Virus record (IMG/VR): IMGVR_UViG_3300036715_001941
Span: 1-33,001 of that record
Reading direction: 5' to 3' (one strand)
Source: a virus
Length of the DNA: 33,001 bases
Part shown: positions 1 to 33,001 of the stretch, piece by piece
How positions within the stretch are numbered: position 1 is the stretch's first letter
Layout: each line of letters begins with the position of its first letter
Position numbers and translations under genes: made by a program
The notes under the pieces: model-generated
Database searches by the model: none
What the model was told of the DNA's origin: nothing
What the model saw: the letters and a program-made list of their open reading frames with translations, nothing else

Positions 1-6
1 AGGTCA

Positions 7-15
7 TGCTATACT
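7..15 (+). promoter_or_regulatory. Extended -10 promoter element upstream of the RHH gene
   Basis: TGCTATACT is an extended -10 (TGnTATAxT) placed 26 nt before the start codon of the ribbon-helix-helix gene. The -35 would lie outside the window. The short palindrome ATACT-cat-AGTAT (11-23) overlaps the -10, which would suit an operator for an autoregulating RHH protein. That role is inference. Confidence 0.35.
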
Positions 16-41
16 CATAGTATGAGCGAGAGGATTATGAA

Positions 42-197
42 ATGTCTCAAGACCTTAAAGTACATAGACGAAAGTTCGTAACTATAAGAGTTACGACTGA
101 AGAAAAAAATAAGATTGAAGAGATTGCAAAAACCAATAACCAAGACGTATCCACATACGTCAGGAAATTGGTTTTGGCTCAAGGATCGGAACAATAA
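42..197 (+). CDS. Small ribbon-helix-helix (CopG/MobC-like) DNA-binding protein
   Basis: A 51-residue protein. After a basic start (KVHRRKFVTIRV) it shows the RHH pattern: a short beta strand (KFVTIRVT), helix A (TEEKNKIEEIAKTNN), a turn (QDVS) and helix B (TYVRKLVLAQ). RHH proteins bind DNA as dimers through the paired beta strands and usually act as repressors or accessory mobilisation proteins. The ATG at 42 has a good ribosome binding site, GAGAGGA at 28-34. Another ATG at 22 opens a different short frame and is not used. The gene stands alone, followed by about 100 nt with the ssb promoter. A role as an early phage regulator is inferred; the fold assignment is fairly secure from the sequence pattern. 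Confidence 0.75.
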   Translation: MSQDLKVHRRKFVTIRVTTEEKNKIEEIAKTNNQDVSTYVRKLVLAQGSEQ

Positions 198-218
198 TAG
201 TTCCATAGCGTAAATGAG

Positions 219-247
219 TTGACGCTTTAAAAAACAACTCGTATATT
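219..247 (+). promoter_or_regulatory. Sigma70-type promoter of ssb
   Basis: TTGACG (219-224), a 17-bp spacer, then TATATT (242-247). This is the best -35 element of any + strand promoter in the window. Transcription would begin near 254, inside or at the edge of the inverted repeat at 252-276, and lead into ssb. Confidence 0.75.
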
Positions 248-251
248 AATT

Positions 252-276
252 GATTGTTGTTAACCCGACAACAATC
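252..276 (+). promoter_or_regulatory. 9-bp inverted repeat at the ssb transcription start
   Basis: GATTGTTGT (252-260) and ACAACAATC (268-276) are perfect inverted repeats around the 7-nt centre TAACCCG. The element lies directly downstream of the ssb -10 box and upstream of the ribosome binding site. It could be an operator or a 5' mRNA hairpin; the sequence does not decide which. Confidence 0.55.
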
Positions 277-298
277 TTATTCCGTAATAGGAGCAAAA

Positions 299-751
299 AT
301 GGGTATGAATAAATGTACGCTTCATGGACACGTAGGGAAAGATCCCGAACTGAAAAAGACTAGCGCAAATAAGTCATTCTGTCGTTTTAGTCTTGCTACG
401 ACAGAAACTTGGAAGGATCAGTCTGGAGAGAAGAAATCTAAGACCGAGTGGCATCAAATTGTCGCTTGGGGAAAACAAGCTGAATCTATCGTTAAATTTG
501 TCAAGAAGGGTCAAGAGATTATTGTTAACGGTAAGATTGAATATCAGACCGTTGAAGATAAAAATGACTCATCAAAGAAGGTTACTTTCACTAGTATTAA
601 GTTAATTGATTTTGATTTCTGCGGAAAGAAGGACGGCAATAGCGGTGGTGGTAGTTATCCTGAGCCTGAAGAGTCTGGATATACTGGCAGCGGCGCTTTG
701 GATAGCGGTGCTGGCGATTTTAGTGTAGACGACGAGGATATTCCTTTTTGA
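299..751 (+). CDS. ssb: Single-stranded DNA-binding protein
   Basis: A 150-residue SSB of the bacterial OB-fold type. The N-terminal part (NKCTLHGHVGKDPELK, then FCRFSLATTETWKD, TEWHQIVAWGKQAE and KKGQEIIVNGKIEYQ) follows the SSB core closely through about residue 110. A Gly/Ser-rich acidic linker follows, ending in DDEDIPF, the C-terminal tip through which SSBs recruit replication and repair proteins. It should coat single-stranded DNA during phage replication, probably with the family C polymerase encoded at 8393. The ATG at 299 is chosen because AGGAG lies 5 nt upstream; the frame is open further back only from a TTG without a ribosome binding site, and a second ATG is at 305. Its own promoter and terminator make it a one-gene unit. 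Confidence 0.95.
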   Translation: MGMNKCTLHGHVGKDPELKKTSANKSFCRFSLATTETWKDQSGEKKSKTEWHQIVAWGKQAESIVKFVKKGQEIIVNGKIEYQTVEDKNDSSKKVTFTSIKLIDFDFCGKKDGNSGGGSYPEPEESGYTGSGALDSGAGDFSVDDEDIPF

Positions 752-770
752 TAATCGAATAACTAAAATG

Positions 771-804
771 AAACGGGCAGCCTAACAAGCTGCCCGTTTT
801 GTTT
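771..804 (+). terminator. Intrinsic terminator after ssb
   Basis: AAACGGGCAGC (771-781) pairs with GCTGCCCGTTT (789-799) around a 7-nt loop, followed by TTTGTTT. The stem is 11 bp and GC-rich. No promoter is visible between it and the next gene, so some read-through seems needed. Confidence 0.9.
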
Positions 805-823
805 ATTTGCTCATAGGAATAAA

Positions 824-1126
824 ATGAGCCGACATTCATTTATGATTCCCTGTACTGAACAGTTAGAGCAAGTTCTTAAGACAAAGTTCAAATTTAAGAA
901 AACTCCTCAGCGGCTTCACTTCTCTTGGGGTCTTGACCATGATGGTTACTTCATTCAGATTTGGGATGAAGTTGAGAATGAAGAAGATCTTTATATCGAA
1001 GATGGTTTAATAGGAACTAATAAGTCACGTATTATTGAGAAGTTAGACAAGTATGGTCTGCTTCCTTTTCTTCGAGAAAAACATCAAGAACATTTGGATT
1101 GTCTTATTCTTGATCTTCCATTCTAA
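824..1126 (+). CDS. Hypothetical phage protein (100 aa)
   Basis: Not recognised. The protein is acidic in the middle (IWDEVENEEDLYIEDG) and has a hydrophobic, aromatic core (HFSWGLDHDGYFIQIW) that suggests a small alpha/beta fold. It has no signal peptide or membrane segment. Start at ATG 824, preceded by ATAGGAA. It lies 20 nt beyond the ssb terminator without a visible promoter of its own and is followed by another small unknown gene 14 nt later, so the two are probably co-transcribed. Confidence 0.7.
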   Translation: MSRHSFMIPCTEQLEQVLKTKFKFKKTPQRLHFSWGLDHDGYFIQIWDEVENEEDLYIEDGLIGTNKSRIIEKLDKYGLLPFLREKHQEHLDCLILDLPF

Positions 1127-1140
1127 AAGGAATTCCATCC

Positions 1141-1491
1141 ATGATGGCAAATAAGCGCGTAATGTATTGGACGATTAAGCTTGCTTCACTCGATGTTGAG
1201 ATGAAGGTATGCAACCTCGCACATTTCACGAGAGTTGCTAAGTTGAACTATTTTCAAGTTTCTGCAAAAATTGCACAAGCTAGGCGAAAAAAGCTCGCTT
1301 TTGTGCAAATGGGTGAATTTACAATTGGATGGACTTATGAAGATCCGATTTCTGCTCTATTTAAGATGAAGAATATTTCCTTTGCTAAGGGTGGCGTGAT
1401 TAAACCTTATACGCCGCCTGTAGTAAAGCGTAAATACATCAAGAGTGAAAAGTGGTATGCTCGATTCAATGGGCGTCGAGCCTATAATTAA
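1141..1491 (+). CDS. Hypothetical basic phage protein (116 aa)
   Basis: Not recognised. It is strongly basic, with lysine/arginine clusters near residues 46-51 (QARRKK) and through the C-terminus (VVKRKYIKSEKWYARFNGRRAYN), which suggests nucleic acid binding; that is inference from charge only. A hydrophobic/aromatic stretch around residues 55-66 (FVQMGEFTIGWTYED) may form a small beta core. AAAGGA upstream supports a start at ATG 1141 or at the adjacent ATG 1144. A terminator follows directly. Confidence 0.7.
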   Translation: MMANKRVMYWTIKLASLDVEMKVCNLAHFTRVAKLNYFQVSAKIAQARRKKLAFVQMGEFTIGWTYEDPISALFKMKNISFAKGGVIKPYTPPVVKRKYIKSEKWYARFNGRRAYN

Positions 1492-1496
1492 AAAAA

Positions 1497-1529
1497 AATA
1501 GCGGGGAGAAATCCCCGTTATTTTCTTTT
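1497..1529 (+). terminator. Intrinsic terminator
   Basis: AATAGCGGGGA (1497-1507) and TCCCCGTTATT (1512-1522) form an 11-bp stem with one G-U pair and a GAAA tetraloop, followed by TTCTTTT. It closes the unit of the two small genes upstream. Confidence 0.88.
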
Positions 1530-1552
1530 ACGGATGGTATAGCGGAGGTAGA

Positions 1553-2434
1553 ATGATTGAAATTATATATCATTCAAATTGTCCTGACGGTATTATAGCA
1601 CGTAATCTTCTTCAAACTTATTTTTTTATTCGCAATATTGAACATACAACGGTTCCGTATGCATATGAACATAATTTTGGTCATTTAGAAAATGCTATTT
1701 GGGTTGATTGCTCACCTGAAACTTGGGAAGAATTTGAATATGGCTTAAATCATAATTGTCAATATTATGATCACCATGAAAGTCGTAAAGAATTCTTTTT
1801 AAAAGCAAACAATCCTTGCGCTGTTTATGGAGAAAATAAAAAACTTCAATCTGGCGCAATGCTTGTTTATGAAAATTTTAATAAGTATGATGTAGATTAT
1901 GGTATTAAGCGAATTGCTACTCTTGCCGCAATTGGTGATACTTGGGCATCTGATAATTATGATTTTGAATTAGCTAGAGGTATGGGAGCATTTATTAGCT
2001 CTATTGGTAATGCGTATAAATGGGAAAATGATTACGACCGCGAACAGCTTTTAAAATATGCTGAGATTTTTAAAGTTAAAACTCAGGAAGAGGCCCGTAA
2101 GTTAGCCTCAGGTGCAATCATTGTTAATGATGTATACAAGATCGCATTTATTAACAGTATGCATATTTCCAATGCATCTGAAATATTGCGAAATGAAAAG
2201 CAAGTAGATATTATTGTGGGTTGGGAGTTCTTCACAGAGAATCAAAAATATTATACTTGCGCCATTTCACTTCGCAGTAACGATAAATTCGATTGTCAAG
2301 AGTTTGCTAAATGCAATGGGGGTGGTGGACATAAAAGAGCAGCGGGCCTTAGATTTCAAATGACTAATCTAGAGATTAATCCAATTCACGAATTTTGTGA
2401 AATGCTGAAGTCCTATTTAAATCCTCCATCTTAG
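1553..2434 (+). CDS. DHH/DHHA1-family phosphoesterase (NrnA/RecJ-like)
   Basis: A 293-residue protein with the DHH superfamily signature: motif I YHSNCPDGIIA (residues 6-16), motif II WVDCSP (50-55), motif III YDHHES (72-77), motif IV IGDT (127-130), and the C-terminal DHHA1 substrate-binding motif GGGGHKRAAG (256-265). The family uses two metal ions to hydrolyse phosphodiesters, in nanoRNA, cyclic dinucleotides or single-stranded DNA. The short form with CPDG in motif I is common in phages and bacteria and has no assigned substrate. Size is closer to NrnA than to RecJ. Start at ATG 1553 with a strong AGCGGAGG site. Roles in recycling small RNA or in removing signalling nucleotides are both possible; the latter is of interest given the Csx3-like gene nearby, but the sequence does not decide. 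Confidence 0.85.
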   Translation: MIEIIYHSNCPDGIIARNLLQTYFFIRNIEHTTVPYAYEHNFGHLENAIWVDCSPETWEEFEYGLNHNCQYYDHHESRKEFFLKANNPCAVYGENKKLQSGAMLVYENFNKYDVDYGIKRIATLAAIGDTWASDNYDFELARGMGAFISSIGNAYKWENDYDREQLLKYAEIFKVKTQEEARKLASGAIIVNDVYKIAFINSMHISNASEILRNEKQVDIIVGWEFFTENQKYYTCAISLRSNDKFDCQEFAKCNGGGGHKRAAGLRFQMTNLEINPIHEFCEMLKSYLNPPS

Positions 2435-2588
2435 TATAAATTTCACTCCAGGGGGTTCCTGCTTCATAGCCAACGCATATTCCATTAATTGGTTTTATAA
2501 AGCAGGAATCTCTTTTGTAACATGTTTTACATGGTGATATAATTAATCTATCAAACATTTCAGAAAGTTCATTATTTTTCTTTTTCAT
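2376..2588 (-). CDS. Possible small cysteine-rich protein (70 aa)
   Basis: Minus-strand ORF with four spaced cysteines (20, 23, 29, 38: CKTCYKRDSC, then ICVGYE), a pattern typical of small zinc-binding phage proteins. The ATG at 2588 has AGGAA 4 nt upstream. It overlaps the last 59 nt of the DHH gene on the opposite strand, and a good + strand promoter (2515-2543) lies inside it, which weighs against it. In its favour, 2435-2620 holds no other gene and the cysteine spacing looks selected. It would be the only minus-strand gene before 29989. Not recognised further. Confidence 0.45.
   Translation of the reverse strand: MKKKNNELSEMFDRLIISPCKTCYKRDSCFIKPINGICVGYEAGTPWSEIYTKMEDLNRTSAFHKIRELD
2515..2543 (+). 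promoter_or_regulatory. Extended -10 promoter for the 2621-3795 gene group
   Basis: TTGTAA (2515-2520), a 17-bp spacer, and TATAAT (2538-2543) preceded by TG at the extended -10 position (TGATATAAT). The predicted start near 2550 gives a leader of about 70 nt before the ATG at 2621. It would drive the three genes ending at the terminator at 3797. Confidence 0.7.
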
Positions 2589-2620
2589 AATATTCCTAAT
2601 CATAAAAAAGGATTCAGTAA

Positions 2621-3136
2621 ATGAGCGATAGCACTCGATCATTCTTTGTTAAGTTTAGCATTGTTTTTGGTTCAATTGTTGTTTTGTTGGGTGGATACAA
2701 AGTTAATGAATCTTATCAAGAATATAAGATTAAAACTCAACATGAAAAGGCACAATTCTATATTAAAGATATGATTCAAATCTGTGATTTCCAAAAGCTT
2801 GATAACAATGAGCAAGATAGGTTAGAGAGGTGTAAAGATGATTACGAAGCTGCAAGGATGGTACTGTTGAATATTCTCGATGATCGTATTGTTTATTGGG
2901 AAACTCAGAAAAAGATTGAAAGTAATAATTTTGATAAAATTGTAAATATTAAACGTAATGCAAATTATTGGGATGCTCAATTAGAATATCAGTTTAATGA
3001 AGTCTGCAAAGTTATTGTTAATCGTTACAAAGAAGCCGATATTCCTCTTAATTCTTTTAAGAAGTCTAAAGACATTTTAAAGGAATGGACTCCAAAGGAC
3101 GCTGATGAGCGAAAGTCGAAAACCGATCAAGCTTAG
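2621..3136 (+). CDS. Membrane-anchored hypothetical protein (171 aa)
   Basis: The N-terminus carries one clear hydrophobic segment (about residues 9-26: FVKFSIVFGSIVVLLGGY) after a short charged start. The remainder is charged and helical (EYKIKTQHEKAQFYIKD, LERCKDDYEAARMVLLNILDD) and probably faces away from the cytoplasm or forms a helical bundle at the membrane. There is no lipobox. ATG 2621 follows AAAAAAGGA with good spacing. It overlaps the next gene by 32 nt, indicating translational coupling. Not recognised; an accessory, superinfection or lysis-related role is possible for a small single-pass phage protein, but nothing proves it. Confidence 0.75.
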   Translation: MSDSTRSFFVKFSIVFGSIVVLLGGYKVNESYQEYKIKTQHEKAQFYIKDMIQICDFQKLDNNEQDRLERCKDDYEAARMVLLNILDDRIVYWETQKKIESNNFDKIVNIKRNANYWDAQLEYQFNEVCKVIVNRYKEADIPLNSFKKSKDILKEWTPKDADERKSKTDQA

Positions 3137-3590
3137 ATCGGTACATCATCTTATAGAAGTAGTTGTTAACAAAATTAGTGGATGTAATTGTTTTGTTAAA
3201 AATATTTATAGGTCAAATAGTACTATTTATTTTGAAGCTTGGTGTCAAGAAGATCCTTCTATTTTTCCATTTTTTAAAAAGAATGCAAAGAAGTATAACA
3301 TTGTACCATATGAGACATATATTAAAAATGAATTTGTAATCAAATGTATGATTGCTCAGACGAATCATCCATCATTGTTTGCTAATTATCAGAATATTGT
3401 AAAACGATACCATGATGCTCAAAATAGGATGACTCGTCATAAGCGAGAAATGGATGCAAAAATTGAGCATTTAAAGCAAGTTCTGTGGAATAAGAATCAA
3501 GAAAAATTTGCTAGTGAATTACGAGATATCGAACTTGCTAAATTCAATATATATGTGCAATTTGGAGTAGACACAATTAAATTGGATTAA
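3105..3590 (+). CDS. Hypothetical protein (161 aa) with C-terminal coiled coil
   Basis: Not recognised. The N-terminal half (RSVHHLIEVVVNKISGCNCF, FEAWCQEDPSIFPFFKKNA) looks alpha/beta and contains three scattered cysteines. Residues about 98-145 (KRYHDAQNRMTRHKREMDAK, then IEHLKQVLWNKNQEKFASEL) are highly charged and helical, likely a coiled coil. The start lies inside the preceding gene, with AAAGGA about 6 nt upstream, and the stop is 1 nt before the next ATG. It belongs to the three-gene unit with the membrane protein. Confidence 0.7.
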   Translation: MSESRKPIKLRSVHHLIEVVVNKISGCNCFVKNIYRSNSTIYFEAWCQEDPSIFPFFKKNAKKYNIVPYETYIKNEFVIKCMIAQTNHPSLFANYQNIVKRYHDAQNRMTRHKREMDAKIEHLKQVLWNKNQEKFASELRDIELAKFNIYVQFGVDTIKLD

Positions 3591-3591
3591 A

Positions 3592-3795
3592 ATGAAAATC
3601 TCTGAGGCAGCGTCAATACTTGTTGAGAAGCATATATTTAATAATAGTTATTATGCAAAGTTATTTCTCAAAAACCTCAAAAATGGAGCTTGTATTCCAT
3701 TGACAGTATTTAATGGATCACTCTATAAATTACACGATGATGGTTATGAATTGACGCATGACGCATCAGCAAAACATATTCATTTAAAAATGTAA
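3592..3795 (+). CDS. Hypothetical small protein (67 aa)
   Basis: Not recognised. It begins MKISEAASILVEKHIFNNS and has a mixed helical/beta composition with several histidines at the end (HDASAKHIHLKM). The order of elements (a short helix, a basic middle, then a strand pair SLYKLHDDGYEL) resembles small winged-helix or excisionase-like DNA-binding proteins, which is weak inference. It starts 1 nt after the previous stop, and a strong terminator follows. Confidence 0.6.
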   Translation: MKISEAASILVEKHIFNNSYYAKLFLKNLKNGACIPLTVFNGSLYKLHDDGYELTHDASAKHIHLKM

Positions 3796-3796
3796 T

Positions 3797-3829
3797 AAGA
3801 GTACCCGCCGAAAGGCGGGAATACTCTTT
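3797..3829 (+). terminator. Intrinsic terminator
   Basis: CCCGCC (3804-3809), GAAA loop, GGCGGG (3814-3819), with an outer GAGTA/TACTC pairing (3799-3803 and 3822-3826), then TTT. It closes the 2621-3795 unit directly before the promoter of the Csx3-like gene. Confidence 0.9.
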
Positions 3830-3834
3830 AGCTA

Positions 3835-3863
3835 TGCAAAACTCCATATATATTTGTTATAAT
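3835..3863 (+). promoter_or_regulatory. Promoter of the Csx3-like gene (copy 1 of a repeated promoter)
   Basis: TGCAAA (3835-3840), a 17-bp spacer and TATAAT (3858-3863) with an extended -10 (TGTTATAAT). The upstream box TTTAGCTATGCAAA (3827-3840) and the 19-mer TTTGTTATAATATATATGG (3853-3871) recur almost unchanged at 4240-4291. The -35 is far from the sigma70 consensus, so the extended -10 or an activator at the CTATGCAAA box is likely important. Confidence 0.75.
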
Positions 3864-3873
3864 ATATATGGAG
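3842..3873 (+). repeat. 12-bp perfect inverted repeat over the -10 box
   Basis: CTCCATATATAT (3842-3853) and ATATATATGGAG (3862-3873) are perfect inverted repeats around 8 nt that include most of the TATAAT box. The position suggests an operator whose occupation would block RNA polymerase. Only the right half is conserved in the sister promoter at 4255-4283. Confidence 0.7.
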
Positions 3874-3907
3874 ACACTTATGTTTCCCATCCAATTGAGA
3901 GGACCAC

Positions 3908-4195
3908 ATGATTTTGACTTTTGAAGCTATCGCTCTGAAGGCCGGTTTCGTTCCTAATCTGGACGGAAAGTTCTCGCTTCCAGCTACTCAAGAAACCGCA
4001 GATAAGCTTGGTGCTGCGGCTCTTGCGTTACTTCCTGAATGGCAGGTTGGAGATCCTGCCGTGGAAGCGACAATCACAGGGGCCGCCCCCGTTTGGGGAT
4101 GGCTCTGCATTGCACATTCCCTTCACGGACGAGTTAGCAAACTGATCTACGCTGCGCCCAACGCACCGGAGATCGTGATCTATAGCCATTCTTAA
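3908..4195 (+). CDS. Csx3/Crn3-like protein (possible ring-nuclease-family anti-defence protein)
   Basis: A 95-residue protein whose C-terminal half, from ITGAAPVW (56-63) through IAHSLH (68-73), LIY (79-81) and IVIYSHS (89-95), follows the pattern I-S-G-x-x-P-I-W, L-A-H-x-x-H, V-Y-x-P, V-V-V-x-S-H-S of Csx3 as I recall it. Csx3 (Crn3) cleaves cyclic tetra-adenylate, the second messenger of type III CRISPR systems. The family's histidine pair is present, but the aspartate of its Y-D-P-R motif is replaced (YAAPNAP), so it may bind rather than cut, or use another site. Length fits a minimal Csx3. The G+C content looks clearly higher than that of its neighbours, suggesting recent transfer. It has its own promoter, GAGAGGA ribosome site and terminator. 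The family call is from motif memory, not a search. Confidence 0.55.
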   Translation: MILTFEAIALKAGFVPNLDGKFSLPATQETADKLGAAALALLPEWQVGDPAVEATITGAAPVWGWLCIAHSLHGRVSKLIYAAPNAPEIVIYSHS

Positions 4196-4213
4196 TAAGA
4201 ATGGTGGTAGATC

Positions 4214-4242
4214 AAAGAAAAGGCTTATACAGCCTTTTCTTT
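4214..4242 (+). terminator. Intrinsic terminator of the Csx3-like gene
   Basis: AAAGAAAAGGC (4214-4224) and GCCTTTTCTTT (4232-4242) form a perfect 11-bp stem with a 7-nt loop; the right arm itself supplies the T-rich tail. Confidence 0.8.
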
Positions 4243-4254
4243 AACTATGCAAAG

Positions 4255-4283
4255 TGCAAAAGCAATATATTTTTTGTTATAAT
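4255..4283 (+). promoter_or_regulatory. Promoter of the 48-aa gene (copy 2 of the repeated promoter)
   Basis: TGCAAA (4255-4260), a 17-bp spacer and TATAAT (4278-4283) within TGTTATAAT. It shares the 19-mer TTTGTTATAATATATATGG (4273-4291) with the first copy, and the box TTTAACTATGCAAA at 4240-4253 differs by one base from that at 3827-3840. Here the box is separated from the -35 position by 7 extra bases, yet a second TGCAAA restores the 17-bp spacing. Confidence 0.75.
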
Positions 4284-4291
4284 ATATATGG

Positions 4292-4369
4292 TGGGAATAA
4301 TATCTGTTCTCACCCCACTCGCTCAGATGAGCGTATGCTTACCGGCGCTATAAGTCCGGTGGAGGTCTT
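4292..4369 (+). promoter_or_regulatory. Structured 5' leader of the 48-aa gene
   Basis: This leader of about 80 nt can form GTGGG/CCCAC (near 4289-4318), CGCTC-AGAT-GAGCG (near 4319-4332), and ACCGG/CCGGT (near 4341-4360); the last ends right at the GGTGGAGG ribosome binding site. It looks richer in G+C than the genome. It may be a regulatory leader; no known riboswitch was recognised. Confidence 0.45.
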
Positions 4370-4516
4370 ATGACCATCAGTTCCTATCCCATGGTTGCAG
4401 TTCCCGTGGTTTCTCCTGTTGGGAAAACTCAGCAGGAAATCGAGCGCGAACGTCAGATCATGCGGGCAATTGCCAAGCAGGTTGAGGAAAACATGCTCGC
4501 CTATCAGCACAGGTGA
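4370..4516 (+). CDS. Small hypothetical protein (48 aa)
   Basis: A 48-residue ORF with one of the best ribosome binding sites in the window (GGTGGAGG, 5 nt before the ATG), its own promoter and its own terminator. It begins with a hydrophobic, proline/valine-rich stretch (YPMVAVPVVSPVG) and continues as a charged helix (TQQEIERERQIMRAIAKQVE, then ENMLAYQHR). Not recognised. Codon use appears richer in G+C than that of the neighbouring genes, as in the Csx3-like gene. The shared promoter suggests that the two are expressed together, perhaps as host-takeover or anti-defence factors; that is inference. Confidence 0.7.
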   Translation: MTISSYPMVAVPVVSPVGKTQQEIERERQIMRAIAKQVEENMLAYQHR

Positions 4517-4523
4517 GCATACG

Positions 4524-4548
4524 AAGAAAAGGGATTTTCCCTTTTCTT
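4524..4548 (+). terminator. Intrinsic terminator of the 48-aa gene
   Basis: AAGAAAAGGG (4524-4533) and CCCTTTTCTT (4539-4548) form a perfect 10-bp stem with a 5-nt loop. The sequence closely resembles the terminator of the preceding cassette at 4214-4242. Confidence 0.8.
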
Positions 4549-4568
4549 AACTATTAATAGAGGAATTT

Positions 4569-4760
4569 ATGTTTAATAGAATTAAGAAACATTATCAACA
4601 CAGAATGCTTATTTATTTGCATTTTATTGAAATACCAGTTTGTAGAGCATTACATTATATGAGACTACTTTCTTCTGATCAAGTAGAAGCACTTGTTGAA
4701 AGATGGACAGAGCTTAATCGTAAAGAAACACTTAAAATTATTCAAGATAAATGGAAGTAA
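4569..4760 (+). CDS. Hypothetical small helical protein (63 aa)
   Basis: Not recognised. It is a basic, largely helical protein (MFNRIKKHYQHRMLIYLHFI, then SSDQVEALVERWTELNRKET). ATG 4569 is preceded by GAGGAA. It is the first gene after the two cassettes and returns to the AT-rich composition of the genome. No promoter is visible between the terminator and this gene. Confidence 0.65.
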   Translation: MFNRIKKHYQHRMLIYLHFIEIPVCRALHYMRLLSSDQVEALVERWTELNRKETLKIIQDKWK

Positions 4761-4779
4761 TCCTATTATGGAGAAGTAT

Positions 4780-4980
4780 ATGAAAACTTATAGTGTTAGA
4801 ATCTTTTATTTTAATGAAAAATATTATAGTGGTCGTGCTCTTAAGACTGGCCTTAGTTTAAAAGAAGCTCAAGATATATGTGGAGATAAAGAAGGATCTT
4901 GGAGTACTTGCACTAAACCTCATCTTAAACGAAGAACTAGAGAAAAGGGCATGTGGTTTCTTGGATATACAGCGGATTAA
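4780..4980 (+). CDS. Hypothetical small protein (66 aa)
   Basis: Not recognised. The start is taken at ATG 4780 because GGAGAAG lies 3 to 9 nt upstream; the ATG at 4768 is part of that ribosome binding site. The protein begins KTYSVRIFYFNEKYYSGRAL, continues with a helix (SLKEAQDICGDKEG), then a basic stretch (KPHLKRRTREKGMWF). The first part reads like two beta strands followed by a helix, as in small phage proteins that process tabular 'SLKEAQ' helices, but no family is assigned. Confidence 0.65.
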   Translation: MKTYSVRIFYFNEKYYSGRALKTGLSLKEAQDICGDKEGSWSTCTKPHLKRRTREKGMWFLGYTAD

Positions 4981-5007
4981 TAAATTACATCTGGAGATTA
5001 CAGCTAA

Positions 5008-5226
5008 ATGCCAATTTTTAATGTAGCATGGACGGAGTTATACGCTTTTCAAGCTAAAGTTACCGCTAAAGATTTAGATCATGCAATAGAATTAGTTAAA
5101 GATGATCCTTCTCTTTACGCAGGCACAGCTTTTGAAGGCGAATACGTTGATGGTTCAATGGAGATTAACCTTGATTATACACAATGGTTAAATTCAGAGG
5201 AAGGTAAAAAAGTCTGCCCTGAATAA
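5008..5226 (+). CDS. Small acidic protein, possibly DpnD/PcfM-like
   Basis: A 72-residue protein with a beta strand (FNVAWTELYAFQAKVTA), a helix with the alternating pattern AKDLDHAIELVKDDP, and an acidic end containing GEYVDGSMEIN. The arrangement (strand, V-x-A-x-D-x-x-x-A-I helix, then an acidic Y-V-D-G-S-x-E-I strand) resembles the small DpnD/PcfM-type domain found in phages and plasmids. Similarity is judged by eye and is weak. The ribosome site is poor (GGAG about 13 nt away), so expression may depend on upstream translation. Confidence 0.55.
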   Translation: MPIFNVAWTELYAFQAKVTAKDLDHAIELVKDDPSLYAGTAFEGEYVDGSMEINLDYTQWLNSEEGKKVCPE

Positions 5227-5270
5227 GACTAAAAATGAAAAAGACAGAAGATTCGCTATAAGGATTATAT

Positions 5271-5678
5271 ATGAGTAATGTAAATTCTGCGGGTCGTAGT
5301 AATTATGTAAGAGTTAAAGATTATGCTGGACTTTCTAAATCTCTTTCTATTTTTCCCCATCTTTCTTTAAGTGGTGAAGATGGTAAATATTGTATTCTTT
5401 CAGAATATGATTCTTCATTTTGTGAATCTGCATATGTAGATGATGAAGAAGGTGGAGAATACGAAGTCGAGTTTGAACCAAAAATTCACGTTATTCCATT
5501 TCTTGAAGATAATGAAATCTTTATTATTATGGAAGTTCAAAATGATAAACTTCGCTGGTTATATGGATGGGCAGAAGCTTATCAAGGAAATAAACGTTTA
5601 ACCGTTAATTTAGAAGATATTTATAAAAAGATCAAACAAGAATGGGGTACAGATGAGTATACGACGGTTGAATATTGA
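5271..5678 (+). CDS. Conserved mobile-element protein of unknown function (135 aa)
   Basis: The pattern SNYVRVKDYAGLSKSL at the start, a central acidic stretch (DDEEGGEYEVEFEP), I-x-V-I-P-F-L-x-D-x-E-I-F-I-I-M-E-V near residues 72-89, then KLRWLYGWAEAY and a closing helix (EDIYKKIKQEWG) recalls a protein type common on phages and plasmids, with S-N-x-F-R-V-K-D at the start and a central E-V-G-x-E-K-L-R-Y-L-x-G segment. No function is known to me. ATG 5271 has AAGGA upstream. It lies in a run of small co-directional genes. Confidence 0.65.
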   Translation: MSNVNSAGRSNYVRVKDYAGLSKSLSIFPHLSLSGEDGKYCILSEYDSSFCESAYVDDEEGGEYEVEFEPKIHVIPFLEDNEIFIIMEVQNDKLRWLYGWAEAYQGNKRLTVNLEDIYKKIKQEWGTDEYTTVEY

Positions 5679-5691
5679 TAGGGGATGTTAA

Positions 5692-5877
5692 ATGGCGTTA
5701 GTTCTTTATGCTTGCAATAAAGCAATTAGTAGTTTATCTCAACCAATTAAAGTTGGTAAATCAGTAATTTGGATTAGAGTCGAAGATTATCCTAAATTTG
5801 ACGTATCAGAAGCATTAGATAACGCAGAACCATTTCCCGGCGAAATTGTTCTTAACTCAATCCCAAGGAGATTCTAA
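5692..5877 (+). CDS. Hypothetical small protein (61 aa)
   Basis: Not recognised. It contains a short beta-rich part (KVGKSVIWIRVEDYPKFD) and an acidic proline-containing end (NAEPFPGEIVLNSIPRRF). AGGGGA lies upstream of ATG 5692. Its last codons carry the AAGGAG ribosome binding site of the next gene, whose ATG follows the stop directly, so the two are translationally linked. Confidence 0.6.
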   Translation: MALVLYACNKAISSLSQPIKVGKSVIWIRVEDYPKFDVSEALDNAEPFPGEIVLNSIPRRF

Positions 5878-6177
5878 ATGGCTAAGACTTTCAGTCACAT
5901 CAATACTACTGTTAATATTAATGATAAGCAAAAGCTTACATTTGTTGAACTTGAAGTTCGTTATCCAGGTAAGAATGAAGTAGTTAGAGATTTGCTTCAG
6001 AAGCATTATGCTTGTAAGGTAACTCTCGATAATGAAGATCGTTCTGTATGGAAAATGAATCTTCGTACAAATGACAAGAAAACTCTTCAAAATATTCTTA
6101 ATTCTCTTGATGATTTCGATAAGCAATATGCTTCTCGCACAGAGACAGTAAATGATTTGATGGATTTACTTAAGTGA
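5878..6177 (+). CDS. Hypothetical protein (99 aa)
   Basis: Not recognised. It is a mixed alpha/beta protein: strands at KLTFVELEVRYPG and CKVTLDNEDRSVWKMNLRT, and helices at EVVRDLLQKHY and KKTLQNILNSLDDFDKQY. AAGGAG is 8 nt before ATG 5878. It starts directly after the previous stop and overlaps the next gene by 4 nt (GTGA), typical of translational coupling. Confidence 0.7.
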   Translation: MAKTFSHINTTVNINDKQKLTFVELEVRYPGKNEVVRDLLQKHYACKVTLDNEDRSVWKMNLRTNDKKTLQNILNSLDDFDKQYASRTETVNDLMDLLK

Positions 6178-6500
6178 AAGTTGCCATTAAACGTCCCGGT
6201 AAAGATTGGGAACATAAAGATATTATTTCCAATCTTACAAATTTACAGGCAATTATTGGCGGTTATATCGAATCAGTTCCTAATACATATACAGATGCGG
6301 TTATGTATGCCGATGAAGAAGGATTGCTTAAAAACTTAAATCCTAATTTTTTGATATATGAAAATCCTTATGATGATGATCCAATTGCTCAAATTGTAGG
6401 AACGGTTATTATGCTTGGTCCTTGTGATGAAGAGGGCAATGAAACTGATCTTACAATGGAGCTTTTTGAAAAGACAATTAAGTGCATCGTGAGTTTGTAA
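6174..6500 (+). CDS. DUF3846-family protein
   Basis: A 108-residue protein with the DUF3846 layout: I-x-N-L-x-x-L-Q-x-I-I-G-G-Y-I-E (ISNLTNLQAIIGGYIE, about residues 18-33), a D-E-E-G-L-L-K-N-L-N-x-N stretch at 48-59 and the closing PIAQIVGTVIML (71-82). The family is widespread in phages and mobile elements and has no established function. It starts at GTG 6174, overlapping the preceding stop by 4 nt; no ATG lies in frame near the beginning. The stop overlaps the next ATG by 1 nt. Confidence 0.75.
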   Translation: MKVAIKRPGKDWEHKDIISNLTNLQAIIGGYIESVPNTYTDAVMYADEEGLLKNLNPNFLIYENPYDDDPIAQIVGTVIMLGPCDEEGNETDLTMELFEKTIKCIVSL

Positions 6501-6856
6501 TGAAAACAGCTGAAGAATTACAATCTGAAGTTCATGAATTGTGGAATAATTTTTACCATAAACGCAAAACTCTTAATAATGAACTTTTAGAATGGGTATT
6601 TGAAAAAATTCATGAAAATTTAAAAACATTTCCAGCTATTGAAAATATTAAAATTAATGTCAATGCCGACTATAATGATGATGGCGAAGAAACAATATTA
6701 ATTGAAATCTTACCTGATGAGGAATTGATGGATCAGGAACAGATAGAAGAGTTTATGAAAAATGTTATATATGGTAGACTACTACTAATTGATTCTGAAT
6801 TTATCTTCACCAGGGACACAACCCTGGAATATTTTAAACAAGCTTATGGATATTAG
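6500..6856 (+). CDS. Hypothetical acidic protein (118 aa)
   Basis: Not recognised. The N-terminal half is helical (KTAEELQSEVHELWNNFYHK, NNELLEWVFEKIHENLKT). A strand (IENIKINVNADYND) and an acidic linker (DDGEETILIEILPDEELMDQ) follow, then another helix. The start is taken at ATG 6500, which overlaps the previous stop (TAATG); a GTG at 6482 is in frame but less likely. The end overlaps the next gene by 11 nt. Confidence 0.65.
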   Translation: MKTAEELQSEVHELWNNFYHKRKTLNNELLEWVFEKIHENLKTFPAIENIKINVNADYNDDGEETILIEILPDEELMDQEQIEEFMKNVIYGRLLLIDSEFIFTRDTTLEYFKQAYGY

Positions 6857-7037
6857 TAATGTAATTAATTATTATGGTTCAAATGATTGGCAGATCAAGG
6901 CTTTTGCTAAGATCTGCCAATCATTTTGCACCTTTGAGATAAATAAAGAAAAACAAACTATCACCTTCAATCTTGATACTCCTGAAAAAGAACAAAGATA
7001 TGAGTATGAGTTTGAACACTTCAATTGGAATGACTAA
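6846..7037 (+). CDS. Hypothetical small protein (63 aa)
   Basis: Not recognised. It begins MDISNVINYYGSNDW, has a helix (QIKAFAKICQSF) and two strands (CTFEINKEKQTITFNLDTP), and an acidic aromatic end (YEYEFEHFNWND). The start at ATG 6846 lies inside the previous gene and lacks a clear ribosome site, so coupling is likely. The coding sequence holds a 16-bp perfect inverted repeat (6881-6926). The stop overlaps the next ATG. Confidence 0.6.
   Translation: MDISNVINYYGSNDWQIKAFAKICQSFCTFEINKEKQTITFNLDTPEKEQRYEYEFEHFNWND
6881..6926 (+). repeat. 16-bp perfect inverted repeat inside a coding region
   Basis: AAATGATTGGCAGATC (6881-6896) and its exact reverse complement GATCTGCCAATCATTT (6911-6926) flank a 14-nt centre. 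In mRNA this would be a very stable hairpin within the 63-aa gene. It lacks a long T tract, so it is not a standard terminator. Confidence 0.85.
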
Positions 7038-7393
7038 TGGACTTTCAAGAATTTGATCTTACTCCATATGATGAGCCTTGTGCTCAAGTCGGAAAATCTG
7101 GTTATTATAAAAGAAGTAAACTTGAATATCAAGCATTAACCGATCAGTTAATTCGTATGTTTGGAAATCCATATGATCATAATGTTTCATTTAGCATGGG
7201 TAGTTGTTCTCATGATTTTGGAACCTATCATGAATTGAGAGTTGAATTTCAAGAATGGAATGAATATCTCGATAATCTTGAAAAAGGTTTTCCAAAAGAA
7301 TGGGATAAAGAGGCTCTTAAGTTCTTACGAGAAAAAGGATATTTTGAAAATCATCCAGAAAAAGTGAGGCAACAATCAGATGGAAACTTCTGA
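7037..7393 (+). CDS. Hypothetical phage protein (118 aa)
   Basis: Not assigned to a family. The middle part (NVSFSMGSCSHDFGTYHELR, then VEFQEWNE) has the look of a phage protein type in which an F-x-x-x-x-x-x-H-D-F-G-x-Y-x-E-L core precedes an acidic strand. The first half is alpha/beta with PYDEPCAQVGKSGYYKRSKL; the last third is a charged helix (KEWDKEALKFLREKGYFE). The ATG overlaps the previous stop, and its end overlaps the next gene by 14 nt. Confidence 0.65.
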   Translation: MDFQEFDLTPYDEPCAQVGKSGYYKRSKLEYQALTDQLIRMFGNPYDHNVSFSMGSCSHDFGTYHELRVEFQEWNEYLDNLEKGFPKEWDKEALKFLREKGYFENHPEKVRQQSDGNF

Positions 7394-8099
7394 CAAAATT
7401 AAAGATAGAATTAAAAAACTGCTTGCTCAAGCTACTTCAAATAACGAACATGAATCTGCCGCTGCGTTAGGAATGGCGCAAGAGTTATTAGCAAAATATA
7501 GACTTTCTATGGCTGATTTGCCAGATAATGAAGTTCCTCATGAAGATGTTATTTGTGATAATGATCCATTATTCGCCGCTGGTCGTATTCATGCATGGAA
7601 ATCTCAGCTTGCTAATATTTTTGCTACGTTTAATAACTGTCGTTTAGTTAAATATACAGGTGCAGCTACAGGCAATAATAGTCGTGGAAGTAAATTAGTT
7701 ATTTTTGGTAGACCAAGTGATATTGATATGGTTCGATATTTACTTGCTTATTCAATTGCTACGCTTACTAATTTTGCTCGTATTCCTTGCATGGATGAAG
7801 GTCATTCATACAAACAATCTTGGTTTCTTGGTGCAGTAAACGGAATCCATGCAAAGCTTAAAGAAGGTAAAATTCGCGCTCAAGAGGGCGCTTCTAAATT
7901 TGCTTTAGTTAAAGTCGAAAATCAACTTAAAGAAGTTGATGATTTTATTAGAAGTAATGTAGGAAAACTTCGCAGAGGAACTAGCGGAAATACAAAAATC
8001 AATTATAATGCTTATGCTCAAGGTGAACGTGCTGGGCGTAATCTTGATCTTGGCGATGCGAAACGTTTAGGTAAGAAAAATACGTTAGGTATAAGATGA
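7380..8099 (+). CDS. DUF2786-domain protein
   Basis: A 239-residue protein. Its N-terminus (DKIKDRIKKLLAQATSNNEH, ESAAALGMAQELLAKYRLS, residues about 5-43) is the DUF2786 helical pair, conserved in phages and bacteria. The remainder (about 65-235) includes SKLVIFGRPSDIDMVRYLL and SYKQSWFLGAVNGI, which match the second domain usually fused to DUF2786 (the pattern G-x-x-x-D-x-x-x-A-x-Y-L, then S-F-x-x-G). No function is established. The ATG has AGGCAA-type weak pairing and lies inside the preceding gene; the stop overlaps the next gene by 4 nt. Confidence 0.8.
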   Translation: METSDKIKDRIKKLLAQATSNNEHESAAALGMAQELLAKYRLSMADLPDNEVPHEDVICDNDPLFAAGRIHAWKSQLANIFATFNNCRLVKYTGAATGNNSRGSKLVIFGRPSDIDMVRYLLAYSIATLTNFARIPCMDEGHSYKQSWFLGAVNGIHAKLKEGKIRAQEGASKFALVKVENQLKEVDDFIRSNVGKLRRGTSGNTKINYNAYAQGERAGRNLDLGDAKRLGKKNTLGIR

Positions 8100-8335
8100 A
8101 CAAATTAGAATTAACGGAAGATATGTTAATTAATTCTTTTCGATATTGTCTTGGCCGAAAGACATATGTGGTAAGCGATTTTGTGCATGAAGCAATTCCT
8201 ATCTTACATCGGATTTCCAGGTATGGTAGATCATTAATGATTCGTGAAATTGAATCATGCAAAGATCTTGGAATGGAAATGGATAAGGCCGAATGGTTAC
8301 GCTTTAAAGTTGCACTTGAAAAATCCTTGGAATAG
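8096..8335 (+). CDS. Conserved small phage protein (79 aa)
   Basis: The core FRYCLGRKTYVVSDFVHEAI (residues 15-34), followed by a helix ending MIREIESCKDLGMEMDKAEW, reads like a phage protein type carrying R-Y-x-L-G-R-x-T-Y-V-V and I-x-x-E-I-E. Function unknown. It overlaps the DUF2786 gene by 4 nt (ATGA). The -35 box of the dnaE promoter lies inside its last codons. Confidence 0.7.
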   Translation: MNKLELTEDMLINSFRYCLGRKTYVVSDFVHEAIPILHRISRYGRSLMIREIESCKDLGMEMDKAEWLRFKVALEKSLE

Positions 8336-8344
8336 TGTTACAAT
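8316..8344 (+). promoter_or_regulatory. Promoter of dnaE
   Basis: TTGAAA (8316-8321), a 17-bp spacer, and TACAAT (8339-8344) within an extended -10 (TGTTACAAT). It starts inside the preceding gene. The leader contains the small hairpin GCCTC-cactcc-GAGGC (8359-8374) before the AAAGGAG ribosome site. Confidence 0.75.
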
Positions 8345-8392
8345 TAATCCATAGCGCCGCCTCCACTCCGAGGCTTGCGTAAAGGAGATAAT

Positions 8393-11300
8393 ATGTACTG
8401 TAATCTTGGGCTTCATACAGATTTAACATTAGGTAAATCTGCAATTCAGTTCAAACATTTAAAGAAGCTCGAATTTGATTCACCTGTAGCTATTTGCGAT
8501 AATGGTAATATTTCACAGCTAGTTAAGCTTTTACAGCTTAACAAAAAGAATATTCCTGCTGTTGAATTATTTATTGTTGCTACATATAATGAAAAGCGCG
8601 CTCCTATTTATAAAGCGCGCTTTTTTGCATATGACATGGAGGCTTATACCTCTATGTGTAAAATGATAGAAATTGCAAATAGACATAAACATTATGCACC
8701 GCGTATTACCATACAAGATTTAATTCTTGATGGTAATATCGCGGTCATTATAGATTCAGAATTTCTTTTTATCAATGAGTTACCGTTTGATAAAACATTT
8801 GTAGCTATTAATGCAAATGAAGATATTGCAAACAGCATATATTTAAGACATAATCCAGTTTACTATTATGATTCATATGGATTAAAACAACGTGATCTTA
8901 GTATTGTAGAAATGCTTTCTGCTCGTAATTTCAAACATGAAGATCGTGTTTGGTATCATGATGATTTGCATTATCATACAGCATCATTTATTCCAGATTC
9001 TATTAAAAATTATAAATATCTCACAACTCGACATACCGAACCTATAGTAACATTTGAAAATCGTTATCCTATATATTGTGAAGATTCAGAATCTTATTTT
9101 GATGTGTTAGTAGAAGCTGGTTTTAAAAGAAAATGTCCCAATAATTCAGAATATAGGGATCGGTTAGAATATGAAAAAACAATTATTAAAAAGCTTGGAT
9201 ACTGCGATTATTTTCTTATCAATTGGGATTTTATTAATTGGAGTCGTAAGAATAACATTCCAATTGGTCCTGGTCGCGGATCTGCTGCTGGTTCGATTGT
9301 AGCTTATTGTCTTGACATTACAAAGCTTGATCCAATTTCCAATGGTCTTTACTTCGAGCGATTCCTTAACCCGGAAAGAGTATCTCCGCCTGATATTGAT
9401 ACTGATATCAATACTAATGATCGCCAGCTTGTTATCAACTACATTAAACAAAAATATGGTACAGAATTTGTATCCCAAATTATTACCTTCTCAGAACTTA
9501 AATCAAAATCAGCATTGAAAGATGCTGCACGATTATATAACATACCCGCTGATGAAGTAAATAAAGTAACATCATATTTTCCACCTGCAAAGTTTGGTAT
9601 TCCACCTACATTAAAAGAAGCTTATGAAGTAAGTTTAGTAAAAGAATGGGCCGATAATAATCAATTAGTGTGGAAAGAAGCACAAAATCTTGAAGGTTTT
9701 GTAAGACAAACAGGTATTCATGCTGCTGGCCTTATTATATCACCAAAACCTATCAATGAATTAAGTGGAATTACTTACGCAGATGGTGAAAAGATTTGTC
9801 AATTTGATAAGAATGATTCGGAGAAATTCGGACTTCTTAAAATGGACTTCTTAGGACTCGCAACCCTGGGATTAATTAAAGATACTCTAGCATTATTAGG
9901 CAGGTCATATTATGATATAGAAAAAATTCCATTAGATGATAAAGAAATATTGCAAGCATTTTCTAATGGTGATACACATGGTATCTTTCAGTTTGAATCT
10001 GATGGAATGCAAAAATTATTAACTCGTATCAATCCAACATCATTCGCAGATATTGCTGCCGCTACTGCTTTATATCGTCCAGGTCCATTAATGTCTGGAC
10101 TTGCTGATGATTATATTCACAATAAACATTCCGTAAATCCTGAATACACATTACCAGAATTTAAAGAATTAATGGGTGAAACATATGGCATTTTTGTATA
10201 TCAAGAACAGGTTATGCTTGTATCGCAAAAGATTGCCGGATTTACACTTGCTAGAGCAGACGTACTTAGAAAAGCTATTGGTAAAAAAGATAAAGATTTG
10301 ATGAAAACAATGGAAATTGAATTCATCGAAGGATCGGTAAAGAATGGATATGATAAAGAAATTATACAAAAGCTTTGGGATCAAATTGTAAGATTCGCTG
10401 ATTACTGTTTTAATAAATCGCACTCATATGCTTATGCTCTTTTATCTTATTGGACAATGTATTTAAAAATCAAATATCCAAAAGAGTTTGCCGTTTCCCT
10501 GCTATCACTAGATATTAAAGATACCGCAAAATTAAGATCTCATTTTTTCGCTTTCAAAGACAAAATCGAATTTTTGCCCCCTTTAATTGATAGCGCCGAG
10601 GAATCATTTAAGATGGTTCCAGAAGGCGTAATGATGGGTTTTGGTTCGATTAAAGGAATGGGCACGACATCTGCTGAACTTGTTAAACATCAACCTTATA
10701 CATCTTTGATTCAGGTATTTGAAAAAGTAAAATTAGATAAAACTCAATTAGCTACACTGATATATAGTGGAGCATTTGAGAAGCACGAACAGGATAAAGG
10801 AATACTTTTAGGTAATATTGACCGTATTTTGAAGTTTAATAAATCGAATGATAATTCTGATATTTTTAATTTATTCGAACCTAGCGAAGTATTTAATCTA
10901 GATAAGAATAAAAGAATAAAAGTACCACTTGATGCATTTATGGAAAAAACATGTTATGGATTTAATATACATTATGGATATATCAATGAAAACAAGTGGT
11001 TAATTGAGAACCTTCGCAAAGATATTCATGTTGGTGTAATATCAGAAATCAAACGTACTAAAACTAAAAAAGATAATAAAGATATGGCAATTTTGACCAT
11101 TGAAACAGTTAATGGTAAAATGAAGGCCGTATTATTTCCAAATTCATATGCTGAATTTTCTACAATTTTAGAAAAAGAACAAACTTATGCATTTTTAGGT
11201 AATTTAAAGAACGGCATGAATCAAGAGGGTGAAGCTGAAAATTCGCTAATTGTCACAAAAATGCTAAGTGAACATGAAATTAGAGTAACTGAAGTAGATC

Positions 11301-11515
11301 TATATAGTCGAAATAGAATTAAGAAAGATGATTTAGATACTTCTGCTTTATTAGGTTTTATAGTTCCAGGGTGCGCTTCGATCAACGTATACGAAGAAGA
11401 TCTTGATGGAGAACGAAACTATCTCTTTAAACTTGAACAAGATATTGAATATAATGAAAAAATGCATCATAGAATAAAGGCTTTAGGACTGAGGGTTCAA
11501 CTCAACATTTTCTGA
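8393..11515 (+). CDS. dnaE: DNA polymerase III alpha subunit (family C replicative polymerase)
   Basis: A 1040-residue family C polymerase, slightly shorter than bacterial DnaE (about 1160). It contains a PHP domain (about 1-200), the palm with GPGRGSAAGS (292-301) and the catalytic pair in PDIDTDI (D334, D336), the third palm segment LLKMDFLGLATLG, then FQFES, ARADVLRKAIGKK, FNKSHSYAYALLSYWTMYLK, and a C-terminal OB domain (VGVISEIKRTKTKKDNKDMA). Both the polymerase aspartates and the K-S-H-S-x-A-Y-A motif are intact. The PHP metal site is degraded: the usual H-x-H is NLG, and D-H-G is DNG at 36-38, so proofreading from this domain is unlikely. No separate exonuclease is seen in the window. 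The ATG at 8393 follows AAAGGAG. It has its own promoter and terminator. It should copy the phage genome together with SSB. Confidence 0.95.
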   Translation: MYCNLGLHTDLTLGKSAIQFKHLKKLEFDSPVAICDNGNISQLVKLLQLNKKNIPAVELFIVATYNEKRAPIYKARFFAYDMEAYTSMCKMIEIANRHKHYAPRITIQDLILDGNIAVIIDSEFLFINELPFDKTFVAINANEDIANSIYLRHNPVYYYDSYGLKQRDLSIVEMLSARNFKHEDRVWYHDDLHYHTASFIPDSIKNYKYLTTRHTEPIVTFENRYPIYCEDSESYFDVLVEAGFKRKCPNNSEYRDRLEYEKTIIKKLGYCDYFLINWDFINWSRKNNIPIGPGRGSAAGSIVAYCLDITKLDPISNGLYFERFLNPERVSPPDIDTDINTNDRQLVINYIKQKYGTEFVSQIITFSELKSKSALKDAARLYNIPADEVNKVTSYFPPAKFGIPPTLKEAYEVSLVKEWADNNQLVWKEAQNLEGFVRQTGIHAAGLIISPKPINELSGITYADGEKICQFDKNDSEKFGLLKMDFLGLATLGLIKDTLALLGRSYYDIEKIPLDDKEILQAFSNGDTHGIFQFESDGMQKLLTRINPTSFADIAAATALYRPGPLMSGLADDYIHNKHSVNPEYTLPEFKELMGETYGIFVYQEQVMLVSQKIAGFTLARADVLRKAIGKKDKDLMKTMEIEFIEGSVKNGYDKEIIQKLWDQIVRFADYCFNKSHSYAYALLSYWTMYLKIKYPKEFAVSLLSLDIKDTAKLRSHFFAFKDKIEFLPPLIDSAEESFKMVPEGVMMGFGSIKGMGTTSAELVKHQPYTSLIQVFEKVKLDKTQLATLIYSGAFEKHEQDKGILLGNIDRILKFNKSNDNSDIFNLFEPSEVFNLDKNKRIKVPLDAFMEKTCYGFNIHYGYINENKWLIENLRKDIHVGVISEIKRTKTKKDNKDMAILTIETVNGKMKAVLFPNSYAEFSTILEKEQTYAFLGNLKNGMNQEGEAENSLIVTKMLSEHEIRVTEVDLYSRNRIKKDDLDTSALLGFIVPGCASINVYEEDLDGERNYLFKLEQDIEYNEKMHHRIKALGLRVQLNIF
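8592..8626 (+). terminator. Terminator-like hairpin inside dnaE
   Basis: AAAAGCGCGCT (8592-8602) and AGCGCGCTTTT (8614-8624) form an 11-bp stem with an 11-nt loop, and the T tract extends to 8626 (six T). It has the full form of an intrinsic terminator, about 200 nt into the coding region. It may act as an attenuator or be relieved by translating ribosomes. Confidence 0.6.
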
Positions 11516-11519
11516 AAAG

Positions 11520-11553
11520 TAACGCTCAATGTAAATTGAGCGTTATTTTTTTT
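11520..11553 (+). terminator. Intrinsic terminator after dnaE
   Basis: TAACGCTCAAT (11520-11530), GTAA loop, ATTGAGCGTTA (11535-11545), then eight T. It ends the dnaE transcript directly before the late promoter. Confidence 0.92.
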
Positions 11554-11556
11554 AGC

Positions 11557-11585
11557 TATTATATCAAATAACTTTGTGTTATTAT
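11557..11585 (+). promoter_or_regulatory. Putative promoter of the structural operon
   Basis: TATTAT (11580-11585) with TG at the extended position (TGTTATTAT). The -35 region (TATTAT, 11557-11562) is poor. The upstream TTTAGCTATTATATCAAA recalls the TTTAGCTATGCAAA box of the two promoters near 3835 and 4255. It would drive the long run of late genes up to 29935. Confidence 0.55.
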
Positions 11586-11606
11586 TGTTACTGGATGGAA
11601 CGCTAG

Positions 11607-12521
11607 ATGAATTCAGATATTCAACAATTAGCACTTAATTCTACGGTATCCACTATTGAGAAGATGATACCTATATTTATAGGTACATCTAAAACTATGG
11701 TTTCTGAACAACCAATATTTACAGATACTACATATAAAACCATACAATTATCTGTAGATAATGATCATACAATTGATGAAAATTCTATAACTCCATATCT
11801 TACATATTGGGAACAAGTAAGTGCAAGATTCTCGATGAATTTTGTAACACCTACATATATTATATATATGCCAAATTTAAATCATGGCATATTTGATAAA
11901 GATTCAATATTTGTTTTATATGATAATAATGGAAAATTACTTTTTTCTTCAAAAATCGAATCATTTGTATATGACGTAGATATTTTAACTTCTATTAAAT
12001 TAACTACATTATGTCCTCTTGTTGGTACTTATAATTTTCTATTAATAAATAAAGTTAAAAAATTAGTTACTTTTAATTTCGACAATACAACTAATCAAGT
12101 GCGGCCTAATTATCCTACATTCGCACCAATAGTTTCATTTCAAAATGTAATACCATCAGAATCAACTATATCGTATAAAATATATAGTAAAATAGTAAAT
12201 TTAAAAATATATGAAACAATTACTCCAGAAGATATATCTAACGAACAAAATATAGCTATTTCTAAAGGATTGCTTTCTTCTAGTGCTGCCGTAGTTGTTC
12301 ATGTTCCTAATGATACATATATTAATTCTGCAATAGAATTAATTAAGACTTTAGATTATGGGTATTATATCGTTCCTATTGATTTATCAATTAATAGTAT
12401 TAAAACACTTGCTTCATATGTACAGTTTAGCGAAATTGATACGTCATATAAAAGTTTGTTAATTCCTGCCGAACAAACTGAAAGTAAGATTATAAGTTCA
12501 GCTACTTATGTGAGTGCATAA
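11607..12521 (+). CDS. Structural protein resembling the N-terminal half of the tail sheath
   Basis: A 304-residue protein. By eye it runs parallel to the first sheath ORF at 26835: MIPIFIGTSKTM against LLPCLVGPLNQV near the start, and, near the end, SSAAVVVHVPNDTYINSAIE followed by GYYIVPIDLS and LLIPAEQ against ILAYILADNSDASYTTALSD followed by SYLLVPLSQT and AILPAPA. This suggests a diverged sheath paralogue, for example a sheath initiator or terminator component. It lacks the C-terminal sheath region and the inserted beta domain. It is the first gene after the late promoter; its stop overlaps the helicase ATG by 1 nt, so the two are co-translated. The paralogy is inferred from short motifs only. 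Confidence 0.55.
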   Translation: MNSDIQQLALNSTVSTIEKMIPIFIGTSKTMVSEQPIFTDTTYKTIQLSVDNDHTIDENSITPYLTYWEQVSARFSMNFVTPTYIIYMPNLNHGIFDKDSIFVLYDNNGKLLFSSKIESFVYDVDILTSIKLTTLCPLVGTYNFLLINKVKKLVTFNFDNTTNQVRPNYPTFAPIVSFQNVIPSESTISYKIYSKIVNLKIYETITPEDISNEQNIAISKGLLSSSAAVVVHVPNDTYINSAIELIKTLDYGYYIVPIDLSINSIKTLASYVQFSEIDTSYKSLLIPAEQTESKIISSATYVSA

Positions 12522-13945
12522 TGCCTGAAAATATCAAACTTCAAAAACATCAAACATCGGCAGTTAATCAACTCGGTAAATCGAGAAGCCTTATTGCGTA
12601 TCATGGCTTAGGAAGTGGCAAAACATTAACTGCAATTGAAGCTGGAAGAAAAACTCCAGGGTCTAAGTTAGTTCTTACTCCTGCATCATTACAGCATAAC
12701 TTTAAAAAAGAACTTCGTAAATTCAATATACCTGATGATGATTTTCATACTATATCTTATGAAAAGTTTAGAAGAAATCCTAATCATTATATTGAAAAAT
12801 ATAAACCTAAAATGATTATTGCCGATGAATTTCATCGAGCGCAGAATGAAGATTCGTTAATTGGACAAACGTTAAGAAATTCCAGATTAAAAGTAGATCG
12901 TTTTTTAGGATTAACTGGTTCACTTGCTCAAAATCATCCATCTGAAATTGGAGAGTTATTACATACTGCTACAGGCAAACCAGTATTAGGTAGAAATGTA
13001 AAAGAATTCAGAGATGCTTTCATTAAAGAAAGAGTTGTCAAACCGGGCATTATCGGTCGTATAATGGGTAGACAGCCGGGTATTGTAGAAGAACCAAAAA
13101 ATTTAGATAAATTCAAACAAATAACTGACAAGTATATTAATACATTCTCCGGTGATGAAGAATATGCCAAGCATATTCCTAAAGTAGAAAAATCAATTGT
13201 CCGTATAAGCATGGATAAGCCACAGCAGAAAATCTATGATTATACTTTTGGTAAGGCCCCAGCGTGGGTTAAATTTAAAATAAGAAATAATCTGCCTCCG
13301 TCTAAGCGTGAGGCAATGAATATTAATGCATTTTTGATTGGTGCTAGACAGGCCAGCACCGCCACTGAGCCATTTGGCGGCCATAGCAGCACACCTAAAA
13401 TTAATGCTGTAATTCACGATCTTGAACATGGAATTAAACATGACAAAAATTTTAAAGGAGTTGTTTATTCTAGCTTTTTAGATGGCGGTCTTAATCCATT
13501 ATCAGAAAGATTAAAGAAAAGCGGTATTGCTTATGGTTCGTTTACGGGTCAACAAACAAATGCTGAACGTAATGAAATGATCAAAGATTATAATCATGGC
13601 AAATTAAAAGCATTACTTATTTCTCCTGCTGGGGTAGAAGGTTTAGATTTAAAAGGTACAAAGTATATGGGTCTTATGGACCCATCTTGGAATCCTGAAA
13701 AAATAAATCAAGCTATTGGTAGAACTGCAAGATATAAGTCACATGAAATGCTTCCAGAAAATGAACGTAAAGTAATTGTTAAGCAATATCTCTCCGAACC
13801 TAAGCTTGGTTTATTAGGTAAAATTAAAAAAATATTTAAACCAGAAATGCATGCAATAGGTGTAGACGAATATATTTATAATAGAGCTATGGAAAAACAA
13901 TCTCTTAATGAAAAGTTTACAAATGCACTTCAAGGTAAGAGTTAG
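12521..13945 (+). CDS. SNF2-type DEAD/DEAH-box helicase in the structural operon
   Basis: A 474-residue superfamily 2 helicase: Walker A GLGSGKT (29-35), Walker B DEFH (102-105), motif III LTGS (131-134), then the C-terminal lobe with VVYSSFLDGG (314-323), SPAGVEGLDLKG (368-379), MDPSWNP (386-392) and motif VI QAIGRTAR (397-404). These C-lobe motifs are of the SNF2/SWI2 kind. Such enzymes use ATP to move along double-stranded DNA. It lies between a sheath-like gene and the baseplate genes, not in the replication region, so it may be packaged in the virion or act late; that is inference from position. The start overlaps the previous stop (TAATG). Confidence 0.88.
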   Translation: MPENIKLQKHQTSAVNQLGKSRSLIAYHGLGSGKTLTAIEAGRKTPGSKLVLTPASLQHNFKKELRKFNIPDDDFHTISYEKFRRNPNHYIEKYKPKMIIADEFHRAQNEDSLIGQTLRNSRLKVDRFLGLTGSLAQNHPSEIGELLHTATGKPVLGRNVKEFRDAFIKERVVKPGIIGRIMGRQPGIVEEPKNLDKFKQITDKYINTFSGDEEYAKHIPKVEKSIVRISMDKPQQKIYDYTFGKAPAWVKFKIRNNLPPSKREAMNINAFLIGARQASTATEPFGGHSSTPKINAVIHDLEHGIKHDKNFKGVVYSSFLDGGLNPLSERLKKSGIAYGSFTGQQTNAERNEMIKDYNHGKLKALLISPAGVEGLDLKGTKYMGLMDPSWNPEKINQAIGRTARYKSHEMLPENERKVIVKQYLSEPKLGLLGKIKKIFKPEMHAIGVDEYIYNRAMEKQSLNEKFTNALQGKS

Positions 13946-14054
13946 AAAAAAACTTCTGAATATAAATTAACTAATAGAAGGTCGTCTATTCATTCAGCTA
14001 ATTTTTTAATATGAAATAAGCGTTGGGACTTACTTAAACTATAAGAGAAAACTA
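13946..14054 (+). other. Intergenic gap within the structural operon
   Basis: 109 nt without a gene, the longest gap inside the late operon. It begins with a run of A and contains the T-rich stretch AGCTAATTTTTTAATATGAA, but no convincing promoter, terminator or RNA gene was found. The next gene has only a weak ribosome site (AGAG). Confidence 0.5.
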
Positions 14055-15590
14055 ATGTCAATCAACTTCATGTTCGATTTCCTACCATCATTCTATAAAG
14101 ATTTTATGGTAGACAAAAATGGGGTTAATATATTAACTCCATTATTTAATCAATACGCAAATGCTATGGGTGATGCTCTATATCAATCACAGCAATTATC
14201 ATTAGTTCCTTATTTAGAAAAATGCCCAATCATATTTGAAGAATATTATAAAGCTATTGATGTAAGATTATCTAATAAAATACCAAATACAAATAGATAT
14301 ATTATTGAAAATGATATAGTAGGAATTCATGATCTTTATTATAATGCCGCTTTAACTCAATTACTTGATTATAATTCATATAATTATTTTGTTGGTCATG
14401 ATGAAAGCACTAATACTAGATATGTAGAATTTACAACTGAGTTAGATCCTAGAATTACAACTTTATTTGCAGATAAAGTATATAAAGATAAATTTGTTTT
14501 ACGCGATGTTTTTGGTAAGTTATTAAATTATGAAAAAACATTTACATTTGTTGAATATTGGGATAATCAGTTTTTAGCTCAATATAACTTATATAAAAAA
14601 GAACTTTTAGGAATTTTATACACATCAATGCATGGACAAACATTTGAGTCAATAAAAAAAGGCTTATCTATTTTTATTGGATTATCATTTTCTCCATTTG
14701 ACGGAATTGTAAAACATATAAATGGAAATGACGTAACTATTGAAGATTTTGAAACAGGAAAAGAACAAATTGTAACATGTATCGGAAATACAAAAAATAC
14801 TCTTCAAGTTGGAACTATATTAAATAAATATGATATTATTGATGAAGATCAATTTGGTATTTATGATATGTTCTCAGATCCTCAAAGATTTAGTCAATTT
14901 TTAGCATCTAATTCATCCCAGGGGTTAATTAATTTATTAGCTATTGACATTAACAATAAAGAACAATATGCTCATTTAACATTTGATTCATTAGTGACAT
15001 ATGATGAAACAAATATTTTTTGGGATATGGGAAATCATACAAATGTAAGTGATGTTGCTCCAATAGGATTAAACAACATCCCCGCCCCTGGAGATACATT
15101 ACTATCTAATATGACAACATTTAATGATTCCAGATTTGAATCATTGCCTATATATGAAATGTTCCGTAACTTATTCATAATTGAATATACATATAATAAT
15201 AAAGGTAGTAATAATTATCCTTATGTTGATAAAACTAATTATTTTTTAAATAGATTTAAACCTATTTATACCAAATATTTAATCTATAAAAATTCATCTG
15301 GATTCCATCAATTAACAGCTCCTTTTATTATTCAACAACCGCAAGAATATCCAAAACAAAATATAGGCAATAATTCTATTTATAATGTTATCGCTGGTGG
15401 ATCACAACCATTATCTTATCAATGGCAAAAAATAAATGTATCTGAATATGGTAATGGTGGAACCTGGACTAACATAGGAACTAATAGTCCAACAGCTAAT
15501 GTTCAAACAACGCTTCAAGAACAATATATTAGAGTTATTATCAGCAACCAGCAAGGATCAGTTACAAGCAATAACGTTCTTTGCTTATAA
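14055..15590 (+). CDS. Tail/baseplate protein with C-terminal Ig-like domain
   Basis: A 511-residue protein. The first about 420 residues (FMFDFLPSFYKDFMVDKNGV, then NILTPLFNQYANAMGDALYQ) have no recognised family, but an aromatic, mixed alpha/beta composition suits a baseplate or tail protein. Residues about 422-511 form an Ig-like domain: PFIIQQPQEYP, GGSQPLSYQWQKI, and YIRVIISNQQGSVTSNNVLC, the usual strand order with the conserved Y-x-W. Such domains decorate phage tails and may bind host surface sugars. Position between the helicase and fibre genes supports a tail role. The exact component cannot be named. Confidence 0.75.
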   Translation: MSINFMFDFLPSFYKDFMVDKNGVNILTPLFNQYANAMGDALYQSQQLSLVPYLEKCPIIFEEYYKAIDVRLSNKIPNTNRYIIENDIVGIHDLYYNAALTQLLDYNSYNYFVGHDESTNTRYVEFTTELDPRITTLFADKVYKDKFVLRDVFGKLLNYEKTFTFVEYWDNQFLAQYNLYKKELLGILYTSMHGQTFESIKKGLSIFIGLSFSPFDGIVKHINGNDVTIEDFETGKEQIVTCIGNTKNTLQVGTILNKYDIIDEDQFGIYDMFSDPQRFSQFLASNSSQGLINLLAIDINNKEQYAHLTFDSLVTYDETNIFWDMGNHTNVSDVAPIGLNNIPAPGDTLLSNMTTFNDSRFESLPIYEMFRNLFIIEYTYNNKGSNNYPYVDKTNYFLNRFKPIYTKYLIYKNSSGFHQLTAPFIIQQPQEYPKQNIGNNSIYNVIAGGSQPLSYQWQKINVSEYGNGGTWTNIGTNSPTANVQTTLQEQYIRVIISNQQGSVTSNNVLCL

Positions 15591-15609
15591 TCGGGAGTGG
15601 TGGAGTATA

Positions 15610-15996
15610 ATGAAATTAATCAAAGGTACTGATCAAACTATTAAATTTAAAATCTATGATAATATTACAGACAGAAATCCTGTCGATTTAAGTAGATTTA
15701 ATGAATTTATTTGTGCCGTTACAGAGGACTGTGGAAGATTGATTATTGAGAAAAAATTTAGCACAAATAATATTAAAATTTATACCGACAATGAGGCTAT
15801 TGCCAACCCGTATATAATTGAGGTACAATTTAAAAAGGAAGATACCCAATATACATCACTGAATCCATCTGACGAAGAAAGATTAAGATCATTAGAATTA
15901 TTTGGAATTGACGTAAATGAACAAGTGGTAAGATTCCTAGAAACAGATTTCTATTTAGAAGGATCAGGTTACTATGTATATAGAAATAGAAGATAA
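15610..15996 (+). CDS. Small tail/baseplate protein, BppU-like N-terminal fold
   Basis: A 128-residue protein. The pattern GTDQTIKFKIYDN, NPVDLSRFNEFICAV, then a beta-rich stretch ending NPYIIEVQFKKEDT resembles the first domain of phage upper-baseplate (BppU-type) and fibre proteins, in which G-D-x-x-x-F-x-x-x-x-x-D is followed by P-x-D-L-x-x-x. The start at ATG 15610 is chosen for GGTGGAG upstream; the frame stays open further back, but that part overlaps the Ig-like domain of the previous gene. The end (SGYYVYRNRR) is basic. It lies among tail genes and probably joins the baseplate to fibres. Confidence 0.6.
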   Translation: MKLIKGTDQTIKFKIYDNITDRNPVDLSRFNEFICAVTEDCGRLIIEKKFSTNNIKIYTDNEAIANPYIIEVQFKKEDTQYTSLNPSDEERLRSLELFGIDVNEQVVRFLETDFYLEGSGYYVYRNRR

Positions 15997-16023
15997 TTCT
16001 ACTTATTATGTGGAGATTGAAAT

Positions 16024-16980
16024 ATGTTAGCATTTTTAGAAACTGATTTAACAGTTGATGCATCTGGTTTAAATATCGGTGGTAGTAGCAATAATTCTTT
16101 AGCTGTTCCTATTACAATTGATCAAAGAAGTACGCTTGCAGCATTAACATCATTTACTGCAACTGTGCCAAATAATGCCGATGCTACTGTACCTTTTACT
16201 TTATCTGTAACAAAATTAGATACTCAGTACTGTACATTAAACATTATATTTAATCAACCAATTGCTAATGTTCATTTTAATGAATTACGAGTTATTACAA
16301 TTCATGGCTCTAATGGCGACACCTTTACAATTAATATAACTATAAACTACGCCAGTACTTTTACTTCTGCTAACTGGACAAATTCAGATGAAACCTTAGC
16401 AATAGATGACATTGATTTAAGAGGGGCTTTAACTTCTAAATCAATCAACAATATGTTTAGAGCATTACTTAGCACCAGTCTTACTGCTCTTAATAAAGCT
16501 AAAAATAATGCAATTTATTACTATTATAAACAAAGACATTTAAACGACATTATTGATTTTGCTATTGCTGGTGGTTCAAGTTTTGAGCCTTCATCTACAG
16601 TAATTACTTATAATAGCGATGGAAACGTAAATAGTTTAATCACTACATATGCTAATAGAAAATTAAGAATTACCTATAATTATACATCATATACTTTAAA
16701 TAGATTAAGTGGAGCAGATCAAACAACTCCATTAACGACGGAATCAGTTTCTTTATTAAGCAGTTTTTTAATTGAGGTATTAGATAGTGCTAATGCTGTA
16801 GTTTATACATTAGGAACAGTAACAATTAATAGATCTGTAAACACCTATTCCATACCTTACCTTAAAGATTATAATTCTACATTACCATCAGATCAAATTG
16901 CAACTAATCCAGATAATATTTTATCCAATTATAAATACTACAAGACTAATACCATTACCGGATGGACGGTTGTAGCATGA
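16024..16980 (+). CDS. Structural protein, beta-rich (318 aa), probable tail fibre or baseplate part
   Basis: Not recognised by family. It is rich in Ser, Thr, Asn and beta-forming residues (SFTATVPNNADATVPFTLSV, VTINRSVNTYSIPYL), as are phage fibre and baseplate proteins. The first part (LETDLTVDASGLNIGGSSNN) and the region to about residue 118 read like an Ig-like or beta-sandwich domain; the middle has a helix (SLTALNKAKNNAIYYYYKQR). ATG 16024 follows GGAG at about 8 nt. The stop overlaps the next ATG (ATGA), so both are made together. Confidence 0.6.
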   Translation: MLAFLETDLTVDASGLNIGGSSNNSLAVPITIDQRSTLAALTSFTATVPNNADATVPFTLSVTKLDTQYCTLNIIFNQPIANVHFNELRVITIHGSNGDTFTINITINYASTFTSANWTNSDETLAIDDIDLRGALTSKSINNMFRALLSTSLTALNKAKNNAIYYYYKQRHLNDIIDFAIAGGSSFEPSSTVITYNSDGNVNSLITTYANRKLRITYNYTSYTLNRLSGADQTTPLTTESVSLLSSFLIEVLDSANAVVYTLGTVTINRSVNTYSIPYLKDYNSTLPSDQIATNPDNILSNYKYYKTNTITGWTVVA

Positions 16981-19244
16981 GTAAATATGATGAACAGTAT
17001 AAACTTTATTTTAAAGCATCTTTCGATGCCATAAATCATGCCACCGCAAGGGCAGAAGATGCTTATCAATCTTATGCTGCTTTATTAGATAAATTTAATA
17101 GGTATGTTGTCATTAGTGATGAAATTGATGGTCGTCAATCTCAGCTTGTTAAAATTTCAACTACATTTGGAACAGAAGATCCATTAGATCCAAATATTAA
17201 AGAATTTACTTTTAATACTGGATCGGTGTTAAGATATTCAAGAGTATTACCTGCTACGCATAATGACAATCTTGAAGTAGTAAATTTTCAAACATTAATG
17301 AATGTTGTTTATAATAAAAATGATGATATTACACAATCATTATCTCGATATTTGAATAAATATGGTGATTTAGCTTTTGGATCTTACACATTCGGAATAG
17401 ACCCTGGAGGTGGTAGCTCTCAAACTATTACCTTAGACACTATTCCATTAAAAGTACTAAATGCTAAAACAACGCTTGAAACGGGAACATTAAAAACAGT
17501 TATAAGCGATCCGCTTTCATTAATTAATAAACAATATGCAGACGCAACATATGCTCAAGGCTTGGGTGCAGCAAATCAACCAGTTTTCGTTTCTGGTAAA
17601 ATAGCTATTCACAGCACATTAAATCAATCAACTATTCATTCTTTTGGTAAATACGATGTAGTAGCTGGAAGTGGCGGTGATACAAATTATATTAAAATTA
17701 AGTTATTGAAATATAATGCTAAAACATCATGGGACTCTACTGATAAATCATGGGTAGAATTATTTGGTAGTAATCCGCAAAACTCTATTCCAGGGTTTGA
17801 CACTGGTGCTGCTATTGGCAGGATTCCTTATCCTGTAGATTTTACATTATATGTTGAATATGAACCTCCTGCCGCAACTTTTCCTTATTTGCTTATCAAT
17901 AATAGCTCAAGAGTAAGAGCTGTACTTTCAAATTCAATTGGTTCTACTTATGTCGGTGGTTATGTTGAACAGTTTGTAATTATTGATTCTGATGGTGATT
18001 TATGTTTAGTTTTAGAAACAGATTATCAGATAGACATTCCACTTTCAACAAGCTTGATGAGTTTAAATTGTAATTCATCTTATAAACCACTTTTATACTT
18101 AGTTGTAAATAGATGGAGTTATATTCCAAAGGACAATCCATATATTGATCAAGTTGGAACAGTATCATTAAATCCAGTACTGTTATTTACGGATCAAACA
18201 TGGATGCGTGGAGCTACTGATACTGGAGTCATAACTGTAAGATATAGATTATTGTATGCAAATATCACAGGATCAATCACTTGGAGCAGTGATAAAGATA
18301 CATTGTTAGGAATTAAATATGGACAAGATGCATCTGGTTATTATGCAGATATTGCTTTCCCTGTTGGCGAAACAATTTACATTGTAACTTTTAGTGCAAA
18401 TTATGGATCGGTTCTTAGTAAGTCAGTTAATCTGCAATTAAAAAATTATGTATTATCTCCAATAACATCAATCTCACCACTTACGATAACTAAAAGTAGA
18501 TGGGACGGATCACCAGATCCGTTACCTATTTCTGCCACTATTACAGCAGTAGGTGGTGGAACTAAAACTTGGTCTATCTTACCAACTGATGGAACTTTAG
18601 GTACAACAACATTAATAAGCGCAGCCATTAATCCAACTACAGGTGTATTAACTGGAAATTATTCAGTTGCAAATGTTGATTTATTTGCTATAGTATCTGT
18701 AACAGATGGAACTTCTACATACAAAGATAAAATAACGATTCATGTAGACGAATTAACTAGCGGCGGTGGCGGCGGTGGCGGCGGTAGTGATGGTGCTTGC
18801 TTTAGCTCTGATACTTTCGTCTTAACTACAAAGGGTGGCGTAAAAATAAGTGAATTAACATTAAATGATATTGGTATTAATTTAAATTTAGATATGTTTA
18901 GTATTGGAAGATTTGAATTGGCAGAAGGTCAAATCCATGAAATATCGCATCATCATCCAAACGTTCCATTAATTAATATTCATGGTATAGATACTACTAT
19001 AAATCATCTATTTGGTTTAGCAAATGGTCTTTGGAAAGAAGCTTCTACTATCACAACTGATGAGTATCTTGTAAAATTAGTAGAACCTGCTACAATAATC
19101 AAAGATGCCTTTGAAGGATCTAGAGAATCTGATTATATTGGAGAAGTTTGGAATATTCACTTACATGGACTTAATTACTTTGTAAGTAATAATGAGAATG
19201 GTCCTTGGTACTTAGTCCATAATGCAGTAATAAGCTTATCTTAA
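16977..19244 (+). CDS. Tail fibre protein with C-terminal Hint (self-processing) domain
   Basis: A 755-residue protein. The N-terminal part is helical (KYDEQYKLYFKASFDAINHA). Residues about 410-600 contain bacterial Ig-like repeats (ITGSITWSSDKDTLLGIKYG; ITAVGGGTKTWSILPTDGTL). An eight-glycine linker leads to Cys608, which opens a 148-residue Hint domain: CFSSDTFVLTTKGGVKISEL (block A), TTINHLFGLANGLWKEA (block B), GEVWNIHLHGLNYFVSN (block F) and LVHNAVISLS (block G) at the end. Hint domains cleave or splice the chain through the Cys. Here His-Asn is followed by Ala, not Cys/Ser/Thr, so splicing is unlikely; cleavage at Cys608 or at Asn is possible. The ATG at 16977 overlaps the previous stop. 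Confidence 0.75.
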   Translation: MSKYDEQYKLYFKASFDAINHATARAEDAYQSYAALLDKFNRYVVISDEIDGRQSQLVKISTTFGTEDPLDPNIKEFTFNTGSVLRYSRVLPATHNDNLEVVNFQTLMNVVYNKNDDITQSLSRYLNKYGDLAFGSYTFGIDPGGGSSQTITLDTIPLKVLNAKTTLETGTLKTVISDPLSLINKQYADATYAQGLGAANQPVFVSGKIAIHSTLNQSTIHSFGKYDVVAGSGGDTNYIKIKLLKYNAKTSWDSTDKSWVELFGSNPQNSIPGFDTGAAIGRIPYPVDFTLYVEYEPPAATFPYLLINNSSRVRAVLSNSIGSTYVGGYVEQFVIIDSDGDLCLVLETDYQIDIPLSTSLMSLNCNSSYKPLLYLVVNRWSYIPKDNPYIDQVGTVSLNPVLLFTDQTWMRGATDTGVITVRYRLLYANITGSITWSSDKDTLLGIKYGQDASGYYADIAFPVGETIYIVTFSANYGSVLSKSVNLQLKNYVLSPITSISPLTITKSRWDGSPDPLPISATITAVGGGTKTWSILPTDGTLGTTTLISAAINPTTGVLTGNYSVANVDLFAIVSVTDGTSTYKDKITIHVDELTSGGGGGGGGSDGACFSSDTFVLTTKGGVKISELTLNDIGINLNLDMFSIGRFELAEGQIHEISHHHPNVPLINIHGIDTTINHLFGLANGLWKEASTITTDEYLVKLVEPATIIKDAFEGSRESDYIGEVWNIHLHGLNYFVSNNENGPWYLVHNAVISLS
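18762..18785 (+). repeat. Tandem GGC/GGT repeat encoding a poly-glycine linker
   Basis: Eight glycine codons in the regular order GGC-GGT-GGC (9 nt) repeated nearly three times, directly before the Hint domain. It is the most GC-rich short stretch of the late operon and could vary in length by slippage. Confidence 0.85.
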
Positions 19245-19249
19245 TCACA

Positions 19250-20449
19250 ATGAACCCACATTTACTTTCAACATTAGAAAAACTAAAAATAGGTGATATT
19301 AAATCATCTATGGATCAAATTAGATCCTTATATGGCGAAATAGCTTTGATAAAACAAGAAATTGAAACCTTATTTACAGAACTTGATTCAAAGGTTTCTC
19401 TAGTTTCACGAAAGTTAGATGGCCCAAGCACAGTTTCTAAATTAGGAACTGGTATTATAGCTTCAATTACTAATAATGGTACTGTATTAAATGGAACAGG
19501 TACTTTATTTTCAAAAGAAGTAGCCATTGGTAATCAAATTAAGATTGGCTCTGAAACTGTTACTGTAACTGGATTGGATTCTCTTTCTCCAGACATTAAA
19601 ATGACAGTTACTCCAGCATTAGTTGGATCTTATACAAATCAGATTTTCGCAATCATCAAAACAGCTACTAAAGAATTATTAAAAGGCGAATTTGATTTTG
19701 GTGAATTAAATGGCGATGCTTTTAACGGTGTTATAAGACAAGGAAGCTCATTAGAGACATATGGCAGAATGACACAACCTGCTGACGTTGTTAACGTTAG
19801 TTTTGTGCAAAAACAAACAACTCCTATTATGGTTCGTGCTCAAAATGCCATTCAGCGTGATGGTGACAATATATCTGGACCTTTAGATTCAAGATATATA
19901 TATACATTTGATAATACAAATTTTAATTTTGGTCCAAATGTAGAATTAACATACGAAGGTGTTACTTCTAGTCCAACCAATCTTGTTACAAGGGCTGATT
20001 TAACAGCTATACATAATTCTAAAGGCTTTATTTATTTAAAGATAATAGGAACGGCATTCAATTTAGCTCAAATTCCTGCTAGTGGTGATGAAGTTAATTT
20101 TTTTGCTACATATTTTGATTTAGTAGGAAATAGTTTTAAATGCAAAGTTCCTTGTATTGGTTTTGTTAATGCCACCTTAGCATGTAAAGGTAATAGTGAT
20201 CAAAGACACTCTGAATTATATGTTGATTTTGCAATTACAATTAATGGAGTAAGAAAAGCTGAAGCTGTAACGGCAGAAGTAGGATCTTCAGCTTATACAA
20301 GTATTTTCGTTCAAGGTTATAATGGTAGCGTATCATTAATGCATCAGTTTGCCGTAGGCGATACAGTAGAAGTTCCTTTATCTGTTTCTAGCGCCACTGG
20401 TTTCCAACAACAACCACAACTTTCTTTTGGTATGATGGTTTTTGGTTAA
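19250..20449 (+). CDS. Tail fibre-like structural protein (399 aa)
   Basis: The N-terminus (about 1-50) is a coiled coil (LLSTLEKLKIGDIKSSMDQI, GEIALIKQEIETLFTELDSK), as in trimeric fibres. Residues about 62-138 form a small beta domain with GTGTLFSKEVAIGNQI and TVTGLDSLSPDIKMTV; the same layout recurs in the first sheath ORF (GTAGAFTNAKAGDKI). The rest is beta-rich and ends FGMMVFG. It follows the Hint fibre gene after 5 nt and ends 14 nt before the head genes. The name 'fibre' rests on composition and position. Confidence 0.65.
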   Translation: MNPHLLSTLEKLKIGDIKSSMDQIRSLYGEIALIKQEIETLFTELDSKVSLVSRKLDGPSTVSKLGTGIIASITNNGTVLNGTGTLFSKEVAIGNQIKIGSETVTVTGLDSLSPDIKMTVTPALVGSYTNQIFAIIKTATKELLKGEFDFGELNGDAFNGVIRQGSSLETYGRMTQPADVVNVSFVQKQTTPIMVRAQNAIQRDGDNISGPLDSRYIYTFDNTNFNFGPNVELTYEGVTSSPTNLVTRADLTAIHNSKGFIYLKIIGTAFNLAQIPASGDEVNFFATYFDLVGNSFKCKVPCIGFVNATLACKGNSDQRHSELYVDFAITINGVRKAEAVTAEVGSSAYTSIFVQGYNGSVSLMHQFAVGDTVEVPLSVSSATGFQQQPQLSFGMMVFG

Positions 20450-20463
20450 TTAAGGAGAAATAC

Positions 20464-21390
20464 ATGTTCACAGATCATATTCATGATCAATTAGGAAGAT
20501 ATAGAGTTGGTGCAATTAATGATTCTATGCCTGAATTCGTAAAAGAGGCAGAAGAACAAATTGTAACTGAAAATCTAGAAAAGTTAGCAGATGGATGTTT
20601 TGCCTATTCAGATGGCGTAAATAGATATTTCCCTCTGCATACTCCACAACATGTATGGATGAGTCATGCTTATTTTGAGAAGTTTGCTAACGAATTTAAT
20701 GAGCAAACATCATCTATGATTCGTGAGCGTATTGAAGATGCTTATAAAGCATTTGAACTTCCTGAGTCAAACATTGTAAAAATTGCTGCTGAAGAAGATG
20801 AAATTGATGCCATTCATTCCCTCTCTATTGAATTAAATAAATTTATTGATGAATACAAAAAATACCCGGTTCATTATCGGAGAGCCAAGGCAAAGGAATT
20901 ATTACATTATGCCAAGGCTCTTGGCAAACAATCCTCATTGCATGATGTAGTCTACCGTTATGCTGGCGATCACTTTAAAAAAGATTATACTCATGCTTTT
21001 GCTGATCGTATGAAGCATTTTAGTTCTCATGCTCCAGAAAGAGAAGCTTTACTTAAAATGCAAGATGAATCACCCAATCATATTCCTGAATTAGTAGCCA
21101 AAGCCCTTTCAATATTTGATACAAAAACTGGATTACATAAATATTACGATCAATCATTAGATGATCCTTATGTTGGACTTCTTTCTCCATTCGATGGTGA
21201 TAATGAAGAAGATATTCATTTTGGCGAACATAGCGTTCCTGCTAATAAGCTTAAGAAGTTTAATTTTGAAACATTAAAAGAATTTTTAAGCGATGATCTT
21301 CTTAGTCAATTAAAAACAAATCCAGTTGAAACTTTACGGAATGCAGATCCAGCAATCCGCGTAATCGTGATACGTAAAATCAATGCTTAA
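20464..21390 (+). CDS. Head-cluster protein of unknown function (308 aa)
   Basis: Mostly helical and charged. Residues about 44-70 contain CFAYSDGVNRYFPLHTPQHV, similar to the short F-A-x-P-x-x-R-x-Y-P-L-H-x-x-x-H motif seen in some phage proteins linked to head proteases or minor capsid proteins; by itself this does not prove function. The gene starts the head block, with AAGGAG before ATG 20464, and overlaps the next gene by 8 nt. A scaffold or core protein is plausible from its helical nature and its place before the portal, but other roles are not excluded. Confidence 0.6.
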   Translation: MFTDHIHDQLGRYRVGAINDSMPEFVKEAEEQIVTENLEKLADGCFAYSDGVNRYFPLHTPQHVWMSHAYFEKFANEFNEQTSSMIRERIEDAYKAFELPESNIVKIAAEEDEIDAIHSLSIELNKFIDEYKKYPVHYRRAKAKELLHYAKALGKQSSLHDVVYRYAGDHFKKDYTHAFADRMKHFSSHAPEREALLKMQDESPNHIPELVAKALSIFDTKTGLHKYYDQSLDDPYVGLLSPFDGDNEEDIHFGEHSVPANKLKKFNFETLKEFLSDDLLSQLKTNPVETLRNADPAIRVIVIRKINA

Positions 21391-21811
21391 CGATACGGCT
21401 GTACTTATTAATAATGGGAAGTTGAGTGAAACTCAACTTGAGAAAATCTTTGCTTTAAAAGCATTGAAATCCAACCCTGGATTATTAGGTAACGTATTTA
21501 GTTTTGAAAAACTTGTTTATGTATTAAATGGCGTTAAACCTAACGTCGATATTTTTGATCCTCCAACTATTCTTCATATAGCTAAAGCATTACATATCTT
21601 AGGCATTAAAGAAGAATGGCATACTGAAATTAAGAAATATATTGCTCATCTTGCTAAAGAAGAAGGATGGGTTTATCTTCCTAAAGTTCTTGACTTTGCC
21701 CAACCCGAATTAGACGAAATTTCTCATTCAGTAGAACTTGATGAAGAACAGAAGGCTATGCAAAAATTAAAACATCAAGCTATTGAGAAATATTTGGTGA
21801 TCAATGTCTAA
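21383..21811 (+). CDS. Hypothetical head-cluster protein (142 aa)
   Basis: Not recognised. It is helical throughout (LSETQLEKIFALKALKSNPG, PPTILHIAKALHILGIKEEW, then EEQKAMQKLKHQAIEKYLVI). It overlaps the preceding gene by 8 nt and the portal gene by 8 nt, so the three are translated in tandem. A hairpin (AAGTTGAGT-gaa-ACTCAACTT, 21419-21439) lies near its 5' end. Position suggests a portal- or capsid-associated protein. Confidence 0.65.
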   Translation: MLNDTAVLINNGKLSETQLEKIFALKALKSNPGLLGNVFSFEKLVYVLNGVKPNVDIFDPPTILHIAKALHILGIKEEWHTEIKKYIAHLAKEEGWVYLPKVLDFAQPELDEISHSVELDEEQKAMQKLKHQAIEKYLVINV

Positions 21812-23630
21812 TATATCTACTACATCTGTTGTAGCACCTGAAACGGGTAGACGTTATCCTCTAAATGGCATCGACTATCCGATCAGGTTCTTCAACATGT
21901 TACATTTTCAGCGTCCTAAGACACTGAACGAAATTTTTAAATGGGCAATAATCCTTAACGAATCATCTGGTCTATTAGATCGTATTACGGATACAATGGC
22001 TCGTTATCCTATTACTCCAGTTCTTGTCGAAAATGATATTGGTGAGAACAAAGATTATTGGAGTGATTTATTAAATAATCAAATATGTATTCAAGATGAA
22101 TTAGTAAAGAACGGTAAAGATTATTATACATTTGGTAATTGTATCGTATCAATCGTTCCTCCATTTAAGAGATATTTAGTTTGCCCTAAATGTAAAAATT
22201 ATAGGGCACATTGTATTTCTGAAGAAGATAGACAAATTGACTGGAAATTCCGCGACTTCCAATTTTATGCTAAATGCTTAAATAAAGAATGTGGCGCTCA
22301 AGGTATCATGAAAGTTAAAGATGAATATCTTGAAGGTGACGACTTTATTAAAAAGGTTAAGATTCAACGCTGGCCAATTCAATTTATTAAAGTAAGAAAT
22401 CTTAGTATTGCTGGTAAAAAGAAAATCTTCTATCGTATTGAAGATAAATATGTCAAGCCTATTCTTAAGGGTGATCGGTTCGTTGTATCTAACGTTCCTG
22501 AAACATTCTTATTAGCTTGTAAACAAAATCCTCAAAATCCAATTATTGAACTTCCTGAAGATTTAACTTTTCATTATGAACATGAAGGAATTACTGAGCC
22601 TGAATGGGAAGGTCTTTCTAAGCCATTCTTCTTCTCAGCTTGGAAAGATATTTTCATGAGCTTTGTATTAAGAAAAGCTCAAGAGACTATTGCATCTGAT
22701 CATTTAATTCCTAATAGATTTATTTTCCCTACAGCTACTCCAGGGGGGCAAGATCCATTAAGTAAAATTGATGGTGCTGCCTGGATGGGTATCGTAACTA
22801 CACAACTAAAGAGACAGCAGAACGATCCTAACGAAATTGGGGTTGTTCCCTTTCCACTTGGATATCAAGCCTTGGGTGGTCAAGGGAAAGCTATGTCTTT
22901 ACGTGAAGAAATTGAGTTGCAAGATCGCCGTATTCTTACTCAATTAGGAATTCCACCAGAATTAATTTATGGTGGCATGACTTGGAGCGGTTCTAATATT
23001 TCATTAAGAATGCTTGAAAATTTATTTCTTTATTATATTAATAAACAAAATCAATTTGTTCGTTTCTTTGTGACATACTTAGCGAAAATGAGTAGAAAAG
23101 AAGCCCCAAGTAATGTTAAATTGAAACCATTCAAAATGGCTGATGATATTCAACAGATTAACTTACTTTCTGCTTTAGGTGCTCAAGGTCGTATTAGCGA
23201 AAGTACGGCATTAGGACAAGTAGGCATTAATGTTGCGGCTGAGGCTAAACAGATGGAAGATGATAAACCATTTGTCGAAAGAATTCAAGCCGCTAGACAA
23301 ATTGCAGCAGTTAATGTTAATAAAGAAGTTTCTGAGAAAAATAATATTAATCAGGTTGATGTTGGCATTAAAACTCAATTAGTTCAAGGCCAAGAAACAC
23401 AATCTGCTCAATCTAATTTAACAGATGGTTTTATTGCTACGACAACTCAAGGATTTGTCAATAAGTTAAATACCTTAAATTATCAACAACGTCAATTAGA
23501 ATTACGTAATCTTCAAATGCAAGATCCAGAAACTTATAATAAAGTAATTGCACAACTTAACGGTATTCAAGAAGCACAGCCAACAGCAGTTACAAATCCA
23601 GTAAAACCACCTAGAACTAATAAGGTTTAA
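21804..23630 (+). CDS. Portal protein with inserted zinc ribbon
   Basis: A 608-residue protein. The segment LQDRRILTQLGIPPELIYGG-like (Q-D-x-R-I-L-x-Q-L-G-I-P-P-E-L-I-Y-G-G) with SGSNISLRMLENLFLYY is typical of portals, which form the 12-subunit ring at the head vertex for DNA passage. Residues 127-163 hold two cysteine pairs (C127/C130, C158/C163), a zinc ribbon inserted in the wing region. The C-terminal 130 residues are Gln-rich and helical (NTLNYQQRQLELRNLQMQDP), as expected for the portal barrel or clip. It overlaps the preceding gene by 8 nt. No terminase is in the window. Confidence 0.82.
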   Translation: MSNISTTSVVAPETGRRYPLNGIDYPIRFFNMLHFQRPKTLNEIFKWAIILNESSGLLDRITDTMARYPITPVLVENDIGENKDYWSDLLNNQICIQDELVKNGKDYYTFGNCIVSIVPPFKRYLVCPKCKNYRAHCISEEDRQIDWKFRDFQFYAKCLNKECGAQGIMKVKDEYLEGDDFIKKVKIQRWPIQFIKVRNLSIAGKKKIFYRIEDKYVKPILKGDRFVVSNVPETFLLACKQNPQNPIIELPEDLTFHYEHEGITEPEWEGLSKPFFFSAWKDIFMSFVLRKAQETIASDHLIPNRFIFPTATPGGQDPLSKIDGAAWMGIVTTQLKRQQNDPNEIGVVPFPLGYQALGGQGKAMSLREEIELQDRRILTQLGIPPELIYGGMTWSGSNISLRMLENLFLYYINKQNQFVRFFVTYLAKMSRKEAPSNVKLKPFKMADDIQQINLLSALGAQGRISESTALGQVGINVAAEAKQMEDDKPFVERIQAARQIAAVNVNKEVSEKNNINQVDVGIKTQLVQGQETQSAQSNLTDGFIATTTQGFVNKLNTLNYQQRQLELRNLQMQDPETYNKVIAQLNGIQEAQPTAVTNPVKPPRTNKV

Positions 23631-23634
23631 TAAT

Positions 23635-24465
23635 ATGAGCTTGATTAAATTAGCTATTTCGCTAACAACTACATCAGCATCATTATTACCCCTTGGGTTT
23701 GGTATGCGCGCAGCTAAAAGTGGTGATCCATTTAAATATGTTTTTTCAAAGACCAAAGGTATTGTTAGACCTAGAATTCAGAGAGCAACTTTAGCTGGAT
23801 TAGCAAATATGGAGGCCAATATACGTAAAGGAATGGTTCAAGATTCTACTAAATGGCGCGGCGCATTATTAGATGCTCAGTTAGGCCAATTTGGTAGACT
23901 TGGCGGAAAAGCATTAGAAGATATTCATACAAAGAAAACTCCAGTTAATATGATGATTAAATCAATTCTTGATAAAACTATAACAAATGAAGGTAAATAT
24001 AATATCGAGAATATAGAAAAATTATTAACAAAAGGCAATAAGATATATTCTAAGTTAGATGAGTTTCAAAAATTACCAATAGCTAGAACTGGTCTTATTA
24101 GTGGTGCTGCCATTGGATATACTGTTGGCGATAATGACCATAAATTAAAATCTACATTAAAGGGTGGATTTATTGGTGGCGCATTAGGTGGATCTTTAAG
24201 AAAAGGAACAAACTTCTTACACGAGGAAGGTAAAATAATTCCTACAATGTATAAAGAATATTTTGCAGATAATTATTGGAAATCTCAATTAGAAGGTTCT
24301 AATAAATGGCATTATCAAAAAATTGGAAAAGGTATAGCGAATGCTTTTACAGCATTTCCTGAAGATAGAGCTAAAAGAATAGCTAGTTCTGATAAACTTC
24401 AGGCATTTGGTGATAAATTTTGGGAAAAAGCAAATAGTGGCATCTTAGGAACTAAACTCTGGTAG
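23635..24465 (+). CDS. Virion-cluster protein with glycine-zipper segments (276 aa)
   Basis: Not recognised. It begins MSLIKLAISLTTTSASLLPL, a hydrophobic start, and holds a small-residue segment at about 151-187 (GLISGAAIGYTVGDNDHKLK, GGFIGGALGG) with G-x-x-x-G spacing, typical of glycine-zipper membrane helices. The rest is basic and helical. The same start (MS-I-I-K-L-A) and a similar zipper occur in the protein at 29570. Phage proteins of this type can be ejected from the virion to pass DNA across the membrane, but that role is inference here. It starts 4 nt after the portal stop. Confidence 0.65.
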   Translation: MSLIKLAISLTTTSASLLPLGFGMRAAKSGDPFKYVFSKTKGIVRPRIQRATLAGLANMEANIRKGMVQDSTKWRGALLDAQLGQFGRLGGKALEDIHTKKTPVNMMIKSILDKTITNEGKYNIENIEKLLTKGNKIYSKLDEFQKLPIARTGLISGAAIGYTVGDNDHKLKSTLKGGFIGGALGGSLRKGTNFLHEEGKIIPTMYKEYFADNYWKSQLEGSNKWHYQKIGKGIANAFTAFPEDRAKRIASSDKLQAFGDKFWEKANSGILGTKLW

Positions 24466-24471
24466 GATAAA

Positions 24472-24921
24472 ATGGAAAAAGCACCATTAATGAAATCTTG
24501 TTCAAAGTATTATGAATTAACCAATATTGATTCTTTAAATAATTATGTTTTAGCCTTAGATAAAGTAATTAATAATCCTCATAAATATGCAGTTGTCGAT
24601 AATGATATTAGGTTTGATATTTTTGGAAATCCTTTTGTAATTTTTCAATATAGTGACAAACCTGATATGGAAGAAAAGAAAAAGAAACAATATAGTTTCT
24701 TTGGTGAAATTATTTCAATTGCTAATTTAGAAAGATATGATGATCTAACAAATAAGCATTGGGCTAAAGAAATTGTAATAACTTTTATTAAAGAATACTC
24801 TACAAAAGACAAAGAGAATCCAATGCATTATAAGCTCGTTATTTATTATAAAGTTAATGATGGTAATATTCTCGAATCCGAGAAAGCCAAATCAATAATG
24901 CCTGTTGATAGAAAAGGTTAA
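24472..24921 (+). CDS. Hypothetical structural-cluster protein (149 aa)
   Basis: Not recognised. It is alpha/beta with a lysine-rich central stretch (DKPDMEEKKKKQYSFFGEII) flanked by strands (RFDIFGNPFVIFQYS; WAKEIVITFIKEYS; YKLVIYYKVNDG). TAGGA precedes ATG 24472, and the next gene starts 2 nt after its stop. The location between portal and neck genes suggests a head or connector component. Confidence 0.6.
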   Translation: MEKAPLMKSCSKYYELTNIDSLNNYVLALDKVINNPHKYAVVDNDIRFDIFGNPFVIFQYSDKPDMEEKKKKQYSFFGEIISIANLERYDDLTNKHWAKEIVITFIKEYSTKDKENPMHYKLVIYYKVNDGNILESEKAKSIMPVDRKG

Positions 24922-24923
24922 AT

Positions 24924-25397
24924 ATGTTTCAAGAATTAAGGAAGAAAGCCGGTCAAGGTAATCCAATTACAGAACGTGACCAAGAGTTAATGAGAAAGTT
25001 TAGAGAAAACCCTATTGATACAAATGGTATGCCTGAAATTTTTTCAGAAGAAATGACTTGTTTTACATTTGAATCAGTTATTAGACCATTTGATAACGCT
25101 CTTGTTATTCATTTAAAGCATTTACCTCCAGCCCTTCGTAATCCTAAGTTTTTTGAATATGCAACCGCTTATATTCGAGATAGAGTTGGAAAATTTGAAT
25201 CTATGAATTCAAGTTTTATCGGTGAATTAGATTCAGCCAATAAACTTAATAGCCTTGATATTATCTTTACTAAATATTATCCAGCTTTAATGGGTGATAT
25301 GGAATTTATTAAACGACATACTGCCCAAATTGGTAAAAAATTTAATGATTTGTTAGTATTAGAATTAGGTGAATATGCAAATAAGGCTAGAAGCTAG
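24924..25397 (+). CDS. Hypothetical structural-cluster protein (157 aa)
   Basis: Not recognised. Helical, with a charged N-terminus (ELRKKAGQGNPITERDQELM) and a core LVIHLKHLPPALRNPKFFEY that may mediate protein contacts. AAGG precedes ATG 24924. Its last codons overlap the start of the zinc-ribbon neck protein. A head-completion or connector role is possible from position alone. Confidence 0.6.
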   Translation: MFQELRKKAGQGNPITERDQELMRKFRENPIDTNGMPEIFSEEMTCFTFESVIRPFDNALVIHLKHLPPALRNPKFFEYATAYIRDRVGKFESMNSSFIGELDSANKLNSLDIIFTKYYPALMGDMEFIKRHTAQIGKKFNDLLVLELGEYANKARS

Positions 25398-26196
25398 AAA
25401 TGTTACATATGAAGAAACAATTTTTTTCTGGACAGTTGAGCCAGATATTAGAGAAATTGTAGCTCAATTTGGTTATATCTTAGAATTATCAGAATCTCCC
25501 AATGGACCCTGGACACCATTATTTACAGATCCAATTTATGCTTTTGGATTTTCTGATAAAGTAACTCAAAGAGGAATGGTAGATCAAAGACTTTATTATA
25601 GAATCATGGGAGTTGATTTAAACTCCCATGTTTTTTATTCTAATTTAGTGTGTTTATTCGACGAAGAAAGTAATTATATTACTGATTATATATCAACACA
25701 AGAACAGTTATTATTAAGAAGATTTAATGGTCAAGAGTGTTTACATTTTGCTCGTAAAAAATTTGGTGATCGTTGTCCAGTTTGTTATGATCAATCTTTA
25801 GGCAAAACGATTACTCCTAAATGTCGTGCATGTTTTGGAACAACATTTAATAATGGTTATTTTGCTCCTGTTAAAATAGAAATTAATACAGACCCTAAAG
25901 CTAAACAAATAGATAAAAATGATTATGGTGTAACAGAACAAACTGTATTGTCTGGATGGACTTCAAATAGAGTTATTATTGAATCTGATGATATAGTTGT
26001 GTTTTTGAAAAAACCATCAGAGCGATATTTAATTGGATCTGTAATTCCAACGTCTATAGCCGGTAATACAGTTAGACAAATGTTATCAATGACCCAATTA
26101 AAAGCAGATCATCCAGCACAATTACTTAAAGTTGATATGGATGCCTATACATTAGATGAATTTAGTATATTTAGACGTGAATGGAAGCAATCGTGA
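25375..26196 (+). CDS. Neck/connector-type protein with FnIII-like and zinc-ribbon domains
   Basis: A 273-residue protein. Residues about 2-95 resemble a fibronectin type III-like sandwich (IRLEARNVTYEETIFFWTVE; GYILELSESPNGPWTPLF; RLYYRIMGVD). A zinc ribbon follows: RCPVCYD and KCRACFGTTFNNGYF (C134, C137, C150, C153), then a beta-rich end. The C-P-x-C / C-x-x-C-x-G-T-x-x-x-G-G-Y-F pattern is common in phage proteins encoded near head-tail joining genes. The start is taken at ATG 25375, inside the preceding gene. The coding region contains a terminator-like hairpin at 25605-25636. Confidence 0.68.
   Translation: MQIRLEARNVTYEETIFFWTVEPDIREIVAQFGYILELSESPNGPWTPLFTDPIYAFGFSDKVTQRGMVDQRLYYRIMGVDLNSHVFYSNLVCLFDEESNYITDYISTQEQLLLRRFNGQECLHFARKKFGDRCPVCYDQSLGKTITPKCRACFGTTFNNGYFAPVKIEINTDPKAKQIDKNDYGVTEQTVLSGWTSNRVIIESDDIVVFLKKPSERYLIGSVIPTSIAGNTVRQMLSMTQLKADHPAQLLKVDMDAYTLDEFSIFRREWKQS
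25605..25636 (+). terminator. Terminator-like hairpin inside the neck gene
   Basis: CATGGGAGTT (25605-25614) and AACTCCCATG (25621-25630) pair perfectly around a 6-nt loop and are followed by six T. The form is that of an intrinsic terminator within a coding region, upstream of the sheath and tube genes. Confidence 0.6.
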
Positions 26197-26825
26197 CAAC
26201 ATATAAAGATTTTGTATATAGTAAAAATTTTAATGCTGGTAACTATGGTGTTACAGCTATGGTTTTATTTCTAAGAGAAATGTTTACTATTAACAAAGAA
26301 CTTGGTTTCACTGTATATGGTGATGATTTAAATAAAGCTGATTCATATGATTCTCTTGCCATAACTACAAAGTTTGATTGGGAACAAAAATATAGAAACA
26401 AACGTCCAGCTATCTTTGTTTCCAGGGGGAATTTAATAACTGGAGTTAATGGTACTCAGGCACAAGGTAAATTATTTTCCATAACAGAAAATGGCGAATT
26501 AACTTCATATTCTGATTTGGTTTCCTTCCCAATTGTGGTAGAATGTTTATCAGAGAGTGATATTCAGTCCGAAGCTTTGGCATCAGTTGTTTCATCATTT
26601 TTATCATTTGATACAAGACCTTTAAGATCATTAGGATTACAATCACAAGGATCTGTAACAGTATCAGCACCACAACTTTTCGAAAAAGGTAATATATCAT
26701 TTATCACTTCCGTAATAACTCAAGTTCAAATGCAAAGAATGTACAAAGCTAGAATGTTAAGTCTTAATGCTTTGGAAAAAATTCAAGTTAAACTCAATGA
26801 TTCAACTATCATAAATATTGATTAA
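26181..26825 (+). CDS. Probable tail terminator/neck protein (214 aa)
   Basis: The layout (N-terminal helix, then KRPAIFVSRGNLITG, a beta hairpin, LVSFPIVVECLSES, a helix SEALASVVSSFLSF, and ISFITSVITQVQ at the end) resembles phage tail-terminator or tail-completion proteins, which cap the tail tube. It directly precedes the sheath gene, where such genes often lie. ATG 26181 overlaps the preceding gene by 16 nt; a GTG at 26193, with GGAAG before it, is an alternative start that would give a 4-nt overlap. The family call is inference from pattern and position. Confidence 0.58.
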   Translation: MEAIVTTYKDFVYSKNFNAGNYGVTAMVLFLREMFTINKELGFTVYGDDLNKADSYDSLAITTKFDWEQKYRNKRPAIFVSRGNLITGVNGTQAQGKLFSITENGELTSYSDLVSFPIVVECLSESDIQSEALASVVSSFLSFDTRPLRSLGLQSQGSVTVSAPQLFEKGNISFITSVITQVQMQRMYKARMLSLNALEKIQVKLNDSTIINID

Positions 26826-26834
26826 AGGATATAT

Positions 26835-27830
26835 ATGTCATACAATCTCCCTAAAGTATCAGTTTTTCAGACTTCACTTCGCGCTAGTCAGAATCTAGCT
26901 GATAGTGAATTACTGCCTTGCTTAGTTGGACCACTTAATCAAGTGGAAACTGATGTTGCCATTTCTTTAACTTTGCCAGTTACAACTCTGACAACAATTA
27001 CATATCCCAATGTTATTCCTCTTGCAGTAATTGATACTACATCGGTAAAAGTAAAAGTTAAGAATGCTTGGGTAATGATTAATGCTGCTCCTATCGCAGT
27101 AGCTACAACTTTGGTAGCTGGTAGTAACACAATCGTTGGTACCGCTGGTGCGTTTACAAATGCTAAAGCTGGCGATAAGATTACAATGGTAACTGCTAAT
27201 CATGGCACATTCACAATCGCTACAGTAATTGATTCTACTCATGTAACAACAGTAGAAACAATTAGTTTCCCTGCTGTTGCTACTACCGATACGTTTAATA
27301 TCACCAGAAATGTTGGTGATATTAATTGTGTTTTAACTACACCCACTTATTCAACAACATCTTTCTCAATCAATGGTTTAACATATCAAACATACAATGT
27401 AGTTTCTGGCGATTCGGTAAATGTTTCTTATGTAGCTTTAAGAAAAGATTTACAAGGTTTCTATGAAGTAACTAATCAAGATCAGCTAGTTAAAGATATG
27501 AGTGTAAATATTCTGAATCCATTAGGGTTCTGCCTTGGTCAAGTAATGGCTTCAGCTAATGGTGGTAAGAAAATTCTTGCTTATATCTTAGCTGATAATA
27601 GTGATGCCAGTTATACTACAGCATTATCAGATATTGCTACACGTAAAGACAGTTACTTACTTGTACCTCTTAGTCAAACATCAACAGTAAGAAACGCCTT
27701 TGCTTCTCATGCAATTGCAATGTCTCAGCCTGACATAAGTTCATTTAGAGCCGCAATTCTTCCTGCTCCAGCTTTAGTTACAACTAAAATAAATTCAACT
27801 GGTACAGCTTTATTTGCCACACTTTCTTAA
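26835..27830 (+). CDS. Tail sheath protein, N-terminal part (split sheath)
   Basis: A 331-residue protein corresponding to the first half of a contractile tail sheath. It starts with the strand region (YNLPKVSVFQTSLRASQNLA; LLPCLVGPL), carries an inserted beta domain at about 92-155 (NTIVGTAGAFTNAKAGDKIT), and ends with the sheath pattern ILAYILADNSDASYTTALSD, SYLLVPLSQ and AILPAPA. The stop TAA (27828-27830) falls where a normal sheath continues into its T-G-T, then D-G-V-x-V-G-D segment, and the next ORF carries exactly that in the same frame. AAAGGA precedes ATG 26835. An 11-bp inverted repeat lies at 27295-27325. Both parts must assemble to give a full sheath subunit. Confidence 0.75.
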   Translation: MSYNLPKVSVFQTSLRASQNLADSELLPCLVGPLNQVETDVAISLTLPVTTLTTITYPNVIPLAVIDTTSVKVKVKNAWVMINAAPIAVATTLVAGSNTIVGTAGAFTNAKAGDKITMVTANHGTFTIATVIDSTHVTTVETISFPAVATTDTFNITRNVGDINCVLTTPTYSTTSFSINGLTYQTYNVVSGDSVNVSYVALRKDLQGFYEVTNQDQLVKDMSVNILNPLGFCLGQVMASANGGKKILAYILADNSDASYTTALSDIATRKDSYLLVPLSQTSTVRNAFASHAIAMSQPDISSFRAAILPAPALVTTKINSTGTALFATLS

Positions 27831-27842
27831 TTCGGAGAAATC

Positions 27843-28814
27843 ATGTCAATTACAATTACCATTACTGGTAAAACATTTCTAACCGATGGCGTTAAAGTTG
27901 GCGATGAAGTTGTTGTTACCAGTATTACTAACCCTTCTGCAACTGGCATTTTAGCCGGTTTGCTACTCAAGAGTGGCGTTAATCCTGTAATTTATGATAA
28001 ATTACTGGTAACAGAAGTTTCTAGTGAAACTGCCATTAAGTTTGACGCTTATTTAAACGGTGTCGCTTTAGGCATGACAGCCGCTAACTTAAACATTACA
28101 ACCGGCGAACAGTTTACGTTTAACGTAGTCCATCATCTTAGTAAAGACGAACAGGCTGCCGGGGTTGCTGCTGTAGCTTCTTCATATGGCTCAAAGCGAG
28201 TAGTTTATGTTTGGCCCCCTGAAGCTGATTGGGATGGTAATGGGACTTTAGTAAATGGATCAGTTATTGCTGCTGCTACCGCTGCTGCGATTTCTGCTTA
28301 TCCTGCTCAACAATCTTTTACTAACTTAGGCTTTGCTGGTCCTAATACATTACATTATTCAAATACTTACTTCTCACCCGCTCAATTAGATGTGATGAGT
28401 AATGCTGGCGTATTCGTATTAGTACAGGATGCTCCAGGGGGGCAGGTTTATGCTCGTCATCAAAAGACAACTTCAACAGCTTCAATTCAAGAACAAGAAT
28501 TTAGTATTACAAAAGCTGTAGATAAGTTATCGCTTGATCTTAGTAGTTTAGTTAAGCCTTTTATTGGCAAATATAATATTACCCAAGATTTATTAACCCA
28601 ACTTGATGATGTATTAAAGCAGTATTTATTTGCGGCTAAAACAAATAAAGCTCCATATTGCGGGAGCTTAATTATTGATTACTCACAGTTGGTTATCCGC
28701 GCTAACTTAGAAGGCCAAAATCAAGATTTACCCCCTGGAACCGTTGAGATTGCTGTAACAGTTGAAGTAGGATATCCTGCCAACTATATTAATGTTAAAA
28801 TCTTTGTTAAATAA
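27843..28814 (+). CDS. Tail sheath protein, C-terminal part (split sheath)
   Basis: A 323-residue protein with the second half of a sheath: FLTDGVKVGDEVVV near the start, VVHHLSKDEQAAGVAAVASS, KRVVYVWPPEADW, then the conserved sheath region with AAISAYPAQQSFTNLGFAGP, FSPAQLDVMSNAGVFVLVQD, and the C-terminal attachment domain EFSITKAVDKLSLDLSSLV to GTVEIAVTVEVGYPANYI. Conserved sheath residues around G-V-F-V-L-V-Q-D and the T-T-S-T-A-S strand are present. It is in the same frame as the first part, separated by one stop codon and four codons, and has its own ribosome site (CGGAG, 5 nt before ATG 27843). Tail tube follows after 10 nt. Confidence 0.82.
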   Translation: MSITITITGKTFLTDGVKVGDEVVVTSITNPSATGILAGLLLKSGVNPVIYDKLLVTEVSSETAIKFDAYLNGVALGMTAANLNITTGEQFTFNVVHHLSKDEQAAGVAAVASSYGSKRVVYVWPPEADWDGNGTLVNGSVIAAATAAAISAYPAQQSFTNLGFAGPNTLHYSNTYFSPAQLDVMSNAGVFVLVQDAPGGQVYARHQKTTSTASIQEQEFSITKAVDKLSLDLSSLVKPFIGKYNITQDLLTQLDDVLKQYLFAAKTNKAPYCGSLIIDYSQLVIRANLEGQNQDLPPGTVEIAVTVEVGYPANYINVKIFVK

Positions 28815-28824
28815 GGATGACTAA

Positions 28825-29559
28825 ATGGCGAGCAATAATGGACTTCAGATTGCAGATTTATTAGGTGCCAGTGGTGATGGTGCATCTAATTGGAATTGGC
28901 GTGAGTCATTTGTCCAATTAGATGAGAATATGGCAACTCCCGGCTTATTTATTGCCGCTGAGTCTACATTAATCGCCTTTGGACCTGCTAAAGCTACAGC
29001 TGCTTTTGATGTTGTGAAGATTGGTTTAACGCCAAACATTGCAATTAGTCAGCAGATACCTCAACAGCGTTTACCTGAGATTGGCTCAATGAGAGTTCAT
29101 ATCTTAAACGGTGTGCCTGTAGGTGGTGGCTCAATGTCACGTCTTGTATATAATGGCCCATCACTTATGAGATATGCTTATGGCAATCTCTATGATGATG
29201 ATGGTAATCCTACCGCTTTAGCCTTACAAGGTATGGCTACAGGTTCCGGTCCTGCTCAGGACTTTACTGTAAATGCTTGGAAAAAGTTAATGGATAAGCC
29301 TGACAAGATTATGCAAGGTCATAAGGATACTGATCTTTGGATTTCTTGCTGGGATCAGAGACTTAAAGCTCCTTTTGGTATTTGTATATATTTCCAAGAC
29401 GTTGCAGGTAATGCAGTTGGTGGTATTTACTCAGAAGGTACAAAAATCAATTCTCATAATATTACTCAGTCTGCCGGTCAGTTAATTATGGTTGAAGGTA
29501 TTAGTTTCGCCTTTGATCGTTTAGTTCCTGTTCGCGGTCTTGGTCGCAGTCAAATGTAG
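28825..29559 (+). CDS. Tail tube protein
   Basis: A 244-residue protein directly after the sheath genes. The sequence contains GLTPNIAISQQIPQQRLPEI, VPVGGGSMSRLVYNGPSLMR, and near the end HNITQSAGQLIMVEGISFAF, a pattern resembling tube proteins of large myoviruses. The tube forms the inner channel surrounded by the sheath. Gene order sheath-tube is standard for contractile tails. AAGGA lies before ATG 28825. Function is inferred from pattern and order. Confidence 0.7.
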   Translation: MASNNGLQIADLLGASGDGASNWNWRESFVQLDENMATPGLFIAAESTLIAFGPAKATAAFDVVKIGLTPNIAISQQIPQQRLPEIGSMRVHILNGVPVGGGSMSRLVYNGPSLMRYAYGNLYDDDGNPTALALQGMATGSGPAQDFTVNAWKKLMDKPDKIMQGHKDTDLWISCWDQRLKAPFGICIYFQDVAGNAVGGIYSEGTKINSHNITQSAGQLIMVEGISFAFDRLVPVRGLGRSQM

Positions 29560-29569
29560 AAGGTATAAA

Positions 29570-29935
29570 ATGAGTATTATCAAATTAGCATTTTTAGGTG
29601 TGCATGTCAGAAAGCTTGGACCTAAAGAAAGTGAATATTATGTTAAAAAACACGAAAAAGCTTTAAATACATATAAAAAATACAAAAAACCAATTATAGG
29701 TGGAATGGGAGCTTTATATGGCGGTGTTGGTGCTGCTGTAGGAATGGTAACAAAAGGTAATAAAAAAGCAGCTTTAATTGGTAGTGGTATTGGTACTCTT
29801 GCTGGTTTAGGTATTGGTGCTGGTACACATGCTTTAGATGTACGTTCAGGTAATAAGAAAATTGAAAGACTTAAAAACTTAGATAAAAAATGGCTTGTAT
29901 TTGGAAAGGGTCAATCTCATTTAGATAATCAATAA
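29570..29935 (+). CDS. Small glycine-zipper protein (121 aa)
   Basis: Last gene of the + strand structural operon. It starts MSIIKLAFLGVHVRKLG, then has a basic helix (YYVKKHEKALNTYKKYKK) and two small-residue segments at about 42-60 and 68-86 (IIGGMGALYGGVGAAVGMV; ALIGSGIGTLAGLGIGAG) with repeated G-x-x-x-G spacing that suits paired membrane helices. The N-terminus and zipper recall the protein at 23635. ATG 29570 follows GAAGG; an upstream in-frame start would overlap the tube gene and lacks a ribosome site. Role unknown; a membrane-active virion protein is a reasonable guess. Confidence 0.65.
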   Translation: MSIIKLAFLGVHVRKLGPKESEYYVKKHEKALNTYKKYKKPIIGGMGALYGGVGAAVGMVTKGNKKAALIGSGIGTLAGLGIGAGTHALDVRSGNKKIERLKNLDKKWLVFGKGQSHLDNQ

Positions 29936-29957
29936 TAATTAATAAATACATTATATT

Positions 29958-29983
29958 AAAAAGCCCTCTTCAGAGGGCTTTTA
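29958..29983. terminator. Bidirectional terminator between convergent operons
   Basis: AAAAGCCCTC (29959-29968), TTCA loop, GAGGGCTTTT (29973-29982). T tracts occur on both strands, so the element can end both the + strand late operon and the - strand endonuclease transcript. Confidence 0.9.
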
Positions 29984-29988
29984 AATAT

Positions 29989-31467
29989 CTATAAATCTAA
30001 AATATATTTTGCATGACCGCAATCCCAAATTCTTATATATCCATTCAATAACATATTTGCTATTTCTGTCTTATCTGGATCAAATTTATCTCCCAATAAA
30101 TTTGAAAGATTTTGTTTCATTGCATTTCTGCGAGGAATTAAAATATCATTTTTACACCACCAATAATTTGGATCTGTTATTTTTTCTAATTGAAATCCAT
30201 TTTTAGAATAAATATTATTTTCTATATCAGACCAACATAAATCAGCATAAGATATAATCTGTTTTAAATATGGATGATATTTTTTTACATGATTTAATAT
30301 TTTTTGCATAGATCCATAACATCTAATTGAAGTTGCGAATCTATTAAATTCTACAATTTCATCATCACGTTCTCTAAAATTGCCTTTACGTTTATTTGTA
30401 AAAGTTGCAACTCCAATTAATTCTTCTTGTTTATTATATAATCCATAAGAAAATAATGGTATTTCTCCAGCCCCCATTATATGATTATTATTTAGAAATT
30501 CTTTAACATCTTTCCAGTTAACAGAACCAATAGTATATTGATTAGATCTTAAATATTTTTTATTTTGGTTTAATATATTTAGTAATTTAGATTTACATAT
30601 CTCTTTTTTATTAATCCAATAAGGACTAAATATATGTATTAATTTAATATTATTTTGTTTTGCAATAATAGTTTTATTTTTATGATAATTTTCATCTATT
30701 CTAACGTTGGTATCTGTACTATGATAATAACTTCCATTATATTCAATCCCTAAATTTAGTTCAGGAATAAATATATCTATTTCTTTCCCATTAGGTAATT
30801 TAAATGCAGTTTGAATTTCATAATATTGTTTTATAAAATTTTCTAAACTTATTTGTTGTGAAGAAGTTTCTCTTTCAGTAGCTTCATCACATTTAGGGCA
30901 GCCATTTGTATTCCATTTTTTCTTAGCTCTTATAATATTACTAAAATAACTATCCCATTGATAATTACAATTCAAACATTCAACCCTGGATATAAAAGAA
31001 CTAATTCTATTTATTATCTTAATATCTAAAATATCATTATTTAATAATATATTTTTTTGATGTTCAATATCATTATTCATTAATTCATATTTACATTTTG
31101 TACATGGATATTGGTTACGTCTTAATTTACCAACTAAATTATGAACTTGATCATCAAATTCTATACCACATCTTTTACATTTAAAATGATTACCGTTAAT
31201 TTCAAAATATTGATTTAATTTTTCTATTTCTTTCTGTACTTCAGGTTTAATATTCTTTTTTGATATTTCTCTATTAGAACAAATTCTACATCCACCTTTT
31301 TTATTTTTAACTAATCTTTTTAAATCATCTGATCTTAAATTCCACTCATTATTACATAATAAACACTTAAGTTTATAATACCATTTTTTGTTTTCTTTTA
31401 AATATTCTAAAACTTTAATATCTTTAGTATAAGATTCTAATTGCTGCTGAGCAAATTGTATAGACAC
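29989..31467 (-). CDS. Free-standing EDxHD/Vsr-like homing endonuclease with zinc ribbons
   Basis: A 492-residue protein. Three zinc-ribbon units at the N-terminus (C35/C38 with C60/C63; C97/C100 with C122/C125; C164/C167 with C190/C193) are followed by a nuclease core EIDIFIPELNLGIEYNGSYY (229-248) with H249 and K264, then LIHIFSPYW. This G-I-E-x-N-G-x-x-x-H core is typical of the phage Vsr-like EDxHD endonucleases related to I-Bth0305I. The C-terminal part (about 315-492) with FLNNNHIMGAG, EFNRFATSI, ISYADLCW, YWWCKN belongs to the same family. GTG 31467 is chosen as start: GGAGG lies 5 nt upstream. That site is in the arm of an 11-bp hairpin. It lies between two structural gene blocks, as mobile endonuclease genes often do. 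Confidence 0.8.
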   Translation of the reverse strand: MSIQFAQQQLESYTKDIKVLEYLKENKKWYYKLKCLLCNNEWNLRSDDLKRLVKNKKGGCRICSNREISKKNIKPEVQKEIEKLNQYFEINGNHFKCKRCGIEFDDQVHNLVGKLRRNQYPCTKCKYELMNNDIEHQKNILLNNDILDIKIINRISSFISRVECLNCNYQWDSYFSNIIRAKKKWNTNGCPKCDEATERETSSQQISLENFIKQYYEIQTAFKLPNGKEIDIFIPELNLGIEYNGSYYHSTDTNVRIDENYHKNKTIIAKQNNIKLIHIFSPYWINKKEICKSKLLNILNQNKKYLRSNQYTIGSVNWKDVKEFLNNNHIMGAGEIPLFSYGLYNKQEELIGVATFTNKRKGNFRERDDEIVEFNRFATSIRCYGSMQKILNHVKKYHPYLKQIISYADLCWSDIENNIYSKNGFQLEKITDPNYWWCKNDILIPRRNAMKQNLSNLLGDKFDPDKTEIANMLLNGYIRIWDCGHAKYILDL

Positions 31468-31470
31468 AAA

Positions 31471-31495
31471 AACCTCCATACTTAGTATGGAGGTT
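31471..31495 (-). promoter_or_regulatory. 11-bp hairpin that sequesters the endonuclease ribosome binding site
   Basis: AACCTCCATAC (31471-31481) and GTATGGAGGTT (31485-31495) form a perfect inverted repeat with a 3-nt loop. On the - strand transcript the 3' arm contains the GGAGG site of the endonuclease, so folding hides it; five U follow, so it also looks like a weak terminator of the upstream gene. Confidence 0.75.
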
Positions 31496-31512
31496 AAAAT
31501 GCCATTTGTCAA
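31484..31512 (-). promoter_or_regulatory. Putative promoter of the endonuclease gene
   Basis: On the - strand, TTGACA (31512-31507), a 17-bp spacer and CATACT (31489-31484). The -35 is perfect, the -10 poor. A transcript from here would begin inside the hairpin and lack its full 5' arm, leaving the ribosome site open. Confidence 0.5.
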
Positions 31513-31521
31513 GAATTTTAA

Positions 31522-32334
31522 TTATATTTTAAATGCTATTGCTTGACCACTAAATCTACCATCTGGAGCTAATGTCGTATGAAGAATAATTAAATTCTTA
31601 CTAGCAAAAATAATTCCACATTTTCCTCTTAAATCTTCTCCACTATTTGGATCACTGATTCTAACATCTACATCTGAATTTAAATTATGATAGAAATTTA
31701 TTTCATACCGATTGTTAATTGGGTTGACCACCCAAGTACTATTTTGGAATTGAAATGGATCACTCTTAGAGGGTGTTGTGATAGTGTTAATCATGCTTGG
31801 TTCTCCGCTGATTCCACCAGGAATTGCAGACATATTACTTCCACCAGATTGCGCCAAATAAGTAGGTCCGGTGTAAAGACCAGAGTAATCCCAAAGCATA
31901 AATTCTGGACTTTTCACAATACCGAATGTACGACCATAATTAATAGCAATCTTATATTCACGTTTCTTAGTTTCTACCATCTGCGCCCACATGCCAGCTA
32001 ATCCAATATAAGCTGGACCCTTACTCCAGGGGTTAACTGTAATTCCACTATCATTAAACGGCATTTCATTTCTATATTGTAATACACCAGCAGACTGTAA
32101 AACAAACATTGCACTAGATACAATTAACCAATCAAAAACTGGAAAGTTATCTAAACCGACAGGTGGCAAAAGTGGTGGAGTAGAATTCCAATCGCTAATA
32201 GACATATTGATAGCTAACTTAATTTCATCTTCATCAGATTCATGCTTTTTAATTAATGCATTTAATTTAGGCTGATCTCTGATAAATTTACGAACTAAAT
32301 CTACTAAAATAGTTGAAGTCATAGTAGCTGTCAT
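31522..32334 (-). CDS. Virion-type structural protein (270 aa)
   Basis: Not recognised by family. An N-terminal helical part (STILVDLVRKFIRDQPKLNA; DEDEIKLAINMSISDW) is followed by PPVGLDNFPVFDWLIVSSAM, then PFNDSGITVNPWSKGPAYIG and a helix, and a beta-rich C-terminus (VDVRISDPNSGEDLRGKCGI). The composition and the location beside a capsid-like gene point to a virion component. ATG 32334 follows AAAGGA. It has its own extended -10 promoter and is followed after 9 nt by the endonuclease promoter and hairpin region. Confidence 0.65.
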   Translation of the reverse strand: MTATMTSTILVDLVRKFIRDQPKLNALIKKHESDEDEIKLAINMSISDWNSTPPLLPPVGLDNFPVFDWLIVSSAMFVLQSAGVLQYRNEMPFNDSGITVNPWSKGPAYIGLAGMWAQMVETKKREYKIAINYGRTFGIVKSPEFMLWDYSGLYTGPTYLAQSGGSNMSAIPGGISGEPSMINTITTPSKSDPFQFQNSTWVVNPINNRYEINFYHNLNSDVDVRISDPNSGEDLRGKCGIIFASKNLIILHTTLAPDGRFSGQAIAFKI

Positions 32335-32357
32335 GTGTTTCCTTTCGTAATAATTTT

Positions 32358-32366
32358 ATTATATCA
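32358..32366 (-). promoter_or_regulatory. Extended -10 promoter of the 270-aa virion gene
   Basis: On the - strand TGATATAAT, an exact extended -10. No good -35 is seen at 17 bp because the region is taken up by the preceding terminator's T tract. The start would be about 15-20 nt before the AAAGGA ribosome site. Confidence 0.6.
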
Positions 32367-32370
32367 TAAA

Positions 32371-32408
32371 ATAAAAAAGCCGCACCATTTAGATGCGGCT
32401 TCTTTTTT
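32371..32408 (-). terminator. Intrinsic terminator after the 140-aa gene
   Basis: On the - strand AAGCCGCA (32401-32394) pairs with TGCGGCTT (32384-32377) around a 9-nt loop, followed by six T in all. On the + strand an A/T-rich tail gives a weaker terminator in the other direction. Confidence 0.85.
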
Positions 32409-32420
32409 CTAATGTACGGT

Positions 32421-32843
32421 TTACTTTTTATCTGCGTCAACAGCCGGAGTTAAAGGATCTGTAGCAGGAGCTTTAGCAGTTTCAACCTTTGGAGTTTTCA
32501 CTTCAGGGGTTTTCGCTTCTTCAGTTACCGCAACAGGAGCAGATGGTTGATTGGAGAACTGACCATCTATAATAGTAGGATCGCCTGTTTCCCAATTGAT
32601 TAAAGAAGGCGGAACGACTTCGCCTTCAGGTGGATTTAATGTTTTATAACTTTTATTAAAGAGTTCTGAAGAAGGAATGTATTGATAAGCATCGGCTTCT
32701 TCATAAGTAGCAAACAGTTTTACAGTTCCACGCTTTTCAAGTTCTTTGAAATGCCAATCGAAATCTGTATAACCAATTTGCCCTTCTTTTAGGCTTAAGT
32801 TCTCGCCAATAACACCACCGTATAAAGCTTTGACGAAGGACAT
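32421..32843 (-). CDS. Hypothetical protein next to the capsid gene (140 aa)
   Basis: Not recognised. The N-terminal part (MSFVKALYGGVIGENLSLKE, then EKRGTVKLFATYEEADAY) is a small alpha/beta unit. The C-terminal third is low-complexity, rich in Pro, Ala, Thr, Lys and Glu (TPEVKTPKVETAKAPATDPL), with imperfect T-P-x-V-K repeats, probably disordered. It begins 12 nt after the stop of the capsid-like gene, with AGGAG before the ATG, so both are in one operon. A head decoration or scaffold-associated protein is possible. Confidence 0.65.
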   Translation of the reverse strand: MSFVKALYGGVIGENLSLKEGQIGYTDFDWHFKELEKRGTVKLFATYEEADAYQYIPSSELFNKSYKTLNPPEGEVVPPSLINWETGDPTIIDGQFSNQPSAPVAVTEEAKTPEVKTPKVETAKAPATDPLTPAVDADKK

Positions 32844-32855
32844 TCAAACTCCTAA

Positions 32856-33001
32856 TTAAGCTAAACTACCAATACCATAAATTCTGGCACAGGAAGCAAC
32901 GTTACCAATTTCCATACCCTGATCGGCCCAAGCCCACCATTCTAACATATTACCTTCGCGCTTCATTTCCTGTTGAACATCACCCAGGATAAAGTTTGAA
33001 C
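32856..33001 (-). CDS. C-terminus of a probable capsid protein (partial)
   Basis: Only the last 48 residues lie in the window; the gene continues beyond the right edge. The sequence (FILGDVQQEMKREGNMLEWW, then AWADQGMEIGNVASCARIYG) has the features of the closing region of a phage major capsid protein: an E-W-W/aromatic helix followed by G-N-V and a strand. Position at the head of an operon with a small capsid-adjacent gene is consistent. The call is tentative because so little of the protein is visible. Confidence 0.45.
   Translation of the reverse strand, partial: SNFILGDVQQEMKREGNMLEWWAWADQGMEIGNVASCARIYGIGSLA

Follow-up and report, generated by a model that had tools for sequence, protein, structure and literature searches.

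Within a 33,001-nucleotide stretch of viral DNA (IMG/VR record IMGVR_UViG_3300036715_001941, positions 1 to 33,001; hereafter the window), we found a gene of the Csx3 (Crn3) ring nuclease family that encodes a protein with the Csx3 fold, is carried by a phage and has its closest cellular relatives found in type III CRISPR loci. A role in counter-defence is probable, and earlier phage surveys did not find genes of this kind. We propose, at a probability of roughly one half, that the gene forms part of a phage moron cassette and that its divergent Csx3/Crn3 product neutralises cyclic oligoadenylate by head-to-tail stacking. With its Csx3 (STAS-like) fold the protein would most likely dimerize, the dimers would stack head to tail around a cyclic oligoadenylate, most likely cA4, and the signal would be cleaved or sequestered, leaving the type III CRISPR effectors of the host inactive. 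Csx3 has been shown, as a purified protein and in vivo, to clear cA4 and to dampen cA4-based immunity (PMC7371418). The ligand, the stacking, the neutralisation and the benefit to the phage, and with them the type III anti-CRISPR action, are what we infer for the window protein. The CRISPR-linked relatives, the carriage by a phage and the retained histidines speak for neutralisation, while the absence of D69, R71 and R46, a Pfam score below the cut-off, a Foldseek E-value of 0.03 and the fact that the cellular relatives come from one order speak against it.

The gene is an open reading frame of 95 amino acids with an ATG start, which occupies exactly positions 3908-4195 on the plus strand, and its product reads MILTFEAIALKAGFVPNLDGKFSLPATQETADKLGAAALALLPEWQVGDPAVEATITGAAPVWGWLCIAHSLHGRVSKLIYAAPNAPEIVIYSHS. 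The preliminary description, made from the sequence alone, had noted motifs in Csx3 order in the C-terminal half; these are indeed present with the correct spacing (G58..P61-V62-W63, A69-H70..H73 and H94). Across all six reading frames the window contains the spaced motif a single time, and shuffling the protein 200,000 times never reproduced it. Two PADLOC models matched the C-terminal half, CARF_HEPN_CSX3 over positions 420-463 of its 464 (E 1.1e-10) and Csx3 (E 5.7e-6). A subfamily profile of 15 sequences, with no canonical Csx3 among them, retrieved the Csx3 of known structure, AfCsx3, from the PDB by sequence (E 1.1e-4), and its alignment to a canonical Csx3 profile by hhalign gave 96.4%. 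AlphaFold2 modelled the window protein with a pLDDT of 94.6, from an input alignment that included four canonical Csx3 rows and so made the model partly dependent on the Csx3 family. In a Foldseek search of the PDB with this model, the best 12 chains were all AfCsx3 (probability 0.93-0.99), at an E-value of only 0.03 and a TM score of about 0.5 because the N-terminal half of the window protein differs from AfCsx3. A short-form phage relative (L074) matched cA4-bound AfCsx3 with a Foldseek probability of 1.00 and a TM score of 0.6. Membership of the Csx3 fold family is thus near certain, and the finding that was to count against it, a lack of any HHpred or structural match to Csx3, did not arise when searched for in kind with hhalign and Foldseek. 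The comparison with Pfam Cas_csx3 (PF09620), which the preliminary description had also suggested, did not bear out the assignment: the window protein scores 12.7 bits, below the cut-off of 21, and a long-form relative (L067) scores 13.8; six of the seven other viral members scanned pass the cut-off. No match to the window protein was found in NCBIfam or, using the single protein in phmmer, in the PDB, and a BFVD fold search returned no significant match.

The active site of AfCsx3 is assembled from two faces which meet across stacked dimers (PMC7371418). The D69 face holds cA4 through the main chain of I22, S44, G45 and I49 and the side chains of S44, R46 and R71, and the H60 face supplies H57, H60 and H80 together with Mn2+ (PMC7371418). 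D69 and R71 are essential or important; H60A and D69A are each dead, mixing the two mutants mutually restores activity, and H60A still stacks on cA4 (PMC7371418). In the window protein H70, H73 and H94 correspond to H57, H60 and H80, such that the histidine/metal half is intact, and these three residues are invariant in all 13 viral-collection sequences aligned. The counterpart of R46 is A59. Between the equivalents of H60 and H80 there is one residue more than in AfCsx3, an indel of uncertain position, so D69 falls on A82 (hhalign, ungapped) or A83 (MAFFT) and R71 on P84 or N85; the spacing of conserved residues (L79, Y81 and P84 versus V65, V67 and P70) favours A83 as the equivalent of D69. 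Judged from these alignments D69 and R71 are absent whichever register is chosen, and a PNAP loop takes the place of the D69-R71 half. The claim that the Y-D-P-R motif is broken, with its aspartate missing, therefore stands. Altogether, the window protein has in common with AfCsx3 (PDB 3WZG, 6YUD; PF09620) the fold of the C-terminal half, the GxxPxW...AHxxH...H motif and the three histidines of the H60 (metal) face, but it does without D69, R71 and R46, has a different and longer N-terminal half, stops at the H80 equivalent with no C-terminal tail, and comes from a phage record in which no Cas10 was found.

This pattern bears directly on how the protein could act. The loss of D69, R71 and R46 disfavours Crn3 chemistry as it is known. 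A pure sponge, binding cyclic oligoadenylate without cleaving it, as the preliminary description had considered, would agree with the lack of D69 in every register, given that D69A of AfCsx3 is dead (PMC7371418), and with the residues of main-chain cA4 contact, which are kept in kind (T57, G58, V62); moreover, non-enzymatic members of Csx15, another stacking ring nuclease family, sequester cA4 (PMC13148439). We nevertheless consider a pure sponge unlikely. The sequence gives no clean pointer to it, because the cA4-contacting side chains R46 and R71 are gone as well while H70 and H73, which serve the metal and not binding, are invariant, and sponging has been argued to be a poor strategy for phages in view of the abundance of the type III signal (PMC13148439). 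Since the residue equivalent to H60 is conserved and is unneeded for binding, slow metal-dependent cleavage appears somewhat more likely than pure sequestration.

Retention of the H face with loss of the D face could also mean that the protein works as one half of a site. More tentatively than the main proposal, we put forward a whole class of Csx3-family proteins, carried by phages and other mobile elements, that use only the histidine half, either with a catalytic arrangement of a new kind or in trans, where they would complete or cap stacks of host proteins; possibly, such a class would be a third viral family of cyclic oligoadenylate antagonists after AcrIII-1 and AcrIII-2, acting by a half-site mechanism. 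The form in which the protein supplies only its H60 face and stacks with it against the D69 face of a host Csx3 or against a CARF/SAVED effector, thereby completing cleavage or capping the effector assembly, is improbable. The mutual rescue of D69A and H60A AfCsx3 (PMC7371418) indicates that a natural subunit without D69 could act in trans, and one particular class of effectors adjoins the genes of the cellular relatives. On the other hand, no host Csx3 is known, and the cellular relatives of the subfamily lack R71 too and hence offer no canonical D69-R71 face. We rank catalysis or a mixed action somewhat above the sponge, followed by half-site partnering and then by another substrate.

The missing D-P-R characterises the subfamily as a whole, probably with its type III CRISPR-linked members, and is not private to the phage. 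An alignment of nine viral subfamily members with four canonical Csx3 proteins from viral contigs shows G58, P61, W63, A69, H70, H73, P84 and H94 to be invariant. A loss of D69 specific to phages, read from the variable residue after the tyrosine, was considered and rejected. This residue is D in the CRISPR-linked members and A, A, V, E, S, L, T, R and D in the viral members; it corresponds to the naturally variable position 68 according to MAFFT and to its distances from P70 and H80, and to position 69 according to hhalign and HMMER, and the contrast is without independent support because the CRISPR-linked members all come from one order.

Those CRISPR-linked members were obtained by screening 399 Pseudomonadota genomes with the PADLOC Csx3 model, which recovered the subfamily in seven genomes, all of one order, and in a metagenome-assembled genome (MAG). 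The cellular relatives share 42-47% identity with the window protein. In five genomes Cas10 is encoded on the same contig as the subfamily Csx3, and one of these genomes shows this twice. Inside RAMP/Cas10 operons, the Csx3 gene directly adjoins or overlaps that of a CARF or SAVED effector with two transmembrane segments (2-TM), and in most of these operons cas1- and cas2-like genes (identified by eye) lie downstream. The nearest cellular relatives found thus belong to type III signalling. The closest among them are the stand-alone type III Csx3 proteins L039-L046 and the C-terminal domain of PADLOC CARF_HEPN_CSX3 (PDLC01844), which have G-P-V-W, L-x-I-A-H-x-L-H-G and the lack of R71 in common with the window protein. 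L039-L046 differ in being products of CRISPR-locus genes (79-85 amino acids) next to TM-CARF or SAVED genes, in reading Y-D-S-P where the window protein has Y-A-A-P, and in lacking its N-terminal extension of 15-20 residues. Throughout the L039-L046 operons the small Csx3 without R71 is the constant element, next to a sensor that is either a 2-TM CARF or a 2-TM SAVED protein. The TM-CARF effector Cam1 responds to cA4 (PMC10808066).

The same relatives weigh on whether the Csx3 fold serves another substrate here (RNA, a CBASS or other cyclic nucleotide, or as a metal-dependent phosphodiesterase) with no role against type III immunity. The residues of ligand contact diverge, AfCsx3 was originally described as a Mn2+ RNase, and the Csx3 domain is also found outside CRISPR in other conflict systems (PMC7159879). 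Yet the closest cellular relatives found all lie in or beside type III loci, and we regard this explanation as quite unlikely.

Eight further subfamily members were found on IMG/VR contigs, with phage hallmark genes in three. A full-length relative (L002/L079) with 63-65% identity to the window protein lies on a contig with integrase-like and KilA-N genes, and L067 has the long N-terminus in common with the window protein. On the contig of a Gammaproteobacteria MAG (L003, 361-630) a truncated copy of the L002 element was present, consisting of only the long-form C-terminal half with unrelated sequence ahead. The three long-form elements form a supported clade (97/100) with a PNxP loop. The short-form members are L051/L074 (with a terminase), L073 (portal), L050/L081 (RNA polymerase beta and a virion protein), L068 (RecE), L077 and L052/L059. 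No Cas10 was found in the record of L002 or in those of the other seven viral-collection members, so the Csx3 gene on those contigs does not belong to a type III system carried by the phage itself. Searches of phages and plasmids by tblastn, as well as blastn, found no relatives, and weak matches of a two-row profile to long ORFs of Gammaproteobacteria (E 0.001-0.004) were taken as chance. Next to the subfamily, four canonical Csx3 proteins with D-P-R occur on viral-collection, putatively viral contigs (L061, L065, L075, L082). In L061 (1448-2326) the canonical Csx3 (F-D-P-R) is apparently fused behind a Nudix-like domain, as seen by eye, and a second contig, L064, contains a frameshifted copy. 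On the 9.4-kb contig of L068 (1809-4464 and 5359-5595), genes for type IV Cas11, Cas7 (Csf2), Cas5 (Csf3) and a CysH-like PAPS reductase form a type IV-B-like set about 1 kb ahead of the Csx3-family gene, a possible cyclic oligoadenylate antagonist, and RecE.

Few viral removers of type III signals are known, namely AcrIII-1, AcrIII-2 and the rare phage Csx16 and Csx20 (PMC12751052, PMC12409355), and AcrIII-1 is the sole earlier viral one named in the AcrIII-2 paper (PMC12751052). A search by Hoikkala et al. of 28,114 phage genomes, using models of Crn1-3, Csx15, 16 and 20, reported AcrIII-1/Crn2 in 36, Csx20 in four and Csx16 in two, but no Crn3 (PMC12409355). The Csx3 family is present on at least nine viral-collection contigs outside this survey set. 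A phage-borne Crn3/Csx3 was not met with in the open-access papers searched, and earlier mention elsewhere is possible. AcrIII-1 (DUF1874/Crn2) and AcrIII-2 (viral SAVED) resemble the window protein in being phage-carried members of cellular ring nuclease or sensor families with a proposed removal of cA4; they belong to unrelated folds or families, and their activity was measured whereas that of the window protein is proposed. Csx15, too, is small and forms head-to-tail stacks on cA4, and some of its members are non-catalytic, but it has a CARF fold and is reported absent from phages (PMC13148439). The subfamily has kept the metal site but no longer has the aspartate and arginine that are regarded as essential. 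If active, the window protein would represent a third cellular ring nuclease family taken by phages for counter-defence, and the residues required for Crn3 chemistry would need revision; if it only binds, it offers a test of whether sponging can beat type III immunity.

The window itself is a fragment of a large contractile-tailed phage, confirming that the gene is carried by a phage. It encodes a C-family DNA polymerase, SSB, a DHH phosphoesterase, a tail sheath, a helicase, an HNH endonuclease and a portal distantly related (25-27%) to those of Vibrio phages of 187 kb and of Salmonella phage Arash. No Cas10 was found in its record, itself a fragment, and a search by the DHH gene for related phages, meant to show whether they lack the cassette, found none. 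The Csx3-family gene has a GC content of 0.53 and the next small ORF of 0.52, versus 0.28-0.41 among 18 further window genes that were measured; the higher G+C than the neighbours is thus real, and this GC-rich insert is consistent with the recent acquisition suggested earlier.

Two GC-rich units, each with its own promoter-like site and flanking hairpins, make up a layout typical of a phage accessory cassette. All features lie on the plus strand. Ahead of the Csx3-family gene are a hairpin with a T-rich tail, a likely terminator (3796-3830; z -5.9, terminator scan), the sequence CTATGCAAA (3832-3840), the promoter-like TTGTTATAATATATATGG (3854-3871) and, upstream of the ATG, a ribosome-binding site GAGAGG read from the sequence (3897-3902). 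Past the gene follow a hairpin with a T-rich 3' side, again a likely terminator (4214-4246; z -5.7), and an exact second copy of TTGTTATAATATATATGG (4274-4291) with CTATGCAAA ahead (4245-4253). The second unit holds an ORF of 48 amino acids (4370-4516; GC 0.52, GC3 0.60), which has no Pfam match, and ends in a hairpin, also with a T-rich 3' side, that is its likely terminator (4518-4552; z -5.3). The 18-base sequence has only these two copies in the window, and two or more at up to three mismatches occurred in 4 of 100 shuffles. Its promoter function is putative, because a generic sigma-70 scan did not call the sites and cannot tell them from chance. The foreign composition, together with the truncated relative on the L003 contig, could fit a gene that was acquired by chance and is now neutral or decaying. 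Such an origin is highly improbable given the intact ORF with its ribosome-binding site, promoter-like repeat and terminators, the 63-65% full-length identity to L002 and the PNxP loop common to three elements.

The leader of the second unit (4292-4370) folds into three stems, only a little better than shuffles (z -1.5), and belongs to no Rfam family; Rfam matches at 4142-4255 and elsewhere were dismissed, being far below gathering scores. Elsewhere in the window, the C-terminal part (GACFSSDTFVLTTKGGVKISEL...) of a large protein of the structural region (16962-19244) looks Hint/intein-like by eye, without a Pfam match, and the HNH/homing endonuclease (29989-31512; PHROG 559, E 4e-74) is encoded on the opposite, minus strand, where the DNA is very AT-rich.
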